A model generated the notes under the pieces. That model worked only from the letters and a program-made list of their open reading frames with translations. It searched no databases and was not told the DNA's origin. From Candidatus Saccharibacteria bacterium (GTDB lineage Bacteria; Patescibacteriota; Saccharimonadia; Saccharimonadales; Saccharimonadaceae), in NCBI GenBank assembly GCA_016432585.1, contig CP066696.1:638113-702112 (forward strand): a DNA stretch of 64,000 nt, in the 5' to 3' direction. A program made the position numbers and the translations under genes. The number at the start of each line of letters is the position of its first letter. The first letter of the stretch is position 1. Shown piece after piece: positions 1-64,000 of this stretch.

Positions 1-878
1 GGGTAGGCTTCGCGTCCTGGTGGGCGACGAAGAAGCAATGACATCTGTCGGTAGGCAACAGCGTGCTTAGTAAGGTCGTCGTAGATCATAAGCGCGTGCT
101 GTTTGTTGTCGCGGAAGTATTCGCCCATAGCGGTAGCGGCATATGGCGCAAGATACAGCATAGACGCAGGATCGCTAGGACCAGTCGCAACGATAATCGT
201 TTGATCCATAACGCCCTCTTGCTTGAGACGATCAACAAGACGAGCGATCTTCGAAAGCTTTTGACCAATAGCAACATACACGTTTACCACACCAGTTTTT
301 TGCTTTGCCTGGTTAATCATGGTGTCAATCGCAATTGCTGTTTTACCAGTTTGGCGGTCACCGATGATAAGCTCTCGCTGGCCACGACCAACAGGGAACA
401 TAGCGTCGATTGCCATGATACCGGTCATAAGTGGCTCGTGCACGTGCTTTCGGCCAAGAACACCGACCGCTTCGCGCTCGACAAGACCAGTGAGCTTCGT
501 TTTGATAGCCGGTCCACCATCAAGAGGGCGACCGAGTGGGTCAACGATACGGCCAAGAAGTTCAGGGCCAACCGGAACCTCAAGCTGCGTACCCTTTAAA
601 CGAACCGTGTTTCCAGCAGAAACATCGGCATCGCTACCTAAAAGTACCGCACCAATTTCGTCTTCCATAAGGTTGAGGGCAAACGCCTCAACTGTTCCGT
701 TTTTCGTCTCGATCTCGAGCATTTCAGAGAATCCAGCACTGCGAAGGCCATGAACCCATGCAACACCGTCACCAATTCGGGTGACAATTCCAACGCTTTC
801 GAGGTTTTCGGACGTGTCAAGAGCCGCGATTGCGTCGCGGAGATCCTTTGACAATTCTGTTACTGCTATATCAGCCAT
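1..878 (-). CDS. atpA: ATP synthase F1 subunit alpha, partial (C-terminus beyond window)
   Basis: Nucleotide-binding, largely non-catalytic subunit of the F1 headpiece. Translating the minus strand from an ATG at 878 gives MADIAVTELSKDL, then the beta-barrel region and the Walker A loop GDRQTGKTAIA at about residue 170. The Q of that loop is typical of alpha subunits. It continues to RRPPGREAYP, where the window ends, so roughly 290 of about 500 residues are present. AAGAGGAAT just upstream acts as the ribosome site. It is the last visible gene of atpZ/I-B-E-F-H-A; gamma, beta and epsilon presumably follow outside the window. The identification is secure. Confidence 0.96.
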   Translation of the reverse strand, partial: MADIAVTELSKDLRDAIAALDTSENLESVGIVTRIGDGVAWVHGLRSAGFSEMLEIETKNGTVEAFALNLMEDEIGAVLLGSDADVSAGNTVRLKGTQLEVPVGPELLGRIVDPLGRPLDGGPAIKTKLTGLVEREAVGVLGRKHVHEPLMTGIMAIDAMFPVGRGQRELIIGDRQTGKTAIAIDTMINQAKQKTGVVNVYVAIGQKLSKIARLVDRLKQEGVMDQTIIVATGPSDPASMLYLAPYAATAMGEYFRDNKQHALMIYDDLTKHAVAYRQMSLLLRRPPGREAY

Positions 879-893
879 AATTCCTCTTTTTCC

Positions 894-1277
894 TTACAGT
901 TGTTTCGCCCGTAGGGCAGTTAGTTTTCGTCGCACCGTTCCATCGAAACGCTTACCTGGAATATCTATCCGAATTCCGCCAAGAAGGGTTGGGTCGATCG
1001 TTTCGCGTAGTTGGACTGATTTTCCGCCGATCATCTTGGCAACCTCGGTCTTTAGCGTAGCGGATAGTGGATGCGCGCTTGCGACATCGGCTACCGTAAC
1101 ACCACGTTCTGAAAGGGCGGTTTCGATATCGCGGACAAGTAACTCTAGCTCGCGTGTTCGTCTCGTATCAACAAGGTACGCGGCAACCGTGCGCATAACA
1201 TCGCCAGGCTTTTTGCCACTTACCAGGCTATCCGCAACATGCGCGGCAATTTTTCGGCGGGACAAACGTGCGGCCAT
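894..1277 (-). CDS. atpH: ATP synthase subunit delta (OSCP), short form
   Basis: Peripheral-stalk subunit joining F1 to subunit b. The protein has 127 residues, against about 175-180 usually. The C-terminal signature is present as DPTLLGGIRIDIPGKRFDGTVR. An N-terminal helical part (LSRRKIAAHVADSLV) remains but the middle is abbreviated. GGAGG lies about 12 nt before the ATG, inside the end of atpF, and 16 nt separate it from atpA. The position between atpF and atpA and the C-terminal motif identify it. The shortness fits genome reduction. Confidence 0.9.
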   Translation of the reverse strand: MAARLSRRKIAAHVADSLVSGKKPGDVMRTVAAYLVDTRRTRELELLVRDIETALSERGVTVADVASAHPLSATLKTEVAKMIGGKSVQLRETIDPTLLGGIRIDIPGKRFDGTVRRKLTALRAKQL

Positions 1278-1281
1278 TAAA

Positions 1282-1827
1282 TTACTTCGCCTCCCGAACT
1301 GCTGCGGCGATCACTTTTTCATCTACCTGAGACGAAACCGCTTTACCAACAACTTTTTCGGTTGCCTGAGCAACAAGTTCGATCGTTTCGTTGTGCAGTG
1401 CTTTACGAGCGCTTAAAACTTCTTTATCGATTTGATCTTTAGCGTCGGCAATCGTTCGTTCGGCGCGTTCTTTTGCTTTCGTGTCAGCAAGACTCACGGC
1501 AGCAGCGGCTTCTTCTTTGGCAGTCGAAACGATTTCGCTGGCTTCACGGCGAGCTTCTTTTAGAAGCTTTTCAACTTCGGTCTTAGCGGCATCTGCTTTC
1601 TTTTCGGCAGCTTGAGCCGCTTGAACGCCAGCCTCAATATCAGCATCACGCTTTTCGAGCATACGTGTCAGCGGCGGAAAGACGAACTTCGACAAGAACC
1701 ATAGCAAAATCAAGAAAGCGACCGTCTGAAGAATCAGCAGTTTCCAGTCGATACCAAGCGCGGTGAACAGATTGCTCTCTTCGGCTGCAGCTTCGCTCGA
1801 TGCCATAATTGTTAGTATCGTATTCAT
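1282..1827 (-). CDS. atpF: ATP synthase F0 subunit b
   Basis: Peripheral stalk of the ATP synthase. One hydrophobic N-terminal helix (about residues 28-48, LILQTVAFLILLWFLSKFVF) is followed by a long charged, Ala-rich helix (about residues 55-160) typical of the b-subunit coiled coil. It has 181 residues counted from the ATG at 1827. An in-frame ATG at 1806 (MASSEAAAE) is an equally plausible start. A weak AGGA lies before 1827. It sits 14 nt after atpE and 4 nt before atpH, so translation is probably coupled. Confidence 0.93.
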   Translation of the reverse strand: MNTILTIMASSEAAAEESNLFTALGIDWKLLILQTVAFLILLWFLSKFVFPPLTRMLEKRDADIEAGVQAAQAAEKKADAAKTEVEKLLKEARREASEIVSTAKEEAAAAVSLADTKAKERAERTIADAKDQIDKEVLSARKALHNETIELVAQATEKVVGKAVSSQVDEKVIAAAVREAK

Positions 1828-1841
1828 CTGGGATTATATTC

Positions 1842-2054
1842 CTAGATAAACTTCGCGATAATAGCAACGATGATACCGATGATAGCAAGGGCGTCGATGA
1901 ACGAGATACCCAAGATCATCATGGTTCGGATTTCGTTGACTTTTTCTGGGTTGCGGCCAAGTGCGTTTACCGCAGCGCTACCAACAAGACCAGCACCAAG
2001 TGCAGCAAAAGCAGCAGGGATAGCGTAAGTCAAACCAAATGCGAGTTGTTCCAT
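1842..2054 (-). CDS. atpE: ATP synthase F0 subunit c
   Basis: Proteolipid of the rotor ring, 70 residues, two transmembrane helices joined by the polar loop ALGRNPE. The ion-binding carboxylate in helix 2 is an aspartate (ISFIDALAIIG) rather than the commoner glutamate. Helix 1 carries the glycine-rich stretch ALGAGLVGSAA without the Gln expected of sodium-type rings, so proton coupling is the likelier reading. AAAAGGAGA precedes the ATG. Size, topology and place between atpB and atpF make the call firm. Confidence 0.95.
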   Translation of the reverse strand: MEQLAFGLTYAIPAAFAALGAGLVGSAAVNALGRNPEKVNEIRTMMILGISFIDALAIIGIIVAIIAKFI

Positions 2055-2093
2055 AATATTATTTTCTCCTTTTATTTATTACCTTAAATTATA

Positions 2094-2936
2094 TCATTCC
2101 CTAGCCGGGGCAGGTGCCTGGGCATTAGCAGAAGAGGAATGAGCGTGTGAATCTGCACTTTCGTGCGGGCCGTGGGACATAAGACCGAGCGATACAAAAA
2201 CGGTCGTCAGCATGAAGAAAATGTACGCCTGAATGCCACCAATAAACAGCTCGAATATATAGAACGGAGGAAGTGCGGCAACAGAGAAGTAATCTGTAAG
2301 AAACGCAACCATTACCAATAGAACCTCGCCGGCAAACACGTTACCGAAAAGACGCATACTAAGCGCGATTGTTCGCGAAAACTCTGCAAAAATCTCAAGA
2401 ATTCCCTCGAACGCGCCAGCAGGATCTTTAAATGGATTGCGAAGATAGCGACCGGCATTACCAAAAAAGCCATGAACCTTAATTGCGTAAATCTGCGCCG
2501 TAACAAGCATAAGAATAGCAAGACCAAATGTCGTGTTGAGATCGGCGGCGAATCCACGGAAGAGAGGGACGCCATCGATAGTGATAGGACCAACGAAGGG
2601 AAGGATGCCCAGGTAGTACTGCACGATAACGAAAAAGAACATGGCGATAGGAAGAGGTGCGAACTTTTTCGCGATCTCTTTGTCGCCAACCACCTGAAGT
2701 ACGGTGTTATATAGCCCTTCGTAGGCCCATACGATAAGTTTTACAAACGTATTTCGCTTTTTGTTGTTCTTAACGACATAGGCCGTATAAACGAACATCC
2801 AGATAAGAAGCGCGTATCCCATAACTCCCATAAGAATAGAATTGGTGATAGGAATACCCCAAACACTAAAAATATGATCTGCCGCAAGAGAGACATGGGG
2901 AGAGTTTTCGGATGCGAATTGTGTTAATTGAATCAT
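2094..2936 (-). CDS. atpB: ATP synthase F0 subunit a
   Basis: Stator half-channel subunit, 280 residues with five or six hydrophobic segments. The essential arginine helix is visible as SRTIALSMRLFGNVFAGE, followed by the C-terminal hairpin (FELFIGGIQAYIFFMLTTVF). The C-terminus is a short His/Ala/Pro-rich tail (HAHSSSANAQAPAPARE). Its ATG overlaps the stop of the upstream AtpZ/I-like gene by 4 nt, so the two are translationally coupled. Family membership is clear. Confidence 0.95.
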   Translation of the reverse strand: MIQLTQFASENSPHVSLAADHIFSVWGIPITNSILMGVMGYALLIWMFVYTAYVVKNNKKRNTFVKLIVWAYEGLYNTVLQVVGDKEIAKKFAPLPIAMFFFVIVQYYLGILPFVGPITIDGVPLFRGFAADLNTTFGLAILMLVTAQIYAIKVHGFFGNAGRYLRNPFKDPAGAFEGILEIFAEFSRTIALSMRLFGNVFAGEVLLVMVAFLTDYFSVAALPPFYIFELFIGGIQAYIFFMLTTVFVSLGLMSHGPHESADSHAHSSSANAQAPAPARE

Positions 2937-3187
2937 CTTTTTCCTACCTTTTTCATTTGTGAGCGCACTAGAAGGACTGCAATTGTTCCACCGATTACCG
3001 TGCCCGCTATCATAAACCAGGGCGCCGTGTGCATTTGCTTGTCAAGCAGCAGTCCCGCAATCAGTAAACCGATCGTTGGGATAAATAGCCGCCAAGTCGT
3101 GTCAGCCATCGTAAGTAGCAATAAAATAACCGTCGAGGAATCCGGCGGTACATTTTTGTCATCTCCGCTATTTGGTGATGTGCCCAT
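2933..3187 (-). CDS. AtpZ/AtpI-like F0F1-ATPase accessory membrane protein
   Basis: Small membrane protein at the head of the ATP synthase operon, where AtpI/AtpZ-type proteins sit. Those proteins are linked to c-ring assembly or magnesium/calcium transport. Two hydrophobic helices are visible: TWRLFIPTIGLLIAGLLLD with a polar turn, then MIAGTVIGGTIAVLLV, and a basic C-terminus. I start it at the ATG at 3187 (MGTSPNSGDD). A GTG at 3199 extends the frame, but it lies inside the -10 sequence TATAGT (3198-3203). Starting at 3187 leaves 10 nt between the -10 and the ATG, the leaderless spacing common in this window. Confidence 0.75.
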   Translation of the reverse strand: MGTSPNSGDDKNVPPDSSTVILLLLTMADTTWRLFIPTIGLLIAGLLLDKQMHTAPWFMIAGTVIGGTIAVLLVRSQMKKVGKR

Positions 3188-3197
3188 GTACGTATAC

Positions 3198-3203
3198 ACT
3201 ATA
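3198..3203 (-). promoter_or_regulatory. -10 box of the ATP synthase operon
   Basis: TATAGT on the minus strand, preceded by TGT (extended -10 form), 10 nt before the ATG at 3187. It implies an mRNA with almost no leader and argues against the upstream GTG start. Confidence 0.6.
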
Positions 3204-3229
3204 ACAGCAGAGAAAGTATTTGTATAGAG

Positions 3230-3436
3230 ATGCCACGACGAAATAACTCACCCCAGCACCGTCCTTTTGTTCAGGTAGCCAACAGCTGCCTTGATAAGCG
3301 GCGGTACGCCACCGAAAGCGAGGCAAAGCACGTCGCAGAGATACAAATGCTACAGCATCTTAGTTTAGAACTGTCGATCTATCACTGCGACCAATGTCGC
3401 GGCTGGCACTTAACCCGCCAAACTAGAACGAAGTAA
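3230..3436 (+). CDS. Small CxxC/His protein, hypothetical
   Basis: Sixty-eight basic residues ending in YHCDQCRGWHLTRQTRTK. The single CxxC followed by WH resembles the C-terminal half of small actinobacterial and phage proteins with a 'Y-x-C-x-x-C-x-x-WHL' motif, possibly a half zinc site that needs dimerisation. TATAGA lies just before the ATG, so it may be leaderless. It is divergent from the ATP synthase operon, and its 3' end overlaps the convergent RCC1 gene by 14 nt. Function unknown. Confidence 0.6.
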   Translation: MPRRNNSPQHRPFVQVANSCLDKRRYATESEAKHVAEIQMLQHLSLELSIYHCDQCRGWHLTRQTRTK

Positions 3437-5615
3437 CCGGCAGAACGTTCGTGTAGCGGTTTGCTTTTGGAGTAGAGCTGTTTGTGGTTGTACCATCGCC
3501 AAGCTGACCGTTGCCGTTATTGCCGACCGTATAGACTTTTCCGTCTTCTGTTAGAACGACCGTAGTCCCATAGCCGCTCACGACATCTTTTGCCTTAACT
3601 GTTGATCCATTTATCGCCTGCATAGCAACAGGGGTGGAGCGTGCGGTCGTTGTACCATCGCCAAGCTGACCAAAGCTATTGGCGCCTGCACCATATACTT
3701 TGCCGTCGCTTCCCGTTACAAAAACGTTATTGTAGTCGGTATTCGTTGCCGTACCATACGCCGTTACATAGACATCTGTCGCCGTCACGCCAGAGGGCAA
3801 TATGAATTTTACAGGGTAGGGCTGATAAAGATCGGTCGTGCCATTGCCAAGTTGCCCGATGTTGTTGTTTCCCGAACTCCACACCTCGCCGTTACTTGTA
3901 AGCACAGATGTAAACCACTGGTCTGTCGCCACCTTCGTAATCGTTCCCGCCGAAGAAGGAATGTTCCACTGCACTGTGCGCGCCCTGACATCAGGAAGGG
4001 AGAACTTCATAGTAGATGATGTCGTACACGTCGCCAGCTGCAAGGTTGCGGCGCTTGGGTTATTGAGACATTTACCGGTTTGCGGATTGCGAATCGTTTT
4101 GTCGTTGTTGAATTCAAACCGCTGCGCCGCCGTACCGTTGCATGTATACAATTGAAGAGTTACACCGTCACCACCGTTATTATCAAGACACGTATTTGTA
4201 TTAGAGTTATAGATACTCAGATCAGTACGGAAAGTAAAGCGCTGCGGAGCAGTATCATTACAGGTATACACCTGGATGCCCGTTCCGTTACCGCTTGGGT
4301 TGTCGATACATTTACCCGACCCGTCGTTACTAATGGTAATATCGACACCACCAAGTTGCCCGTTAAAGTTAGCACCAGCCGACTTTACAACGCCCGTGTT
4401 ATCCAGAACATGGGTCGTAATACCGTCGAACGCTATCTGGATAGCCTTCGGCTGGCCCGAGTTTCCGTAAGTACTAAACTGAACAGGAGTGGAGGAATCG
4501 GTTGTAGTGCCGTTTGCGAACTGCCCATGAGAATTACCGCCCCACGAGTAAACACGTCCGCCGGCCATTCGCAGCACTGCGCCTTGGTAGTCGCTTGCGA
4601 TATTTGTCGATGGGACCGTATTTTGATCACCCGTTACTGTTGGCAGTGCCACGCGCGCAGGCGTCGAGGCGTTTGAACAGCCGCTAATAGTATAGTTCGT
4701 ACCAAGGCGGCCATTGTCACAAAGCCCTGCCGCATAAACGTTGCCGCTTTCGGTAACAAAGTAGGTAACAAAGCCCGCCGGGCTAACAACTTTTCCTTCT
4801 TCACCGATTGGCAACACAACCTGAGATGGAATTGTTCTATAAGAGGTCGAGCCGTCTCCAAGCATACCGTAGCCGTTGTATCCCGTTCCAAAGATCTTTC
4901 CCGTATGAGTTAAGACAAACATATTGTAGCCACCCGAAACAAAGTTCGTAAACGCCGCGACCGCACGTTCCGATTCATTCAGCTCGTAAACAGTCGGCGT
5001 CAGACTATCCGAGTACGTGCCGTTACCAAGCTGCCCCCAACCGTTATAGCCGACTGCTCGCACTTTTCCGTCGGCGGCAATTGTTGCAAACGACGCACCG
5101 TACCCACCGGCATAACTAAACGCAATGGTATTAAGGCTTAGGTCGACACCGATACGCGCACTGGCAGAGTAGGTGAATGTACGCCACACTTCGCCGTTCG
5201 ATTTTCGAAGCAATTCAACCTTACCCGTAGAGCGCACCAGCTGCGAAACCTCCATGTCCTCGGGCGGCTCGACAGTAAATGTCGCTCTCACGGTTGGCTG
5301 GCTCGTAGGATATTGCATGACAAAACAGCTCGCAGCGTTGGTGCAGGGAGTACCACCGCTACATGTCGTATTAGGGTAGAGGTTGCTTGCCGACCATTCC
5401 GGCACATAAGCGTTGTTACGCAGGCAGCCATTTGCGCGCGCCAGGCCCGATTCGGCAGCTTCGCGGGCAAGTTGTGTATAATATTGACTATCAAGCGCAG
5501 AGCGTATACTAGAAGTGGCACTGACGGCAGAAACAAGAACTGTCAGCATGATAACCGACGCAATAAGAATAGTCGGAAGCGCAAAACCGTTTTTACTGCC
5601 TGATAAACGAATCAT
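3423..5615 (-). CDS. Prepilin-like surface protein with RCC1 propeller and inserted ricin-B lectin domain
   Basis: 730 residues. The N-terminus SKNGFALPTILIASVIMLTV has the basic leader, G-F cleavage point and hydrophobic helix of type IV prepilin-like (PilX class) proteins. A linker follows. Then come RCC1-type repeats with the recurrent signature G-x-L-G-x-G-T (for example WGQLGNGTYSDS and FGQLGDGTTTARS). Residues about 430-545 break the propeller with three ricin-B trefoil repeats (LQLYTC, QRFEF, CLNN). More RCC1 repeats follow to the C-terminus. Inference: a pilus-associated or cell-wall adhesin that binds glycans, perhaps on a host cell. Domain identification is from motifs only. Confidence 0.85.
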   Translation of the reverse strand: MIRLSGSKNGFALPTILIASVIMLTVLVSAVSATSSIRSALDSQYYTQLAREAAESGLARANGCLRNNAYVPEWSASNLYPNTTCSGGTPCTNAASCFVMQYPTSQPTVRATFTVEPPEDMEVSQLVRSTGKVELLRKSNGEVWRTFTYSASARIGVDLSLNTIAFSYAGGYGASFATIAADGKVRAVGYNGWGQLGNGTYSDSLTPTVYELNESERAVAAFTNFVSGGYNMFVLTHTGKIFGTGYNGYGMLGDGSTSYRTIPSQVVLPIGEEGKVVSPAGFVTYFVTESGNVYAAGLCDNGRLGTNYTISGCSNASTPARVALPTVTGDQNTVPSTNIASDYQGAVLRMAGGRVYSWGGNSHGQFANGTTTDSSTPVQFSTYGNSGQPKAIQIAFDGITTHVLDNTGVVKSAGANFNGQLGGVDITISNDGSGKCIDNPSGNGTGIQVYTCNDTAPQRFTFRTDLSIYNSNTNTCLDNNGGDGVTLQLYTCNGTAAQRFEFNNDKTIRNPQTGKCLNNPSAATLQLATCTTSSTMKFSLPDVRARTVQWNIPSSAGTITKVATDQWFTSVLTSNGEVWSSGNNNIGQLGNGTTDLYQPYPVKFILPSGVTATDVYVTAYGTATNTDYNNVFVTGSDGKVYGAGANSFGQLGDGTTTARSTPVAMQAINGSTVKAKDVVSGYGTTVVLTEDGKVYTVGNNGNGQLGDGTTTNSSTPKANRYTNVLPVTSF

Positions 5616-5677
5616 TTACTCTATTTATAGAGCATAAGCATTACATAATCAATCTATTTCGTGTATACTATACAGTA

Positions 5678-5697
5678 TATAGTAAAGGATGAGGGAG
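5678..5697 (+). promoter_or_regulatory. Promoter -10 and ribosome site of the glutaredoxin gene
   Basis: TATAGT at 5678-5683, then a short leader with GAGGGAG at 5691-5697, 4 nt before the ATG. This core gene has a leader and a Shine-Dalgarno, unlike many of its neighbours. Confidence 0.5.
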
Positions 5698-5701
5698 TCC
5701 C

Positions 5702-6004
5702 ATGAACGACGAAACACAAGCAACAACCAACACGCCAGCCGACGACGCCAAGGTTATTATCTATAGCACTACCTGGTGCGCGTTTTGCAAAACTGAAAAA
5801 CAATATCTTTCAAAACTTGGCGTTGCGTACATAGAAAAAGACGTCGAAGAGGACAAAGAAGCCTACGAGGAATTAATGCAAAAGAATGGCGGCGCCTACC
5901 AGGGCGTTCCCGTTACCGACATCGCAGGCACAATGATCCTAGGGTTCGACCGCCACAAAATCGACAGCGTACTAAAAGAGAAAAACCTCGTACCAGCAGC
6001 GTAG
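5702..6004 (+). CDS. Glutaredoxin-like thiol-disulfide protein
   Basis: 100 residues, thioredoxin fold of the glutaredoxin size class. After an acidic N-terminal extension, beta-1 VIIYSTTW leads into the redox motif CAFC (about residues 27-30), followed by a helix with KTEKQYLSKLGV. The cis-proline loop GVPVTDI and the C-terminal glycine stretch ILGFDRHKI complete the fold. The middle residues AF differ from the CPYC/CPWC of classical glutaredoxins. Probably a cytosolic disulfide reductase. It stands alone and ends in a strong bidirectional terminator. Confidence 0.88.
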   Translation: MNDETQATTNTPADDAKVIIYSTTWCAFCKTEKQYLSKLGVAYIEKDVEEDKEAYEELMQKNGGAYQGVPVTDIAGTMILGFDRHKIDSVLKEKNLVPAA

Positions 6005-6018
6005 TTTTTAGAAAAATT

Positions 6019-6052
6019 AAAAAAGACAGTACAACGACGTACTGTCTTTTTT
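6019..6052. terminator. Bidirectional intrinsic terminator
   Basis: A 14-bp perfect stem AAAAAAGACAGTAC / GTACTGTCTTTTTT around the loop AACGAC. A-tract and U-tract on either side let it stop both the glutaredoxin gene and the convergent ABC-F gene. Confidence 0.93.
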
Positions 6053-6112
6053 GTGACGTCGCGGGTATAACGCGGTCGTATGGACTCATTTTAACACACA
6101 ATGTGCGTATAG

Positions 6113-7762
6113 TTATTTAGCACCAATTTGCACAACATCGCCGCCAATAGCATCCCTAAAGTAGCCATCGTGACTTACGAATACAATCGCCCCCGAGTAC
6201 TTAGTAAGCGCCGTCTCAAGTTCTTCAATACTTGGAAGGTCGAGGTGGTTTGTTGGTTCGTCAAGAATAAGAAGCTGGGGATCATCTGCCAACATCGAAA
6301 TCACCTGAAAACGCGCTTTCTGGCCCCCGCTTAGTTTCGAAAGGGGAACATGACCATCACCCTCGGTAAACAAATAGTCGCTTAACAGACTTCTGATTTT
6401 TGATGTACTAATAGACAACCCGCGGTCGAGGTACATTTTCTCGATTGCATCTTGAAGCGTCAGGGCAAAGTAAGTAGGGCGAACTTCTTGCTCGTAAACA
6501 CCAATACGGATGTTTTTATCGAGCGTGATATCGCCAGAAAATTTAACAATGCCGTTTTCTGTAGGTGCCGCAAGCAGCGCCTTGATAAGCGTTGTTTTAC
6601 CCGCACCGTTTCGCCCACGAATTTCCAGCGCCTCGCCCTCACGAAGGTCGATATTAATACCCTTAAATAGTGGTGCGTCACCATATCCAAGCGACAAATC
6701 CTTAACGTTCACAAGCACATGCTTGCTGCGCGATTCTTCGCTTTTAAGATTCATGCGGATATTTTTTGCCTTGAACTTATCGTACTGGTTAGCTACCTTG
6801 TAGTTAAGATTTGCCGCAGATTCTTTATCGATCCAAAATGTCGGCTTTTCTTTTGCCTGAAGTTCGGCCAACTCCTTGCGAGAAACTTCTTCTAGACGTT
6901 TGAACTTTTGGATCGTACCTGGGTTGCGCGACTTTTCCTTGAGGCGCTGATAGTCAAGCACTTTAACCTTAAGATTGGCAATACGCTTTTCGATCATCTC
7001 AAATTCGTTCATTTGCGAGCCGGTGCTGACAGCATTTTGCTTTAAGTACGCGTCGTAGTTTCCCTTATAGCTGACACTTTCACCGTCTTTTAACTCGATA
7101 ATACGGTCAACTTCGTTGAGGACGTCGCGGTCGTGAGTAATCACTAGCATAGCCTCGCGCGCATCACGCATCCAGTCGATAAACTGCGCTTTTGCCACGT
7201 AGTCCATATGGTTCGTCGGTTCGTCGACAAGCGCCAAGTGTGCATCGGAATGCATGATTTTTACCACTTCGACAAGGCGCTTCTGCCCACCCGAAAGGGA
7301 ACTAAACGGCCTATGCGCGACATCTGGCAGCTGAAAATTATTCAGCTCGCGCTCGATTTGCTCTTCGATCTGATAAAAGCCCTTGTCATCGAAACGCATC
7401 AGCGCATCGGTGTATTCGTTAATCTTTTGCATGTCGTCGCCCATAGTTTCGGGGTAGGTCTCGATAATGTGGCTCAACCCCGTGTATTCCGGTAGTCCAG
7501 AAAGAATATATTGCAACACTGTAGTATCGCCCATATCGTGATGCTCCTGAGCAGTTGCCACGACCACTGTTCCGCGTCGGTAAATAATGTCACCGGTAAA
7601 ATCTTTGTCGGTACCCGCAAGAAGGCTAAAGAGGGTAGACTTGCCAACACCATTACGCCCAACAACACCAACCTTTTCACCGTCGTCGATACTAAAACGA
7701 ATCCCATGCATTAAAACCTTGGGGCCAAAACTTTTTTCCGTCACTGTTATATCGGCGATCAT
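6113..7762 (-). CDS. ABC-F family ATPase
   Basis: About 549 residues with two ABC cassettes and no membrane domain, the ABC-F layout associated with ribosome translation factors and antibiotic-target protection. Cassette 1 has GRNGVGKST, LSGGQKRL and VDEPTNH. A charged linker (about residues 235-320, rich in K/E/R) follows. Cassette 2 has GRNGAGKTT, LSGGQKARF and LDEPTNH. I start at the ATG at 7762 (MIADITVTEKSFG) because TATACT (7772-7777) sits 9 nt upstream. The longer ATG at 7792 would lie upstream of that promoter. Subtype (EttA, Uup or resistance type) cannot be settled here. Confidence 0.93.
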   Translation of the reverse strand: MIADITVTEKSFGPKVLMHGIRFSIDDGEKVGVVGRNGVGKSTLFSLLAGTDKDFTGDIIYRRGTVVVATAQEHHDMGDTTVLQYILSGLPEYTGLSHIIETYPETMGDDMQKINEYTDALMRFDDKGFYQIEEQIERELNNFQLPDVAHRPFSSLSGGQKRLVEVVKIMHSDAHLALVDEPTNHMDYVAKAQFIDWMRDAREAMLVITHDRDVLNEVDRIIELKDGESVSYKGNYDAYLKQNAVSTGSQMNEFEMIEKRIANLKVKVLDYQRLKEKSRNPGTIQKFKRLEEVSRKELAELQAKEKPTFWIDKESAANLNYKVANQYDKFKAKNIRMNLKSEESRSKHVLVNVKDLSLGYGDAPLFKGINIDLREGEALEIRGRNGAGKTTLIKALLAAPTENGIVKFSGDITLDKNIRIGVYEQEVRPTYFALTLQDAIEKMYLDRGLSISTSKIRSLLSDYLFTEGDGHVPLSKLSGGQKARFQVISMLADDPQLLILDEPTNHLDLPSIEELETALTKYSGAIVFVSHDGYFRDAIGGDVVQIGAK

Positions 7763-7771
7763 ATCTGTAGC

Positions 7772-7777
7772 AGTATA
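7772..7777 (-). promoter_or_regulatory. -10 box for leaderless ABC-F gene
   Basis: TGC-TATACT on the minus strand (extended -10), 9 nt before the ATG at 7762, with no Shine-Dalgarno between them. Confidence 0.6.
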
Positions 7778-7808
7778 GCACAACCTGGACATTTTATAGA
7801 ATATATGC

Positions 7809-7851
7809 TATAATTTATACTAAGAAATCGCACTGCTCACCTACGAAGGAG
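7809..7851 (+). promoter_or_regulatory. Promoter and ribosome site of the first GC-rich paralog
   Basis: Extended -10 TGC-TATAAT (TATAAT 7809-7814), then a leader of roughly 40 nt with AAGGAG at 7846-7851, 10 nt before the GTG at 7862. This leadered arrangement contrasts with the neighbouring core genes. Confidence 0.6.
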
Positions 7852-7861
7852 ATGTCTTCTC

Positions 7862-8626
7862 GTGGACACGCTCAAGATTCTCGTTCTTTCCATCCTTGCG
7901 GTTGGGCTGATCTGCCTGATCGTCCGAGCGGCACGTCGCCGCCCGGACAACGTCGACCCGCGCGAGGACCTTGCCACCGCCCAGCGTCAGCTGGAGGAGG
8001 CCGAGCACGACCTCGCACTGATCGACCAGCAACTGCGTCAGACGCACATCAACACGGTCCAGGACGCATGCGTCATCATCGCCGAGAACGCCCGCACCGA
8101 GGGTCTGCGAGCGCTCCCCACCCAGGGAAGTGACCGCGAACTCGAAAGTGCTATCGCCGATGCACGCTCGTTCCTGAACAAGATCGCGGAGACGGCGCGA
8201 CTCAACATCGAGCTGTCCCAGGGCCTCATCGACGACGATGAGGAGATCAAGGAGATCGCACAGCGCTTCAACCACGCCCTGACCGACCTGATCGCCACCC
8301 GTGGAAAGACCGTCGCCGTGTTCGCACGCGAGACGGACGTTCCGCAGGCACTGGCCGAGCAGCTGGTCGCGTTCTACCTTCGCGACGAACTGACCAGCAT
8401 CATGCGGCCCGCGAACCTCACCACCGAGGCCGTCGCGTTCCTCGACGACCTTCCGTTCGACAACGCGCGCAACACCCGCAAGTCCACCGCCATCCTCCGC
8501 AACACCATCGCACAGCAGATCGGTGCCGGAACGCTGGTGGTGGCGTACAACTACACCTCTCTCCTCATCCCCAGAGGAGGAGAGATCCCCGTCCACGTCA
8601 TCGCGACGCGGCAAAACCTGCGCTGA
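7862..8626 (+). CDS. GC-rich orphan membrane-anchored protein (tandem family member 1)
   Basis: 254 residues from a GTG start placed by AAGGAG. An N-terminal helix (about residues 4-22, ILVLSILAVGLICLIV) is followed by RAARRR and a coiled coil (LATAQRQLEEAEHDLALIDQ). The C-terminal half, from about GKTVAVFARETD, aligns by eye with the next gene: G-K-x-x-V-F-A, AVAFLxxLP near residue 195, and a final sG-x-L-x-V strand. Codons are dominated by C/G in third position (CTG, GAG, GTC, GCC). Membrane-anchored with the paralogous domain probably cytosolic, if the basic residues obey positive-inside. No known family recognised. Confidence 0.8.
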   Translation: MDTLKILVLSILAVGLICLIVRAARRRPDNVDPREDLATAQRQLEEAEHDLALIDQQLRQTHINTVQDACVIIAENARTEGLRALPTQGSDRELESAIADARSFLNKIAETARLNIELSQGLIDDDEEIKEIAQRFNHALTDLIATRGKTVAVFARETDVPQALAEQLVAFYLRDELTSIMRPANLTTEAVAFLDDLPFDNARNTRKSTAILRNTIAQQIGAGTLVVAYNYTSLLIPRGGEIPVHVIATRQNLR

Positions 8627-8646
8627 GTTCCACGCGCAGCACTTCC

Positions 8647-8681
8647 ATGAGGAGTGCGCCGGAGCTCGGCGCACTTTTCAT
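8647..8681 (+). terminator. Terminator 1 of the tandem paralog array
   Basis: Stem AGTGCGCCG / CGGCGCACT with outer ATGAGG / TTTTCAT pairing and a short U-run. The same GTGCGCC core recurs in the hairpins at 9175, 9776 and 16735. Confidence 0.8.
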
Positions 8682-8739
8682 TTGTTTAATTATTGATTAT
8701 ATGGTATTATATTTATCAGGATCTACCGAAGGAGAGTGC

Positions 8740-9159
8740 GTGCTATCTGGTTTGCTTTTCGGGCGACGACCGCTACTCAACAAGAGTCAGCAGCAGCAAA
8801 TCGCCGCCCAGATTGTCGAGCTGATTCAGCGCGAACACGGCAAGGTCGCCGTTTTCGCCTCGGCCCGACACGTCGCATACGAGCTGGCAATCAGCCTGCT
8901 CTTACTGCGCAAACACAACCGGCTTCTGCCCGTCATGAAGGAATCGCAGCTTACGCGGCAGTGCGTCGCGTTCCTCGAACGACTTCCGATGGGCACGCGA
9001 CAAGAGCTCGAACGCTCGGCAAGAACGCTCGCAAAAGCTCTCGCGCCACGGTTACGCTCGGGTGAGATTATTCTCGTTCCTGACGGTCGTGGACTGTGCA
9101 TACCAGGAGAGGGAACAATCCCGCGTCACAACCTGCTCCACAAAGATCACGTGCGCTGA
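8740..9159 (+). CDS. GC-rich orphan protein (tandem family member 2)
   Basis: About 139 residues. I place the start at the GTG at 8740 because GAAGGAG (8728-8734) lies 5 nt upstream. The longer frame from 8647 would begin inside the previous terminator. The protein corresponds to the C-terminal domain of member 1 without the membrane helix: GKVAVFASARHV, CVAFLERLPMGTRQELE and SGEIILVPDG match GKTVAVFARETD, AVAFLDDLPFDNARNTR and AGTLVVAYNY. Mostly helical with a C-terminal strand region. Soluble, function unknown. It has its own promoter (TATTAT, about 8705) and terminator, so the unit seems duplicated as promoter-gene-terminator. Confidence 0.72.
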   Translation: MLSGLLFGRRPLLNKSQQQQIAAQIVELIQREHGKVAVFASARHVAYELAISLLLLRKHNRLLPVMKESQLTRQCVAFLERLPMGTRQELERSARTLAKALAPRLRSGEIILVPDGRGLCIPGEGTIPRHNLLHKDHVR

Positions 9160-9174
9160 GCTTCGATCACCTGA

Positions 9175-9213
9175 AAATGAAAGGTGCGCCGAAACTTGGC
9201 GCACCTTTCATTT
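9175..9213 (+). terminator. Terminator 2 of the tandem paralog array
   Basis: A 16-bp perfect stem AAATGAAAGGTGCGCC / GGCGCACCTTTCATTT with loop GAAACTT. It shares the GTGCGCC core and CTTTTCAT-like outer arm with terminators 1 and 3. Confidence 0.88.
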
Positions 9214-9293
9214 CTGCAACTCATTGCTAATTTATCATTTTTATTGTATTCTTCTACTGTTCTTGTCCATGTCATCACCAGGGGGTGAATATC

Positions 9294-9752
9294 ATGTTAC
9301 GAGTCGAGCCATCTGCACAGCAGCAGACTGCCGCCATCATCGCCGGCATCAATCTGCTCCTCAGAACCCGGACACACGGCATCCATGTCGCCGGGCCGAA
9401 GCAGCAAATTGCAGCCTCGTTAGCATTCCGCATCACGGAAACGGCGCTGCGAGGAACGACCCGATTTCCGGAGCAGCTCGACCTAGAGGATATTGCCGTA
9501 CTTACGGCGCTCCTCCCGTTTCACTCGCAAAGCGCTCGCAAGACGACTAAGGACCTGCTGACCGCCATCATTCGGAATGAAATCAATTCTGGCCGGATGG
9601 TGGCGGCAGAAGTCACGTCGCCACAGCGAGCCGTTCAGCGTCACGTTACGGAGTACTGGGTAATGACACCTGAACAATGGCAAGACCTCCAGCGGATGCG
9701 CACAGCGCTTCCCAGAGGCACAACCTACCGGCGCGCCCTGACCTCAAGATGA
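9294..9752 (+). CDS. Orphan protein (tandem family member 3)
   Basis: About 152 residues from the ATG at 9294, chosen because AGGGGGTGA (9280-9288) lies 5 nt before it; the frame can extend to a GTG at 9285. It looks like a more diverged paralog of the two preceding genes: an N-terminal QQQTAAIIAGINLLL helix (compare QQQQIAAQIVELIQ in member 2), HGIHVAG, AVLTALLPFHSQSARKTTKDLL and INSGRMVAAEV. The C-terminal 35 residues (EYWVMTPEQW and after) have no counterpart. Base composition is less extreme than in members 1 and 2. No recognised family. Possibly a DNA- or protein-binding helical domain. Confidence 0.7.
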   Translation: MLRVEPSAQQQTAAIIAGINLLLRTRTHGIHVAGPKQQIAASLAFRITETALRGTTRFPEQLDLEDIAVLTALLPFHSQSARKTTKDLLTAIIRNEINSGRMVAAEVTSPQRAVQRHVTEYWVMTPEQWQDLQRMRTALPRGTTYRRALTSR

Positions 9753-9775
9753 CGCTTCTCAGAACAAGCCTGTTC

Positions 9776-9811
9776 ATGAAAAGTGCCCGCGGGTCACGGC
9801 GCACTTTTCAT
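9776..9811. terminator. Terminator 3 of the tandem paralog array
   Basis: ATGAAAAGTGC pairs with GCACTTTTCAT around a GC-rich imperfect centre. It lies between the third paralog and the convergent glycosyltransferase and can serve both strands. Confidence 0.75.
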
Positions 9812-9813
9812 AG

Positions 9814-11109
9814 CTATTTTTTATGATATTCGGTAATGACTTCTTCGTAGAGCTTTGAAAGTTTGCCCACCTGACGCTTTTCGGTAAAGCGACGCGCTAA
9901 TCTCTGGCTTGCTTCGCCGTATTCGACGCGTTTTTTAGGGTGCGCCAATAAATCTGCCACAATCGCAGCCAGCGCCTCTGGTGTATTTTCAGCATATGCA
10001 CCATTAACACCAGACTCTAGCACCTCTGAGACCTCGGTATCAACAAGCACCATCGGAAGGCCGGCAAGCGCCGCTTCGTGAACCGCCCAGCCCTGCGTAT
10101 CCGTAAGAGAAGGGAATACAAACACATCCATAGCCGCGTATCCGACGCCAAGGTTTTCGCGCTGGATTGCGCCAGTAAACGTAAAACGGTCCGGATATTT
10201 TGATTTTGCAGCCGCTTCTTCTAGCACCTCTTTATGATCGAAGTCGCCGATAAACAGCATGCGCGCCCTTGGTCGCTTTTCAGCCACAAGTTCTAGTGTA
10301 GGAATAAGCATGTCCAGATTTTTCTCGGCACCAAGACGCCCAACAAACCCAAAAACTTCGTCTTTCGGATCGATACCCCATTTCTCGCGGAACTCCTTTA
10401 ACTGCGCCTCGGTGGGTGGGCGAAGGCGATCGACGCCGTTTGGCATAAGCGTCACTTCGTATTTGTAATCGTCTTTTTCTTGCCAGCTTTCGAGTTGGTT
10501 TTTGCTTTTGCGGCTTAGGGCAATGACTGCGTCACACTTGCTGTAAATAAGCGTAATAGCGTGCTCGACAATATCGATATTCCACTGAACACGGCCACGA
10601 CGCGGACGGTAGAGCTTCATAATTTCGCGGACATCCTTACCATCTACCTTTACCACAAATGGCAGCAACGAAATAAGCAGCAGAAGGCCAGGGAGGAGTA
10701 ATCCGTCACGGTAATGTTCGACATATTGGCGAAGATCGGTACAATGCTGAGCAACGATTGGCGTGTTCGTTTTGAACGCAGCGTAGGTTCCCATCATACC
10801 CACCTGACCCGGTGTAAAGATATGAATGACATCGAGATCAAGATCTTTTATTTTTGAAAGAACATACGGAGGGAAGAACAGGCTCGTGTCGTAATCGTCG
10901 TAAAACGCGCCCTTAATACTTGGAAAGCGAATCACATATTCGTCTTCGTCGAGCCGCACCGATTGCTGGCTGGGGCGAATCGAACTGCCCGGACAAAAAA
11001 TAAATACCTCGTGTCCTTGTTCTTCAAGATGTTTTTTTAATGATTCGACCACGAAAACGATACCGTTTATCGAGGGTCGATACGTGTCTGTAAAAAGGCC
11101 TATACGCAT
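9814..11109 (-). CDS. GT4-family glycosyltransferase
   Basis: 431 residues with the GT-B layout. The N-terminal domain opens MRIGLFTDTYRPSINGIV, and the C-terminal donor domain has GFVGRLGAEKNLDMLIPTL, VFVFPSLTDTQGWAVHEAALAGLPMV and the acidic E-x7-E-like loop (EAALAGLPMVLVDTE). Closest in style to alpha-mannosyl or glucosyl transferases acting on diacylglycerol or phosphatidylinositol. A hydrophobic patch (about residues 142-156, LLLPGLLLLISLLPFVV) may bind membrane. TATAAT (11121-11126) sits 10 nt before the ATG and overlaps the stop region of the next gene. Adjacent to a second GT4 gene, so they may build a glycolipid together. Confidence 0.85.
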   Translation of the reverse strand: MRIGLFTDTYRPSINGIVFVVESLKKHLEEQGHEVFIFCPGSSIRPSQQSVRLDEDEYVIRFPSIKGAFYDDYDTSLFFPPYVLSKIKDLDLDVIHIFTPGQVGMMGTYAAFKTNTPIVAQHCTDLRQYVEHYRDGLLLPGLLLLISLLPFVVKVDGKDVREIMKLYRPRRGRVQWNIDIVEHAITLIYSKCDAVIALSRKSKNQLESWQEKDDYKYEVTLMPNGVDRLRPPTEAQLKEFREKWGIDPKDEVFGFVGRLGAEKNLDMLIPTLELVAEKRPRARMLFIGDFDHKEVLEEAAAKSKYPDRFTFTGAIQRENLGVGYAAMDVFVFPSLTDTQGWAVHEAALAGLPMVLVDTEVSEVLESGVNGAYAENTPEALAAIVADLLAHPKKRVEYGEASQRLARRFTEKRQVGKLSKLYEEVITEYHKK

Positions 11110-11120
11110 AATTGTTTTCT

Positions 11121-11126
11121 ATTATA
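11121..11126 (-). promoter_or_regulatory. -10 box for leaderless glycosyltransferase gene
   Basis: TATAAT on the minus strand 11 nt from the ATG at 11109. It overlaps the stop codon of the upstream glycosyltransferase gene, showing how compact the promoters are. Confidence 0.55.
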
Positions 11127-12141
11127 CCAGCTGCCGATACAGTTTGACGAGACGTTCCGCGGCCGCACTACTGTCAAAACGAGCTGCGATTGCCTTCGTT
11201 TTCTTTTTTTGCTCAGCATACGCAGTTTTACTGTCGCGCAGCTTAACCACTGCAGCGGTAAAGTCGTCGTCACTACAACGTATGGCGTCGTTTGCGAATG
11301 TATCGTTGTATTCCGGGATATCGCGCAGAATGATTGGGAGGTTGGCACCAGCCGCCTCAAGCACGCACATTGGGTGGTTTTCTTGCTCGGCAGGTAAACA
11401 AAAGACATCTGCGGCAGCAAGGTAATCGCTTACTTTTTCGTGAGGAATAACACCGGTAATCGTAAGGTTTGGCGGCACATTATCCATAAGGTTTTGCATT
11501 TTCGCGTAATCGGCACCTAGTTTTTTAAACGGAATGCCGCCCACCCAAACAAATTCAACATCTGGCAATTCTTTTGCCATTTTTACAAAAATATCAAGCC
11601 GTTTGCGTGGCTGCACCTGGCCATTACCAAGCACCATAAAAACATCTGGCGAGATATCAAGGCGAGTTCGTGCGGCTTTTTTATCTGCAGCCGTGAACGA
11701 ATAGCGACTCATATCAATGGTGTTGTAAAACACTTCGATTTTGTCTTTTGGAACACGCAGGTCGTCGTGCAGTACCTTGGCAACCGTTCCCGAAACAGCC
11801 AACACCTTATCGGCACGGTTATAGTACCAGCGCATGTAGCGTCGCATAAGCGGCATCCAGTATTTTGCAAGAACAATTGACCCAATCAACGAATCTGGCA
11901 CAACATGCGCCGAAATCACCTTTGCAGGACCCTTATGCATAAGTTTTCGCCATGTTCGTGGACCGAACGTGTGCGCGTGAACGATATCACAATCAACAAT
12001 CTTGCCGAAAGCGCCGCGAATTACTTTTGTATCTTTACGTTTCTCTAATGCCTCGGCCATCTCTACATAGGCAGTGTGAACACCGTGACCCTGGACAGTA
12101 ATGTCACTTTCCGAGACCATATTAATGCGAATTGTTTTCAT
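11122..12141 (-). CDS. GT4-family glycosyltransferase
   Basis: 339 residues. The N-terminal acceptor domain (MVSESDITVQGHGVHTAY, then DIVHAHTFGPRTW) and the donor domain (NGQVQPRKRLDIFVKMAKEL, ADVFCLPAEQENHPMCVLEA) give a GT-B fold with the GT4 E-x7-E region. The glycine-rich acceptor loop GHGVHTAY is typical of processive or lipid-linked GT4 enzymes. It is followed by the second transferase and preceded by a hydrolase gene. The specific sugar and acceptor are not predictable. Confidence 0.82.
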   Translation of the reverse strand: MKTIRINMVSESDITVQGHGVHTAYVEMAEALEKRKDTKVIRGAFGKIVDCDIVHAHTFGPRTWRKLMHKGPAKVISAHVVPDSLIGSIVLAKYWMPLMRRYMRWYYNRADKVLAVSGTVAKVLHDDLRVPKDKIEVFYNTIDMSRYSFTAADKKAARTRLDISPDVFMVLGNGQVQPRKRLDIFVKMAKELPDVEFVWVGGIPFKKLGADYAKMQNLMDNVPPNLTITGVIPHEKVSDYLAAADVFCLPAEQENHPMCVLEAAGANLPIILRDIPEYNDTFANDAIRCSDDDFTAAVVKLRDSKTAYAEQKKKTKAIAARFDSSAAAERLVKLYRQLV

Positions 12142-12148
12142 ATGCTCC

Positions 12149-12976
12149 TTAGTTTACCACGACCTCGCGAATGAGTGAGGCAACGCGACCGGGTGATTCA
12201 ATAGGCAACAGGTGGCCACCGCGCAGAAACACCACGCGCGTATCGCCAAAAACTTCTTCCATGTCCAGTGAATCGCGTTCAAGTGCAGTGGTGTCAAACA
12301 TACCACACACCACTAGCGCAACCCCGCTGCGAGCATGCTTGTAGGCGCCTGCGTCGAGAATAATATCAACAAGCCGCGACTGGAACACAATTTGCGAATA
12401 GGTAGCTCGTGAGTTCCAGCCCACCCAGCGAACGCGGCGCATCGCCTCGCGGGTGCGCACTTTTGCGAGTGTCATGCCGCGAAGCAAAATAAACCCTCGC
12501 CAATTGTAAATATGCGCCCAAAAGTGAGCCGAATCCATAATCATTCGGGAATACCGAGCATACATGGCACTAGGTGTCGGAACCGGGTTAAGAAGAATGA
12601 TTTTATGCCGCCGAATCATCTCCTCGTCGAGCACAGCAGAGCAGCCAAATGAATGAGCACAGATTGCGGCAATTGGACCAATTTTCTGCTCTATAGCGTC
12701 GATAGTTCGATTAAACCATTGCTGAAGCGCCGTGGCATCCGGAAGAGGGAAGGCGCTGCTTTTGCCGTGGCCCGGTAGATCAACGATTGCCACGCGATGG
12801 GTTTTCACTAGGTCGTGAGCAAGCGCCACTAAACCTGCATGATCACCACTGATTCCATGCACCAGCACAATAAGCGGCAAGTCGCTTGGCGAGCTGCACC
12901 AGACGCTCGTCACCTGACGGCCGTCGCGAATAGAAATCCGCTTCAATTGTGTCTGGCTCCACGCGGCATATTCCAT
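12149..12976 (-). CDS. Alpha/beta hydrolase
   Basis: 275 residues from the ATG at 12976, supported by CTGGAGAAT just upstream inside the end of pyrH; a longer frame to 13033 overlaps pyrH and is unlikely. The oxyanion segment LVHGISGD, the nucleophile elbow AHSFGCS (G-x-S-x-G replaced by H-S-F-G, nucleophile Ser about residue 103), an acidic residue in CGMFDTT and the late His in RGGHLLPIE form a normal hydrolase set. Substrate unknown: serine aminopeptidase, lipase or esterase classes are all possible. Confidence 0.8.
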   Translation of the reverse strand: MEYAAWSQTQLKRISIRDGRQVTSVWCSSPSDLPLIVLVHGISGDHAGLVALAHDLVKTHRVAIVDLPGHGKSSAFPLPDATALQQWFNRTIDAIEQKIGPIAAICAHSFGCSAVLDEEMIRRHKIILLNPVPTPSAMYARYSRMIMDSAHFWAHIYNWRGFILLRGMTLAKVRTREAMRRVRWVGWNSRATYSQIVFQSRLVDIILDAGAYKHARSGVALVVCGMFDTTALERDSLDMEEVFGDTRVVFLRGGHLLPIESPGRVASLIREVVVN

Positions 12977-12977
12977 A

Positions 12978-13685
12978 TTATTCTCCAGCGGTAATCGTGG
13001 TACCGATTGGTTCTCCAGCACAAGCACGCGCAATATTACCTTCTTTTAGCAGCTCAAAAACGACAATTGATTGATCGTGGTCGTAGGCAAGCGCAATCGC
13101 TGCCTTATCCATAACCCGTATGTCGGGCTGTTCGACCGCTTGTTGCAGGGTAAGCGTATCAAACTTTACGGCTGCCGGGTTATTTGCCGGGTCGCTATCG
13201 TACACACCGTCGACCTTTGTTGCCTTCAAAATAGCATCGCATTCAAGTTCGAGTGCTAGGTTGACTGCCGCGGTATCGGTTGTAAGATATGGCCGGCCAA
13301 TACCACCAGCAACCACAACGACGCGGTTTTTGCGAAGATGACTCAGTGCGCGACGATGCGTAAACTGGTCGGCAATTTGGTCGGCTTTGATATTCGTAAG
13401 AACGCGCGCCTCGACACCATTTGCGTTAAATACGTCGGTTAATGCCAATGCGTTCATAGTCGTTGCGAGCATGCCAATATTATCGGCCGTCACGCGGCCG
13501 ATACCGTTACCCGCAAGCTGTGCGCCGCGAATAAAGTTTCCACCACCTATCATAACCACTACTTCTGCGTTCTGGATCTTGCTAATTTCTGCCGCGATCC
13601 ACGTTGCCCGCTCGGCGTCGAACCCTCCGTCAAATTTTCCCTGAAGTTGTTCACCCGATAATTTCAAAAGAATACGCTTATACAT
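12978..13685 (-). CDS. pyrH: UMP kinase
   Basis: Phosphorylates UMP to UDP in pyrimidine nucleotide synthesis; hexameric amino-acid-kinase fold. 235 residues, the usual length. Motifs: ILLKLSGEQLQG at the N-terminus, VMIGGGNFIRG, the nucleotide part TADNIGMLATTMNAL, GGIGRPYLTTDTAA and DGVYDSDPANNP. It is first of a minus-strand run with the hydrolase and glycosyltransferases. TATACT-like sequence precedes the ATG (about 13692-13697), again suggesting a very short leader. Confidence 0.95.
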   Translation of the reverse strand: MYKRILLKLSGEQLQGKFDGGFDAERATWIAAEISKIQNAEVVVMIGGGNFIRGAQLAGNGIGRVTADNIGMLATTMNALALTDVFNANGVEARVLTNIKADQIADQFTHRRALSHLRKNRVVVVAGGIGRPYLTTDTAAVNLALELECDAILKATKVDGVYDSDPANNPAAVKFDTLTLQQAVEQPDIRVMDKAAIALAYDHDQSIVVFELLKEGNIARACAGEPIGTTITAGE

Positions 13686-13718
13686 GGCAATAGTATACCA
13701 GTAAAAACCTCATAAATG

Positions 13719-13757
13719 GAAAAGCCCTCCCGCCGTGGATCGCACGGGCGGAAGGGT
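13719..13757 (-). terminator. GC-rich terminator of the orphan gene at 13.8-14.6 kb
   Basis: On the minus strand ACCCTtCCGCCCGTG pairs with CACGGCGGgAGGGCTTTTCC. The stem is followed by a short U-run and lies just upstream of pyrH, insulating the two. Confidence 0.75.
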
Positions 13758-13818
13758 GGAATCTTTTTCCAGTAGGTGGCCGTTGTTGGGCGTTCTACTT
13801 CAGAGCCGGGCTGCGCTG

Positions 13819-14610
13819 TTACGCGCTGCGCCAGTTGTAGCGGATCTTCGTGCCGCCGGCACCGCGCAGCCGACGATGTGCCGCCGGCCGGTTCGGTTCG
13901 ACCGACAGCTGGTAGGTGGCGTGCAGCCAACCGCTCGGATCCGAGCGGAATACCCGCAGCTTCAGGACGCTGCCGTCCGACAGGAAGCATGCGGCCTTGT
14001 AGCTACCCACATCCAGCGTCGCCGCGTTATCGCCGAGCACGAACAGAGGGCGCAGCCCCTTGATCTGGTGTTCGACCTCGGCCGCCGTCAGCTCCGCACC
14101 CCGGAACAGAACCTTCTTGGGACCTCCGGTGCGGAGCGTCTCGAGCAGTTCCGTGGCGCTGGAGCGTGTGCGGCCCATGTCGATCCCCACGGGAACTCGC
14201 ACGGTGGTTCGCCGGGCATACTCGCGGAGGAACGCCTTGGCGTCCGTCCACTTGACCGGTGATTGACCACGCCGCTGTACGCACAGGGCGTACTCGTACT
14301 GAAGCAGTACTCGCTGTTCGACGCGGTAGAAGATACGCAGGAGGATAGTGTCCTGCGCACCCACGAAACACACCGCCGACAGCTCGCCGACCTCAATACC
14401 ACCGTCCCCGTTGACCGCAACGAGAACCTCCTGCTGACCCGCGAGACCGCTGATCGACTGCTGAAGCGCACGGAAGTTGTTCGACTTCCGCTCACCGCCC
14501 GCGGGGGGCGCTGACTGCGCATCTGCAGTGAATCGCTGAATCTTCGCGTCGACCTCACGCCGAAGCGTAGCGAGGTCGATGTCTTCCAGTAAGACCGCCG
14601 TGTTAGACAT
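13819..14610 (-). CDS. GC-rich orphan with internal duplicated beta module
   Basis: 263 residues from the ATG at 14610, set by AGAGAGGAC just upstream; the frame to 14718 runs through the promoter (TATACT about 14645-14650). Two copies of a beta-rich module are visible: GELSAVCF...LLRIFYR...YEYALCV (about residues 80-115) and GSYKAACF...KLRVFRS...TYQLSV (about residues 200-235). Each is preceded by a D/E-V-G turn. A basic middle (REYARRTTVRVPVGID) separates them. No signal peptide or membrane helix. Codons strongly C/G-ending. Function unknown. Confidence 0.75.
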   Translation of the reverse strand: MSNTAVLLEDIDLATLRREVDAKIQRFTADAQSAPPAGGERKSNNFRALQQSISGLAGQQEVLVAVNGDGGIEVGELSAVCFVGAQDTILLRIFYRVEQRVLLQYEYALCVQRRGQSPVKWTDAKAFLREYARRTTVRVPVGIDMGRTRSSATELLETLRTGGPKKVLFRGAELTAAEVEHQIKGLRPLFVLGDNAATLDVGSYKAACFLSDGSVLKLRVFRSDPSGWLHATYQLSVEPNRPAAHRRLRGAGGTKIRYNWRSA

Positions 14611-14703
14611 GGCGTCCTCTCTCTGATTGGAAATGATCCACCCTTCAGTATACAGTCCGAGCATTCCTTTTTCCACCTCTGTGGAAGATAAACAAAAGAG
14701 AAA

Positions 14704-14748
14704 GCCGCCCGTTCCCACACCGCAGACTGCAGTGGGTACTAGGGCGGC
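14704..14748 (-). terminator. GC-rich branched hairpin after the membrane orphan
   Basis: Outer stem GCCGCCC / GGGCGGC and inner stem CCCAC / GTGGG around CTGCAGTCTGC. On the minus strand it is followed by TTTCTCTTTTGTTT. Likely terminator of the gene at 14764-15381. Confidence 0.75.
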
Positions 14749-14763
14749 GTTCCCTTGTCGCGA

Positions 14764-15381
14764 TCAGCCGATCAGTTCGTAGCCAGTGTGCGTTCGACGC
14801 CGCAGCCGCCAACCCGTCCGCCAGAGCGGCAGGTTGTTGGTGTGTGCGAACGCCAGCTTGCGCCGCTTCGCCCCGGCCGACATGAAGTTGTCGGCAATGA
14901 GGCAAAGCACCCAGAAAATCCCGGGCGCCGTCACCAGCCACTTGCGACCGTCCGACACGTCGGTTCCGAGCATCGTGATGAAGCAGGCGACCGCGAGGTA
15001 CCCGTACCAGAAGTACAGGGCGTTGTGGTAGCGCTTGTTGGCGGAACGCATCTGATCGACGCGGTACGCGCTCATGTCCATCCACTCCATCACCAGAAAG
15101 GCAACGAACGCCCCGGAGAGGGCGGCGTAGTTCAGCTTGGGACTGAGGTCAACGTGCCCACCGGGGAGCGTCGTCGACATGCCCGCGATGAACAGTGCCA
15201 GAAACGGGTTTCCGGGGATGTACGAGAGGAACTGATACCGCGGACTCCACGGCGCCCAGTAACTCGCGAACAGCATCCCCACAACCTGCGGGATGATCGG
15301 GCAGATGATGAGGCAGATCAGGAGCGTGCTCCAAAATCCACCGCTCACCACCCACTGAAGGGGGAGAAGCAGGTCACGCAT
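14764..15381 (-). CDS. GC-rich orphan multi-spanning membrane protein
   Basis: 205 residues with about five or six hydrophobic segments (VSGGFWSTLLICLIICPIIP, LNYAALSGAFVAFLVMEW, LYFWYGYLAVACFITML, APGIFWVLCLIADNF), ending in a basic tail (GWRLRRRTHTGYELIG). GGAAGG lies about 10 nt before the ATG. Charged residues in the loop MDMSAYRVDQMRSANKRYHN could form a ligand site. No family recognised. It is divergent from the CDP-alcohol phosphatidyltransferase gene, and the pair shares an intergenic region with a palindrome. Lipid-related partnership is only a guess. Confidence 0.75.
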   Translation of the reverse strand: MRDLLLPLQWVVSGGFWSTLLICLIICPIIPQVVGMLFASYWAPWSPRYQFLSYIPGNPFLALFIAGMSTTLPGGHVDLSPKLNYAALSGAFVAFLVMEWMDMSAYRVDQMRSANKRYHNALYFWYGYLAVACFITMLGTDVSDGRKWLVTAPGIFWVLCLIADNFMSAGAKRRKLAFAHTNNLPLWRTGWRLRRRTHTGYELIG

Positions 15382-15410
15382 GACGCACCTTCCGTCGGTT
15401 CGACAAGGGT

Positions 15411-15427
15411 AGTTTACGAGGTAAACT
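15411..15427. promoter_or_regulatory. Perfect palindrome, candidate operator
   Basis: AGTTTAC-GAG-GTAAACT, 7-bp perfect arms with a 3-nt centre. It lies between the two divergent GC-rich genes and about 10-20 nt downstream of a TATGAT -10 candidate for the minus-strand gene, a position suited to repression. Confidence 0.5.
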
Positions 15428-15484
15428 CCACTATTTTTATCATATTATTACGAGTTTATCAATATTCCTTACAGAGGTGGAGTA

Positions 15485-15513
15485 TTGACAATCTATATAT
15501 TTTATGCTTAAAT
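15485..15513 (+). promoter_or_regulatory. Promoter of the CDP-alcohol phosphatidyltransferase gene
   Basis: TTGACA (15485-15490), 17-nt spacer, TTAAAT (15508-15513). A leader of about 40 nt with GGAAGGA before the ATG at 15557. Confidence 0.55.
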
Positions 15514-15556
15514 TAAAGAGTACAGCATATCCGCGCACGACCTCGGAAGGACCACT

Positions 15557-16129
15557 ATGGACCGCCGCACGATCTACCTCGCAGACACGCTGTCGCTCCT
15601 TCGTGCTGTGAGCGTACTGGGCGTCATCACATTCTCGCTCGCGGGAATGTGGAAGACAGCACTCGTACTCCTCGCTCTCGGCTGGGCAACCGACCTGTTC
15701 GACGGCCTGGCCGCGCGCAAGTACGGCTGCTACCGCGACACGCATCCGAACTTCGACGCCGACGGCCTGGCCGACTCGGCGCTCGCGTTCGGCTCGTCGC
15801 TCGTTCCGATCGGCTACGCCATCCACCACACCGGGTGGCTCAGCGCACCGTCCATCACCCTCATGATCGTCTTCGTGGCGACCGTGGCACTCGGTGGCTG
15901 GATGGTGGCGATCATGAACAACCCCGTGACCCCGCTGAACCGCTGGGTCATCGCCATCAACATGATCGTCATGCACGGCGGCGTTCAGATCGTCGCCGTG
16001 ATGCTCTGGTTCACGTACATGGCGTTCGGGTACGGCTTCGCCTTCGCGGTGGCCGTCAATGCGCTCGTCGCGATCACCGTCTACCAGCGCGACAAGGTGC
16101 TGCTCTGGTGGAACGGGCGCTTCGCCTGA
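15557..16129 (+). CDS. CDP-alcohol phosphatidyltransferase family protein (GC-rich cassette)
   Basis: 190 residues, about five or six membrane helices. The family motif is recognisable as DLFDGLAAR, then about 12 residues, then DADGLADSA. The D-x2-D-G-x2-A-R half is intact; in the second half the usual glycine is replaced and D-x3-D remains. Such enzymes transfer a phospho-alcohol from CDP-diacylglycerol or CDP-alcohol. GGAAGGA precedes the ATG. GC-rich codon use marks it as foreign to the surrounding core genes. It could let the cell modify host-derived lipids; substrate unknown. Confidence 0.82.
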   Translation: MDRRTIYLADTLSLLRAVSVLGVITFSLAGMWKTALVLLALGWATDLFDGLAARKYGCYRDTHPNFDADGLADSALAFGSSLVPIGYAIHHTGWLSAPSITLMIVFVATVALGGWMVAIMNNPVTPLNRWVIAINMIVMHGGVQIVAVMLWFTYMAFGYGFAFAVAVNALVAITVYQRDKVLLWWNGRFA

Positions 16130-16167
16130 GTCCAACCCGATCCGGCGTCAACGCACGAAGGAGACAT

Positions 16168-16205
16168 GGGCGACCGCAACCGCGGCCGCCCTGTTTTCTT
16201 TTTAG
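16168..16205 (+). terminator. Terminator of the CDP-alcohol phosphatidyltransferase gene
   Basis: GGGCGaCCGC / GCGGcCGCCC stem, loop AACC, followed by TGTTTTCTTTTTAG. Confidence 0.88.
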
Positions 16206-16234
16206 ACGCTTATTTACACCCCTGTTGAATAAGG

Positions 16235-16240
16235 TATACT
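16235..16240 (+). promoter_or_regulatory. -10 box for leaderless smpB
   Basis: TATACT 9 nt before the smpB ATG, with TTTACA (16213-16218) as a -35 candidate at 16-nt spacing. No Shine-Dalgarno. Confidence 0.6.
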
Positions 16241-16249
16241 TGTAGTACG

Positions 16250-16723
16250 ATGCCGCAAAAGAAAAAGAAGTCAGATCAACCAAAAGCCATACTCAACCGT
16301 AGGGCCCGCTTTGACTACGAACTCGGCGATGAAATTATTGCAGGCCTAGCACTTACCGGACCAGAAGTCCGCGCCGCTCGCGACGGCCATATACAGCTAA
16401 AAGGTTCGTTCGTGACAATTCGAAATAACGAACTATGGCTCAACAATGCCAGCTTTAGCATAAAACTCAATCAAAAAGGGCAGGTTGGCGCGCGTACTAT
16501 CGATACCGAACCTCGCAAACTTCTTGCTAGCCGCAAACAAATCGACGTTTTAGCCGCTCGCCGTAAAGAGGGGATGAGCATTGTTCCAACAAAACTTCTT
16601 ACCACAGGCCGATTTATTAAAATCGTTATTGCGCTAGGCAAGGGCAAAAAGAACTACGACAAGCGCGAGACAATAAAACGCCGCGACATCGAACGCGACC
16701 ATAAACGCCTTTTGAAAAACTAG
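16250..16723 (+). CDS. smpB: SsrA-binding protein SmpB
   Basis: Partner of tmRNA in trans-translation, rescuing stalled ribosomes. 157 residues, standard length. Motifs: ILNRRARFDYEL (normally N-R-K-A-x-H-x-Y), LTGPEVRAARDG, GSFVTIRNNELWLNNASF and the basic C-terminal tail KGKKNYDKRETIKRRDIERD that enters the decoding centre. The short lysine-rich leader MPQKKKKS is usual. It is flanked on both sides by GC-rich orphan genes. No tmRNA gene was seen in this window. Confidence 0.96.
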   Translation: MPQKKKKSDQPKAILNRRARFDYELGDEIIAGLALTGPEVRAARDGHIQLKGSFVTIRNNELWLNNASFSIKLNQKGQVGARTIDTEPRKLLASRKQIDVLAARRKEGMSIVPTKLLTTGRFIKIVIALGKGKKNYDKRETIKRRDIERDHKRLLKN

Positions 16724-16734
16724 TAAAACACCCG

Positions 16735-16772
16735 AGGGTGCGCCCGGCTCACGAAGAGTCCTGGCGCACCCT
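16735..16772 (-). terminator. Hairpin shared by smpB and the minus-strand orphan
   Basis: AGGGTGCGCC / GGCGCACCCT, 10-bp perfect stem. The GTGCGCC core is the same as in the three paralog-array terminators. Confidence 0.75.
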
Positions 16773-16778
16773 GGGTCG

Positions 16779-17069
16779 TCAGCGTCGGCCCTTTCTTCCT
16801 TCGTTCGACGCACGGACATCTGACTCGTTGGCCAGAATCTCCGCCTGCAGCCCGTAGGCGAGGCGATCCATGCACGATGACGCAGCGGCCGCATCGGCGG
16901 CCGCGTCCGCACCACTGAAGCGACGCTTCAGTTCGGCGAGGAACCGTCCGACCTCCGCATCGGAACAGTCGCCCACCTCTGCGACGATGTAGTGAAAGAG
17001 GGGTTTCGTACCCGAGCGGTAGGCTGCCAACACAGCAGCACGAACCCCTGCCAAACTAGACTGAGACAT
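16779..17069 (-). CDS. GC-rich small orphan protein
   Basis: 96 residues from the ATG at 17069 (MSQSSLAGVRAAV), chosen because TGGAG lies 6 nt before it; an in-frame ATG at 17084 has no such site. Helical and alanine-rich in the middle (SGADAAADAAAASSCMDRL), with a basic C-terminus (EGRKGRR). No membrane helix. The N-terminal FHYIVAEVGDCSDAEVGRFL could be a winged-helix-like unit, but this is weak. Promoter TTTATA-17-TATACT on the minus strand overlaps that of xth. Function unknown. Confidence 0.6.
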   Translation of the reverse strand: MSQSSLAGVRAAVLAAYRSGTKPLFHYIVAEVGDCSDAEVGRFLAELKRRFSGADAAADAAAASSCMDRLAYGLQAEILANESDVRASNEGRKGRR

Positions 17070-17107
17070 CTGCACTCCATCCATGCATCCGGTTCACTGA
17101 CCGTATC

Positions 17108-17136
17108 AGTATATCGCAACTCTATCCCCGTATAAA
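17108..17136 (-). promoter_or_regulatory. Promoter of the 16.8-17.1 kb orphan
   Basis: Minus strand TTTATA (17131-17136), 17-nt spacer, TATACT (17108-17113). Divergent from, and only a few bases from, the xth -10 box. Confidence 0.5.
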
Positions 17137-17140
17137 ATGA

Positions 17141-17146
17141 TATAAT
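17141..17146 (+). promoter_or_regulatory. -10 box for leaderless xth
   Basis: TGA-TATAAT 7 nt before the xth ATG: the start codon falls at the expected transcription start. Confidence 0.65.
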
Positions 17147-17153
17147 CTGAACT

Positions 17154-17954
17154 ATGCTTAGAATTTATTCATGGAATGTCAACGGAATCCGCGCAGTTAT
17201 AAACAAAGGATTGTTTCAGGAATTTATCGCCAAAGAACAGCCAGATATCTTGTGTCTGCAAGAAACAAAGGCAAAAGAAGGCCAGGCTGTTATTGATTTG
17301 CCAGATTACCACGAATACTGGAACAGTGCCGACAAGGCGGGCTATAGTGGCGTTGCTATCTTTAGCAAACACGAGCCTATCTCTGTTCAAAAAGGGTTCG
17401 CCGATGGTATTGCCGAAAAATATAATCTAGCTGGTGACAGCTACGGCGATCCATCGAAAGAGGGCCGCGTTCTTTCGGCAGAGTTTGAAAAGTTCTGGGT
17501 AGTTACCGTTTACACGCCAAACTCAAAAGGCGATCTTAGCCGCCTCGGGTTGCGCCACAAACAGTGGGACCCAGCATTTCTTGAGCACATTCAACAGCTC
17601 GAAAAAACGAAACCTGTATTTTTTTGCGGCGATTTAAATGTCGCGCATACTGAAATCGATCTTGCCAACCCAAAGCCAAACATCGGCAAGCACGGGTTTA
17701 CTTACGAAGAGCGCGAAGGTTTCGACAAGCTTATCGAAGCGGGGTATTCCGACACATTCCGCCTGTTTAATAAAGAGGGTGGAAACTATAGCTGGTGGAC
17801 ACACTGGGCAAATGCGCGCGCACGAAATGTTGGGTGGCGCATCGATTACTTTCTTGCCAGCAAAAAAGGCAAAGATATGGTAAAAAGCGCCGCCATTCAT
17901 ACGGACATCATGGGCTCGGACCATTGCCCAGTGAGTATTCAGGTAGACGCTTAA
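17154..17954 (+). CDS. xth: Exodeoxyribonuclease III / AP endonuclease
   Basis: Base-excision repair enzyme cleaving at abasic sites. 266 residues, normal for ExoA/Xth. EEP-fold landmarks: YSWNVNGIRAV, LCLQETKA, YSGVAIFSK, VVTVYTPNSKGDL, GDLNVAHTEIDLANP, NYSWWTHWANARARNVGWRIDYFL and the final GSDHCPV with the catalytic Asp-His. First gene of a tight plus-strand run with the guanylate-kinase-like, NUDIX and YjeF-like genes, which suggests a nucleotide-damage theme. Confidence 0.96.
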   Translation: MLRIYSWNVNGIRAVINKGLFQEFIAKEQPDILCLQETKAKEGQAVIDLPDYHEYWNSADKAGYSGVAIFSKHEPISVQKGFADGIAEKYNLAGDSYGDPSKEGRVLSAEFEKFWVVTVYTPNSKGDLSRLGLRHKQWDPAFLEHIQQLEKTKPVFFCGDLNVAHTEIDLANPKPNIGKHGFTYEEREGFDKLIEAGYSDTFRLFNKEGGNYSWWTHWANARARNVGWRIDYFLASKKGKDMVKSAAIHTDIMGSDHCPVSIQVDA

Positions 17955-17956
17955 TT

Positions 17957-18688
17957 ATGGTTTCGCCCGACATTCAAGCCAAACTGGATGCCGCGCGCAG
18001 GGCAGAAAGCACCTACACTCCCAACGCTCAAGTTGCAGGCAGCATAAAAGACAAAACCCTCATTATGTTCGTGGGGCCTGTTGCTATTGGCAAAAGTTAC
18101 GTCATGAATCATCTTGCGCTTTCGGATACTGCGTTTGGTCGCGTGCCAGTTTTTACGACGCGCGACGCCCGCCCCGACGACGAACCAGGCATGTTCGAAA
18201 CCCAGCCCCATTCCGATGAATCTCTCGGCAAACTACTTAGCGATATCGAAGCACAAAACGTCGTTCAGTATGCGATTCACCCTACGACGGGGCGTGTTTA
18301 TGGGTCTCTGCCGCGGCACTATGCCCATAAATACAATATGCTAGCGACACTTTCTAACGTTGTCGATCCTATGCGACGCCTGCCATTTAGTGAAACGATT
18401 GTCATAGGGCTTAGCACCCACCCAGATACATGGCGAACATGGTTCGAGATGCGATACCCCACCGCAAGCGAAGAGAAAACTAAACGGCTGAGCGAAGCTG
18501 CGTTGTCGCTTGAATGGCTTTTACACCCCGAGCATGAAACATTTGTTCGGTGGGTGGTTAATTCACCTAATAACCCCGATGCTACTACCCAAGATATTAT
18601 TAATATTGTAAAATATAGTAAACAAGAGGAGGCGCAGGCAAAAGAATATGCACAACAAATCCTCGAACTTGTGCGAAATTACTACTAG
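17957..18688 (+). CDS. Guanylate-kinase-like P-loop protein
   Basis: 243 residues starting 2 nt after the xth stop. The P-loop GPVAIGKS is preceded by TLIMFV. The segment VPVFTTRDARPDDEPG matches the guanylate kinase GMP-binding stretch (TTRxxRxGE-x-G) in shape. A normal Gmk is about 200 residues; this one has an extended, divergent C-terminus (EAALSLEWLLHPEHETFVRWV and a charged helix). It may be a nucleotide kinase or a repurposed homolog; the fused LID region is hard to align. Coupled translation with xth is likely. Confidence 0.65.
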   Translation: MVSPDIQAKLDAARRAESTYTPNAQVAGSIKDKTLIMFVGPVAIGKSYVMNHLALSDTAFGRVPVFTTRDARPDDEPGMFETQPHSDESLGKLLSDIEAQNVVQYAIHPTTGRVYGSLPRHYAHKYNMLATLSNVVDPMRRLPFSETIVIGLSTHPDTWRTWFEMRYPTASEEKTKRLSEAALSLEWLLHPEHETFVRWVVNSPNNPDATTQDIINIVKYSKQEEAQAKEYAQQILELVRNYY

Positions 18689-18698
18689 GAGGATATAA

Positions 18699-19211
18699 AT
18701 GACAACCAAAGAATGTACACTGCTTTTTCTTGTTCGCGGCGACGAAGTACTCCTTGCAATGAAAAAGCGCGGCTTTGGATCGGACCGCTACAACGGTATC
18801 GGCGGCAAGATTGATCCAGGCGAGACTATCGAGCAAACGCTTGTGCGTGAATGCCAAGAAGAAATCGGCGTCACTCCGCTTAACTACTGGAAAATAGCAG
18901 AACACGATTTTATTCAAGATAAGGGTAGCGATCCTTGGCGCATGTACGTGCATGCGTACCTCTGCGATACGTGGGAAGGCGAACCTGTCGAGACCGAAGA
19001 AATGGCACCAGAATGGTTTGCAATAAAGGATATTCCTTACGATAACATGTGGCAAGATGACAAATACTGGCTGCCACAAGCGCTTGCCGGCAAAAAACTT
19101 ATCGCTAATTTTACTTTCGACGAAGCCGAAAATATGCTTACTCACGACATTAAAGAAGTAGAGGAGCTACTCCATGGAAATACGCCCATATTGGCAGCAA
19201 CAGACCGATAA
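18699..19211 (+). CDS. NUDIX hydrolase, MutT/MTH1-like
   Basis: 170 residues. Complete NUDIX box GGKIDPGETIEQTLVRECQEEIG (GX5EX7REUXEEXGU, about residues 35-57). The N-terminal strand TLLFLVRGDEVLLAMKKRGFGSDRYNGIGG resembles human MTH1-type oxidised-purine triphosphatases, so 8-oxo-dGTP clearance is a reasonable inference. AGGAGG lies about 7 nt before the ATG. The 3' end overlaps the next gene by 38 nt. Confidence 0.88.
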   Translation: MTTKECTLLFLVRGDEVLLAMKKRGFGSDRYNGIGGKIDPGETIEQTLVRECQEEIGVTPLNYWKIAEHDFIQDKGSDPWRMYVHAYLCDTWEGEPVETEEMAPEWFAIKDIPYDNMWQDDKYWLPQALAGKKLIANFTFDEAENMLTHDIKEVEELLHGNTPILAATDR

Positions 19212-19965
19212 ACCACTCTACCCAGATATCGAATGGAACAAACCCGAACAAAAGTCTCTAGCGGGAAAGCTGGGGATTATTGGAGGCAATAAATTAGGGT
19301 TCGCGGCCGTTGCCGAAAGTTACGGTAGCGCACTAAATGCCGGAGTAGGTGAGGTTCGCGTACTTTTGCCAGATGTTCTGCGTAAAACAATCCCACCAAC
19401 CATCACCGATACGATTTTTGGCGCCACGAACCCTTCGGGAAGCCTGGCACGCGAGGCAAGCACTGAAATGCACGCTCTTGGCGCATGGGCAAATCACATA
19501 CTTATGATTGGTGATGCCGGCCGCAACAGCGAAACCGCTATCCTTTACGAAGATTTTCTGCAAGATTATAAGGGGCAGCTCACTATAACCCGCGACGCTG
19601 TTGATCTTATAAAAAACAGTGCTTCTACTATTGTCGAGCGGCCCAATACACTGCTTGTCGTGTCGTTTGCGCAACTACAAAAGCTATTCCAAAGCGTATA
19701 TTACCCAAAGATTCTTACATTTAGTATGCAGCTTGCCAGCCTTGTTGAGGCGCTGCACAAATTTACCATTACGTATCCGGTCGGAATCCTCGTTTTACAT
19801 AAAGACCATCTTTTAGTCGCCGAAAACGGCACAGTCACAACAATGGCATGGGAAAATCCTATGGCTATCTGGCGCGGAAGTGTCGCTACAAACGCCGCAT
19901 GCTACTGGCTTTGGAATCCCACTTCGCTACAAAAGGCTGTTACGGCAAGTATTGCGCTAAAATAG
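19174..19965 (+). CDS. YjeF C-terminal (NAD(P)HX dehydratase)-like protein with degraded active site
   Basis: 263 residues. The fold start KLGIIGGNKLGFAAVAESYGSALNAGVGEVRVLLPDVL matches the ADP-dependent NAD(P)H-hydrate dehydratase pattern (viGGs-x-x-y-GA-x-x-aa-x-aAlraGaG). The expected catalytic motifs are altered: the GPGLG loop reads GDAGR, DADAL reads TRDAV, and the C-terminal GTGD is missing (RGSVATNAACYW). It is therefore likely inactive for dehydration or repurposed. It starts inside the NUDIX gene, so translation is coupled. Confidence 0.6.
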   Translation: MEIRPYWQQQTDKPLYPDIEWNKPEQKSLAGKLGIIGGNKLGFAAVAESYGSALNAGVGEVRVLLPDVLRKTIPPTITDTIFGATNPSGSLAREASTEMHALGAWANHILMIGDAGRNSETAILYEDFLQDYKGQLTITRDAVDLIKNSASTIVERPNTLLVVSFAQLQKLFQSVYYPKILTFSMQLASLVEALHKFTITYPVGILVLHKDHLLVAENGTVTTMAWENPMAIWRGSVATNAACYWLWNPTSLQKAVTASIALK

Positions 19966-20017
19966 ATAGCTTCACGAAAATATTTACTTCGTGTCATATA
20001 TATGTCAAAATTATATA

Positions 20018-20797
20018 ATGAATCGCCGTGAGACGTGGCTTTCCCACCCAAACACAACCCACGAAGATCTCGCCGATGAACATCTTTTGCGGGGTAATAT
20101 TACTGATGCCCGCGACGCCCTAGAAAATCTCAGATCATCAAAAGGCCACTTTGGCTCTTTTTACGCAGACCTAAAGATACGCTCACTTCCGCTATATGAC
20201 ATCGCATTTCATCCAACCACCCCTGAACGCCTAACGGCAGCCAACGACACATACGGACTCATTGCCGAGATGATCGATAGAGAACTTTCAAATAAGGCTC
20301 TCATTCGCAGGCGCCGCGTCGGGCGATTAAGTGAGCTGGCAGTTATAGGAGTCATGCTTCATGATGCGTTCGATGAAAGTTCCGTCGCCACCGTCATTCC
20401 CTCAACAAGGCAAGAGGATATCTCCAAGGGGATAGATCTTAAAATAACGCCGCTTGCAACCGCAAGTATAACCGATGGCCTCCCTCTGCAAGTAAAGACT
20501 ATCCTACGACCCGTTGACGCTGAGAATAGTAGAAAAGAGGGGGTTATCCCTATCGGAGTTAACGAGTTCGACGAACACGCAGGAAAACCCGAAAATCCCG
20601 ACTCGGTGGCCAGAAGTATTCTCCGCGAGCTCGAGGGATCACACACAGCCGATGACAGAGCGCGACTTGCTTATGCCTCAAAGGTATTATTCGATAAAAT
20701 CATGGCGCCAGATAGCGCGAGCGAACGGCACGAGCAGCTTCGGCGCCGGTTGGCGCAAGGCAGCTTTTTGGCGGCGGGGCACGAAAGTCAGGGATGA
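20018..20797 (+). CDS. Hypothetical protein
   Basis: About 259 residues from the ATG at 20018; a GTG at 19991 is possible but would give an odd N-terminus. Soluble, with an N-terminal helical part resembling a TPR-like repeat (HEDLADEHLLRGNITDARDALENL), a basic patch (IRRRRVGRLSEL), and a strand region (GIDLKITPLATASITDGLPLQVKTIL) reminiscent of a PD-(D/E)xK nuclease core only in outline. TATATA-like sequences precede the start. Convergent with tRNA-Leu across a terminator. Function unknown. Confidence 0.6.
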   Translation: MNRRETWLSHPNTTHEDLADEHLLRGNITDARDALENLRSSKGHFGSFYADLKIRSLPLYDIAFHPTTPERLTAANDTYGLIAEMIDRELSNKALIRRRRVGRLSELAVIGVMLHDAFDESSVATVIPSTRQEDISKGIDLKITPLATASITDGLPLQVKTILRPVDAENSRKEGVIPIGVNEFDEHAGKPENPDSVARSILRELEGSHTADDRARLAYASKVLFDKIMAPDSASERHEQLRRRLAQGSFLAAGHESQG

Positions 20798-20809
20798 TTA
20801 CTCCGCAAA

Positions 20810-20843
20810 AGTAAAACACCTCTTATTACAGAGGTGTTTTACT
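20810..20843. terminator. Bidirectional intrinsic terminator
   Basis: AGTAAAACACCTC / GAGGTGTTTTACT stem with loop TTATTACA and U-tracts on both strands. Serves the hypothetical gene and tRNA-Leu. Confidence 0.92.
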
Positions 20844-20844
20844 T

Positions 20845-20931
20845 TGGTACCGCGAGCCGGACTTGAACCGGCACGAGCTAATGCTCACCAGATTTTGAGT
20901 CTAGCGTGTCTACCGATTCCACCACCGCGGC
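20845..20931 (-). tRNA. tRNA-Leu (anticodon CAA)
   Basis: The minus strand starts GCCGCGG and ends CGCGGTACCA with an encoded CCA. The T-arm GCCGG-TTCAAGT-CCGGC and anticodon loop CTCAAAA (anticodon CAA, codon UUG) are clear. A long variable arm (TGGTGAGCATTAGCTCGT) is as expected for class II tRNA-Leu. 87 nt including CCA. Confidence 0.95.
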
Positions 20932-20989
20932 GTGTGGATAGCGGTTGCTACCAATGTATTGTACAATAGATGACAGCAGGAATCCATAG

Positions 20990-22267
20990 ATGAGACCAGA
21001 AGATCAAAATAATACAAGCAGGCGAGTGGGCACGCCGCTGGTACCACAGCGATCACTTCTTCATACCCCAGAGACAGCAAACGAGCACGTTAATACGCCC
21101 GCACATATCGATGCCGCGGCAAATATCGCACGCAATCAGCTAGAAAGCATCTACAGCGGCAACACAACAACTCCAACGCCGCAAACAACACCAGTCGCCA
21201 CAGCCACACCGCCAGCCACGCAACAATCACTAGAAGCAGAGAGCCCTTACGAACGAACACAAACGAACACCGCCGAAGTTCAAGCCGATCAGTGGAAGCA
21301 ATATCATAGCGCGTGGCAGGATTACTACCAAAAATACTACGAACGCTATTACGTTGGCCAGGTATACCGCACCAAACAAGCGCTTGAAGCCCGAGCAGCA
21401 GAAGCGAATCAACAATCTTCGGCACCGCAACCGGCAAGCAGCATTACGCCAACACCTCAAGAGCCAGAGACTCTCTCACGCGACGAAGCACTCTATGACC
21501 TCCGCCGTAAGGTTATTGGGAACATTCAAGAAACAGCTAAAAAAGCGCGCAAGAGCCGTCACTTTATGCCGATTGCCGCAGCACTGTGTGTTGTATTCGT
21601 ATTCCTCTTTCTACAATACAACCGTGTGCTTTTTGCCAATGTCCAGGCATATATTAGCCCGGGAAATATCGACCCCGCCAATATCATTATCGACCCAACA
21701 ACGGATGTCGTTGTGAGCGCCGAACCAAAACTGATTATTCCAAAAATTAATGTCGACGTGCCAGTAGAATACAATACAAAACCAGACTACGCCTCGCAAA
21801 TGAAAGCCATGGAAAACGGTGTGGCGTGGTTTGGTATACCTGGGGCAAACAGCAGACCTGGGCAGATAGGAAACACTGTGATTTCAGGGCACTCCAGTAA
21901 CGATGTTATCGACGCCGGTAATTACAAGTTTATTTTTGCGCGCCTTGAACACCTTCAAAAGGGTGACACGATTTTTGTTAATTACCAATCCAAACGCTAC
22001 ACTTATACGATTACAAAAAAGGAAGTAGTAAAGCCAACAGAGGTTAATAAGCTTGTCTACGCAACAGATAAGCCTATTCTTACACTTATTACCTGTACGC
22101 CAATCGGGACCTCTCTTAACCGGTTACTTGTTACCGCCGAACAAGTCAGCCCAAGTCCAAAAGATGCCTCAGCCGCCCCTGTAACGGATACGACCAGCGA
22201 ACCCGCAAGCATTCCAGGCAATTCGCCAACATTCCTTGAGCGGATATTCGGCGGTGGCGAGAGCTAA
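20990..22267 (+). CDS. Sortase with long disordered N-terminal region
   Basis: 425 residues. About 180 residues of Pro/Thr/Gln-rich cytosolic sequence, one membrane helix (FMPIAAALCVVFVFLFLQY), then the sortase barrel. Catalytic His lies in NTVISGHSSND, Cys in TLITCTPIG (T-L-x-T-C) and Arg in NRLLVTAEQ. The extracellular C-terminus is a short Ser/Pro/Thr tail. Sortases anchor LPxTG-like proteins to peptidoglycan or join pilins; the class (D/E-like) is uncertain. TACAAT at about 20957-20962 with a short leader. Confidence 0.9.
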   Translation: MRPEDQNNTSRRVGTPLVPQRSLLHTPETANEHVNTPAHIDAAANIARNQLESIYSGNTTTPTPQTTPVATATPPATQQSLEAESPYERTQTNTAEVQADQWKQYHSAWQDYYQKYYERYYVGQVYRTKQALEARAAEANQQSSAPQPASSITPTPQEPETLSRDEALYDLRRKVIGNIQETAKKARKSRHFMPIAAALCVVFVFLFLQYNRVLFANVQAYISPGNIDPANIIIDPTTDVVVSAEPKLIIPKINVDVPVEYNTKPDYASQMKAMENGVAWFGIPGANSRPGQIGNTVISGHSSNDVIDAGNYKFIFARLEHLQKGDTIFVNYQSKRYTYTITKKEVVKPTEVNKLVYATDKPILTLITCTPIGTSLNRLLVTAEQVSPSPKDASAAPVTDTTSEPASIPGNSPTFLERIFGGGES

Positions 22268-22270
22268 GAA

Positions 22271-23716
22271 CTAGGGAAGTATCAAGCGTACGCGCTGTAA
22301 ATGATACGCGCCATTATCTGATTTGTTAACACCGTAAAGATACTCTGCGTTAGGGCTGAGCGTCACACTTAGACCTGGCACGACGGTCATAATATCATGC
22401 TGATTAGCGCCGTCGAATTCATACAATCGCACCGTGCCGTCACGATCGCTCCAAACAGTGTAATCGTCGAGCCAGCGAAGTTCATCGCTAACCACGGCAG
22501 CACCTTTTAGTGAAGTACTCGTTGATTTTTTAAATTCAAGATCATAGGTAGTATAGGCAGCCCCGTGCTGAGCAATAATAAAGCGACCATTCGTCACGAT
22601 AGATAAGTGATCAACAGCCGCGGTTGCCGCAAAGCTTGCGACAGACTTAACATTTGCCACGTTGTTAAGATCCCCCTCAAGCACGTCGATATTTTTACCG
22701 TGACTTATTGCAAAATAGGTATCACCAAAATACTCGCCAAGTGCTAGATGAAGAGAAACGTTCTTATTACTATCATACGAGCGAACGATCTGAGGCTTTT
22801 CGCTTCCTTCTTTATAAAAACCGACACTTCTTTGCTTTGTCGAAGTATCCTGAGTTGTCGTAAACACGATTGTCGATGCCTTATATAGCGAAAAATCAGC
22901 CGCGTTGTCGACAAGCGGACGCGACATAGTTGCCTCGTTCAGATTTATACGACGTATATCCGTGCCAATCTGAACATACAAAATACGGCTATCTCCATCA
23001 CTAAAAACAACCTTTGATGCATCGATATCGAGCAGTCGGCTCACGTTCTGTGACGCACCGACATTTTCTGCGTCAACAACAAGCCACTCACGCTTGCCGT
23101 CGTAGGTATGCTGCACAAGAATATAACGACTGTCTGGATCCCACTTTTCGATAGTAAAGATGTGCTTTTTAGCTTTTGTGTATACCGTTGTTGGTATTTC
23201 AATTGTCTTAAGCGCAACGTCGTCACCCGCTAAATTAGCAAGACGGATAGATGCGTCTGCGACATTTTCTTTCAGCGCCATCCACTTTGCATCTTGCGAC
23301 ACGGCAGTCGAGGATACCTTACTAAAATCAGCGACCAAGGCGGGCTGAAGATCGACGGGAATCAGACGCGAATAGTTTAACCACGTAACACTGCCCGGCA
23401 CGATATCAACCGATTTCTGCCAAGTTTGGTAACCGGTACGCGTCATTGTTATGAAATGTTGACCCGAGCTAAGTGTTGTTTTTGAGGGCGTGCGCGTGCC
23501 AAAAGCATTGCCGTCAATCGTTACATTCGCACCATTAGGACGGGAATCAAACTGAAGCAGGCCACCCTGTTCAATACGACCTTCGTTGCGATTAAACTGA
23601 TATCCGAGCATAACAAGAACAAGAACCGTAACAAGACCGACCACTGCGATGGTCATAAAACTATACACGGCAGTACGCTGAATCAATTGTTTGCGTTTAG
23701 ATGGTGGACGATACAT
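22271..23716 (-). CDS. Membrane-anchored PEGA-domain and beta-propeller-like protein
   Basis: 481 residues. A basic N-terminus and one helix (VYSFMTIAVVGLVTVLVLVM) are followed by a PEGA domain (PNGANVTIDGNAFGTRTPSK...GQHFITMTRTGYQTW, about residues 58-105). The rest is a series of beta-rich repeats with W-D or S-P-N turns, like WD40/TolB propellers (EKWDPDSRYILVQH, LSPNAEYLYGV). Extracellular. Likely a cell-surface binding or envelope scaffold. Convergent to and 3 nt from the sortase gene. Confidence 0.82.
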   Translation of the reverse strand: MYRPPSKRKQLIQRTAVYSFMTIAVVGLVTVLVLVMLGYQFNRNEGRIEQGGLLQFDSRPNGANVTIDGNAFGTRTPSKTTLSSGQHFITMTRTGYQTWQKSVDIVPGSVTWLNYSRLIPVDLQPALVADFSKVSSTAVSQDAKWMALKENVADASIRLANLAGDDVALKTIEIPTTVYTKAKKHIFTIEKWDPDSRYILVQHTYDGKREWLVVDAENVGASQNVSRLLDIDASKVVFSDGDSRILYVQIGTDIRRINLNEATMSRPLVDNAADFSLYKASTIVFTTTQDTSTKQRSVGFYKEGSEKPQIVRSYDSNKNVSLHLALGEYFGDTYFAISHGKNIDVLEGDLNNVANVKSVASFAATAAVDHLSIVTNGRFIIAQHGAAYTTYDLEFKKSTSTSLKGAAVVSDELRWLDDYTVWSDRDGTVRLYEFDGANQHDIMTVVPGLSVTLSPNAEYLYGVNKSDNGAYHLQRVRLILP

Positions 23717-23726
23717 ATCAGTTAGT

Positions 23727-23732
23727 ATTATA
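23727..23732 (-). promoter_or_regulatory. -10 box for leaderless PEGA gene
   Basis: TGC-TATAAT on the minus strand, 10 nt before the ATG at 23716; no Shine-Dalgarno. Confidence 0.6.
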
Positions 23733-23841
23733 GCAACTTTAGAGGAAACTCTTGCATATTTGCGCCAGATTACCTACTATAAAACATAACAAGTTATGTA
23801 AAAACGAACACATAAATTCTTGGGTAAACAAGGGGAAAAAT

Positions 23842-24810
23842 ATGAATCAGCGAACAGTCACGATCAACGGCACAGAGTACGACGCGCACACAGGTATGCC
23901 GATTCGGAAAAACACGCCGCTTCACGGCATTAACCCCGCACCGCAAACACCAAAACCCGAGGAGCACCACTCGCATTCCGTTCACCAGGTTATCCAAAAA
24001 TCACAAACACTCAATCGCCAAGCTGTTAAACGTATGCAGGTAGCCGCTCCTGTACAGCCACGTGTCATGCAAAAAAGTCCTGCCATTACCAAATTCGCAC
24101 CCCACCCAACGAGCGCCAAACCTCGTGCACGCTCAATGGATATCGGACCCGTATCGCACCCAATGGTCACAAAGGCTCACCAACAAATGCAGCAAGCAAA
24201 GCCTGTCGTGTCGTCGCATGTGCCAGCTCAAACTGCACAGCCAATGCCAAAACCATCGAATGTCATTAAACAAGAGGCTGTTGCCGAAGCCCTGCAAAAA
24301 GCTCCTAGCCATAGCGCCAACCACAAACAAGTCAAACAGCCTAAAAAACGCTCTTCGCGATTCCTTAGTCTGGCATCAGCCAGTCTCGCATTACTTCTTC
24401 TTGGTGGCTACTTTACCTATATTAATATGCCGAGCCTATCTGTTCGGGTTGCCGCGGCCCAAGCGGGCGTCAATGCAACCTACCCAGAATATCGCCCAGA
24501 TGGCTACAGTCTTCGCGGTCCTGTAGCGTACACCGATGGCGAAGTTCTTATGAAGTTTGCCGCCAACGGGGGGCCTCAGGCTTTTTCAATAAGCCAAACC
24601 AAAACCAACTGGGATTCGGCCGCTCTTGAAGAGAACTATGTTGCCAAAGAATCTAACGGTGGATATATCGACCCTTACATCGAACGTGGTCTGAAGATTT
24701 ATATTTACGACAACAACGCAGCCTGGATTAACGGCGGCGTCCTCTACAAACTAACTGGTGACGCACCGCTTTCGAACGATCAGATCCGTCGTATTGCAAC
24801 AAGTATGTAA
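23842..24810 (+). CDS. Single-pass membrane protein with DUF4367-like C-terminus
   Basis: About 322 residues from the ATG at 23842 (preceded by AGGGGAAA); an upstream ATG at 23752 would add a non-typical leader. The cytosolic N-terminal 180 residues are low-complexity (Gln, Pro, His, Lys). One helix (SLASASLALLLLGGYFTYI) and an extracellular domain with GYSLRGPVAYTDGEVLMKFA, NWDSAALEENYV and ending DQIRRIATSM follow. This last part resembles the DUF4367 fold seen with anti-sigma-like proteins. Role unknown. Confidence 0.72.
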   Translation: MNQRTVTINGTEYDAHTGMPIRKNTPLHGINPAPQTPKPEEHHSHSVHQVIQKSQTLNRQAVKRMQVAAPVQPRVMQKSPAITKFAPHPTSAKPRARSMDIGPVSHPMVTKAHQQMQQAKPVVSSHVPAQTAQPMPKPSNVIKQEAVAEALQKAPSHSANHKQVKQPKKRSSRFLSLASASLALLLLGGYFTYINMPSLSVRVAAAQAGVNATYPEYRPDGYSLRGPVAYTDGEVLMKFAANGGPQAFSISQTKTNWDSAALEENYVAKESNGGYIDPYIERGLKIYIYDNNAAWINGGVLYKLTGDAPLSNDQIRRIATSM

Positions 24811-24827
24811 TTGCCTCTGTTATTTGC

Positions 24828-24833
24828 TATAAT
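24828..24833 (+). promoter_or_regulatory. -10 box for leaderless gltX
   Basis: TGC-TATAAT, 8 nt before the gltX ATG. Confidence 0.65.
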
Positions 24834-24841
24834 AACAGCAT

Positions 24842-26281
24842 ATGCCTACCACTACACGTACTCGCTTCGCTCCAAGTCCAACAGGTTTTCTTCATGTTGG
24901 CAACATCCGCACCGGTCTTTTTGCGTACCTTGTCGCCCGACATGATGGCGGCAAGTTTATTTTGCGCCTTGAAGACACCGACAAAAAGCGCGAGGTAGAG
25001 GGAAGCGCTGACCATCTTTTGAAATGCCTTGACGTCCTTGGCATTCAGTACGACGAAGGCATCGAAATCGGTGGACCATACGAGCCCTACAAACAGAGCG
25101 ACCGCCTTGAAACATACAAGGTCTGGGCACAAAAGCTTATCGACATGGGGCGCGCCTACGCCGATCCCTACACACCAGATGAGATTCAGACATTTCGCGA
25201 CGAAGCCAAGGCAAACAAGCAGGCGTTTTTATACCGGCACCACCGCCCCGAAAACCCACCAGCCTGGGATGGCACCCAACCCCTTCGTTTTAAGTCTGAG
25301 CCAAAGGCCTACAACTGGCACGACGAAGTTATGGGTGAGCTCTCTACGGGCCCCGAAGTGATCGATGATTTTATTCTTATAAAGTCAGACGGCTACCCGA
25401 CCTATAATTTTGCACATATCGTTGATGATGCCGAAATGGAAATTACGCACATTATTCGTGGGCAAGAGTTTATTTCGAGTCAACCAAATTACCTCAATCT
25501 TTACGACGCGCTGCAAATCACCCCACCAATCTTCGCGACAATGCCACACATTTTAGGCGAAACAGGCGGTAAAAAACTTGGCAAGCGCGACGGAGCGAAA
25601 GATGTGCTCGACTACATTCGCGATGGTATTCTACCCGAAGCGTTAACGAACTTCATTGCCTCACTCGGCTGGAACGATGGCACCGAACAAGAAATCTTTA
25701 CCCACGAAGAACTAATAGAAAAGTTTACGCTCAACAGGGTACAGCGAAGCGGTGCACGTTTTGACGAACAACGCCTTCTATGGATGAACGGACAGTGGAT
25801 CCGTCGCCTAAGCCTCGACGATCTTTACCAGCGTGTTGAAGGCTTTTGGCCAGAAAGCGCCAATGGAAGCGATTCTGAATATAAAAAGCAGATCCTAAGC
25901 CTTGTTCAAGATCGCCTAAAAACCCTTCGCGACCTGCCTGTAATGACATCGTACTTTTTTGCCGAGCCAACTATCGACTGGGAAATGATAGCAACTAACA
26001 AGCAACTTAAAAAGCTAGAAAACAGCGAGGTAGCTTCACTTCTTACACAGGCCGCAAATGCCCTCGAGAATAGTGATTTCAAGCCTGAAACGCTGCAAAA
26101 TACACTCAACACATTACTCGAGACGACCGGCCAAAAGCCAGGCACGCTCTTTAGTCTTATTCGACTTGCCGTCAGCTGGGCACCGTTTAGCCCGGCACTA
26201 AACGACACGCTTGCCGCTATCGGCAAAGAAAACGCGCTTGCGCGTATTCGACAAGCCGCTCATCACGCAACAAATAGCTAG
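24842..26281 (+). CDS. gltX: Glutamyl-tRNA synthetase
   Basis: Charges tRNA-Glu (and probably tRNA-Gln for later amidation). 479 residues, standard. The HIGH-type signature is RFAPSPTGFLHVGNIRTGLFAYL. The KMSKS-type loop is KKLGKRDGA instead of the common KLSKRHGA. Rossmann landmarks LRLEDTDKKREVEGS, DGYPTYNFAHIVDDAEMEITHIIRGQEF and the helical anticodon domain at the C-terminus are present. Confidence 0.96.
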   Translation: MPTTTRTRFAPSPTGFLHVGNIRTGLFAYLVARHDGGKFILRLEDTDKKREVEGSADHLLKCLDVLGIQYDEGIEIGGPYEPYKQSDRLETYKVWAQKLIDMGRAYADPYTPDEIQTFRDEAKANKQAFLYRHHRPENPPAWDGTQPLRFKSEPKAYNWHDEVMGELSTGPEVIDDFILIKSDGYPTYNFAHIVDDAEMEITHIIRGQEFISSQPNYLNLYDALQITPPIFATMPHILGETGGKKLGKRDGAKDVLDYIRDGILPEALTNFIASLGWNDGTEQEIFTHEELIEKFTLNRVQRSGARFDEQRLLWMNGQWIRRLSLDDLYQRVEGFWPESANGSDSEYKKQILSLVQDRLKTLRDLPVMTSYFFAEPTIDWEMIATNKQLKKLENSEVASLLTQAANALENSDFKPETLQNTLNTLLETTGQKPGTLFSLIRLAVSWAPFSPALNDTLAAIGKENALARIRQAAHHATNS

Positions 26282-26312
26282 TCAAACCCTCTTATTCACA
26301 CGCTGCTTCTGT

Positions 26313-26318
26313 TATAAT
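26313..26318 (+). promoter_or_regulatory. -10 box of the DUF3048-kinase-regulator operon
   Basis: TGT-TATAAT, 10 nt before the ATG. The preceding CTTCTGT resembles CCTCTGT before the der box. Confidence 0.6.
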
Positions 26319-26328
26319 AACCACAAGC

Positions 26329-27429
26329 ATGAAGGACGAAACTAAGCAGTCTCGAATCCGTCAATTCTTTCGCCGCCTACGGCAATGGATTGTATCGCAC
26401 CGAGTCGCTTCGCTGGCGATAGGGGGTTCTATTTTGGTGCTCATTGCTGCCGGCATTACTTTTGCGCTTTTGTCGCAAAAAATGCCCGAAATCGAGCATT
26501 ACACACCGACCCCTATTGCGAAGATCGATGACAAGCCACTCTACTATTCGCCACTCACAGGCCTAGCCGTTTCCAGCGAGGCTGAAACAAAAATGCCCGT
26601 AACAGCAATCATGATAGAAAACAGCCCCGACGCCAGGCCGCAATCTGGGTTAAAAAAGTCGGGTATTGTGTACGAAGCCATTGCCGAAGGTGGTATTACT
26701 CGATTTCTCACACTCCACCAGCAAGATAAGCCTCAACTTATTGGACCCGTTCGCAGTCTCCGCATGTACTATGTGGATTGGCTCGCCCCATACAATGCCA
26801 GCGTCGCACATATCGGTGGCAGCGCTGCCGCGCTCAAAGAAGTCCGTAGCGGAAAGTACCGTGATATCGACCAGTTCTTCAACAGCGCTTACTACTGGCG
26901 TTCAACCGACCGCTACGCACCGCACAATGTCTACACCAGCTTCAAAAAACTCGACGCATTAAATAAGGCAAAAGGATACAAAACCTCTACCTTTACAGGG
27001 TTTTCGCGAACCGACGAAAAGCCAGCTGAAAAAGTAACGGCAAATTCGGTAACAATTAACTTCAGTGGACCGCTATTCAACACCAGCTACAAATACGACA
27101 AAAAGAATAACCGCTACACTCGCTACATAGCCGGCGCACCACACAAAGACCGCGAAGATGGCACTATTACACCAAAGGTCGTCATCGCCATGAAAGTCAG
27201 CATGCAACGCGTGTTCGAAGATGGCTATCGCGAAGCAATTAAAACGACTGGTAGTGGTGAAGCGATTATATTCCAAAATGGAACCGCCCAAAAGGTTAAG
27301 TGGTACAAGGCATCACGAGCATCGCAAATTACATTCACCGACTCCAAGGGCGTTGACGTGCCTCTTGCACGAGGACAAACCTGGATTGCAGCCGTTCCAA
27401 CCAGCGGTGGAGGCGTCTCATGGAAGTAA
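26329..27429 (+). CDS. DUF3048 domain membrane-anchored protein
   Basis: 366 residues. The basic N-terminus and one helix (VASLAIGGSILVLIAAGITFAL) anchor an extracellular DUF3048 module (YerB-like): AIMIENSPDARPQSGL, VYEAIAEGGITRFLTLHQ, GPVRSLRMYYVDWL, and a C-terminal part with SVTINFSG and MKVSMQRVFEDGYREA. Its stop overlaps the kinase start by 10 nt (ATGGAAGTAA), so the two are coupled. The extracellular domain may be the sensory partner of the kinase; this is inference from context. Confidence 0.85.
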   Translation: MKDETKQSRIRQFFRRLRQWIVSHRVASLAIGGSILVLIAAGITFALLSQKMPEIEHYTPTPIAKIDDKPLYYSPLTGLAVSSEAETKMPVTAIMIENSPDARPQSGLKKSGIVYEAIAEGGITRFLTLHQQDKPQLIGPVRSLRMYYVDWLAPYNASVAHIGGSAAALKEVRSGKYRDIDQFFNSAYYWRSTDRYAPHNVYTSFKKLDALNKAKGYKTSTFTGFSRTDEKPAEKVTANSVTINFSGPLFNTSYKYDKKNNRYTRYIAGAPHKDREDGTITPKVVIAMKVSMQRVFEDGYREAIKTTGSGEAIIFQNGTAQKVKWYKASRASQITFTDSKGVDVPLARGQTWIAAVPTSGGGVSWK

Positions 27430-28967
27430 AAAAGCAGGCCGAAAAAGCACAGGGCATGATCCGTTCGTACTGGCCACGCTTCAAAATGCACGCCACACTA
27501 ACAACCATTCTTATGCAGGTAGCGGGCACGCTCGCTGTTGGGTTTGCCCTTATTGCAACCAACGTTACGGTGCCAACAACGTCTTTTTGGATTATTCTTC
27601 TGGCGATCCTCACTAGCTCGATCGGCATAAACCTACTACTTATCAATATTCTTACCGCACCCCTTAAGGATCTTACAAGCGCTCTCACGCATGTATCCGG
27701 CGAGCCGACAATTGTCACGCCTCCAAACCCTAACGCGCAGCATTTTGAACGCGACGGATTCAAGCCACTTTTGCAATTAATCTATGAACTTGCGGCAAAA
27801 AAAGACAAAGCCGAAGACGTCGCCGAAAAAGATGATCCTGAAACGGATTTTCCAACAGCGCTTAACAACGCATCGATCGGGTTTATCGTACTAAACACCA
27901 AACAAGAGGTCATTTACGCCAACGACAAGGCGCCAGTTCACACCGATCCAAAAGGGAAAAGGATAATCGACCTTCTGTTTGACGAACAGCCCACCCTACA
28001 AGATTGGCTAAAGGACTGCGAAGACCACGCGGTTCATGCCGAAAACAGCTGGCAACGTATTGCAAACAAGGTAACTGGCGAGGAAGGGCGAAGAATCTAC
28101 GACGTTACGGCATCCTACCAAAAAGGAAGCGAAGCCGAGGTTGTGCTTGCGCTTTTTGAGCGTACCTCCGAATACCAGCCCGAAGACGATGATCTCGACT
28201 TTATCGCGTTCGCCGCGCACGAGCTTCGCGGACCAATTACCGTTATTCGTGGCTACCTAGACGTTCTGGGCGACGAACTAGAGGAGAAACTCGACGAAGA
28301 TCAGCTCGAACTGTTAAAACGACTTGTTGTTTCTGCTAACCGCCTCAGTAGCTACGTCAATAATATTCTCAACGCATCGCGCTACGACCGTCGCCACCTC
28401 AAGGTACATCTTCGCGAAGATGCAATCGCGGATATTTACGATACGATCAGCGACGATATGCAGCTGCGCGCAGCAAGTCAAAACCGCATGCTCACCGTGC
28501 AATTTCCAGATAATCTGCCGACAATTGCCGCAGACCGTGCAAGCGTTAGCGAGGTGCTTTCTAATCTTATCGACAACGCGATTAAATACAGCAATGAAGG
28601 TGGCTTGGTCGCTGTTACCGCAAAAGCCGACGGGGAATTTATCAAGGTTTCCGTAGAAGACCACGGCATCGGGATGCCAGGTAGCGTCGTTAGTAACCTG
28701 TTTCACAAATTCTATCGCTCACACCGATCACGCGAAACGGTCGCAGGAACCGGCATCGGGCTTTACATTAGTAAGGCAATTGTTGAGTCACATGGTGGTA
28801 AAATAGAAGTGCGAAGCGCCGAAGGCTCTGGATCGACATTTGAGTTCAGTCTTCCGATATACAGCACAGTGGCAGCAAAGCTCGGCGCAAACGACAACAG
28901 CAACGAAGGCCTCATCGAACACAACGAAGACGGCTGGATTAAGAACCACGCTATGTACAGGGGGTAA
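27420..28967 (+). CDS. Membrane sensor histidine kinase
   Basis: 515 residues. Two N-terminal helices (LTTILMQVAGTLAVGFALIA and WIILLAILTSSIGINLLLI) with a tiny external loop, a PAS-like region (ALNNASIGFIVLNTKQEVIYAND), HisKA with FIAFAAHELRGPITVIRGYL (phosphoacceptor His about 266), and a HATPase domain with NLIDNAIKYS, EDHGIGMPG and GTGIGLYISKAI. The very short external loop makes it likely that signals come from the membrane or from the neighbouring DUF3048 protein. It is followed 2 nt later by the response regulator. Confidence 0.93.
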   Translation: MEVKKQAEKAQGMIRSYWPRFKMHATLTTILMQVAGTLAVGFALIATNVTVPTTSFWIILLAILTSSIGINLLLINILTAPLKDLTSALTHVSGEPTIVTPPNPNAQHFERDGFKPLLQLIYELAAKKDKAEDVAEKDDPETDFPTALNNASIGFIVLNTKQEVIYANDKAPVHTDPKGKRIIDLLFDEQPTLQDWLKDCEDHAVHAENSWQRIANKVTGEEGRRIYDVTASYQKGSEAEVVLALFERTSEYQPEDDDLDFIAFAAHELRGPITVIRGYLDVLGDELEEKLDEDQLELLKRLVVSANRLSSYVNNILNASRYDRRHLKVHLREDAIADIYDTISDDMQLRAASQNRMLTVQFPDNLPTIAADRASVSEVLSNLIDNAIKYSNEGGLVAVTAKADGEFIKVSVEDHGIGMPGSVVSNLFHKFYRSHRSRETVAGTGIGLYISKAIVESHGGKIEVRSAEGSGSTFEFSLPIYSTVAAKLGANDNSNEGLIEHNEDGWIKNHAMYRG

Positions 28968-28969
28968 TT

Positions 28970-29365
28970 ATGGCAATTAAAACAATTCTGTGTATCGAAG
29001 ATGACCGTTTTATTGGCGAGATGTATGTAAGAAGCCTTAAAAAGGCGGGGTACGATGTCGACTGGATGGTCGACGGCAACGATGGCCTTGTTGCCGCCCG
29101 CAATAAACAGTACGACCTTATATTACTTGACATCATGCTTCCCGAACGACGGGGGAGCGAAATCTTGGCCGCACTGCGCGGCGGCGACGAAGATCTTATT
29201 CCAAAGACACGAGTTGTTGTGTTAACCAACTTCGATCAAGACGACGAATCACGAGCAGCCATGCAGCATAACGCCGACGCCTATCTTATTAAGGCCGAAA
29301 TAACGCCGAAAAAGCTACTCGCCGTTATCGAAAAGTTAAACGATCTCCCGGCTCAAACCCTTTAA
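28970..29365 (+). CDS. Stand-alone response regulator (receiver domain only)
   Basis: 131 residues, receiver domain with no output domain. Acidic pair ED-D in LCIEDDRF, phosphoacceptor Asp in DLILLDIMLPERRG (about residue 50), Thr switch in VVVLTNFD and Lys in AYLIKAEI. It probably works through protein contacts, or a diguanylate or anti-sigma partner elsewhere. Its 3' end overlaps the convergent TrmB-like gene by 30 nt. Confidence 0.92.
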   Translation: MAIKTILCIEDDRFIGEMYVRSLKKAGYDVDWMVDGNDGLVAARNKQYDLILLDIMLPERRGSEILAALRGGDEDLIPKTRVVVLTNFDQDDESRAAMQHNADAYLIKAEITPKKLLAVIEKLNDLPAQTL

Positions 29366-30154
29366 GTCGTCGACAGGCAATCCCTGACTCCAAAGCATTT
29401 CAAAAAACTGCCGCTGCGAATCGGCGATTTCTTGGTTGTACATTTCCACTCCAAAAATCTCTCCATCTTTCCAGTTATAGTACGCCGTTACGTCATCGTA
29501 AATCACGACAGAATGGGTAATTAAAAACACACCGTCGGGCAAATAGCGCGACTGCCACGAGGCTAGCCGCTCGTTCGAGTGCTTACCGTACCAATCTTGC
29601 TGGGTTTTTATAAAATTATCATTAATAATGCCACGAAACTTCAATCCTCGTTCGTTGCATGTTCGCGCCCATCGCTCAAAAAACGCAAGATTTGTACGAA
29701 TCTGCATATTTTCGTAGAGTATCGCGAGGTTCTCGCTTTTACCTTTTGTTTGATTCCAATACATTTGCTTCAGGCCGTCATCGCCTTTATAAAACTGTAT
29801 CCTTGTCGCTGGCGCGTTATCTGCAGCTTTCGTAAGCGTCGCGTGGAGCTGTGTCAATTCGGTTTGCAGGTCTTTTAGGTCTTGCTCTTTTTTCGCAATC
29901 AGCACCTGAAGATTAGTAATTGGAGCCGCTCGAAAAATATTCTTTTTGTACTGGACCTCGACCTCTATAAGGTTGCTCGCAAGCATTTCGTCCATTAGCC
30001 GGTAAATCCGAGTCCTCTCGACACCAGAGTGTCGCGACAAGTCGGATATTGATTGCGGACCGTAGGCATGAAGTGCCAAGTAAATATCGGCGATTTCTGC
30101 GCTAAGACCAAGTTTAAAAAAGTAGGCGCGTATCACCTGAGTATTGTTAAACAT
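29336..30154 (-). CDS. TrmB-family transcriptional regulator
   Basis: 272 residues from the ATG at 30154 (MFNNTQVIRAYFF); a GTG at 30172 would extend it by six. The N-terminal winged helix LSAEIADIYLALHAYGPQSISDLSRHSGVERTRIYRLMDEML is the TrmB DNA-binding module. A coiled coil (VLIAKKEQDLKDLQTELTQLH) and an effector-type region (FYKGDDGLKQMYWNQTKGKSENLAILYENMQI) follow. TrmB proteins usually sense sugars or other small ligands. Single gene; target unknown. Confidence 0.85.
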   Translation of the reverse strand: MFNNTQVIRAYFFKLGLSAEIADIYLALHAYGPQSISDLSRHSGVERTRIYRLMDEMLASNLIEVEVQYKKNIFRAAPITNLQVLIAKKEQDLKDLQTELTQLHATLTKAADNAPATRIQFYKGDDGLKQMYWNQTKGKSENLAILYENMQIRTNLAFFERWARTCNERGLKFRGIINDNFIKTQQDWYGKHSNERLASWQSRYLPDGVFLITHSVVIYDDVTAYYNWKDGEIFGVEMYNQEIADSQRQFFEMLWSQGLPVDDLKGLSREIV

Positions 30155-30279
30155 GCCTTCTATTTTTAACACCTGTGCACTTTTTGCGCAACAGATATAA
30201 ACAATCTCCCACCCACGCTACACTCTAAATCGTTAGAAAAACGCGAAGATATTCGCTACATACGAAAAGGAGAGCTGAC

Positions 30280-31089
30280 ATGAGTGAGCGTATTTCATCA
30301 TGGAAAAATTTTGAGCATGACGACAATAAAATAGTAAGAGAAGCCGATAAGGTTGGGGATCAGGCACTTGATATTGTCGACAGAAGGTACGGATGCGGCT
30401 ACCCGTCGTGGCGACCAGGCTCTCATGAACTGTCGTACCACAACGGCCACCACGCTAGGGCAGTAGGCGACGCAGCGCTAAAAGTATGTACACGCATGGG
30501 ACTATCCAGGCCAGAGCTTGCCGTCGCCAAGGCCGCAGGGTATTCCCACGACCTGGTGCAGCTAAAAGGGCGCGGCCGAGACGAGAACGAAAGCGCCGAG
30601 TGGTTTGAGGGTCAGCTCGAACGCGCGCGGGTATTCCCGGAGCCTCTCCGACATATTGGCGGCCTTGCAATCAAGGGAACGGAGCCTATTTTTTCTGGAA
30701 AGCGAATAGTCGGACAGATGGCAACCCGGCTTGATTACCCAGATAAAGACGCACGCCTCCTTGGCCTTGGCGTCGCTTGTGGGGACTTTGGCGAGCTTTA
30801 TACACCGGAAGGTCCTTTGTTGTCGCATCAATTATTTAGAGAAATCAAAGGAATGCCAAGAGAGCAGAATATTCCGTTTGATGAAATTACCGATTTTCAA
30901 CGTGGACAAGTACAGTTACTCGAGACGTACAAATATCCTCACCCTACAGGTGAAAGCACGCTCGCAACACATCGCCGCCAGGTGACAACATTTGCTAAAA
31001 CGATTCTCCGCCAACTTGAAAGTGGCACAATTGAATCGTGGCCAGAGTTAATCGAGCGCGACATGTCTTTCATTCGTCAGCTTAGATAG
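30280..31089 (+). CDS. HD-domain phosphohydrolase-like protein
   Basis: 269 residues. Metal ligands in SYHNGHHARAV (first His pair), then GYSHDLVQ (the H-D pair), and an additional acidic site in GVACGDFGEL, following the order of HD/PDEase domains. AAAAGGAGA lies 8 nt before the ATG and TACACT at about 30219-30224 supports a leadered transcript. Substrate unknown; nucleotide or cyclic-nucleotide hydrolysis is possible. Its last 13 nt overlap the convergent ackA gene. Confidence 0.8.
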   Translation: MSERISSWKNFEHDDNKIVREADKVGDQALDIVDRRYGCGYPSWRPGSHELSYHNGHHARAVGDAALKVCTRMGLSRPELAVAKAAGYSHDLVQLKGRGRDENESAEWFEGQLERARVFPEPLRHIGGLAIKGTEPIFSGKRIVGQMATRLDYPDKDARLLGLGVACGDFGELYTPEGPLLSHQLFREIKGMPREQNIPFDEITDFQRGQVQLLETYKYPHPTGESTLATHRRQVTTFAKTILRQLESGTIESWPELIERDMSFIRQLR

Positions 31090-32258
31090 TCAAGACGACG
31101 AGCCATTTCGTCAGCCTCGTTTGCGGTAACCACCCAAATAGGCGAGCACCCTGCGTGATTGATATCTGTCACCACCTTACTTGCCGTGCAGTTTTTGTTA
31201 GCTGTCTCATCAAGGACAAAACTAAGATAGTGAAGCTTTTCTATAACGCGTTCACGAATTGGCGCAGAGCGTTCACCAACAGTTCCGGTAAATACGATTG
31301 CATCAGCCCCATCAAGCACGCCCGCCATTTGGCCAATTGTTTTTTGAACACTGTGAACATATGTCGATAATGCCAGTTGCGCACGAGTATCGCCCGCAGC
31401 CTCACGCTCTAACAGCTCGCGAATATCCGACGAGCCGCCAAGACCTAAAAGACCGCTCTCGGTATTGAGATGTTTCTCGAGCCCCCCATCGTTTAAGCCA
31501 CACACATCCCGCAGGACGCGTGTTGCCGTAGGGTCGATCGAGCCACTTCGTGTACTCATGATAATCCCTTCAAGCGGCGAGTAGCCCATAGAAGTATCCA
31601 TACTTTCGCCTTTATAAACGGCCGTAACACTGGCGCCACTGCCCAGGTGACAAACGATAAGTTTCTCGGGCAGTTTTCCGGCTTTCGTTAACTGTCGCAC
31701 AGCAGACGCCACCGAAAGACCATGGTAGCCAAATCGTTTAATATCGAACCGGTCGGCTATTTCTAGCGAGATACCATAATTCCAGGCATAATCGGGCTTC
31801 GTGATATGATACGCGCTATCCGAAACACCGACAATAGTAGCGGCGTCAAACTGCCGGCGAAGCGTTTCGATTTCTTCGAGTGTGGCTGCGATATGAAGGG
31901 GAGCTCGCGCCTTTGCGGCGGCAAGTTCAGCAATAAAGCCGTCATCAACAATACGATCGGCCAAAAAATACGCACCTGGCGCAACCACGCGCACCCCAAC
32001 CTTTTCAACGACATCATCGCTGGTCATTACCTTGCGCTTTTGCAAGATAGCAAGCACTAGCGAGGCACATTGATCAAAATGTCGTATGTCCACATCTTCA
32101 CTATAAGAATCTGCACCGCGTATTAGTGTGCAGATTATTTTTCCACGAGACCACTCAAAATGAAGTGTCGCCCGCAAGGCCGCGCCCTCATAAAGCGCGT
32201 ACTTGCGACTGGCACTCCCAGGGTTCGCTATTAAGCTGAACGAGCCGGCCACACCCAT
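31077..32258 (-). CDS. ackA: Acetate kinase
   Basis: Makes ATP and acetate from acetyl phosphate. 393 residues. The first loop reads LIANPGSASRKYALYEG (normally NAGSSSLKF). Catalytic pieces persist: CHLGSGASVTAV, MSTRSGSIDPTATR with the active Arg, VFTGTVGERS and the C-terminal Glu in TANEADEMARR. It overlaps the end of xfp by 28 nt, so both are one operon. With phosphoketolase it forms the acetyl-phosphate to ATP branch. The divergence is greater than in typical AckA but no key residue is lost. Confidence 0.9.
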   Translation of the reverse strand: MGVAGSFSLIANPGSASRKYALYEGAALRATLHFEWSRGKIICTLIRGADSYSEDVDIRHFDQCASLVLAILQKRKVMTSDDVVEKVGVRVVAPGAYFLADRIVDDGFIAELAAAKARAPLHIAATLEEIETLRRQFDAATIVGVSDSAYHITKPDYAWNYGISLEIADRFDIKRFGYHGLSVASAVRQLTKAGKLPEKLIVCHLGSGASVTAVYKGESMDTSMGYSPLEGIIMSTRSGSIDPTATRVLRDVCGLNDGGLEKHLNTESGLLGLGGSSDIRELLEREAAGDTRAQLALSTYVHSVQKTIGQMAGVLDGADAIVFTGTVGERSAPIRERVIEKLHYLSFVLDETANKNCTASKVVTDINHAGCSPIWVVTANEADEMARRLDYLS

Positions 32259-34582
32259 GCATCAATCTCTGGTATATCAATACCATGCACCTTAATATAT
32301 TCCGTATTGTCGTCAAGTTTCTTTTGGTAGGTGTCGATAACGCGCCTGGCCTCCTCCTCAGAGATTCGCCCGGTAACAGCAAGCTTTTCAAACGCCGCCA
32401 TAACCAAGTGATACCTACTGGTGCGGTTACGGACGTGCATGTCAAATGGTGTCGTCGTGCTACCGTTCTCGATATAACCACGGATATCAAATCGCCCGGG
32501 GTGGTGGGTGTAGTTGAACAGTATCGATTTCATTGTCTCTGGGTAACCGTGGAAGTTCAAGATTACCGGCTTGTCCGAAGTAAAGCTGCGCTCAAAGCCT
32601 TCTTGTGGCACACAAAGGCCGCCCCGGCCCAGTCCACAACTCGTGAGCGAGCTAATATTCACACAGCGCACCCTAATATCCGGATTTTCTTGGTTAATGA
32701 GGTCGATTGCCGCCATAACTTCCTTCATAGGATAGTCACCAGCACCCGCCAAAACGATATCCGGGTTCTCGTCGCTGGCAAAATCCCAAACCATAAGCCC
32801 TGCTTCTAGTTGTTTTTCAGCAAGTGCGGGCGTCAGCCAACGTGGTTCTTGAGTTTTTCCAGCAATCAGTACATTGATTTTTTGCACACTCTCAAGCATA
32901 TGCTTCAAAACGACAAGGGTCGTGTTGCCATCGGCAGGAAAGTACACATCGACAAAATCACCCTGGCGACGCAGCGCGTCATCGATAAATCCAGGGTTTT
33001 GGTGACTCAACCCGTTGTGGTCTTGCCGCCAGCCAGAACTCGTAAGGATATAGTTGAGCGACGGAACTTCTCCTCGCCATTCGACGTTGCGGGCGTGGTT
33101 AAGAAACTTCGCATACTGATCCATCATGCTCACGATCACCTGAATAAACGCTTCGTAACTTGCAAAGATACCATGGCGTCCGGTAAGAACATACCCCTGA
33201 ATCAATCCCTGAAGGTTATGTTCGCTCAACATTTCCATAACCCGGCCATCGCGGGAAAGATCTTTGTCCCAATCCATAATCGGCCACTGCCATGCACGGG
33301 AAGTCTCGCTAAACACCGCATCGAGCTTATTCGAATACGTTTCGTCTGGCGACATAAGACGAAAGTTTTTATTGTGCGCGTTTAGTTTGAAAACTTCGGT
33401 GAGATACTCGCCGGCACGACGCATACTACTGCTACCAATAGTGCCTGGAATTTCAGCATCCTCGGCGTATTTTGCGGCATCTGGCAAAATAAGAGGCTTG
33501 TAAACAGGATCGCCACCAAGTGCGTGAGGCGTCATGCCTATACGGTCTTCGAGGCGGTCGGGTAGAATATCTTTTACAAAATCACCAAACCCGGTCTCAC
33601 GGCTAAATAACTCGCTAATATTGTATGAGTGCAGCCATTCGTTTAGTAGTTTTAGTTGGTTTTCGTCGCTTTTCGCCTCGGTAAGAACCACCTGGTGCGA
33701 AAGGCAGTTACCCTCGATCTTGTCACCGTTTAGTTCTTTAACGCCAGTCCAGCCCTTCAGCGTGCGCATGATAATCATTGGCATGTGCGGGGTTGTGTCG
33801 GGGTCGCTTTCACGAATCTCTTTTATCAGACCGTGCGCCCACTCTAGCGCGTCACTCATGAGTTGATGGTGATTATCGGAGGTCGTAACATCCACGATTC
33901 GCGGACTATACCCGTATCCAATAAATAACGACGTAAGTTCGGCATCGCTCATGCGACCAAACACCGTAGGGGCCGAGATCTTGTATCCGTTCAGGTGAAG
34001 AATAGGCAAAACTGCGCCATCTTTACGCGGGTTGATAAGTTTATTTAAGTGCCATGATCCCGCGGTCGGCCCAGTCTCAGCCTCGCCGTCACCTACCAAG
34101 CATGCAACCAAAAGATCCGGGTTATCAAGCACCGCTCCGTAGCTTGTCGAAAGGGAATAGCCCAACTCACCACCCTCTAAAATAACGCCAGGCGTGCCGG
34201 GGTTGGAATGGCTCGGAAAACCATATGGCCAGCTAAACTGCTGACACATGTATTCGATACCTTCGAGAGTTTGCGGTACTTCTGGATAAAAATTACTCAG
34301 CGTACCCTCAAGAAAAAGATTCGCTTGCAGGGCAGGAAAGGCGTGCCCTGGGCCAAGTACGAACATCATATCTTGCTGATGTTTTTTTGCCAGACGGCTA
34401 AGGTGCGCATAGGCAAAGTTAACCCCCGGTCCGCTACCCCAGTGTCCTAGCAGGCGAGGCTTTACGTCGTCAAACGTAAGATCCCGCTCCATAAGTAAGT
34501 TGTCTTGTAAAAAAATCTGCGCCGCCGTGAGGTAGTTTGCCACACGTAAATATTTATCGATAGATGTAAAATTTTCGTTCAT
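32231..34582 (-). CDS. xfp: Xylulose-5-phosphate/fructose-6-phosphate phosphoketolase
   Basis: Cleaves xylulose-5-P or fructose-6-P to acetyl phosphate plus a triose or tetrose phosphate. 783 residues from the ATG at 34582 (MNENFTSIDKYL), preferred over a frame reaching 34645. Family landmarks: LLGHWGSGPGVNFAYAHLSRL, GPGHAFPALQANLFLEG, HSNPGTPGVILEGGELGYSLS, the ThDP motif VGDGEAETGPTAGSWHLNK, and SSGWRQDHNGLSHQNPGF. TATAAT (34597-34602) lies 14 nt upstream. An upstream CRP-like site suggests carbon- or cAMP-type control. Confidence 0.96.
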   Translation of the reverse strand: MNENFTSIDKYLRVANYLTAAQIFLQDNLLMERDLTFDDVKPRLLGHWGSGPGVNFAYAHLSRLAKKHQQDMMFVLGPGHAFPALQANLFLEGTLSNFYPEVPQTLEGIEYMCQQFSWPYGFPSHSNPGTPGVILEGGELGYSLSTSYGAVLDNPDLLVACLVGDGEAETGPTAGSWHLNKLINPRKDGAVLPILHLNGYKISAPTVFGRMSDAELTSLFIGYGYSPRIVDVTTSDNHHQLMSDALEWAHGLIKEIRESDPDTTPHMPMIIMRTLKGWTGVKELNGDKIEGNCLSHQVVLTEAKSDENQLKLLNEWLHSYNISELFSRETGFGDFVKDILPDRLEDRIGMTPHALGGDPVYKPLILPDAAKYAEDAEIPGTIGSSSMRRAGEYLTEVFKLNAHNKNFRLMSPDETYSNKLDAVFSETSRAWQWPIMDWDKDLSRDGRVMEMLSEHNLQGLIQGYVLTGRHGIFASYEAFIQVIVSMMDQYAKFLNHARNVEWRGEVPSLNYILTSSGWRQDHNGLSHQNPGFIDDALRRQGDFVDVYFPADGNTTLVVLKHMLESVQKINVLIAGKTQEPRWLTPALAEKQLEAGLMVWDFASDENPDIVLAGAGDYPMKEVMAAIDLINQENPDIRVRCVNISSLTSCGLGRGGLCVPQEGFERSFTSDKPVILNFHGYPETMKSILFNYTHHPGRFDIRGYIENGSTTTPFDMHVRNRTSRYHLVMAAFEKLAVTGRISEEEARRVIDTYQKKLDDNTEYIKVHGIDIPEIDAWVWPARSA

Positions 34583-34707
34583 AATGCTTATGTTTATTAT
34601 ACCCCTTATATTTCCCGAGAGGAAATTGATTAAAAATAATGACATTTTGTAGCCACATGTAACAAAGCACGCTATTCGTCGTGTTCACAGATACGTCATC
34701 CGCGTAA

Positions 34708-34752
34708 AGTATACACTAGCATAAGGGGTATCGCACTGTGACTGTTATCACA
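34708..34752 (-). promoter_or_regulatory. CRP-like site and distal promoter of the xfp-ackA operon
   Basis: TGTGA-CTGTTA-TCACA at 34737-34752 is a perfect TGTGA-N6-TCACA palindrome. On the minus strand TATACT (34713-34708) follows, so the centre of the palindrome falls at about -42 from the predicted start. That is the class II activator position. A second -10 (TATAAT, 34597-34602) is nearer the gene. Confidence 0.65.
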
Positions 34753-34760
34753 CGCGAGCT

Positions 34761-35162
34761 CTATGCAGGACTATTGTTACGCTGCCAGTCTTTAATTGCC
34801 GGCGAAAAGTCTAGCTGATAGTCAGGGATATCAAGTGTTAAGCCGTGTTCCACTGCAGCCTCGTATTGCTCGGGCTGACTACGATCAATTCTAAACACCT
34901 CGTTTGGAAATATAATGTAGTGGACGCTGCTATTTTTAAAATCAGCATACCAATAGCCAACCTGAAGCGCCCGACTAAGACGCTGCGCCAAGTCTTCCGC
35001 CTCTTGCTCATCGGCATCAAACCGGTGCAATGTCCACTGTTGCAGCCACGGCGTGTTATGCGCTGGCGTTACTTTTTCTACCTTAGTTGAAGTTATATTT
35101 AAACCCGATAGGGCATTACTATCCCTAAGACTTTCCTCGATAATAACGCCCTGGTATTTCAT
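34761..35162 (-). CDS. Hypothetical protein
   Basis: 133 residues, soluble and acidic. Alternating strand pattern in the centre: VGYWYADFKNSSVHYIIFPNEVFRIDRSQPEQYEAAVEHGLTL. It resembles the general layout of small conserved Patescibacteria proteins that I cannot assign. The ATG sits directly behind a CCTCAGTATACT-like -10 (minus strand AGTATACTGAGGGTATTATG), again leaving hardly any leader. Single gene, downstream of which lies the xfp regulatory region. Confidence 0.65.
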   Translation of the reverse strand: MKYQGVIIEESLRDSNALSGLNITSTKVEKVTPAHNTPWLQQWTLHRFDADEQEAEDLAQRLSRALQVGYWYADFKNSSVHYIIFPNEVFRIDRSQPEQYEAAVEHGLTLDIPDYQLDFSPAIKDWQRNNSPA

Positions 35163-35284
35163 AATACCCTCAGTATACTCTGCAAATCTGAGAGTGCAAT
35201 GATGATTTTACTCATTCGATTTTGGTTTATGATTTTAAAATGCTTATGCAATAATAAAAGGTGATACAAATCATAGGAGAACCC

Positions 35285-35707
35285 ATGCAAAAAACAGCAC
35301 TTCATCCGTACCTTAGCTTTAAAGATAATGCGCGCGAGGCAATGGAATTTTATTCATCTATCTTCGGCGGAAAACTAACGTTTAACACATTCGGAGAATT
35401 TCACGCCTCAGACGACCCATCTGAAAGCAATAAAATCATGCACAGTATGATCGAGGCCGACGGCATTACCTTTATGGCATCGGACACACCCAACGGCATG
35501 GAACATAGTGTCGGTAAAAACTTTAGCATGTCGCTAAGTGGCGACAACGAGCAAGAACTCCGCAGCTACTGGGATAAACTTACCGATGGTGGCACTATTA
35601 CTATGCCGCTCGAAAAGGCGCCATGGGGCGACACATTCGGCATGTGTACCGACAAGTTCGGGATCGACTGGATGGTAAATATCGCGCCATTAGCACAGCA
35701 GCAATAA
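35285..35707 (+). CDS. VOC-superfamily protein, PhnB/glyoxalase-like
   Basis: 140 residues from the ATG at 35285, set by AGGAGA 4 nt upstream. The N-terminus LHPYLSFKDNAREAMEFYSSIFGGKLTF is the hallmark of PhnB-type VOC proteins. The second half includes GITFMASDTP, FSMSLSGDNEQELRSYWDKL and KAPWGDTFGMCTDKFGIDWMVNI. Expected metal ligands of true glyoxalases are not all visible. The substrate is unknown. Confidence 0.85.
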   Translation: MQKTALHPYLSFKDNAREAMEFYSSIFGGKLTFNTFGEFHASDDPSESNKIMHSMIEADGITFMASDTPNGMEHSVGKNFSMSLSGDNEQELRSYWDKLTDGGTITMPLEKAPWGDTFGMCTDKFGIDWMVNIAPLAQQQ

Positions 35708-35729
35708 GTAAGGATGGTAGCGGTAGAGA

Positions 35730-36233
35730 CTACTCGTAGATATCGCGGATAGGCAAGCGAAGCCGGATTTCATTCACGCTATACCGCCTAGTGTCGTCGT
35801 GATACATAAACGTCACGTCGTGCACCGACTGAAAATAATCCCCAGTATCACGAATTTTGTAGTCAAGAAACGCCTCGCGGTTTTGATCGGTTGGCATTGG
35901 GCCGTCGTAAACCAGAAACTGCTGTTCTTCATTTGCGTTTAAAAAATCGTCAATCTCATGTTTTGTGCCTAAAATAGTAATTTTGTCGAGCATCACTTCT
36001 TGATTCCAACTATTGAGAATCTGGCAATACACCTGCATGTTTTCGCCGTTTATACGAGTCGACACGCGTTTAATATGAACGTTTGGAAACGTATGCGGAT
36101 CACTTTTCTCAAGTCCGGTCTCGGGCTGCGAGTCGACAGGCTGCTGCGGTGTGTCGTTATTTTTCGCCGCCACTCCTTCATCGAAGATAGGCTTGCCACC
36201 AGCCATTCGCCCTAGGAAATCCATAAACCCCAT
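35730..36233 (-). CDS. Hypothetical protein
   Basis: 167 residues from the ATG at 36233, which is preceded by GGAAGGAGGAGTT; a longer frame starts at 36275. A short amphipathic N-terminus (MGFMDFLGRMAGGKPIF) and a disordered linker (NNDTPQQPVDSQPETG) are followed by a beta-rich domain (VHIKRVSTRINGENMQVYCQIL, MLDKITILGTKHEI, YSVNEIRLRLPIRDIYE). No enzyme motif seen. Conserved-looking composition typical of the core genome here. Confidence 0.65.
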   Translation of the reverse strand: MGFMDFLGRMAGGKPIFDEGVAAKNNDTPQQPVDSQPETGLEKSDPHTFPNVHIKRVSTRINGENMQVYCQILNSWNQEVMLDKITILGTKHEIDDFLNANEEQQFLVYDGPMPTDQNREAFLDYKIRDTGDYFQSVHDVTFMYHDDTRRYSVNEIRLRLPIRDIYE

Positions 36234-36310
36234 AACTCCTCCTTCCGTTTCTTCTCTTATTATACCCCAGATCACTTTTCCGTGCGGAGCTCAAGAAAAA
36301 ACGAAATAGA

Positions 36311-36335
36311 AAAACTCCTGCAAAAAACAGGAGCT
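36311..36335 (-). terminator. Terminator of tRNA-Glu
   Basis: On the minus strand CTCCTG-TTTTTTG-CAGGAG followed by TTTTTC. Confidence 0.88.
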
Positions 36336-36350
36336 TTCTAATGATTTCTA

Positions 36351-36425
36351 TGGTGATCTCACCGGGAATCGAACCCGGATTGCCAGGATGAGAACCTGAT
36401 GTCCTAACCGTTAGACGATGAGACC
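36351..36425 (-). tRNA. tRNA-Glu (anticodon CTC)
   Basis: Minus strand GGTCTCATCG at the 5' end and TGAGATCACCA at the 3' end with encoded CCA. Anticodon stem TCAGG/CCTGG around loop TTCTCAT gives anticodon CTC. T-arm CCGGG-TTCGATT-CCCGG. 75 nt. Confidence 0.95.
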
Positions 36426-36490
36426 ATTTATATAATTAACCTTAGTCACTGTATCAAAAATATTCGTATCTGTCCACAAGTGCGAGGTAC

Positions 36491-36513
36491 AAAAAAATCA
36501 TCCTGCGATGATT
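36491..36513 (-). terminator. Canonical terminator after GC-rich orphan
   Basis: On the minus strand AATCATC-GCAG-GATGATT followed by a run of T. It is the second of two hairpins downstream of the orphan gene. Confidence 0.85.
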
Positions 36514-36536
36514 CTTGGAATAAGGCTTGAGTCGAT

Positions 36537-36590
36537 CCGAGTAGGACCGGCTCAGACACCGCTGATGGGTGCCGAGCCAGTCCCACTCGG
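36537..36590 (-). terminator. Long GC-rich hairpin after orphan gene
   Basis: CCGAGTaGGACCGGCTC pairs with GAGCCaGTCCcACTCGG, with an inner GACACCGC/GGGTGCC-like stem. No U-tract of its own, so it probably protects the 3' end or acts with the terminator at 36491. Confidence 0.65.
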
Positions 36591-36612
36591 GGATGGCGCA
36601 GGTGAAGCAGGG

Positions 36613-37107
36613 TCAGACCGCGGGCTCCTGCTCGGCGTCGGGGGACGCGGGGCGGGACTTGGCGGTCAGCGAGACCGGGCCGATGGCGCGGGTGTTGCCC
36701 TGCTGCTGGATGAACAGGACCTCAGCCCGGAACGTGCGGATCTCCCGCAGCTCGTGCCGGTCGAGGGCGCCGTTGCCGTCCAGCGAGACGCGGACACCGT
36801 CCACGACGTTGTTGGGGTCGGAGACGACGATCTCGCTGGTCGCCGGGTAGAGCGCCACGTTGGCCAGGCCGTCGGCGGCCACGAACAGCAGCGCGCTGTC
36901 GTGCTCGTCGGAACCCAGGGACTCCAGGGGGCCGAAGACCGGGACCAGGTTGGTCGCGGCGTTCATGACCATCGGGAGGATCAGGGCGTTCTGCGTGCGG
37001 AGGCGGCGGTTGGCCGTCTCGAGCCGGCTGTTGTCCGCGTACGCGGCCGACAGGTCGTTGTTCAGCTCGCGGACGGCGCGGGCGTGCGTGCTCTTGAGAA
37101 CCAACAT
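36613..37107 (-). CDS. GC-rich orphan with N-terminal coiled coil
   Basis: 164 residues. N-terminal helix/coiled coil (ARAVRELNNDLSAAYADNSR, LETANRRLRTQN), then NAATNLVPVFGPLESLG, a strand-rich part (SEIVVSDPNNVVDGVRVSLDGNGALDR) containing an Asp/Asn-rich DGNGALDRHE that could bind calcium, and a Pro/Glu C-terminus. GGAG precedes the ATG. It lies about 140 nt downstream of a near-consensus promoter. Extremely GC-rich codons (CTG, GTC, GCC, GAG). No known family. Replaces nothing obvious between tRNA-Glu and the histidine kinase. Confidence 0.75.
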   Translation of the reverse strand: MLVLKSTHARAVRELNNDLSAAYADNSRLETANRRLRTQNALILPMVMNAATNLVPVFGPLESLGSDEHDSALLFVAADGLANVALYPATSEIVVSDPNNVVDGVRVSLDGNGALDRHELREIRTFRAEVLFIQQQGNTRAIGPVSLTAKSRPASPDAEQEPAV

Positions 37108-37250
37108 GGATTACTCCGGTTTCTGTGACCACACTGCTTCGAGGGCGAAGCAGGGGTTGCTATGTCTTCTATAAAGACACACCAATCCCTGTTTCGCACC
37201 AAACTGTGCCAAAAGGTTCGATTATTACTTTCGTAAACAATCTGAGATAC

Positions 37251-37279
37251 ATCTTATCACATTGTAAATATATTGTCAA
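37251..37279 (-). promoter_or_regulatory. Near-consensus promoter for the 36.6-37.1 kb orphan
   Basis: Minus strand TTGACA (37279-37274), 17-nt spacer, TAAGAT (37256-37251). It drives a leader of about 140 nt in which I see no confident ORF, only imperfect dyads near 37150-37190. Confidence 0.7.
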
Positions 37280-37453
37280 TAATATTGCATAAAAATATGT
37301 GTATACAGTGTGTTTATGATCATATTATGCCCTTGCATCCTCTCGTAGAGTTGGGCATAATAATGCATAAGAACTATACGACTAAATAGGGGGCACACCA
37401 TAAAACCACTAACGCTCACACGTTTTTGGCATCGCCGAATATGCGAGGCTGTT

Positions 37454-39481
37454 ATGTTAGTGTCGGTTATTATTCTTGCGCTCTATTTTTGGGCTTACTT
37501 TGCCGATGTAAAAAGCATCGGTGCGGCGCTTCTCGTCAGCGAGATCGCTGCTGTCATGGCAGGGTTTTCATTGGCGACTGGGTTTATTTCGTATCTGTGG
37601 GCCCCAAAAAAATACATCTTCTGGGGGTCATTAGCGGCATTTACTATCCTTGCAGCCACAACCGCAATGCTTATTTTAAACACCGGGGGTGTCTCGTCGC
37701 CATTTATCGCGCTCTGGATGATCGTCTCTATATTTGCCGGCGTTTTTGGCCTTTACGGCATGTTGCCGATGTTTATCGCCGTTACTGCCTATATGGTCAT
37801 GCAATATACCGGCGGCCTACTTGGCCGCGAAACAATTATTACTATTTTCATTGTGGGCGAGCTACCTCTTGCGGTCAGTTATTTATTATGGCATCAAAAA
37901 TCAAAGGGTGAAGATAGTAGCAAGTCAGCATATAGCGCGCTTGCAAGCGAATTAAGCGAGGTATCGGGCAAATCCGAGGTTGTTATTAATGCCATCGCCG
38001 ATGGTGTTATCGCACTCGACAGTCAAGGAAGAATAGAGCTTATCAATCCCGCTGCTCAGCAAATTATCGGCTGGGGGAAACAAGATGCCTTAACACTTAA
38101 TTACAAGTCGGTCCTAAAGCTTGTCGATGCCAATGGCAACGAGGTGACCCCCGCAAATGACCCAGTAGCCCAGGTGCTTGCCGCCAACAAAGAGGCGACC
38201 GGCAACAACCTAAGTCTTATTACAAATTCTGGTAAAAAGCTCCTTGTATCGGTCATCGTGTCGCCGGTCGCCCAACTTGGCTCGGGCGCAATCGTTGTTT
38301 TTCGTGATATTACAAAAGAAAAAAGGGAAGAGCGCGAGCAAGCGGAGTTTATCAGTACCGCAGCTCATGAAATGCGCACGCCCGTCGCCTCAATTGAAGG
38401 ATATCTCGGTCTCGCCCTTAACCCTGCAACCGCACAAATCGATGAAAAAGCGCACGACTACCTTACGAAAGCGCACGAATCCGCTCAACACCTCGGTCAT
38501 CTATTTCAAGATCTTCTCGATGTTAGCAAGGCCGAAGACGGACGCCTATCCGACAACCCTAAGGTTGTTGATGTCGTCGCTTTTACCCACGATATCGCCC
38601 AGGGCCTTAAGCCGAAGGCTGAAGAAAAAGGACTTCGCTTCCTTTTCAAGCCAATGCCCGACGACGATGACGACAAGGGAGGGGAGCGTCGCCTCAATCC
38701 GGTGTATTACGCCAACGTCGACAACGACCACCTTCGCGAAATCGTCGCCAATCTTATTGAAAATGCCATAAAATACACACCATCGGGCGATGTTGTTATC
38801 GATGTCGGCGGCGATGCCGAGCATGTCACCATTAGTATTACCGACAGTGGAATTGGAATTCCAAAAGAAGATCAAGCACACCTTTTCCAAAAGTTCTATC
38901 GAGTCGACAATAGCGACACGCGCGAAATTGGGGGCACAGGCCTTGGACTTTATTTGTGTCGACGTCTCATAGAAACCATGAACGGTCGTATATGGGTAGA
39001 TAGCGAATACAAAAGGGGAAGTACTTTCTACGTTGAAATCCCTCGCATCGACCACGAAGAGGCAACACGACTTATCGAAGCCGCCAGTATTCAGCAAGAG
39101 GCCGTCGAGCCTCAGATTATCCCTAGCGCCTACCAAGCGCCACTCCCTGAACAATCCGCTCCAGCTCCAGCACCCCAGGCGGTAGCTCAAACTCAAGATA
39201 CGAACGACGCCGTTTACACAAACCAGCCTATCGAAACGGTCGTTCAACAAATGCAATCCGTTGGCACTATTACGCCACCCCAGGTTCAGCCGCAAGCGCC
39301 GCCTCCGGTTTATTATCAGCCTCAGCAACAGGCCGCCGCGCCAACACCGCAACCCGTTCAGTACACACCACCCCAGCAAGCTCACACAAACGTACCCCTC
39401 ACAAGCATCGAACAAGACCCGGCTGGATACATTCGCACTCGCCCCGACGGCGTACCTGTTCCACCAAGGAATCAAAATTAA
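37454..39481 (+). CDS. Multi-spanning membrane histidine kinase with Pro/Gln-rich tail
   Basis: 675 residues as drawn. Five or six N-terminal helices (LVSVIILALYFWAYFA, YIFWGSLAAFTILAATTAMLIL, ALWMIVSIFAGVFGLYGMLP, FIVGELPLAVSYLLW) lead to a PAS domain (VVINAIADGVIALDSQGRIELIN), HisKA (FISTAAHEMRTPVASIEGYL, His about residue 305) and HATPase (NLIENAIKYT, DSGIGIPK, GTGLGLYLCRRL). The last 130 residues are Pro/Gln/Ala repeats. The reading frame continues upstream without stop to an ATA at 37400 behind AGGGGG, which would add a basic leader (RFWHRR). Followed by a response regulator with a similar tail. Confidence 0.92.
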   Translation: MLVSVIILALYFWAYFADVKSIGAALLVSEIAAVMAGFSLATGFISYLWAPKKYIFWGSLAAFTILAATTAMLILNTGGVSSPFIALWMIVSIFAGVFGLYGMLPMFIAVTAYMVMQYTGGLLGRETIITIFIVGELPLAVSYLLWHQKSKGEDSSKSAYSALASELSEVSGKSEVVINAIADGVIALDSQGRIELINPAAQQIIGWGKQDALTLNYKSVLKLVDANGNEVTPANDPVAQVLAANKEATGNNLSLITNSGKKLLVSVIVSPVAQLGSGAIVVFRDITKEKREEREQAEFISTAAHEMRTPVASIEGYLGLALNPATAQIDEKAHDYLTKAHESAQHLGHLFQDLLDVSKAEDGRLSDNPKVVDVVAFTHDIAQGLKPKAEEKGLRFLFKPMPDDDDDKGGERRLNPVYYANVDNDHLREIVANLIENAIKYTPSGDVVIDVGGDAEHVTISITDSGIGIPKEDQAHLFQKFYRVDNSDTREIGGTGLGLYLCRRLIETMNGRIWVDSEYKRGSTFYVEIPRIDHEEATRLIEAASIQQEAVEPQIIPSAYQAPLPEQSAPAPAPQAVAQTQDTNDAVYTNQPIETVVQQMQSVGTITPPQVQPQAPPPVYYQPQQQAAAPTPQPVQYTPPQQAHTNVPLTSIEQDPAGYIRTRPDGVPVPPRNQN

Positions 39482-39532
39482 ACATAAGGGCTATAGCAAT
39501 TTCTATCGCCCTTGGTTACAATAGAAGGTAAT

Positions 39533-40537
39533 ATGACCAAAGTACTACTGGTAGAAGATGATAAGAGCCTGAGGGAGATATATGGCGTTCGACTCCTCGC
39601 AGAAGGATACGATATCGTATCTGCTGGCGACGGAGAAGCGGCGCTTGCCATGGCTATAAAAGAACGCCCTCAACTTATCGTCAGTGATGTCATGATGCCT
39701 AAGATTAGTGGCTTCGACATGCTCGATATTCTTCGTTCTACAACAGAGACAAAAGATATTAAAGTGATCATGATGACCGCTCTTAGCAGCGAAGATCAGC
39801 GTGCGCGCGGCGAGGCTCTGGGTGCCGACCGCTACTTAGTAAAATCACAGGTGGGAATCGAAGACGTTGTCCGCACCGTTCACGAGGTACTTGGCGATGC
39901 GCCAACCACCGCCTCGTCGGCTCGCGCCACTTTTGGCGGCCCAGCACCGGTTGCTTCATCGATGCCACGGCCTTCGGCTATGCCAACACCACAGCGCCCC
40001 GCAAGTCCAGTTCCACCACAACAAGTACCTCAGCCACAAGGAACACAGCCAACCGTCACGCCAATAGCGCCCTCTGCGCCATCGTTTCAGGCTCCCGCTC
40101 CACGCCCAGCGGCGCCAGCCCCAAGTGCAGGGCTACCTCAGCCCACGGCACCTTTTTCAACGACTCGTCCAGCAAGTCTTGGTGATCGAATCATTCACCC
40201 GATCACTACTCCTGCAGGGCAGCCACCAAAGCCCGACCTTGGCAGTCTTATGGACCAAGAACTCAATCAAGCATCACCGCAGCCAATCGCACCTCCTCCA
40301 GCTCCAATGGCACCACCAGTAGCACCAATACAGCAGCAAGTGTCACCTCAGCCAGTACAAATGCCATCTATGCCTTCGCCAGCGCAAGAGCCAACATCAC
40401 CAACCGCTCCAGCTCCCGAGCGCGAAGATTCGGGTATTAGTTTCGAAGAAACGCCTCGTCAACCAGCACCCCAATCACCGCAGCCTGCTGCGCAGTTTAC
40501 ACCCGGCCCTCAGCCTCCAACGCCGAGTAGTGTATAA
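39533..40537 (+). CDS. Response regulator with long proline-rich C-terminal tail
   Basis: 334 residues from the ATG at 39533; TACAAT (39517-39522) lies 10 nt upstream and AGAAGG just before. The first 120 residues are a receiver: LLVEDDKSLREIYG, LIVSDVMMPKISGFD (phosphoacceptor Asp about 53), MMTALSS and YLVKSQ. The remaining 210 are Pro/Gln/Ala/Ser with no recognisable DNA-binding domain. Such a tail resembles that of the adjacent kinase, and both may be docking or phase-separating segments. Output mechanism unknown. Confidence 0.9.
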   Translation: MTKVLLVEDDKSLREIYGVRLLAEGYDIVSAGDGEAALAMAIKERPQLIVSDVMMPKISGFDMLDILRSTTETKDIKVIMMTALSSEDQRARGEALGADRYLVKSQVGIEDVVRTVHEVLGDAPTTASSARATFGGPAPVASSMPRPSAMPTPQRPASPVPPQQVPQPQGTQPTVTPIAPSAPSFQAPAPRPAAPAPSAGLPQPTAPFSTTRPASLGDRIIHPITTPAGQPPKPDLGSLMDQELNQASPQPIAPPPAPMAPPVAPIQQQVSPQPVQMPSMPSPAQEPTSPTAPAPEREDSGISFEETPRQPAPQSPQPAAQFTPGPQPPTPSSV

Positions 40538-40538
40538 T
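40533..40538 (+). promoter_or_regulatory. -10 box for leaderless pseudouridine synthase gene
   Basis: TG-TATAAT 8 nt before the ATG at 40547, overlapping the stop codon of the upstream response regulator. A second TATAAT overlaps the ATG itself. Confidence 0.6.
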
Positions 40539-40546
40539 CTCTTATA

Positions 40547-41239
40547 ATGACCGAACCAGCAACACTCCGCCTCAATAAACATATCGCTTTAGAGTTGGGC
40601 ATTTCACGTCGCGAGGCCGACGAGCTTATCGAGCGTGGCCGCGTAACCATCAATGGCGACACTGCCACCCTCGGCGCACGATTCAATGAAGGTGATTCTA
40701 TTTCTGTGAGTGGCCAACCGCTTACAACTCACACAGCCTACCAGTACATCCTCTTTAACAAGCCCGTTGGTTATGTTTGCTCACGCCGTGCCCAGGGCGA
40801 CAATCCAACTATTTACGATCTTCTCCCAGATCAGTATCACACGCTAAAAACAGTCGGTCGGCTCGACAAAGACAGTTCGGGCTTGATTTTACTATCAAAC
40901 GATGGCGACTTTACCTATCGAATGACTCACCCCAAGTTCGTAAAGACAAAGATCTACGATGTTCAGCTCGATCACGACCTTGAACCCCTCCACCAGCAAA
41001 TGATAAGCGATTATGGAGTTCAGCTAGAGGATGGCACAAGCAAGCTCCACCTTCATCGGCTCAACGAAACAGATCGTAAACACTGGCAAGTAACCATGCA
41101 CGAGGGGCGCAACCGACAAATTCGTCGCACATTTGGCTCGCTAGGATACGACGTAGAAAAACTTCATCGTCATACATTTGGCAATTATTCACTCGGTGAT
41201 ATACAGCCCGGCAAGTTCACAGTCGTTGATATGCGCTAG
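40547..41239 (+). CDS. RsuA/RluB-family 16S/23S rRNA pseudouridine synthase
   Basis: 230 residues. An S4 RNA-binding domain (LRLNKHIALELGISRREADELIERGRVTINGDTA) is followed by the synthase core with the catalytic-aspartate motif GRLDKDSSGLILLSNDGD (about residues 106-123), the KIYDVQL strand and HEGRNRQIRRTFGSLGYDVEKLHR. Isomerises uridine in rRNA. Which site (RluB, RluE or RsuA) cannot be decided from the sequence. Leaderless start. Confidence 0.93.
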   Translation: MTEPATLRLNKHIALELGISRREADELIERGRVTINGDTATLGARFNEGDSISVSGQPLTTHTAYQYILFNKPVGYVCSRRAQGDNPTIYDLLPDQYHTLKTVGRLDKDSSGLILLSNDGDFTYRMTHPKFVKTKIYDVQLDHDLEPLHQQMISDYGVQLEDGTSKLHLHRLNETDRKHWQVTMHEGRNRQIRRTFGSLGYDVEKLHRHTFGNYSLGDIQPGKFTVVDMR

Positions 41240-41311
41240 ATGATATACCCACCTAGCAGCCCCTTGCAAATCCGCATGATGCTTATGCTCGCTAACTTAT
41301 ACAACCTCTGT

Positions 41312-41317
41312 TATAAT
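41312..41317 (+). promoter_or_regulatory. -10 box for leaderless der
   Basis: TGT-TATAAT 11 nt before the ATG at 41329, preceded by CCTC as before gltX-type promoters. Confidence 0.6.
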
Positions 41318-41328
41318 TATCAAAAGTT

Positions 41329-42711
41329 ATGGCTTCAAAACTACCAACAGTAGCAATTATCGGTCAAGCGAACGTCGGCAAGAGTTCGCTTTTTAATCGC
41401 ATGGTTCGTGCACAGCAGGCTATTGTGGCCCGCGAAGCCGGCACCACCCGCGACAATGTCCTTGGTCGTGTCGAGCACAAACACCACAATTTTTGGCTCG
41501 TCGATACAGCAGGACTAAAAGACCCTAACGACGATTTCGAAGCATCTATTCAAGAGCAGATCCAAGAAGCCGCCGAGGCAGCCGATGTTATTTTGGTTGT
41601 CGTCGACAGCAGCCAGTATGTCAGCGACCAAGACCGCACTGTCGCTAAAAAAGCACTCAAATCTAAAAAGCCAGTCCTCCTTGTTACAAACAAGGCCGAT
41701 CTTAAAACAAGCTTGCCAGCCGACGAATTTAAACGCCTCGGTATCAAGCAGATTATCCGCACCTCTGCCGAGCACAACAGCGGTATTGTCGACGTTCTCG
41801 ACGAAATTGTCGAGCTTATTCCCGCAAAACACGAAGAGACACCAGATGAAATCCTACGCGTCGCACTTATCGGGCGTCCGAACGTTGGCAAATCAAACTT
41901 ATTCAACACGCTCGCCGGCAAGCAGCAAGCGCTTGTTGCTAATATTGCTGGAACAACTCGCGATGTTAACCGTGTTTCTATCCGTTATGGTGCCCGCGAT
42001 ATCGAGCTTTTAGACACCGCCGGTATGCGAAAACCAGGCAAACAAGAGGTAGGAATCGAGAAGTTTAGCGTGCTTCGAACGCTTCAGGCTATCGAAGAAG
42101 CAGATGTTTGTCTGCTCCTTATGGATGTTAACGAACTCAATACTCAGCTCGACCAACGCCTTGCGGGTATTATCGATGAAGCAGGCAAGGGGCTTGTGCT
42201 TGTTATTAGCAAGTGGGATGCTGTCGAAGACAAAGACGCGTATACTCGCGACGCCTTGGCACCAAAAATCGCTCGCACATTTAACTTTATTCCTTGGGCA
42301 CCGCTTATCTTTACTAGCAGCGTTACTGGCCAAAACGTTACTAAACTGTTCGATCTCGCACTCGATATCGATGCTCGCCGCAAGCAAGAGACCAAGACTC
42401 GTGTTCTTAACGACATGCTACAAAAGGCAACTCAAAAACACCCGCCAGCAGGCCTAAAGAACACCCATCCAAAGCTTCGCTACATGGTACAAACCGACAC
42501 CACTCCGCCATGGTTTGTTATTTACGGATCAAACCTAAAGTTCGTTCACTGGAGCTACAAGCGTTACCTAGAGCGCCTTGTCCGTGAAACCTACAACTAC
42601 GCTGGAACGCCTATTAAATTCTCTTTCCGCGACGAAAAGCAAATCAAAGCCAATCGCGAAAACGAACGCGCCGAAAAAGAAAAACTCGCCCAAAAAACAG
42701 ACGAGCAATAA
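41329..42711 (+). CDS. der: Tandem-domain GTPase Der (EngA)
   Basis: Ribosome biogenesis GTPase acting on the 50S subunit. 460 residues with two G domains and a C-terminal KH-like domain. G1: GQANVGKSSLFN, DTAGLKD, NKADL. G2: GRPNVGKSNLFN, DTAGMRK, and SKWD in place of the usual NKWD. The KH part contains LRYMVQTDTTPPWFVIYGSN and ends with a lysine/glutamate-rich tail. Followed 21 nt later by pth. The N-to-S change in G4 of domain 2 is worth noting. Confidence 0.96.
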   Translation: MASKLPTVAIIGQANVGKSSLFNRMVRAQQAIVAREAGTTRDNVLGRVEHKHHNFWLVDTAGLKDPNDDFEASIQEQIQEAAEAADVILVVVDSSQYVSDQDRTVAKKALKSKKPVLLVTNKADLKTSLPADEFKRLGIKQIIRTSAEHNSGIVDVLDEIVELIPAKHEETPDEILRVALIGRPNVGKSNLFNTLAGKQQALVANIAGTTRDVNRVSIRYGARDIELLDTAGMRKPGKQEVGIEKFSVLRTLQAIEEADVCLLLMDVNELNTQLDQRLAGIIDEAGKGLVLVISKWDAVEDKDAYTRDALAPKIARTFNFIPWAPLIFTSSVTGQNVTKLFDLALDIDARRKQETKTRVLNDMLQKATQKHPPAGLKNTHPKLRYMVQTDTTPPWFVIYGSNLKFVHWSYKRYLERLVRETYNYAGTPIKFSFRDEKQIKANRENERAEKEKLAQKTDEQ

Positions 42712-42732
42712 ATACGCTACAATAGTCGTAGT

Positions 42733-43302
42733 ATGAAAATCGTTTTTGCACAAGGCAACCCTGGCGCCGAATACTCCCGCACCCGTCACAATGTCGGTTT
42801 TTTAATGGTCGACACCTATGCGCATGCGCATAACGCCGATTTCACCCGCAAGGCAAAGTTCCAGGCGGATATCGCCGAAATCTCCGTAAAGGGCGAAAAA
42901 GTTCTCCTCGTAAAGCCAACGACTTTCTATAACGAAACAGGCCAATCCGCCCGGGCTTTATTAGACTTTTACAAGCTCGATCCTAGCAAGGACTTTCTCG
43001 TGATCCACGACGACCTCGCATTGCCATTTGGCACTATCCGTACACGCGACAAAGGCCGCGACGCTGGCAATAACGGGATTAAATCACTCAACGCTCACAT
43101 TGGCGAGCATCACAACCGCATTCGCGTCGGCATTTACAACGAACTCCGCGACCGCATGCCTGACGCCGATTTTGTATTGGCGCGTTTTAGCGAAAACGAA
43201 AATAACGCCCTTACGGACGTCTATAAACATGTACTGCCTTTTATCGACGGCTTTATTGCCGACTCATTTCATCTTACAAAGGTGACGCTAGAAAAAAACT
43301 AG
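42733..43302 (+). CDS. pth: Peptidyl-tRNA hydrolase
   Basis: Releases peptides from prematurely dissociated peptidyl-tRNA. 189 residues, usual length. Motifs: FAQGNPGAEYSRTRHNVGFLMVD with the catalytic His, LLVKPTTFYNETGQS, FLVIHDDLALPFGTIR with the catalytic Asp, and DAGNNGIKSLNAHIG (usually G-H-N-G-L). TACAAT lies 9 nt upstream, so it may have its own leaderless promoter even though it directly follows der. Confidence 0.95.
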   Translation: MKIVFAQGNPGAEYSRTRHNVGFLMVDTYAHAHNADFTRKAKFQADIAEISVKGEKVLLVKPTTFYNETGQSARALLDFYKLDPSKDFLVIHDDLALPFGTIRTRDKGRDAGNNGIKSLNAHIGEHHNRIRVGIYNELRDRMPDADFVLARFSENENNALTDVYKHVLPFIDGFIADSFHLTKVTLEKN

Positions 43303-43309
43303 GCTTCTC

Positions 43310-43363
43310 CCGGGTGGGAGCAGGGAGGTCCCGCTAGGGATTCTCACACTGCTCCACACCCGG
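43310..43363 (-). terminator. GC-rich hairpin between pth and the membrane orphan
   Basis: CCGGGTGgGAGCAG pairs with CTGCTCcACACCCGG around a roughly 25-nt loop. No clear U-tract; probably 3'-end structure of the minus-strand orphan and perhaps also of pth. Confidence 0.65.
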
Positions 43364-43398
43364 ACGAAGTTTCTTACTCTGGAACTGCCAGGCCGATG

Positions 43399-43773
43399 TT
43401 ACTCAGCCGGCGGCGGGGTAGGGCGCTGCGGCCTTGCGGCCTTGACCTTCGCCATCCGCTCCCTCGTTCCGTCGGACCACTTCTTCGGCGCGAAGACGAA
43501 GAGGAGAAGCCCGAAGGCGATCAGGAAGAACAGCACCGTCCACAGCGAAAGCCCCACCCAGACCGCGAAGAGCACGGTCAGTGCGAGCGCGGAGAATCCG
43601 CCCATACGGGCGTTACGGCGCGCGGGGCGGCGGCACCAGATGCCCCAGATCGCCCAGACAGCGAAGCCGAGGGCACCCAGGAACAGCAGGCACAGAACGA
43701 TGCCCAGCAGGACACCGTTACTGGCAGCGGCGTCGGTGACACCGGGCACAGCGGGGGGAGTGGTGGGATTCAC
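43399..43773 (-). CDS. GC-rich orphan three-helix membrane protein
   Basis: 124 residues starting at the GTG at 43773 because GGAGG lies 6 nt before it; a TTG one codon earlier is less likely. Three hydrophobic helices (GVLLGIVLCLLFLGALGFAVW, FSALALTVLFAVWVGLSLW, VLFFLIAFGLLLFVF) with a short Pro/Thr N-terminus and a basic Pro-rich C-terminus (KVKAARPQRPTPPPAE). The layout is similar to the orphan at 44722-45030 (three helices, Pro-rich basic tail). Promoter TTGACT-17-TATAAT. Function unknown. Confidence 0.75.
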   Translation of the reverse strand: MNPTTPPAVPGVTDAAASNGVLLGIVLCLLFLGALGFAVWAIWGIWCRRPARRNARMGGFSALALTVLFAVWVGLSLWTVLFFLIAFGLLLFVFAPKKWSDGTRERMAKVKAARPQRPTPPPAE

Positions 43774-43819
43774 CAAAAACCTCCAAGAGTCGATACTTCG
43801 TGCACGATTGTGCTTACAT

Positions 43820-43848
43820 ATTATAATCTATAATGCGAATAAAGTCAA
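43820..43848 (-). promoter_or_regulatory. Consensus promoter of the 43.4 kb membrane orphan
   Basis: Minus strand TTGACT (43848-43843), 17-nt spacer, TATAAT (43825-43820). The first ten bases TTGACTTTAT are identical to those of the 46315 promoter. Confidence 0.75.
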
Positions 43849-43861
43849 TCTCAACGTATGC

Positions 43862-44611
43862 CTACACGCCAAGAAGTGTAATCAAACTACCGACGGCAAT
43901 AACTCCAATAACAAGCATGGCCGCCTGAATCGTACCGATTCGCTGCGGCTGTTCGTGGATATCGGGGATAATATCACTTGCCGCCACGTAAATAAAGAAG
44001 CCTGATGTTAACGCTAGAAGGGGCGCTACAAACTCCTCGACATCTTTTGCCAGTATATACACCAACACGGCCGCGAACACCGTTCCTAGGGCAGTGGCAA
44101 TATTTGCAAGAATAACCGTTTTTCCACGCCAGCCACGAGAAAGAAGCAATGCAAATGTCCCTACTTCTTTAGGAATTTCATGGGCCGAAACCGCAAGCGT
44201 CGTAATAATACCCGTCGGCACGCTCACAAGAAACGCCGCGCCTATTGCAAGTCCATCGATAATATTATGCGTAAGATCGCCAAGCACTACCAATCGGCGC
44301 TGCTGCACAACTTTCGCCTCAATCTGTCCGTGATCATGATGGTGGTGAAACCATGTTCCGCAGCGTTCCATAATAAAAAAGAAGATAAAACCAGCAAGGG
44401 CATACATGAGCATCGTTGCCGGATCGGCGATTTCAAACGATTCGGGCAAAAGATCAAAAAACGCAGCCGCAAGTAGCGCACCAGCACCAAAAGGCATCGT
44501 CATAAGCAACGCGGCCTGGCGACGCTTTTTAACACGAATAAGCGCGATTCCGCCTGCGAGCGAAATAGCACTTCCCAAAATAATAGCAAGGATCATAAGT
44601 AGCATAGTCAT
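43862..44611 (-). CDS. ZIP-family divalent metal transporter
   Basis: 249 residues, eight predicted helices. TM4 carries HNIIDGLAIGAAF and TM5 HEIPKEVGTFALLL, the two metal-binding signatures of ZIP proteins. A His-rich cytosolic loop (WFHHHHDHGQIE) precedes TM4. Imports zinc, iron or manganese into the cytosol; direction and metal are inferred from family. It sits between two GC-rich membrane orphans. Confidence 0.93.
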   Translation of the reverse strand: MTMLLMILAIILGSAISLAGGIALIRVKKRRQAALLMTMPFGAGALLAAAFFDLLPESFEIADPATMLMYALAGFIFFFIMERCGTWFHHHHDHGQIEAKVVQQRRLVVLGDLTHNIIDGLAIGAAFLVSVPTGIITTLAVSAHEIPKEVGTFALLLSRGWRGKTVILANIATALGTVFAAVLVYILAKDVEEFVAPLLALTSGFFIYVAASDIIPDIHEQPQRIGTIQAAMLVIGVIAVGSLITLLGV

Positions 44612-44633
44612 CTGTTAAATATATCACAGCAAA

Positions 44634-44658
44634 ACAAAAACCCGCAATTGCGAGTTTG
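44634..44658 (-). terminator. Canonical terminator after the 44.7 kb orphan
   Basis: Minus strand ACTCGC-AATT-GCGGGT followed by TTTTGTTTTG; second of the two hairpins downstream of the gene. Confidence 0.8.
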
Positions 44659-44679
44659 AAAATAACAGAGTGGTGCGTG

Positions 44680-44716
44680 CCGGGGCGGTGGAGAGCGAAT
44701 GCTCCCACCGCCCCGG
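44680..44716 (-). terminator. GC-rich hairpin after the 44.7 kb orphan
   Basis: CCGGGGCGGTGgaG / CtCCCACCGCCCCGG, about 13 bp nearly perfect. No U-tract; followed by the canonical terminator at 44634. Confidence 0.75.
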
Positions 44717-44721
44717 TGAAG

Positions 44722-45030
44722 TCACGGGCGGGGCGCGGGTGTCGGCGTCGTCGGGCGCTTCTTCTTGCCTCCGAAGAGGGCAAGCAGGAGACCGATGACG
44801 ATCATGAACGCGGCCGCGATCCCCACGATGCGAACGATCTCGCCGGAAGGCAGAGTGCCTTCGGTGAGCACGCTCGCGCCGTAGAGGTTGGCGATCAGGA
44901 AACCGCCGAGCGTCGCCATCGTCATTCCGACCGATCGCTTCCAGGCGCTGATCAGCAGCGCAAGGAACATGACCAGATAGAACGCGGCGACGAGAGCGCT
45001 GTAGCCAGCGAACATGCCAGGCTCGTTCAT
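44722..45030 (-). CDS. GC-rich orphan three-helix membrane protein
   Basis: 102 residues. Three helices (SALVAAFYLVMFLALLISAW, MTMATLGGFLIANLYG, IVGIAAAFMIVIGLLLALF) with a short loop TEGTLPSGEIV, ending in a basic Pro-rich tail (GGKKKRPTTPTPAPRP) similar in layout to the 43.4 kb orphan. GGAGG lies 8 nt before the ATG and a perfect TTGACA-17-TATAAT promoter precedes it. No family recognised; the design (small, helical, basic tail) could suit a transport regulator or toxin-like peptide, but this is speculation. Confidence 0.75.
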   Translation of the reverse strand: MNEPGMFAGYSALVAAFYLVMFLALLISAWKRSVGMTMATLGGFLIANLYGASVLTEGTLPSGEIVRIVGIAAAFMIVIGLLLALFGGKKKRPTTPTPAPRP

Positions 45031-45084
45031 TGATGTTACCTCCGTACTAGGCGGGACTTCACGCGTGGTTGACGCGATATCTTA

Positions 45085-45113
45085 ATTATATACCATAACT
45101 CGTCATTTGTCAA
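45085..45113 (-). promoter_or_regulatory. Perfect consensus promoter of the 44.7 kb orphan
   Basis: Minus strand TTGACA (45113-45108), 17-nt spacer, TATAAT (45090-45085). Confidence 0.85.
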
Positions 45114-45151
45114 GTTATGGTCCGTCTGCACTTGATTATTTCTGAGTACTT

Positions 45152-45266
45152 AAAAAGCGCCAGGTAAGGGTGGGCATCACCTGGCGCCGTTTAACCCTTT
45201 AACGCACCTCCTAGGAGGTAAAGCGTGACCCACCTCACACATACGAGAGGTCCGCCGGTTAAAGGG
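45152..45266 (-). ncRNA. Candidate structured non-coding RNA with terminator
   Basis: On the minus strand: CCCTTTAAC / GTTAAAGGG (45258-45266 with 45195-45203) closes a junction holding two hairpins, ACCTC/GAGGT (45232-45251) and the palindrome ACCTCCTAGGAGGT (45206-45219). It ends in GCGCCAGGT / ACCTGGCGC (45157-45187) followed by TTTTT, a good intrinsic terminator. A further 60-100 nt upstream also contain pairing (CTAAC-ATAA-GTTAG, 45338-45351). No ORF. Not recognised as tmRNA, RNase P or SRP RNA. It could alternatively be a leader read on the plus strand towards dprA. Confidence 0.5.
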
Positions 45267-45455
45267 ATTAGTATGCACGCAATGTTTTTTGCGCTATAAA
45301 GTGGAGGGTAGATACTTAATAGCACATTGCGCACAACCTAACATAAGTTAGAATAGGGGGTATAAGGTGCGTTTGGTTGATCTCGCAATGCAACCAATCG
45401 TGTTTGATAGTAGCACGTATTTGACATAATGTCAACAGTTTTTGCCACAAAATCT

Positions 45456-46313
45456 ATGAAAATCAATATATCCACCCCTGATAAGCATGAGTATTTAGTG
45501 CCGCTCGGCACGATACCAAAGCCTCCAAAAAATATGTTTTTTAGAGGCAGTATCCCTGTTGATCGATTGCCGACGGTTGCTATTGTAGGTACTCGAAAGC
45601 CTACGTCTTATGGGGTAGAAGTAGCACACAAGCTTTCTTACGATCTTGCAAAACGTGGCGTAATTATAGTTAGCGGTCTCGCACTCGGAACCGATGCGAT
45701 CGTCCACCGCGCGGCGCTGGAGGCGGGCGGAAAAACCATTGCTATTCTCGCAAATAGCGTCGAACACATCTATCCAAGATCCCACGCCACCCTAGGTGAG
45801 CAGATTATCGAAAAGGGCGGGGCGATCATGAGCGAATATGCGCCACCAACCGAACCGCGAACCTATCAGTTCTTGGCACGCAACCGGCTCGTTAGCGGCA
45901 TTTCCGACGCTATTATTATAGTAGAGGCTGCAAAACGCAGCGGCACGCTTTCTACCGCCATGCATGCACTCGAGCAAGGCCGTGAAGTATTTGTTGTGCC
46001 AGGCAATATCACCAGCCCGCTTTCGGCCGGGTGTAACGCATTATTAAAACAAGGCGCGCAACCCGCTACCTGCGCCGAGGACATTCTTGAGGTTATCGCA
46101 CCTCAATTGCAACAAATACAAACGACTCTACCTCTAGGCTCTAATCCACTTGAGAGCAAAATTATATCCTTACTCCAAACAGGCCTTCGCGATGGCGACG
46201 AGCTACAGCGGGCCAGCAGCGAAAATGCTATCGCGTTTAATCAAGCACTCACGATGATGGAAATAAATGGAATTATCCGGCCGCTCGGTGGCAACCAGTG
46301 GACGCTTCAATAG
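45456..46313 (+). CDS. dprA: DNA processing protein DprA (Smf)
   Basis: Loads RecA on incoming single-stranded DNA in natural transformation. 285 residues from the ATG at 45456; an ATG at 45429 is possible. Rossmann core: TVAIVGTRKPTSYGVEVA, VSGLALGTDAIVHRAALEAGGKTIAILANSVEHIYPRSH, RFLARNRLVSGISDAIIIVEA, SGTLSTAMHALEQGREVFVVPG. The usual N-terminal SAM-like domain is missing, and the C-terminal winged helix is short (LTMMEINGIIRPLGGNQW). Suggests DNA uptake capacity. Confidence 0.94.
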   Translation: MKINISTPDKHEYLVPLGTIPKPPKNMFFRGSIPVDRLPTVAIVGTRKPTSYGVEVAHKLSYDLAKRGVIIVSGLALGTDAIVHRAALEAGGKTIAILANSVEHIYPRSHATLGEQIIEKGGAIMSEYAPPTEPRTYQFLARNRLVSGISDAIIIVEAAKRSGTLSTAMHALEQGREVFVVPGNITSPLSAGCNALLKQGAQPATCAEDILEVIAPQLQQIQTTLPLGSNPLESKIISLLQTGLRDGDELQRASSENAIAFNQALTMMEINGIIRPLGGNQWTLQ

Positions 46314-46314
46314 A

Positions 46315-46343
46315 TTGACTTTATCTCTTTAAAATGATATAAT
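46315..46343 (+). promoter_or_regulatory. Consensus promoter of the lipoprotein orphan
   Basis: TTGACT (46315-46320), 17-nt spacer, TATAAT (46338-46343), starting 2 nt after the dprA stop codon. Confidence 0.8.
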
Positions 46344-46350
46344 TTAGAAC

Positions 46351-47016
46351 GTGACTATCCCAAGAGGAATGTCCCGGATGGCCTGCGTGGCAGCCATCCT
46401 CAGCCTGGCCGCGGCCCTCATGGCCTGCAGCCCCGACAGTAACACAGCGCCCGATTCGGGTGCGAGCGTGGGCAACACCGCGTCAAACGGTATGCCCACC
46501 CTGGAGAACGAGACCCCGTCTTCGACTCCGACCACACCGCCCGCCGCAACCACGGCGCCCGCCACTCCGACCACCGCGCCCGAAACGACGCAGCCGGAGC
46601 CCACCGCCATCCCCACCGAGCCCGGCCAGGTCATCCTGAACCCGGAGCCCGAGGTGGACGGCGATCCGGGTGGCGAGAGCTGGAGCGACGTCGGTGTCGG
46701 AAGCCTCACCGGGGACGCCAAGTGCAACCCCGAGTTCAAGGTGATCGAACTCGAACTGAACGGCACTACTACGGTGCGGGACAGTGAGATCAAGGTCACC
46801 CAGAAGCCCCAGGGCCTCGTCATCACCACCAGTTCTGTTCTGCTGGCCACCGCACTCATCGTCAACGACGACGCGGCGGCCAAGATCAGCAGTACGTGGT
46901 GGAACCCCAGCGGCAACCTCTCCAAGCGATCGATCCTCCTCCCCGGAGTAACCTGGGAGCCGGTCATCGCCAGCGGGGAGTTCCGCACCATCAAGGCCTG
47001 CACCATCAAGGAGTAG
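46351..47016 (+). CDS. GC-rich orphan lipoprotein
   Basis: 221 residues from the GTG at 46351; in-frame ATGs at 46369 and 46378 are alternatives, the last with AAGAGGA at good spacing. The N-terminus is a lipoprotein signal: basic MSR, hydrophobic AAILSLAAALM and lipobox LMAC (Cys26 from the GTG). A Thr/Pro-rich stalk (TTPPAATTAPATPTTAPETT) leads to a C-terminal beta-rich domain of about 110 residues (FKVIELELNGTTTVRDSEIKV, GLVITTSSVLLATALIV, WWNPSGNL). Extracellular, membrane-anchored. The composition is very actinobacterial in look. Function unknown. Confidence 0.8.
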   Translation: MTIPRGMSRMACVAAILSLAAALMACSPDSNTAPDSGASVGNTASNGMPTLENETPSSTPTTPPAATTAPATPTTAPETTQPEPTAIPTEPGQVILNPEPEVDGDPGGESWSDVGVGSLTGDAKCNPEFKVIELELNGTTTVRDSEIKVTQKPQGLVITTSSVLLATALIVNDDAAAKISSTWWNPSGNLSKRSILLPGVTWEPVIASGEFRTIKACTIKE

Positions 47017-47087
47017 GCAACCGGCGCCCCAAAAGCGCCAACCTCCACCAAAGTTTCAATGCTCAACCAGCAGTAAGCTAGGCGGAG

Positions 47088-47124
47088 AGGCGGTCATCAC
47101 CACGCGTGACGGCCGCCTTTTCCT
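47088..47124 (+). terminator. Terminator of the lipoprotein orphan
   Basis: AGGCGGTCA / TGACGGCCGCCT (one small bulge) followed by TTTCCTTT. Confidence 0.78.
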
Positions 47125-47191
47125 TTAGGCGCTAAGTGCACCATGGTATAGTACAAGAGCATCTGTCCACAGATCACCCAGAGGAGCAGCA

Positions 47192-47416
47192 ATGCCTACA
47201 GGCGCAGAAGGTTTCGACATCCCCAGGAGCTCTGAACAGCACGTACGGGGCTTACTCGAACAGAACAACCTCGGTGACGTCATCGTCATCGACGACCCTC
47301 AGTCGTCAGAGATCCTTCTCCTGCGGAGGCTGCCCGCCCCGAGCGGCACGATGGAACTCGAGGAGTTACTGAAGCAGAATGGGGTCACGTACCACCCCGT
47401 TCCACGCAACCGCTGA
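47192..47416 (+). CDS. GC-rich small orphan protein
   Basis: 74 residues, soluble and acidic (SSEQHVRGLLEQNNLGDVIVIDDPQSSEILLLRRL), ending TYHPVPRNR. Two similar helices EQHVRGLLEQNNL and MELEELLKQNGV suggest a small repeat. CAGAGGAGCAGC precedes the ATG and TATAGT (47148-47153) is a -10 with a weak -35. No known family. Confidence 0.65.
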   Translation: MPTGAEGFDIPRSSEQHVRGLLEQNNLGDVIVIDDPQSSEILLLRRLPAPSGTMELEELLKQNGVTYHPVPRNR

Positions 47417-47417
47417 G

Positions 47418-47456
47418 GTGCGGCCGGGAGGGCGAACCCGCTCTCCCGGCCGGCAC
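47418..47456 (+). terminator. Hairpin after the small orphan
   Basis: GTGCGGCCGGGAG / CTCCCGGCCGGCAC, long GC-rich stem with a 10-nt loop; no clear U-tract. Confidence 0.72.
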
Positions 47457-47569
47457 TGTCACACCGACAAATGAATGGTAATTTCAACTTTTCATTTACA
47501 AATAAATAAATGTTGCGTACTATAGGGCACTAGTGCTTAACTAAAAAAGCGCAAAAGGTATCTTCATAT

Positions 47570-49867
47570 ATGAGCAAAAATCTTGTTATCGTAGAGTCGC
47601 CAGCAAAGGCAAAAACAATCGAAAAGTACCTTGGCAAGGACTTTGTTGTTAAGAGTAGCATCGGCCACATTCGTGGACTACCAAGTAAGAATGGTAGTGT
47701 TGACGTTGTCAATAAGTTTGCGCCGCGTTTCGAAATTAACGCCGATAAAAAGAAAACTATCGCCGAACTGCGCCGCGAAGTAAAAGCCGCCGACACCGTT
47801 TGGCTTGCAAGCGATGAAGACCGCGAAGGAGAGGCGATTGCCTGGCACCTGGCGGAAGTTCTAAAGCTCGATCCTAAAACTACCAAACGAATCGTTTTTC
47901 ATGAAATTACAAAAAACGCACTCGATGAGGCGGTAAAAAATCCCCGTACTATAGATATGCCCCTTGTGGAAGCCCAGCAAGCTCGTCAATCCCTTGACTA
48001 TCTTGTAGGTTTTGAACTTTCGCCTGTATTATGGCGTAAAGTCCGCCCACAACTTTCGGCTGGCCGCGTGCAAAGCGTCGCCGTGCGCCTTATTGTCGAA
48101 CGCGAAGCCGAAATCAACGCACACGAGCCAGAATCTACCTTTAAACTTACCGCTGAATTCCTTCTAGAGGATGGCACGGTACTTCCGGCGACGAGCGCTA
48201 AAAAACACCAAACCGCAGATGATGTTCGCAAAATCCTTGAAGAATTTGCCAAAAGCAACTTTACAGTAGCCGATATCGCGAAAAAACCAGGAACGCGCAG
48301 TCCTTCGGCACCATTCACCACCAGCACCTTACAGCAAGAGGCAAGCAATAAACTTGGTTTTAGCCCGCGCAACACCATGAGTCTCGCGCAGCGCTTGTAC
48401 GAATCTGGTCTTATCACTTATATGCGTACCGACTCGGTTAATCTCTCGGCGCAAGCGCTTGGCGCCATGACCAGCTTTATCAAGGGGACATACGGCGAAA
48501 ACTACCACCAATTCCGCACGTTCAAATCAAAGTCAGCCAACGCCCAAGAAGCCCACGAAGCTATCCGCCCAACAGATATAACCAAAGAGTTTGCTGGCGG
48601 CGACGAACAGCAGAAGAAGCTCTATAACCTTATTTGGCGCCGCACGCTTGCCTCGCAAATGGCGCAGGCATCCCTTGAAAAAACCACAATCACCGTTAAG
48701 GCTTCTGAGAGCAAAGAGCTTATGGAGGCCAAGGGCGAGATCGTTGTCTTCGATGGCTTTTTAAAGGTGTATGGCCGCAGTGGCGACGACGTTCTACTAC
48801 CAGAAGTAAACAAGAACGACCCTTTGACGCTAAAAAGCGCCGAAGCTATCGAAAGCCTTTCGCGCGGACCAGCCCGCTACACCGAGGCCAGCCTCGTGCG
48901 CAAGCTTGAAGAAATGGGTATCGGCCGCCCATCTACCTATGCCAGTACGATTAACACCGTACAAACCCGCGGCTATGTTGAGCGCGGCGAGCTAGAAGGT
49001 GTCGAGAAAGAAATTACTAAACTCAGCCTAAAAAACGGCGAAATTAGCCAAAAAACCGAGAAAATCCAGTACGGTAAAGACACCAACAAGCTATTTCCAA
49101 CAGATACAGGCAAGGTTGTTACCGACTTCCTGGTGAAGCACTTCGAAAAGGTAATGGACTACGACTTCACGAAATCTGTCGAGGCAGAGCTCGACGAAAT
49201 CGCGATTGGCAAAAAAGACCGCGTAAAAGTACTGACTGAATTCTACACGCCGTTTCATAAACTCGTACTAGAAAGTGCTGATATTTCGCGCGCCGAGGCC
49301 ACTCAAACCCGCCATATCGGCGACGATCCAAAAACAGGGCTTCCTATCTTTGCACGTTTTGGCCGTTATGGCCCAATGCTCCAAAAAGGCGAGCAGTCCG
49401 ACGACCCAAAGCCAGTATTCGCACCACTTCCTGCTGGTAGCAAAATTGAAACCGTCACCCTTGCGCAGGCACTCGAGATGTTCAAGCTGCCACGCCTCGT
49501 TGGCGAAACGGCCGATGGCAAAGAAATCAAGGCAAATATTGGCCGTTTTGGACCGTATATTGTCGTCGACAAGCTTTTTGTCAGTATTAAACCGCACGAT
49601 CCGCAATCGATCACCCTCGATGAAGCGCGCGAGCTGTACGAGGCAAAGCTTAAGTCTGAAGCCGAGAAAAACATTGCCGACTTTGGCGATGGTGTTAAAG
49701 TATTAAATGGACGCTATGGGCCATATATTACCAATGGCAAAACAAACGCCAAGATTCCAAAGGGGACAGAGCCGCAATCTATCACCCACGAACAGGCAAA
49801 AGAGCTTCTTTCGCAGGCGCCTGCCAAAACGGCACGCCGTAAAATAGTTCGTCGCAAGCAATCATAA
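47570..49867 (+). CDS. topA: DNA topoisomerase I
   Basis: Relaxes negative supercoils. 765 residues. TOPRIM start LVIVESPAKAKTIEKYLGKDF, D-x-D in ASDEDREGEAIAWHLAE, catalytic Tyr in RLYESGLITYMRTDSVNLS, and IGRPSTYASTINTVQTRGYVE. The C-terminus has three Toprim-repeat units (RFGRYGPMLQKGEQ, GRFGPYIVVDKLFVSIK, GRYGPYITNGKTNAKI) instead of zinc fingers. TATAGG precedes a leader of about 45 nt with AAAAGG. Confidence 0.97.
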   Translation: MSKNLVIVESPAKAKTIEKYLGKDFVVKSSIGHIRGLPSKNGSVDVVNKFAPRFEINADKKKTIAELRREVKAADTVWLASDEDREGEAIAWHLAEVLKLDPKTTKRIVFHEITKNALDEAVKNPRTIDMPLVEAQQARQSLDYLVGFELSPVLWRKVRPQLSAGRVQSVAVRLIVEREAEINAHEPESTFKLTAEFLLEDGTVLPATSAKKHQTADDVRKILEEFAKSNFTVADIAKKPGTRSPSAPFTTSTLQQEASNKLGFSPRNTMSLAQRLYESGLITYMRTDSVNLSAQALGAMTSFIKGTYGENYHQFRTFKSKSANAQEAHEAIRPTDITKEFAGGDEQQKKLYNLIWRRTLASQMAQASLEKTTITVKASESKELMEAKGEIVVFDGFLKVYGRSGDDVLLPEVNKNDPLTLKSAEAIESLSRGPARYTEASLVRKLEEMGIGRPSTYASTINTVQTRGYVERGELEGVEKEITKLSLKNGEISQKTEKIQYGKDTNKLFPTDTGKVVTDFLVKHFEKVMDYDFTKSVEAELDEIAIGKKDRVKVLTEFYTPFHKLVLESADISRAEATQTRHIGDDPKTGLPIFARFGRYGPMLQKGEQSDDPKPVFAPLPAGSKIETVTLAQALEMFKLPRLVGETADGKEIKANIGRFGPYIVVDKLFVSIKPHDPQSITLDEARELYEAKLKSEAEKNIADFGDGVKVLNGRYGPYITNGKTNAKIPKGTEPQSITHEQAKELLSQAPAKTARRKIVRRKQS

Positions 49868-49967
49868 GCATAAGCGACACCATCGACCTGCAATTAAAGA
49901 AACTCCCAAAACACTCTTTACTACACACGTCTATTTCATGCTATAATTAGTTAGATAGCGATACTAT

Positions 49968-49996
49968 TTGACATTATATAGATATTGTTCTATAAT
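49968..49996 (+). promoter_or_regulatory. Consensus promoter of the sigma4/HARE-HTH gene
   Basis: TTGACA (49968-49973), 17-nt spacer, TATAAT (49991-49996). A second extended -10 (TGC-TATAAT) lies at 49942-49947. The leader of about 50 nt ends with GAAAGGA before the ATG at 50054. Confidence 0.85.
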
Positions 49997-50053
49997 CGAC
50001 CTTAGACAGAATTAATCTAACTTTCCCAGAAACACAGAAAGGACCCCGGCGAA

Positions 50054-51109
50054 ATGGATGAAACCACAAAGCCCGATACCGCAGTCGTACTAAAAGATGC
50101 GGTGAATGATATTCTCGAAGTAATCGAACAGGAACGAGAGCGTGAAATCATAACGCGACGTTTCGGGCTTTTTGATCGCCGTGAAACTCTTGAACAAATT
50201 GGGGAACTCCTTGGAATTACAAGGGAACGTGTTCGCCAGCTTGAAAAGGCTATTCTTATCCGCCTTAAAATCGCCGCCGAAGAAAACAAAGTTCCTGCGA
50301 TTCACGATGTTGAGCGCACGCTTATCCGCGACCTCTCAGAGACTGGCCGTGTTTCTCGCGTTCAAGATCTCACCGAGCGCCTTATCGGTAAAGACCACGA
50401 CGCTCGTCATCGTGCGCATGTTGCGTTTATCGCTGAACTTTCGCCAAACCTCGTTGTTGTTGGCGAAAACGACCATTACCACCACGCAGTTGGTATTAAA
50501 GAGCATGGCGACGAGAAAAAGATCAAAGCGAGTGTTGACGAAATCGTAAAAACAATCAAAAAACACGGTGAACCACTTCAGATCGAAGATCTTCATGCCA
50601 AGCTAAAGCACGAAAACCCTACACAGGTACGTGCGCTCGCCAGCACAAGCAAGCATCTTGCGCATCTTAAAGATAATTGGGGTCTTACAAAATGGCCAAC
50701 CGTTAACCCAAAGAACATTCGTGACAAAATCTATGTTATTTTGGCCGAAAACGGCAAACCTATGCACTTTTCAGATATCGCCAAAACCATAAAGGGTAGC
50801 GATTTCAAGCGAAAAGACGTTACAACCCAGGCGATCCACAACGAGCTTATCAAAGACAAGCGCTTCGTTTTGATTGGCCGTGGCATTTACGCGCTCGACA
50901 ACTGGGGATTTTCTAAAGGTACCGTTGCCGATATCATTACCGATGTTCTTAAAGAGGCAAAAGAGCCGCTTCACCGCGACGAAATCGTTAAGCGCGTGCT
51001 AAAAAGCCGCCAGGTTAAAGAAACCACGATCCTGCTTAATCTTCAAAGCAAATCGCAGTTCAAACGCGTCGCTAAGGCAACCTACGCCCTTGACGAACCA
51101 ACTCAATAG
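50054..51109 (+). CDS. Sigma-70 region-4-like and HARE-HTH protein
   Basis: 351 residues. N-terminal sigma region-4-type helix-turn-helix: REIITRRFGLFDRRETLEQIGELLGITRERVRQLEKAILIRLK (about residues 35-77). Two later winged-helix modules of the HARE-HTH / RpoE-delta type follow: MHFSDIAKTIKGSDFKRKDVTTQAIHNELIKDKRFVLIGRGIYALDNWG (about residues 236-285) and LHRDEIVKRVLKSRQVKETTILLNLQSKSQFKRVAKATYAL. There is no sigma region 2, so it is not a full sigma factor. It probably binds RNA polymerase or DNA as a delta-like modulator. It has one of the strongest promoters in the window. Confidence 0.88.
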   Translation: MDETTKPDTAVVLKDAVNDILEVIEQEREREIITRRFGLFDRRETLEQIGELLGITRERVRQLEKAILIRLKIAAEENKVPAIHDVERTLIRDLSETGRVSRVQDLTERLIGKDHDARHRAHVAFIAELSPNLVVVGENDHYHHAVGIKEHGDEKKIKASVDEIVKTIKKHGEPLQIEDLHAKLKHENPTQVRALASTSKHLAHLKDNWGLTKWPTVNPKNIRDKIYVILAENGKPMHFSDIAKTIKGSDFKRKDVTTQAIHNELIKDKRFVLIGRGIYALDNWGFSKGTVADIITDVLKEAKEPLHRDEIVKRVLKSRQVKETTILLNLQSKSQFKRVAKATYALDEPTQ

Positions 51110-51154
51110 TTCACTTGCAAAGCGTAAGCGCAGATGGGACAATAGAGGTTAGAT

Positions 51155-53947
51155 ATGACCGTTCTTTTATGGATACTGGATTTATTATTACAGTGGTACG
51201 TTTGGCTTCCAATCGTGCTTATCTTGGCCTACCTTACATTCCGTAATTACCGTCGAATCGATACCGTAAAGGCTATTGAAAGCACGCTGTTGATTCTTGA
51301 GATTCCAAAGGCCAACGACAAATCCGAGCTCGCCGCCGAACAGCTGTTCGCCAGTCTTCACGGTATTCTGCGCGACAAAAAGGAGTTCCGTTACAATGCA
51401 GGTTTTCAAGAACACCTCAGCTTTGAAATCGCCTCAGTAAACGGCCAGATTCGATTTTATGTATGGGTACCAAAAACCTTGCAAAGTTTTGTTGAGGGGC
51501 AAATTTATTCTCAGTATCCAAGTGTCCAAATTCACACCGCCGAAGAAGATTACGTTGCGCATGAACGCCGCCACAGCGTTGTCTACACCTCTGAAATTAC
51601 GCTTTCCGGAAGCGAATTTTTGCCTATTAAAACGTTCCAAAGCTTCGAAGTAGACCCACTTGCAGGTATTACCGGGACACTTGCAAAGCTCGAATCAACA
51701 GGCGAGGAGCTTTGGGTACAGGTACTTGTTCGCCCAATTGCCGACGATTGGCATAAAGCATCTGACAGCTGGATCAAAAGCGTAAAAAACGGCAATCCTT
51801 TTGCGTTTCTTAACGGCGAAGGATTCAATTTCAAATGGGTTGGCGGCCTTATCGCAGCGCTATCTAAACCGCCAGAGCAGGGAATCGGCGGAGGCAGTGG
51901 ACCAAAAGAGCTTTCCGAACGCGACAAAACGCGTATTTCTGAGGCTGAAAAGAAGGCGACAAAGCTCGGCTACCAAGTAAAGATACGCATGGCCTACCTA
52001 GGCGAAAGCACTACGAACGCCAAGCTGCGCATGCAGGCGCTTGTAGGAACATTCAAGCAGTATAACAGCACAAACCTCAACGGCTTCCAGATGACCCAAG
52101 CCAGCTTTAAAAAAGAGGATCTGGCTAAATACAAGGCACGCCTCTTTATCGATAGGGGATATATCCTTAATATCGAAGAGCTCGCCAGCGTATTCCACCT
52201 ACCGCACACAAACGTAGAAACCCCAAATATTGTGTGGGCAAGCAGCAAAACTGCCGAGCCTCCCGCAAAACTACCAGTTATTACCGGCAACGACGCTATC
52301 GACGAGAACATTAGTGCCTTCGGTCTCACTAATTTTCGCGGTATTAATCACCAGTTTGGTATGCTCCGTTACGACAGATCGCGACATGTTTATATTATCG
52401 GTCAAACCGGTGCAGGTAAGTCGGGTACGCTGGAACTTTTTGCGCTTTCAGATATTTTTCATGGCCAAGGCTATGCCATTATCGACCCGCACGGTGACTT
52501 TGCCGTTGACAACATGCGCTTCATACCAGGTTCGCGTGTCGAAGATGTGGTCTACTTTAACCCAGCCGACACAGCTTTTCCACTTGGGTTCAACCCCCTC
52601 GAGGTGACCGACCCCGCGCACAAGACCAACATTAGCTCCGAGGTTATCGGAGTACTTAAGCGTATGTTTGGCGAAAGCTGGGGCCCGCGTCTTGAATACA
52701 TTTTACGTTATACCATCTTGGCGCTACTTGATAGGCCCGAGACAACCATGCTCGATATCACCCGTATGCTTACCGACAAAAAGTTCCGTAAAGAAACACT
52801 TAGCTATTGTACCGACACTGTGGTATTGCAATTTTGGAACATAGAATTTGCCAGTTGGACAGAAAAATTTCAGGCCGAAGCTATCGCGCCGGTACTCAAC
52901 AAGGTAGGTGCATTCACCGCCAACCCTGTTATTCGTAATATCATTGGGCAGCCAAAAAGCACCTTTAACATCCGCGAGATCATGGACGAGGGAAAGATTC
53001 TCGTCGTAAACCTCTCTAAGGGTCTTATTGGCGAAGACAACGCCTCTATTCTTGGCGCGTTTATGGTAACTAAAATCCAGCTTGCCGCCATGAGTAGGTC
53101 TGATATTGTCGATATTAAAGACCGTCGTCCGTTCTACCTGTACGTCGACGAGTTTCAAAACTTTGCGACCGATTCGTTTGCGACCATTCTTTCCGAGGCT
53201 CGTAAGTACGGCCTTAACCTTACCGTTGCCAACCAGTATATTTCACAGATGAGCGACACCGTGCGAAACGCTGTGTTTGGTAACGTTGGTACTATGATTT
53301 CATTCCGCGTCTCGGCCGACGACGCCCCAATCCTCTCGAAACAGTTCGAACCGCAGTTCGAATCGAACGACCTCCTACAGATGCACAACCGTCACTTTAT
53401 TATCAACATGGTAATAAACGGCGAGAAGGCACCGGCCTTTAGCGCCACAACACTTACGCTGCCACCGCCACAGATAGACAACACCGGTCGTATTATCGAA
53501 CACACACGCAAACACTACAGTCGCACCAGGGAAGAAGTAGAGAAAGAGATTTCTGACGCTATTCAGCCGCCACAAAAACAGCAGCAGGCAGCGCCAAAGC
53601 CAATTGCACCGCAGCAGTGGCCTGCAAACGCATTAGGGAGTGATATTACCCCAGATACAGTCATAGACGCCTCTCAGCAGGCGAGCGTAACGGCAGGCGA
53701 GCAGACAGCTCCTTCAGCAGTTACAAACGAGGCGATAGCTCCCACAAACGGCGAAGAGCCTCCAAAAAAGAAAAAACGTACACGCAAGCGCAAACGCAAA
53801 TCAGCTTCGTCAGCCACAGGCGAAACCACACTCCCCCCTGTTGTCCCTACCGAAGCGCCAGCAAGCCCCGTCCCAACATCCACGCCAGAGAGGCCTAGCG
53901 CAGAGCCAAAAGAACTTAGCGGCGAAGGTGAGATCAAGCTAAGATAA
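51155..53947 (+). CDS. Membrane-anchored HerA/TraG-like ATPase
   Basis: 930 residues. Two N-terminal hydrophobic parts (VLLWILDLLLQWYVWLPIVLILAYL), a large region of about 370 residues, then a DUF87-type motor: Walker A VYIIGQTGAGKSGTLEL, IDPHGDFAVDN, Walker B FYLYVDEFQNFA, and an arginine region FGNVGTMISFRVSADDA. The last 130 residues are Gln/Pro-rich with a lysine cluster (KKKKRTRKRKRKS). This architecture matches Patescibacteria type IV secretion or pilus coupling ATPases that pump DNA or protein. GACAAT lies 11 nt before the ATG. Role in DNA uptake is only suggested by the nearby dprA. Confidence 0.88.
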   Translation: MTVLLWILDLLLQWYVWLPIVLILAYLTFRNYRRIDTVKAIESTLLILEIPKANDKSELAAEQLFASLHGILRDKKEFRYNAGFQEHLSFEIASVNGQIRFYVWVPKTLQSFVEGQIYSQYPSVQIHTAEEDYVAHERRHSVVYTSEITLSGSEFLPIKTFQSFEVDPLAGITGTLAKLESTGEELWVQVLVRPIADDWHKASDSWIKSVKNGNPFAFLNGEGFNFKWVGGLIAALSKPPEQGIGGGSGPKELSERDKTRISEAEKKATKLGYQVKIRMAYLGESTTNAKLRMQALVGTFKQYNSTNLNGFQMTQASFKKEDLAKYKARLFIDRGYILNIEELASVFHLPHTNVETPNIVWASSKTAEPPAKLPVITGNDAIDENISAFGLTNFRGINHQFGMLRYDRSRHVYIIGQTGAGKSGTLELFALSDIFHGQGYAIIDPHGDFAVDNMRFIPGSRVEDVVYFNPADTAFPLGFNPLEVTDPAHKTNISSEVIGVLKRMFGESWGPRLEYILRYTILALLDRPETTMLDITRMLTDKKFRKETLSYCTDTVVLQFWNIEFASWTEKFQAEAIAPVLNKVGAFTANPVIRNIIGQPKSTFNIREIMDEGKILVVNLSKGLIGEDNASILGAFMVTKIQLAAMSRSDIVDIKDRRPFYLYVDEFQNFATDSFATILSEARKYGLNLTVANQYISQMSDTVRNAVFGNVGTMISFRVSADDAPILSKQFEPQFESNDLLQMHNRHFIINMVINGEKAPAFSATTLTLPPPQIDNTGRIIEHTRKHYSRTREEVEKEISDAIQPPQKQQQAAPKPIAPQQWPANALGSDITPDTVIDASQQASVTAGEQTAPSAVTNEAIAPTNGEEPPKKKKRTRKRKRKSASSATGETTLPPVVPTEAPASPVPTSTPERPSAEPKELSGEGEIKLR

Positions 53948-53948
53948 T

Positions 53949-53976
53949 CAAAAACGACTCCATATGAGTCGTTTTT
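53949..53976. terminator. Bidirectional intrinsic terminator
   Basis: AAAAACGACTC-CATAT-GAGTCGTTTTTT, U-tracts on both strands; serves the ATPase gene and, in reverse, the orphan gene at 54.1 kb. Confidence 0.9.
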
Positions 53977-53996
53977 TACTCGTGCAGGTACAGACC

Positions 53997-54039
53997 CTGG
54001 CGTGGAGTCGGGGATTTCGCCCACAGAACTCCACGCCAG
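53997..54039 (-). terminator. GC-rich hairpin after the 54.1 kb orphan
   Basis: CTGGCGTGGAGT / ACTCCACGCCAG, 12-bp perfect stem, without U-tract, followed on the minus strand by the canonical terminator at 53949. Same two-hairpin layout as at 36.5 and 44.65 kb. Confidence 0.75.
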
Positions 54040-54057
54040 ATGTCAAACCGTCCTTCT

Positions 54058-54270
54058 TCACGAATCGCGAGTCTGACGTCGCCGGCCGCGCCCGCGGCGC
54101 GGGTAGGAGGTGACGGCAGAGTCGTCGCCGCTCTCTCGCGTCACCGTCGTGAACTGCTCGTCCGAGGCTCGTGACGACACACCCGGAATGGGGCTGTCCT
54201 GCTCCCTGGCAGGATCGTGGACAGTGCCACGAACGTGCTCGTAGGGATCGGGAAACACTCGTTCGGCCAT
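54058..54270 (-). CDS. GC-rich small orphan, low-complexity
   Basis: 70 residues, strongly charged and probably disordered: MAERVFPDPYEHVRGTVHDP at the start, ending SYPRRGRGRRRQTRDS. The Arg/Gly-rich tail could bind nucleic acid. The Shine-Dalgarno is weak (GGACTGG about 7 nt upstream). The reading frame is short, but GC-rich codons, a promoter (GTGACA-17-TATAGT) with a CRP-like site and a two-hairpin 3' end match the other orphan cassettes. Another overlapping minus-strand frame (to 53948) looks like a shadow. Confidence 0.5.
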   Translation of the reverse strand: MAERVFPDPYEHVRGTVHDPAREQDSPIPGVSSRASDEQFTTVTRESGDDSAVTSYPRRGRGRRRQTRDS

Positions 54271-54308
54271 GAGACCAGTCCAATCATCCGAAGGGGATTG
54301 ACGCGTTT

Positions 54309-54338
54309 ACTATACCAAGAAGTGTGATCTATGTCACA
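54309..54338 (-). promoter_or_regulatory. Promoter of the 54.1 kb orphan with CRP/GlxR-type site
   Basis: TGTGATCTATGTCACA at 54323-54338 is a perfect palindromic TGTGA-N6-TCACA and also fits the actinobacterial GlxR form TGTGA-NN-TA-NN-TCACA. On the minus strand the -35 (GTGACA, 54337-54332) lies within it and TATAGT (54314-54309) follows 17 nt on. The site covers the -35 and part of the spacer. Confidence 0.65.
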
Positions 54339-55131
54339 TTAATGCACATCTTCTACACATACCCCCTCAACAATTCCGACTATTCGAAGAGGCAAGAATA
54401 GCATAGTGGCCGTTTTTAATTTAAGGCGATAGAACAAAAATAGAACACTAATTATTTAAAAAATAAACCGTATGAATTGCCATATGCAGCAGCAAAATTA
54501 TCCGCCACCGCATATCAAGTAAAATCATGGTTTATGTAGCGAATGATCAAGGCGTAGGTACTTCAAAAAGAGTCTTAGCGAAGGTAGGGCACTTATACAA
54601 AAATTTATTGCAAAACCACGCGATAGAAAAGTATTTTTTATCATACGTACGTAATGTGCGAAATATAGATTATACGTCGCACAATATATCTTTTACGACA
54701 TTAATTATATAGCTATAAGATGAATACTCATACATCTTTATGCGACCTTATTTTGCATCGATACCCATACTGAAGAGTGAGGCGCTATTTCACAGTCGCG
54801 TTAACACCGTCGTCATGCGACGTTTTTACGTATTCCGGCACACTGCCTAATGACACAACCAACGACATGCCAACTTACAATTAGCCACGTAGTAACATTC
54901 ACATAGTTATCCACAGAACTATTTGCATTTGTTTGACTTTTATATTTATGTATATCTTCGTATGTTTTTTCTGCCGTTTGCAATTCCCTTCATTTTATTG
55001 CCCTACTCTACCCTACGCCATATGTCGCTATTTGATTTATTTATAATTTCATACTTTAATATGTTATCGTTTTGTTTTCACGATATAGAACAAAAATAGA
55101 ACATGAGGAGAAAGAGAGGGGTAGTTGCCTT
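54339..55131. other. AT-rich non-coding stretch bounded by a 19-bp direct repeat
   Basis: About 790 nt with no convincing gene. ATAGAACAAAAATAGAACA occurs exactly at 54429-54447 and again at 55085-55103. Each copy itself contains two ATAGAAC units. A DnaA-box-like TTATCCACA is at 54907-54915. A 61-codon frame at 54527-54712 has no ribosome site, no leaderless -10 at a good distance and no family resemblance. Possible roles: origin or partition site, or an excision remnant. Confidence 0.5.
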
Positions 55132-56076
55132 TTATTTATAGAAGGCTTTTCCGCTGACGCGGACATCAAGATACTTCGGGCTCTTATCGTGCGTACGAAG
55201 CCAAGAGATTGCGCGAGTCATATCCTCTATCTGCTCGCCAGCTGGTCGGTCAACGGAAAGCTTAATAGGGTACCCTACCCTGTCGAGCTTTAGTTGGATT
55301 TCGCGCGTTGTACCTGAAGGAATAATAACCTGCGTTACTTTATATCCACCCGCCTTTGCCAGGCCGACAGCGCGCCCTACAAAACCAAGAAAACGGTTAC
55401 TCGCGACGGCTTGTCCAGCCTGCACCTGAATGCCACTTTTATCAACTATTTGAACGGAAGGGGTGGCAAAATAATTACGCTCGAAAGCGGTGCCCGATGC
55501 ATCGACATACTGCTGACGGCTGTTGATATTCCAGCCCGCAATCGGCTCGCGCATAATCACCGTAAATAGTGACTTTCCAAAACCGGCCGATCCATCGACT
55601 TCGATATACTCCACTTCGGGGGCTTTGGACTGAACGAAGTCGTTAAGATGATCTTTATTTATAAGAAGCCGCAACCGCTCAACAGGCTGGGCTGCAAAAT
55701 ACGACTGAATGATTTCTTCGTAATCTGTCGGCAGCGTGCCCGATTTAACCTGAAGGGACTTTACAACAACCCCGGCTGTTAATTGCCAAATCAACCCGAA
55801 AAGCACCAGGCTGCATGCAAGAAGAAGTGTGAGAATACCACCAATATGACGACGTTGCTGAGCAAGTTCGTGCGCCTGAACGCGCGATGATTTTAGCTGC
55901 GCGTTCGATTCTTTAAGCGACGCCACCTGCGATGACGCACTGCCCGTAAGAGTGCGATTGCGGCGAAAAGCATAGCGATCCTCTAAACTTGCCTCGGGCG
56001 AATGCTCGGTGCGAGGGTCTGTTTCTGCTCGACGACGTCGCGGGACGTCTGGCTGTTTTTTCGAGAATATTGCCAT
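55132..56076 (-). CDS. ftsQ: Cell division protein FtsQ/DivIB-like
   Basis: 314 residues. A long basic, disordered cytosolic N-terminus (about 85 residues), one helix (GGILTLLLACSLVLFGLIWQL), a POTRA-like domain (VVKSLQVKSGTLPTDYEEIIQSYFAAQPVERL, VEYIEVDGSAGFGKSLFTVIMREPIAGWNI) and a beta domain (RQQYVDASGTAFER...). The position after murG in the dcw cluster supports the assignment. It bridges early and late divisome proteins. Last gene of the cluster in this direction; ftsA/ftsZ are not adjacent. Confidence 0.87.
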   Translation of the reverse strand: MAIFSKKQPDVPRRRRAETDPRTEHSPEASLEDRYAFRRNRTLTGSASSQVASLKESNAQLKSSRVQAHELAQQRRHIGGILTLLLACSLVLFGLIWQLTAGVVVKSLQVKSGTLPTDYEEIIQSYFAAQPVERLRLLINKDHLNDFVQSKAPEVEYIEVDGSAGFGKSLFTVIMREPIAGWNINSRQQYVDASGTAFERNYFATPSVQIVDKSGIQVQAGQAVASNRFLGFVGRAVGLAKAGGYKVTQVIIPSGTTREIQLKLDRVGYPIKLSVDRPAGEQIEDMTRAISWLRTHDKSPKYLDVRVSGKAFYK

Positions 56077-56107
56077 AACTACTCCCGTAATTGTAACAAA
56101 TTTATGC

Positions 56108-57262
56108 TTATTTTGCTGCGCTTTCGATCATATCCGCCATTTCAATAGCGGCGTTGGGCTTGGCAAATTCATGGAACGCCTTACTCATGCGCTTAAGCTG
56201 TTCGGGATTAACGAGTAGCGACGTTAACATATCGACAAGTAGTTGTGGATTCGCCTCGAGCTCGTGTTCGTCGATAACCTCTACGGCGCCGTTTTCAGCA
56301 TAGGCGGCGGCATTCTTTAGCTGATGCCCGCCAGTAAGGTAGCCATTTGGCACAAGAATAGTCGGCCGAGCAAGTGCGGCGAGTTCTAGAAGCGTCGTTG
56401 CACCAGCGCGTGTCACGACAACATCGGCCGCTCCAAGCATACTCGCCATACCGCTACTTACAAACGCATGGAGCTGAAACCTGTCGTCGGCCTCTGGTGT
56501 CACCGCACGCATTTCATCGTACTGATCATTGCCCGAGATTAAAATAACAGAGGCGATTTCAAGAATTTCGTCGAGACGCTTTGCAACAGCATCGTTAATC
56601 CTTCGGGCGCCTAATCCACCCCCGGTAACAACAACAAGCGGGCGCCTTGGGTCAAAACCTAGGTCCTTTTTAATATCCCTACGAGTTTCTTCGTTGATTG
56701 GCGTAAACTCTGTGCTAATAGGAATCCCAACATAGCGGGTAATCTCTTTTGGGTAGGGGTAGTGCTTTAGGGGTGCGCCAGTTGCAATCTGCGTAGCCCA
56801 CTTTGCAAGCACGCGGTTCGTAAGGCCAGGATGCGCATCGGAATCATGAATAACCAGAGGTATCTTCAAAAGTTTAGCGGCAAGTCCTACTGGCAAACAT
56901 ACAAACCCGCCTTTTGTAAACACAACGTCGGGACGCCATAACAGTAGTTTGATCATGCTTTGAATAAACCCGCAGATAACAAAGAACCCGTCACGAATGT
57001 TCGGCATAATAATCGAAACTGGCCTTAGCAACTGCCGCCACACCGGAAGGTTGTGGTACCGGCGGAATTTACCAGAAAAAATAGTCTGCACCGGAACTGT
57101 CTTGTCGAAGTGACCCATGATACTTCGCGCCTGAGGTGCGAATTTACGATCGCACCAGAATCGAATCTCGGCCTTTGGATGCCGCCTTTTAAGTTCGCGA
57201 AGAACTGCGACTACTGGCGTAACGTGACCGCCCGACCCCCCGCCGACTGCCAATATTTTCAT
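56108..57262 (-). CDS. murG: Lipid II synthase MurG
   Basis: Transfers GlcNAc from UDP-GlcNAc to lipid I at the inner membrane face. 384 residues. GT-B fold with the first glycine loop MKILAVGGGSGGHVTPVVAV, VFTKGGFVCLPVGLAAKLL, VTGGGLGARRINDAV and VVVTRAGATTLLELAALARPTILVPN plus GGHQLKNA. Its start lies 74 nt inside the end of ftsW, an unusually long overlap. The family assignment is secure. Confidence 0.96.
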   Translation of the reverse strand: MKILAVGGGSGGHVTPVVAVLRELKRRHPKAEIRFWCDRKFAPQARSIMGHFDKTVPVQTIFSGKFRRYHNLPVWRQLLRPVSIIMPNIRDGFFVICGFIQSMIKLLLWRPDVVFTKGGFVCLPVGLAAKLLKIPLVIHDSDAHPGLTNRVLAKWATQIATGAPLKHYPYPKEITRYVGIPISTEFTPINEETRRDIKKDLGFDPRRPLVVVTGGGLGARRINDAVAKRLDEILEIASVILISGNDQYDEMRAVTPEADDRFQLHAFVSSGMASMLGAADVVVTRAGATTLLELAALARPTILVPNGYLTGGHQLKNAAAYAENGAVEVIDEHELEANPQLLVDMLTSLLVNPEQLKRMSKAFHEFAKPNAAIEMADMIESAAK

Positions 57263-58496
57263 TTCGATCCTCCTTATTTACAGGTCCATAAACGGTATAA
57301 CGCGACAACTGGAATGCTAGCCCCAAGGCGCCGGCAATGAATATCATGCTCGTGCCACCAAAGCTGAGAAGAGGGAGCGTTATTCCCGTTAATGGAAATA
57401 CCCCTATCATTGCCGCTACATTCAATATAACATGCGAGCCCAGCCATCCGAACACGCCAGCCACCGCCAGTTTCATCCACGGGTTCGTAAGATGATCGGC
57501 TACCTTGAGTAACCGCATAAGTAACGCAGAAAATAGCAGAAGAATTACCACCAGCCCTACAAATCCGAATGTCTCTCCCATGATCGCAAAAACCGAGTCG
57601 TTAATAGCCTCGGGCAGGTACCCTGTCGCCTGTACACTATTGCCTATGCCTACACCGAACAGTCCCCCACTACCAATAGCAATCTTTGCATGGGTAATGT
57701 GATAATTCGCGTCATCGACGGCTATATTTTCGCTCGCGTCGCCAGCCAAAAAGGTCGTTATGCGCTCCATGCGGTGAGGCGCGATAATAATCATCACAAC
57801 CCCAAGAGCAATGGCCCCTGCAAGCAGGAATACCCCTACCCTCTTGCTTACATTTGCCACCATAAGCATGCTTGATACGATTGCGAGCATTGCAATACCC
57901 GTGCCCATATCGCGCTGTATACCAATAACAAGAATTGCTGATATGAGAATAAGGATACCTAGTGGAATCAGGGTCTTATGTAGGTCGTTAACAAGCCCCT
58001 GCTTCATGCGTGTCCCTAAAAAGCCCGCCACAAACACAAGGAGGCCAAACTTTAGCAATTCCGCCGGCTGGATACTTCCTAGCGGTCCCAAATCAAACCA
58101 GCGGCACGCACCCAGCGTACACTGCGCGATACCCAGGCCTAATAAATCACCCGAGAAAAACAGCAGCACACATGCCGCAAGCCCAGCTAAAAGTATCTTA
58201 ACAGCATTTTTCCGAAGAACATCAAACGGAATGACGGCAAGCGCTATAAACATACCTAGCGCAAGCAATAAACTGACTGTCTGTTTTATAAAAAAGTACG
58301 TACTTGTGTAAAAATCGGTGCCATACGCATTGTTTAGAACATTTGCCCTCTGGGGGCCGATTGCGTACATGATAATAAGCCCCAAAAGCATGAGAAGTCC
58401 CATATAGAGGACGATTTTATAATCAGGACGATGACGACGCTGAATAGCATCTTGCACGTTTTCGCCTAGCGCGCCTAGTCGTCGTCCCACCCTCAT
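57189..58496 (-). CDS. ftsW: SEDS-family lipid II polymerase FtsW
   Basis: Peptidoglycan glycosyltransferase of the division septum. About 435 residues from the ATG at 58496, 4 nt after the mraY stop; a start at 58538 would overlap mraY. About ten helices. SEDS motifs: SIQPAELLKFGLLVFVAGFL, IGIQRDMGTGIAMLAI, GSGGLFGVGIGNSVQATGYLPEAINDSVFAIMGETFGFVG, and GVFPLTGITLPLLSFGGTSM. The C-terminal tail is Arg/Ser-rich and overlaps murG. Partner of the FtsI homolog upstream. Confidence 0.94.
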   Translation of the reverse strand: MRVGRRLGALGENVQDAIQRRHRPDYKIVLYMGLLMLLGLIIMYAIGPQRANVLNNAYGTDFYTSTYFFIKQTVSLLLALGMFIALAVIPFDVLRKNAVKILLAGLAACVLLFFSGDLLGLGIAQCTLGACRWFDLGPLGSIQPAELLKFGLLVFVAGFLGTRMKQGLVNDLHKTLIPLGILILISAILVIGIQRDMGTGIAMLAIVSSMLMVANVSKRVGVFLLAGAIALGVVMIIIAPHRMERITTFLAGDASENIAVDDANYHITHAKIAIGSGGLFGVGIGNSVQATGYLPEAINDSVFAIMGETFGFVGLVVILLLFSALLMRLLKVADHLTNPWMKLAVAGVFGWLGSHVILNVAAMIGVFPLTGITLPLLSFGGTSMIFIAGALGLAFQLSRYTVYGPVNKEDRNENIGSRRGVGRSRYASSRSSSRT

Positions 58497-58500
58497 AACT

Positions 58501-59529
58501 TTATACGTGACCCCCAGCGAGCGCGAGCAAAATACCAATAAATCCGGTCACACAAGCAATCACCCAAAAACGCATTGTTACTTTTGTCTCGGGCCAGCCC
58601 AAAGCCTCTAAATGATGGTGGATTGGCGCTGATATAAAGACTTTACGGTGAAAAATCTTCTTGCTAAGAATCTGAATAGAGCTTGAGCCCGCCTCGATAA
58701 CAAAGATAACGCCAATTATTGGAAGAAGGAATAGTGTGTTCGTAAGCATAGCCACCACGCCCAAGCTTGTGCCAAAGGCAAAGCTTCCAACGTCGCCCAT
58801 AAAGAACCTTGCTGGGTAAATATTGAACCACAAGTAGCTTAAAAGCGCACCAACAACCGTAAAACAGAACCCAGCCAAGAATTCTTGCCCTTGCAAAAGC
58901 GCAATAACACCAAATGTACCAAAGCTGATTGCAAGCAGCCCACCCGCAAGACCGTCGAGCCCGTCGCTAATATTAACCGCGTTGCTCGTGGCAACAATCG
59001 CAAGAACAAACAGAGGTACGATAAGCCAGCCAAGAGCAAGATCACCAAGAAACGGCAAGTGCACACTATCAACGCCTAGTTTTACGTAAAAGAACCAGGC
59101 CAGCGCAAGCGCGAGAACCGTGATCATCGTAAACTTCAGGCTCGATCGCAAACCAGCAACACCAGTCCCCTGCCCGCGTATATTGATAATATCATCTAAA
59201 AGCCCTACGGCACCGCCACCCAGCAGAGCAGCCAATGGCAGCCATGTTTCAGCGCGGTTAAGGTTAAATCCAAGCGTTACAACAGCAATCGCAAGCACAC
59301 CAATAATTCCCGCCATAGTAGGGATATTACGTTTGAACTTGTCGGCGTGCAGCTTGGTAAAAACCTCTAGCTTTTCACCCGTTGTGCTTGTTGTGCGCTG
59401 TTTTTTCCAAAACTTATAACGATACGCGGCAAAGGTATAGATTGGCGTTAAAACCATGGCAAACAGGAACGCGCCCACACTGAGCGTAAATATTGCCGTA
59501 AGATTATGTGTTAGTTCAATGAGCGTCAT
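58501..59529 (-). CDS. mraY: Phospho-MurNAc-pentapeptide translocase MraY
   Basis: Makes lipid I from UDP-MurNAc-pentapeptide and undecaprenyl phosphate. 342 residues, about ten helices. Active-site pieces: NIPTMAGI, AVGLLDDIINIRGQGTG (the paired Asp), ATSNAVNISDGLDGLAGG, FFMGDVGSFAFG and SAPIHHHLEALGW (His-rich loop). 6 nt downstream of ftsI. Its precursor enzymes MurC-F are not encoded nearby. Confidence 0.96.
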   Translation of the reverse strand: MTLIELTHNLTAIFTLSVGAFLFAMVLTPIYTFAAYRYKFWKKQRTTSTTGEKLEVFTKLHADKFKRNIPTMAGIIGVLAIAVVTLGFNLNRAETWLPLAALLGGGAVGLLDDIINIRGQGTGVAGLRSSLKFTMITVLALALAWFFYVKLGVDSVHLPFLGDLALGWLIVPLFVLAIVATSNAVNISDGLDGLAGGLLAISFGTFGVIALLQGQEFLAGFCFTVVGALLSYLWFNIYPARFFMGDVGSFAFGTSLGVVAMLTNTLFLLPIIGVIFVIEAGSSSIQILSKKIFHRKVFISAPIHHHLEALGWPETKVTMRFWVIACVTGFIGILLALAGGHV

Positions 59530-59535
59530 CGTTTT

Positions 59536-61284
59536 CTATCCCTTCGGTTGTAATTTCATGTAGTCGAGGAGCCAGTTTGAGATATCTGTGAATATCGGCA
59601 TTGCGTGCTTGCCGCCTTCGAGATTCATATGCTTGCCCGATACTTGCACCATTATGACATATCGCGGCGTTTTCTGGCTATCTCCACCAAATCCCAGGTA
59701 CGTACCAATCGTTTGATCGTTGACATATTTTCCGTTCTCGATTGTTTGCGAAGTACCTGTTTTACCACCGGTGTAGTACCCTTTTTTATCTTTAGAGGAG
59801 TGAAACGCAGCGCGGGCATCGTGCACCATTGTGCGCATTTCGCTCGATGCACTTGCGCTCATAACATTTTGCCTCGATGGTTTTGCAGCCGCAGGTTTTA
59901 GTACGCCCGTATCGGGGTCGAGCGTTCCCGCGATGACGGTTGGCGCATAGTATGTACCCCCGTTGATAATCGTGCTGAAGGCTGCGCACACCTGAACCAT
60001 TGTCACATCAAGACCCTGCCCAAAGGCCATGTTCGAATAACGTACAGCACCACCATCTTGATCGGTCGGCGGAATCACCGTTCCCTTAGCTTCGTTTGCC
60101 AGCTCGATTCCTGTTAATTCTCCCAAGCCAAACTTATTGTGAAAATAATCGTACATGGTGTTGCGAGCTTGTAGATTAATACTTTTGCCATCGCCAAGGC
60201 GCTGCGCCACGGTGACAAACCCTGTATTTAGCGAGTAGTTGAGCGCGTGCTGGAATGTAATATTGCCGGTTTGCCCTTTTGTGGCATTTGTAATTGTGCG
60301 GTCCTCAACCTTAATATAGTCGGTATTATTGTAGGTAGAAGTCGATGACACGACACCTTTGTCTAGCCCCACGGCCATAGTTAACGCCTTAACATCAGAA
60401 CCTGGCTCGTATGGCGCACTAATTGTTGCGTTATTAAACGCAGATGCATCGGTCACCTTGTTGTATTGGCCTGGGCTATAGGTAGGAAGGTTTGCCATAG
60501 CAAGCACCTTGCCTGTTTGTGGATCCATAATCATAACACTGCCGTTTGTCGCCCCAGTGCGCTTAAGACCAGCAGCAAGGGCTTTTTCGGTATACGATTG
60601 AATGTTGCGATCAACCGTCGTTACGATTGCGTCGCCGTCTTTTGCCGGCTCCTTGATGTTTTTGTCGCCAATAGTCAAAGGTACGTTACTGACATCTGTC
60701 ACCGACACGAGCATACCGTCAAGCCCCGTTAAACGCTCGTTGAGCGCCTCTTCAAGCCCGTACTGCCCCTTCCCTTCAGTATTCACAAACCCTAGCGTTT
60801 GCGCGGCAAGCTTGCCTTCGGGGTATACGCGCTGACTCTCTTCCTGAAAACCAATACCACGAAGCCCCTCTTCTTTCATCATTTCAGCTTGCTTGCGTGT
60901 TACTTTTGTTGCAAGTATTTGGTAGCGTGTCTCTTTTTTGGCCAGTAAGCCATCGAGATTAGAACGGGCGTTGCCACCAGCGACGCGCTTAATTAAGTCT
61001 GTTACTTTTTGCGGCTCATCTATAACTTTTGGGTCGGCAAAGACAGTATAAACGGTCTCGTTGAGCACCAAAGGCACTGGTGTCGTGCCGTCCATTGCGT
61101 AAATCTCGCCACGCTTCGCCGGAAGAACCCATTGCTTCTGCTGCTCTTTGCGTGCCTGATCAACATAATGATCATGCTGAATAATCTGAAGGTAAAAAAG
61201 CCGTACGACAAAAACCGCCATCACCGCAAGGGTTAATATGGCGAGTATTCGTGGCCGGCTTCCTTTTTCTAAATCTAGCTGCAT
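59536..61284 (-). CDS. ftsI: Penicillin-binding protein, FtsI-type transpeptidase
   Basis: Septal peptidoglycan cross-linking enzyme. 582 residues. An N-terminal helix (ILAILTLAVMAVFVVRLFYL), a pedestal domain, and the transpeptidase with S-x-x-K as EPGSDVKALT (Ser about residue 293), S-x-N as NYSLNTGF and KTG as GGKTGTSQTIENGKY. The position between ftsL and mraY supports FtsI rather than a lateral PBP2. No PASTA domain at the C-terminus. Confidence 0.95.
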   Translation of the reverse strand: MQLDLEKGSRPRILAILTLAVMAVFVVRLFYLQIIQHDHYVDQARKEQQKQWVLPAKRGEIYAMDGTTPVPLVLNETVYTVFADPKVIDEPQKVTDLIKRVAGGNARSNLDGLLAKKETRYQILATKVTRKQAEMMKEEGLRGIGFQEESQRVYPEGKLAAQTLGFVNTEGKGQYGLEEALNERLTGLDGMLVSVTDVSNVPLTIGDKNIKEPAKDGDAIVTTVDRNIQSYTEKALAAGLKRTGATNGSVMIMDPQTGKVLAMANLPTYSPGQYNKVTDASAFNNATISAPYEPGSDVKALTMAVGLDKGVVSSTSTYNNTDYIKVEDRTITNATKGQTGNITFQHALNYSLNTGFVTVAQRLGDGKSINLQARNTMYDYFHNKFGLGELTGIELANEAKGTVIPPTDQDGGAVRYSNMAFGQGLDVTMVQVCAAFSTIINGGTYYAPTVIAGTLDPDTGVLKPAAAKPSRQNVMSASASSEMRTMVHDARAAFHSSKDKKGYYTGGKTGTSQTIENGKYVNDQTIGTYLGFGGDSQKTPRYVIMVQVSGKHMNLEGGKHAMPIFTDISNWLLDYMKLQPKG

Positions 61285-61290
61285 AGTTTC

Positions 61291-61641
61291 CTATTGGCTT
61301 ACATAGTCTGTCTGAGCCGGAGTCGTCATCTCCCTGGCAACGCTGCTGTTTTGAACGTTTTCTAGCGCAGTAAGGCGCGCGTTTTCAACTTCAAGGTCAG
61401 TCTTCTGCGTTGTAAGGTCGGCAATCTTGCTGTCGATCTTTTGCGCTTCGTAGTCGTAGCTGGTCGCACGAGTAGCCTGCGTAAGGTAGATCAAACCGAG
61501 CACTGTAATCATAAGAGCAACAAGCACCGTATGCGTCACGGGGCCGAGTTTGATGTTCGAGGCAAATGCAACGGTATTTTGGTTGCGATTCCAGTTGCCT
61601 GAACGGCGTGGGCTAAATTGTGTAGATCGTTGGTAAGACAT
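61291..61641 (-). CDS. ftsL: FtsL/DivIC-like septum protein
   Basis: 116 residues: a basic, Asn/Gln-rich cytosolic N-terminus, one helix (HTVLVALMITVLGLIYL) and an extracellular coiled coil (QKIDSKIADLTTQKTDLEVENARLTALEN). Typical FtsL/FtsB form and located between rsmH and ftsI. Similarity in this family is mainly structural, so the name rests on layout and position. Start at the ATG at 61641. Confidence 0.83.
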   Translation of the reverse strand: MSYQRSTQFSPRRSGNWNRNQNTVAFASNIKLGPVTHTVLVALMITVLGLIYLTQATRATSYDYEAQKIDSKIADLTTQKTDLEVENARLTALENVQNSSVAREMTTPAQTDYVSQ

Positions 61642-61672
61642 TTTTATTTTTCAGCTTTATTTTTATTTTGGT

Positions 61673-61707
61673 GAAGCGCCCGACCGCTGTATGCGGCCCG
61701 GCGCTTC
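61673..61707 (-). promoter_or_regulatory. Stem-loop between micro-ORF and ftsL
   Basis: GAAGCGCC / GGCGCTTC with an inner ACCGC/GCGGC stem, 32 nt before the ftsL start, with no U-tract. Possible attenuator, mRNA processing site or weak insulator. Confidence 0.5.
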
Positions 61708-61714
61708 GGGTTTG

Positions 61715-61780
61715 TTAGTTAAAACGGACAGTAACTTGTGTTTCTACTGATGCGTTTTGTACTGGAATGTGAACTGGCAT
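61715..61780 (-). CDS. Candidate 21-residue micro-ORF in the dcw cluster
   Basis: ATG-to-TAA frame of 21 codons, MPVHIPVQNASVETQVTVRFN, between rsmH and ftsL. AAAGGG lies 9 nt before the ATG and a strong stem-loop follows the stop. It may be a leader peptide or a conserved small protein; composition is not hydrophobic. Alternatively a chance frame. Confidence 0.45.
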   Translation of the reverse strand: MPVHIPVQNASVETQVTVRFN

Positions 61781-61807
61781 GGTGTTTTGCCCTTTCGTTT
61801 TTTTGTT

Positions 61808-62725
61808 TTATTTTTTCACTGCGACACGCAATTTTGCACTGCGTGAACGCGGATTGTGAACGTCGTAAATGTCCCCTGCTATCGGCTTTTTGGTCAGGAC
61901 GTCGAGCTCGGCTTCGTAACCAGCATTCTTCTGTTCGTTGAAATACTGTTTAACGAGCCGGTCTTCTAAACTATGGAAGCTGATGATGCCGATTCTTCCA
62001 CCTGGCTTTAAAAGCTGTGGAATTAACGGTAACAGTTCTTCAACTTGCCGCAGTTCTTCATTGACCGCGATACGGAGCGCTTGAAAGGTGCGCGTAGCTG
62101 GGTGGGTTTTCTTCCACTTGCCTACGTAAACTTGCTTGACGATGCTTGCGAGCTCCTCGGTGGTGTTGAATGGCCGATTTTCGGTAATTGCCTTCGCTAT
62201 TCGCTTGGCAAAACCGGTCGGTTCTTCGCCGTATGTCTTGATAATGCGCGTTAGTTCATCAGCTGAGGCTGTATTTACCAGCGTTTTCGCTGATACCTCT
62301 TGCCGATTATCCATTCGCATATCGAGCGGACCACTATTTGTAAAGGAAAACCCTCGTTCGCTTTTGTCGAGCTGTGGTGATGACACCCCCAAATCAACAA
62401 GAATGATATTGAACTGCTTCCCTTCCTCGACGAGCTGTTTTGCAGCGGCGACGAAATCGGTATGCAGTAGCCTGACACCTTTTTCAGTAAACTCACCAAG
62501 TTCTGCAATTGCAAAACTATCGCGGTCAACTAAAACAGAGTCAGCATAGTTTTCGGTTAAAGCTAAGACGCGCCTCGCATGACCACCGTACCCAGCCGTG
62601 AGATCGAGATAATTCTCGCCCTCTTTAGGGTGAAGTGCTTCAAGCGTCGCATCTAGTAAAACCGGAACATGTAATCGAAATTCCTGTGGAACCTCTTGTT
62701 GTGGTGGATGTTCTTTGATACTCAT
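61808..62725 (-). CDS. rsmH: 16S rRNA m4C1402 methyltransferase RsmH (MraW)
   Basis: 305 residues. N-terminal HVPVLLDATLEALHPKEGENYLDLTAGYGGHARRVL is the substrate and SAM-loop signature. Later motifs ILVDLGVSSPQLDKSERGFSFTNSGPLDMRMD, KTHPATRTFQALRIAVNEEL and GGRIGIISFHSLEDRLVKQYF complete the family. TATAGT (62736-62741) lies 10 nt before the ATG, so rsmH has its own leaderless promoter separate from mraZ. Confidence 0.96.
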   Translation of the reverse strand: MSIKEHPPQQEVPQEFRLHVPVLLDATLEALHPKEGENYLDLTAGYGGHARRVLALTENYADSVLVDRDSFAIAELGEFTEKGVRLLHTDFVAAAKQLVEEGKQFNIILVDLGVSSPQLDKSERGFSFTNSGPLDMRMDNRQEVSAKTLVNTASADELTRIIKTYGEEPTGFAKRIAKAITENRPFNTTEELASIVKQVYVGKWKKTHPATRTFQALRIAVNEELRQVEELLPLIPQLLKPGGRIGIISFHSLEDRLVKQYFNEQKNAGYEAELDVLTKKPIAGDIYDVHNPRSRSAKLRVAVKK

Positions 62726-62735
62726 AAACCCCTTT

Positions 62736-62741
62736 ACTATA
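62736..62741 (-). promoter_or_regulatory. -10 box for leaderless rsmH
   Basis: TGT-TATAGT on the minus strand, 10 nt before the ATG at 62725. Confidence 0.58.
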
Positions 62742-62758
62742 ACATGTATTGGCGTTTA

Positions 62759-62994
62759 CTCGAGATCACCTAACTGGCAGCAGGATATTTTTGTTTTTTT
62801 GGTGTGTTTGTTTTTGTGTATAAGTGTCCAAACGTACTTTGGTTACTGTGTAACTCATAATCGTTTGGTTGAGAGACTTATGTGTGTGAGGTGGAGTTTT
62901 TTGGGAGGTGTTGTGTTTAGAGGAAGGTGCGTCGGCGCTTTTTAATGTGGTGCCGAATAGCCACTACCCATACTGCCAGATAGTTGATCTCGAG
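62759..62994. repeat. 22-bp imperfect inverted repeat between mraZ and rsmH
   Basis: CTCGAGATCACCTAACTGGCAG (22 nt, 62759-62780) is inverted at 62973-62994 with two mismatches, spanning about 190 nt. The inner arm can alternatively pair with CTATCTG just beyond it (63008-63015), giving a local hairpin. The whole 62726-63052 interval is T/G-rich on the plus strand and carries no gene that I can support. Confidence 0.6.
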
Positions 62995-63052
62995 AGTTGT
63001 ATCTCTTTACTATCTGTGGTCCGAATTATTAAAGAACAAAGGCAGCTAGTAA

Positions 63053-63415
63053 CTATACGTCGGCATCTGCGGGTAAAATCCGCCAATATGCTCCAGCACG
63101 AACCGCTATCAGCTCACGATCAATTCCGGCATAATCGAGCAAGTGTTGTTCAATCGTTACGCGACCTTGTTTTTGGTCGAGCTCTGCACCGGTTTTTCCG
63201 CGCCTGAATCGTACGTTGAGGTCGGCAACTCTCTCATCGAGAATGCTTCCACCCAGCGCAGGTTCGACTTCCCTATCCCATACCGTTTGTGGGTACAGGT
63301 GGAGGTACTTACCAAACCCTCGGGTTAGTACAACGCCACTCGCGAATTCATTTCGAAGCTCGGTCGGTATTGTTAACCGACGCTTGTCGTCAAGCTTTCG
63401 TTCGAAATAATCCAT
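63053..63415 (-). CDS. mraZ: Transcriptional regulator MraZ
   Basis: First gene of the dcw cluster and its usual autorepressor. 120 residues, shorter than the common 140-150. AbrB-like repeats: DYFERKLDDKRRLTIPTELRNEF (first) and NVRFRRGKTGAELDQKQGRVTIEQHLLDYAGI (second, with the D-x-x-G-R signature). The end RAGAYWRILPADADV is abbreviated. The leader upstream carries repeats like those bound by MraZ elsewhere. Confidence 0.9.
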   Translation of the reverse strand: MDYFERKLDDKRRLTIPTELRNEFASGVVLTRGFGKYLHLYPQTVWDREVEPALGGSILDERVADLNVRFRRGKTGAELDQKQGRVTIEQHLLDYAGIDRELIAVRAGAYWRILPADADV

Positions 63416-63498
63416 TCCGCTTGTGGGATTGCCTTCTGCCGTATGGGCTCACGCTTAGTTATTTTAATGCTAGTGGTGTTTGTTTTGTTTGGTGGTGT

Positions 63499-63583
63499 TA
63501 CCCACTTCTTTCCACTGGTCTTACTATAATACCCACAACTACCCACGACAACCCCCAATTTTATATTGCTTATAGTTACCCAC
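63499..63583 (-). promoter_or_regulatory. MraZ-type operator and promoter
   Basis: On the minus strand GTGGGTA occurs at 63546-63540 and 63536-63530, exactly 10 bp apart, with a degenerate third copy (GGGGGTT, 63556-63550) in phase. Further single copies are at 63583-63577 and 63505-63499. The -10 TATAGT (63528-63523) follows directly. MraZ proteins are known to bind 10-bp-spaced TGGG-type direct repeats. Confidence 0.8.
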
Positions 63584-63588
63584 AGGCT

Positions 63589-63610
63589 TTATCCACAGAT
63601 TTGTGGATAA
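63589..63610. promoter_or_regulatory. Inverted pair of DnaA boxes
   Basis: TTATCCACA (63589-63597) and TGTGGATAA (63602-63610) face each other across 4 nt. It lies just upstream of the MraZ operator, and could couple the division genes to DnaA or mark a replication element. Confidence 0.55.
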
Positions 63611-63690
63611 CCATAATAGCCAACAGTGGTCAACAAAAAACGCTCCCTATAGCAAAGAGCGCGTTCTTGGATATCTTGTCCACAACCCGG

Positions 63691-64000
63691 CTAAAACAAG
63701 AGTTCGAGCGCCCCTTTTAAGCCCGTGACGCTCGTAACGCCCGCAGGCAACGTTCCCGCCTGAGACGGCAACACTTCTCCGCTCGGATCTTGAATATGAA
63801 CTCCCACGACGCCCTCGGGCATATCCTGAAAACTAACCGCCTTATCGTCAAGAAATATAATTTTCTTCACACGTAGGGGCCGAAAATCCTTTGTTAGTGC
63901 CGGAGGAATAATAAAGCCATCGTCTCGCCTCCAGCCAGACAGTAATTCGCCCTTTTCTTTAATATTAGTAACGATATGCGGGATAGATAAAAATCCAGCA
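63691..64000 (-). CDS. HAD-like hydrolase, C-terminal part (start beyond window)
   Basis: Minus-strand open frame running off the window, stop TAG at 63691-63693; about 102 residues visible. The segment RVKKIIFLDDKAVSFQDMPEGVVGVHIQD looks like the HAD motif III/IV end (hydrophobic strand, D-D-K, then a helix and glycine). The tail is PSGEVLPSQAGTLPAGVTSVTGLKGALELLF. Without the N-terminal nucleophile motif the assignment is tentative. Confidence 0.5.
   Translation of the reverse strand, partial: AGFLSIPHIVTNIKEKGELLSGWRRDDGFIIPPALTKDFRPLRVKKIIFLDDKAVSFQDMPEGVVGVHIQDPSGEVLPSQAGTLPAGVTSVTGLKGALELLF

Follow-up and report, generated by a model that had tools for sequence, protein, structure and literature searches.

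The 16-base palindrome TGTGACTGTTATCACA, found at 34737-34752 in the intergenic gap upstream of the xfp-ackA operon, is very probably a site for a regulator of the CRP/FNR family. It is likely the operator of the single recognisable CRP/FNR protein of this genome, used for class II activation at a distal promoter (P1) that would add to basal transcription from a gene-proximal one (P2). The window, by which we mean the whole 64-kb stretch of DNA analysed, belongs to a genome of the Saccharibacteria lineage comprising 952,504 bases (about 0.95 Mb) in one contig, estimated as 96.9% complete. An activator operator of this family is new in the lineage and ordinary in kind; in the literature searched, no paper was found that describes an operator, or a regulon, of a CRP/FNR protein from any Saccharibacteria. 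If correct, this assignment supplies an operator, an arrangement of promoters and a set of genes on which to test how reduced, mostly host-dependent bacteria switch energy metabolism, and ties ATP production to nucleotide supply. The relevant features, in window coordinates, are as follows.

31077-32258, minus strand: ackA, acetate kinase (Acetate_kinase match), overlapping the 3' end of xfp in an operon
32231-34582, minus strand: xfp, xylulose-5-P/fructose-6-P phosphoketolase (XFP_N, XFP and XFP_C matches), start taken from relatives
34596-34601, minus strand: TATAAT, -10 box of the predicted proximal promoter P2, 13 bases before the xfp ATG
34708-34713, minus strand: TATACT, -10 box of the distal promoter P1, predicted from geometry and relatives, 31.5 bp from the palindrome centre
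34737-34752, no strand: predicted CRP/FNR-family operator, a perfect TGTGA-N6-TCACA, assigned from site counts and from enrichment and geometry in relatives
34761-35162, minus strand (as xfp): uncharacterised gene with no Pfam match, separated by 9 bp from the palindrome downstream of it
54323-54338, no strand: second perfect palindrome, its nearest -10-like box too close for activator spacing

The reading frames of xfp and ackA overlap by 28 bases, and comparison with relatives places the xfp start codon at 34582, not at the in-frame ATG (34645) that opens the longest reading frame. The first base of the P1 hexamer lies 31.5 bp from the centre of the palindrome, and no TTGACA-like -35 box is recognisable upstream of it. 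With a transcription start 7 nt past the hexamer, the centre falls near -43.5; a preliminary description of this DNA had placed it at about -42. The TATACT of the promoter it had proposed to read into xfp is present at 34713-34708, accompanied by a second, gene-proximal TATAAT at 34601-34596. A regulator dimer bound at 34737-34752 would activate P1 in the class II manner, adding xfp-ackA transcription to the basal output of P2.

This spacing has a counterpart in the lineage as a whole, which is the strongest line of evidence obtained here. Good -10 hexamers were counted by distance at 203 non-redundant oriented sites clear of long ORFs, each palindrome being read in both directions; counts at 28.5, 29.5, 30.5 and 31.5 bp from the centre were 12, 30, 13 and 8, whereas the other distances averaged 4.7 (sd 2.3). 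A -10 box fell within 28.5-31.5 bp at 60 of the 203 sites; the remaining windows of 4 bp had 18 on average, with an sd of 6 and a maximum of 30. The peak lies where class II activation would place it: in E. coli CRP class II promoters (centre at -41.5), as here, a TGTGA-N6-TCACA palindrome stands in place of the -35 box and the -10 box lies about 29.5 bp from its centre. Since both directions were counted, and about 9% of oriented intergenic sites show a -10 box in a 4-bp window by chance, the presence of one at any single site is suggestive, not proof. At 31.5 bp, the xfp site falls inside the class II range, on the margin of the peak and two bases from the 29.5 mode, and the activator position claimed for it earlier agrees with the typical spacing on those terms.

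Perfect sites upstream of ackA or xfp recur in seven further genomes (G036, G064, G106, G128, G176, G226 and G232), representing five genera besides that of the window, which bears out the proposed link of the site to these genes. The -10 box is spaced at 31.5 bp in G036, G226 and G232, at 28.5 in G128 and at 29.5 in G176; the class II box of G064 and G106 is directed at a divergent pyrD. The ackA genes of G226 and G232 do not adjoin xfp, and the hexamer before them is again TATACT; that of G036 is TATTAT. By a generous estimate (85 sites, two neighbours each, three target genes per 900) about 0.6 such recurrences are expected by chance, and at least five has P = 3e-4. A search at this position found no site in the genomes with the most closely related xfp, namely G027, G015 and two that carry the regulator (G160 and G137), and roughly two thirds of the genomes having both xfp and crp are without one there. 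Absence from close xfp orthologues, and from most regulator-bearing xfp/ackA operons, argues that the link has been gained or lost repeatedly.

These absences lend some weight to a competing account, rather unlikely in our estimation, in which the operator is genuine, yet xfp is driven by P2 alone and the site is neutral or represses a minor transcript. A gene-proximal -10 box comparable to P2 does recur in xfp-first relatives that lack the site, as the closest relatives do, and the spacing at xfp is 2 bp off the mode. Against this, TATACT falls inside the class II window, the same hexamer at the same 31.5-bp spacing precedes ackA in G226 and G232, and TATTAT occupies that distance in G036. 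Activation of xfp-ackA from P1 is on this evidence likely, though it is probably partial, given that xfp retains its gene-proximal TATAAT. The suggestion that the regulator commands the main fermentative pathway is supported as to an activator site and overstated as to control of the whole pathway, since P2 is kept and the closest xfp relatives are without the site. The proximity of P2 to the xfp ATG suggests leaderless or very short-leader transcripts. In many Saccharibacteria xfp genes (L050-L055) a -10 box lies about 5-15 bases from the ATG. The xfp matches of L207 (G160), L050 (G027), L060 (G013) and L212 (G128) each contain one in-frame stop, which may reflect assembly error, decay or the edge of the match.

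A search of the whole genome with HTH_Crp_2 identified one recognisable CRP/FNR protein, of 219 aa, encoded outside the window (G000:C1:371965-372621) and matching both PF00027 (cyclic-nucleotide-binding-like) and PF13545 (Crp-type helix-turn-helix) above their curated cut-offs. Its recognition helix, SRETVSRTIR, retains R180, E181 and R185 of E. coli CRP, and these three residues are invariant in 12 aligned orthologues. The named orthologues are almost all from Candidatus Saccharibacteria. The protein scores 33.7 bits against the NCBIfam CRP equivalog NF008732, below the cut-off of 266, and the solved structures nearest to it in sequence are NtcA and then CRP. A second HTH_Crp_2 match (L007), having no cNMP domain in view and a TrmB-type likeness, was not counted as a CRP, and a third fell below the cut-off. 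Sites stand directly upstream of crp in many genomes; no site was found within 300 bp upstream of crp in this one, where autoregulation is accordingly not supported though it is common in relatives. The regulator gene (L006:1483-2139) is convergent to that of an adenosylcobalamin-dependent ribonucleotide reductase (L166:2198-5088), the pair spanning about 369,047-372,621 of the genome (G000), and a frame downstream of the reductase resembles corrinoid adenosyltransferase. This reductase has a CRP-type site with one mismatch and TATAAT at 29.5 bp.

The preliminary description had further proposed cAMP- or nucleotide-responsive control. The cAMP part of this is not supported by comparison of the ligand pocket: set against the cAMP-binding residues E72, R82, S83, T127 and S128 of E. 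coli CRP, the pocket of the regulator reads AFFPLSQAINDTPNRYFYEA, and both E72 and R82 are absent in it and in its relatives. Of the cyclase classes searched for (III and IV), no class III cyclase (PF00211) was found in the genome, and two CYTH-domain proteins score 36-39 bits against the cyaB (class IV cyclase) cut-off of 58. A classical cAMP-CRP catabolite response governing fermentation is unlikely, despite the CRP-like operator and recognition helix and the weak resemblance of the two CYTH proteins to class IV cyclases, and cAMP is not supported as the effector by these sequences. The regulator translation contains zero cysteines, which excludes an FNR-type [4Fe-4S] cluster. We infer that redox or energy status is a likelier signal than cAMP, as suggested by a target set of oxygen-independent-class ribonucleotide reductases, arcA, acetate kinase and flavodoxin. 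A published genome study proposed oxygen as a signal that Saccharibacteria may sense through FNR-family regulators, and remarked on phosphoketolase and acetate kinase genes as neighbours (PMC6031116).

Each of the better-known systems resembles this one in part. The E. coli CRP likeness extends to the retained R180/E181/R185; the Saccharibacteria regulator differs in lacking E72 and R82, in being a distant homologue and in having a regulon that is small and made up of genes for energy and nucleotide metabolism. FNR-, Dnr- and ArcR-type regulators of anaerobic metabolism have regulons that include arcA, ribonucleotide reductases and acetate kinase, as is seen here, and share the CRP/FNR fold. 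In contrast to FNR, the present protein is free of cysteine and its operator follows the CRP pattern instead of TTGAT-N4-ATCAA. NtcA, responsive to 2-oxoglutarate, recognises GTA-N8-TAC, whereas the operator here is TGTGA-N6-TCACA; the likeness to NtcA rests on overall sequence, not on effector residues.

The palindrome before xfp and TGTGATCTATGTCACA at 54323-54338 are the only perfect matches to TGTGA-N6-TCACA in the window, and both lie exactly where first reported. The earlier chance expectation of 0.06 per 64 kb assumed equal base frequencies; a first-order Markov model gives 0.040, with P = 8e-4 for at least two. Pattern searches of the whole genome found 5 perfect sites against 0.59 expected under the same type of model (P = 4e-4) and 1 match to the reversed-pattern control; none of the 5 is inside an ORF of at least 100 aa. 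Allowing up to one mismatch gave 29 sites against 23 for the reversed control, an excess so small that the analysis was restricted to perfect sites or those well supported by orthologous targets. Two of the five perfect sites have a -10 box in the 28.5-31.5 bp window, that of xfp and one (L002) upstream of an antiporter gene, with TATACT at 29.5 bp. Both sites in the window had been described as adjoining promoters; the xfp site has the predicted P1 beside it, and the nearest -10-like box to the 54323 site, TATAGT on the minus strand, is 16.5 bp away and is not in activator geometry. That site and another (L005), both too near their -10 boxes to activate, may repress or be neutral. The 54323 palindrome adjoins a G+C-rich stretch (53990-54285), probably a small minus-strand gene, with an A+T-rich region on its opposite side. 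The segment 51155-53947 encodes a large protein with matches to the families of type IV secretion coupling proteins and HerA-like ATPases.

In relatives, the abundance of the motif follows the presence of the regulator. A set of 61 genomes was divided by whether a homologue was detected, and sites outnumbered the reversed controls only in those with one: 60 perfect sites and 34 controls, compared with 11 sites and 33 controls in the others (Fisher 2e-5 for the contrast); 51 of 71 sites lay outside ORFs of at least 100 aa, against 6 of 30 control sites (the best listed one per genome), p = 2e-6, these p-values for count and placement being optimistic as the genomes are related. Within 5 kb on either side of 56 crp-orthologue loci, some from genomes overlapping the 61-genome set, 20 sites and 0 controls were found. 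The original proposal was staked on a CRP/FNR homologue somewhere in the genome and on enrichment of the motif in intergenic DNA: a homologue with a CRP-type recognition helix exists, and the enrichment is borne out by 51/71 versus 6/30 and by the non-genic position of all five own sites.

A chance match is very unlikely to account for the xfp palindrome. About 0.6 perfect matches are indeed expected per genome, and one-mismatch sites are barely in excess; set against this are the five own sites, all non-genic, the lineage-wide enrichment, the co-occurrence with the regulator, the geometry and the recurrence at ackA/xfp. A DNA hairpin, or a terminator of the 34761-35162 gene, is extremely unlikely: the palindrome is self-complementary and lies 9 bp past the stop codon of that gene, yet its stem would be just 5 bp, no T run follows it on the minus strand, and both the regulator co-occurrence and the -10 spacing would be left unexplained.

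The operator reading of the palindrome extends to a wider set of genes. The same protein family would run a small lineage regulon comprising nrdJ, nrdD, pyrD, arcA, flavodoxin and ackA/xfp, and often its own gene; the recurrent targets besides ackA/xfp are nrdJ, nrdD and further ribonucleotide reductases, pyrD, arcA, flavodoxin and crp. The nrdJ of this genome has a one-mismatch site with TATAAT exactly 29.5 bp away. We tentatively raise the possibility, to which we lean somewhat less than evenly, of a lineage-specific regulator that has lost its cAMP- and Fe-S-sensing residues and couples nrdJ, nrdD and pyrD to ATP production by xfp, ackA and arcA; if so, a single signal would govern the making of DNA together with the supply of energy in a bacterium that depends on a host.

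Several observations were made at individual loci. The gene pyrD (dihydroorotate dehydrogenase) repeatedly adjoins a site (L197, L212, L186, L189, L190 and L267), and in some genomes one palindrome is common to pyrD and a divergent ackA or xfp. The genome studied here also encodes a class I ribonucleotide reductase beta subunit (L347:2030-3082), near which is an ATP-cone protein resembling the alpha subunit (L176); a one-mismatch site precedes the latter by 186 bp. In G036 a perfect CRP-type site is followed closely by an AdoCbl-II (B12) riboswitch (L084:1379-1452), an arrangement in which B12 and the regulator may act on one transcript.
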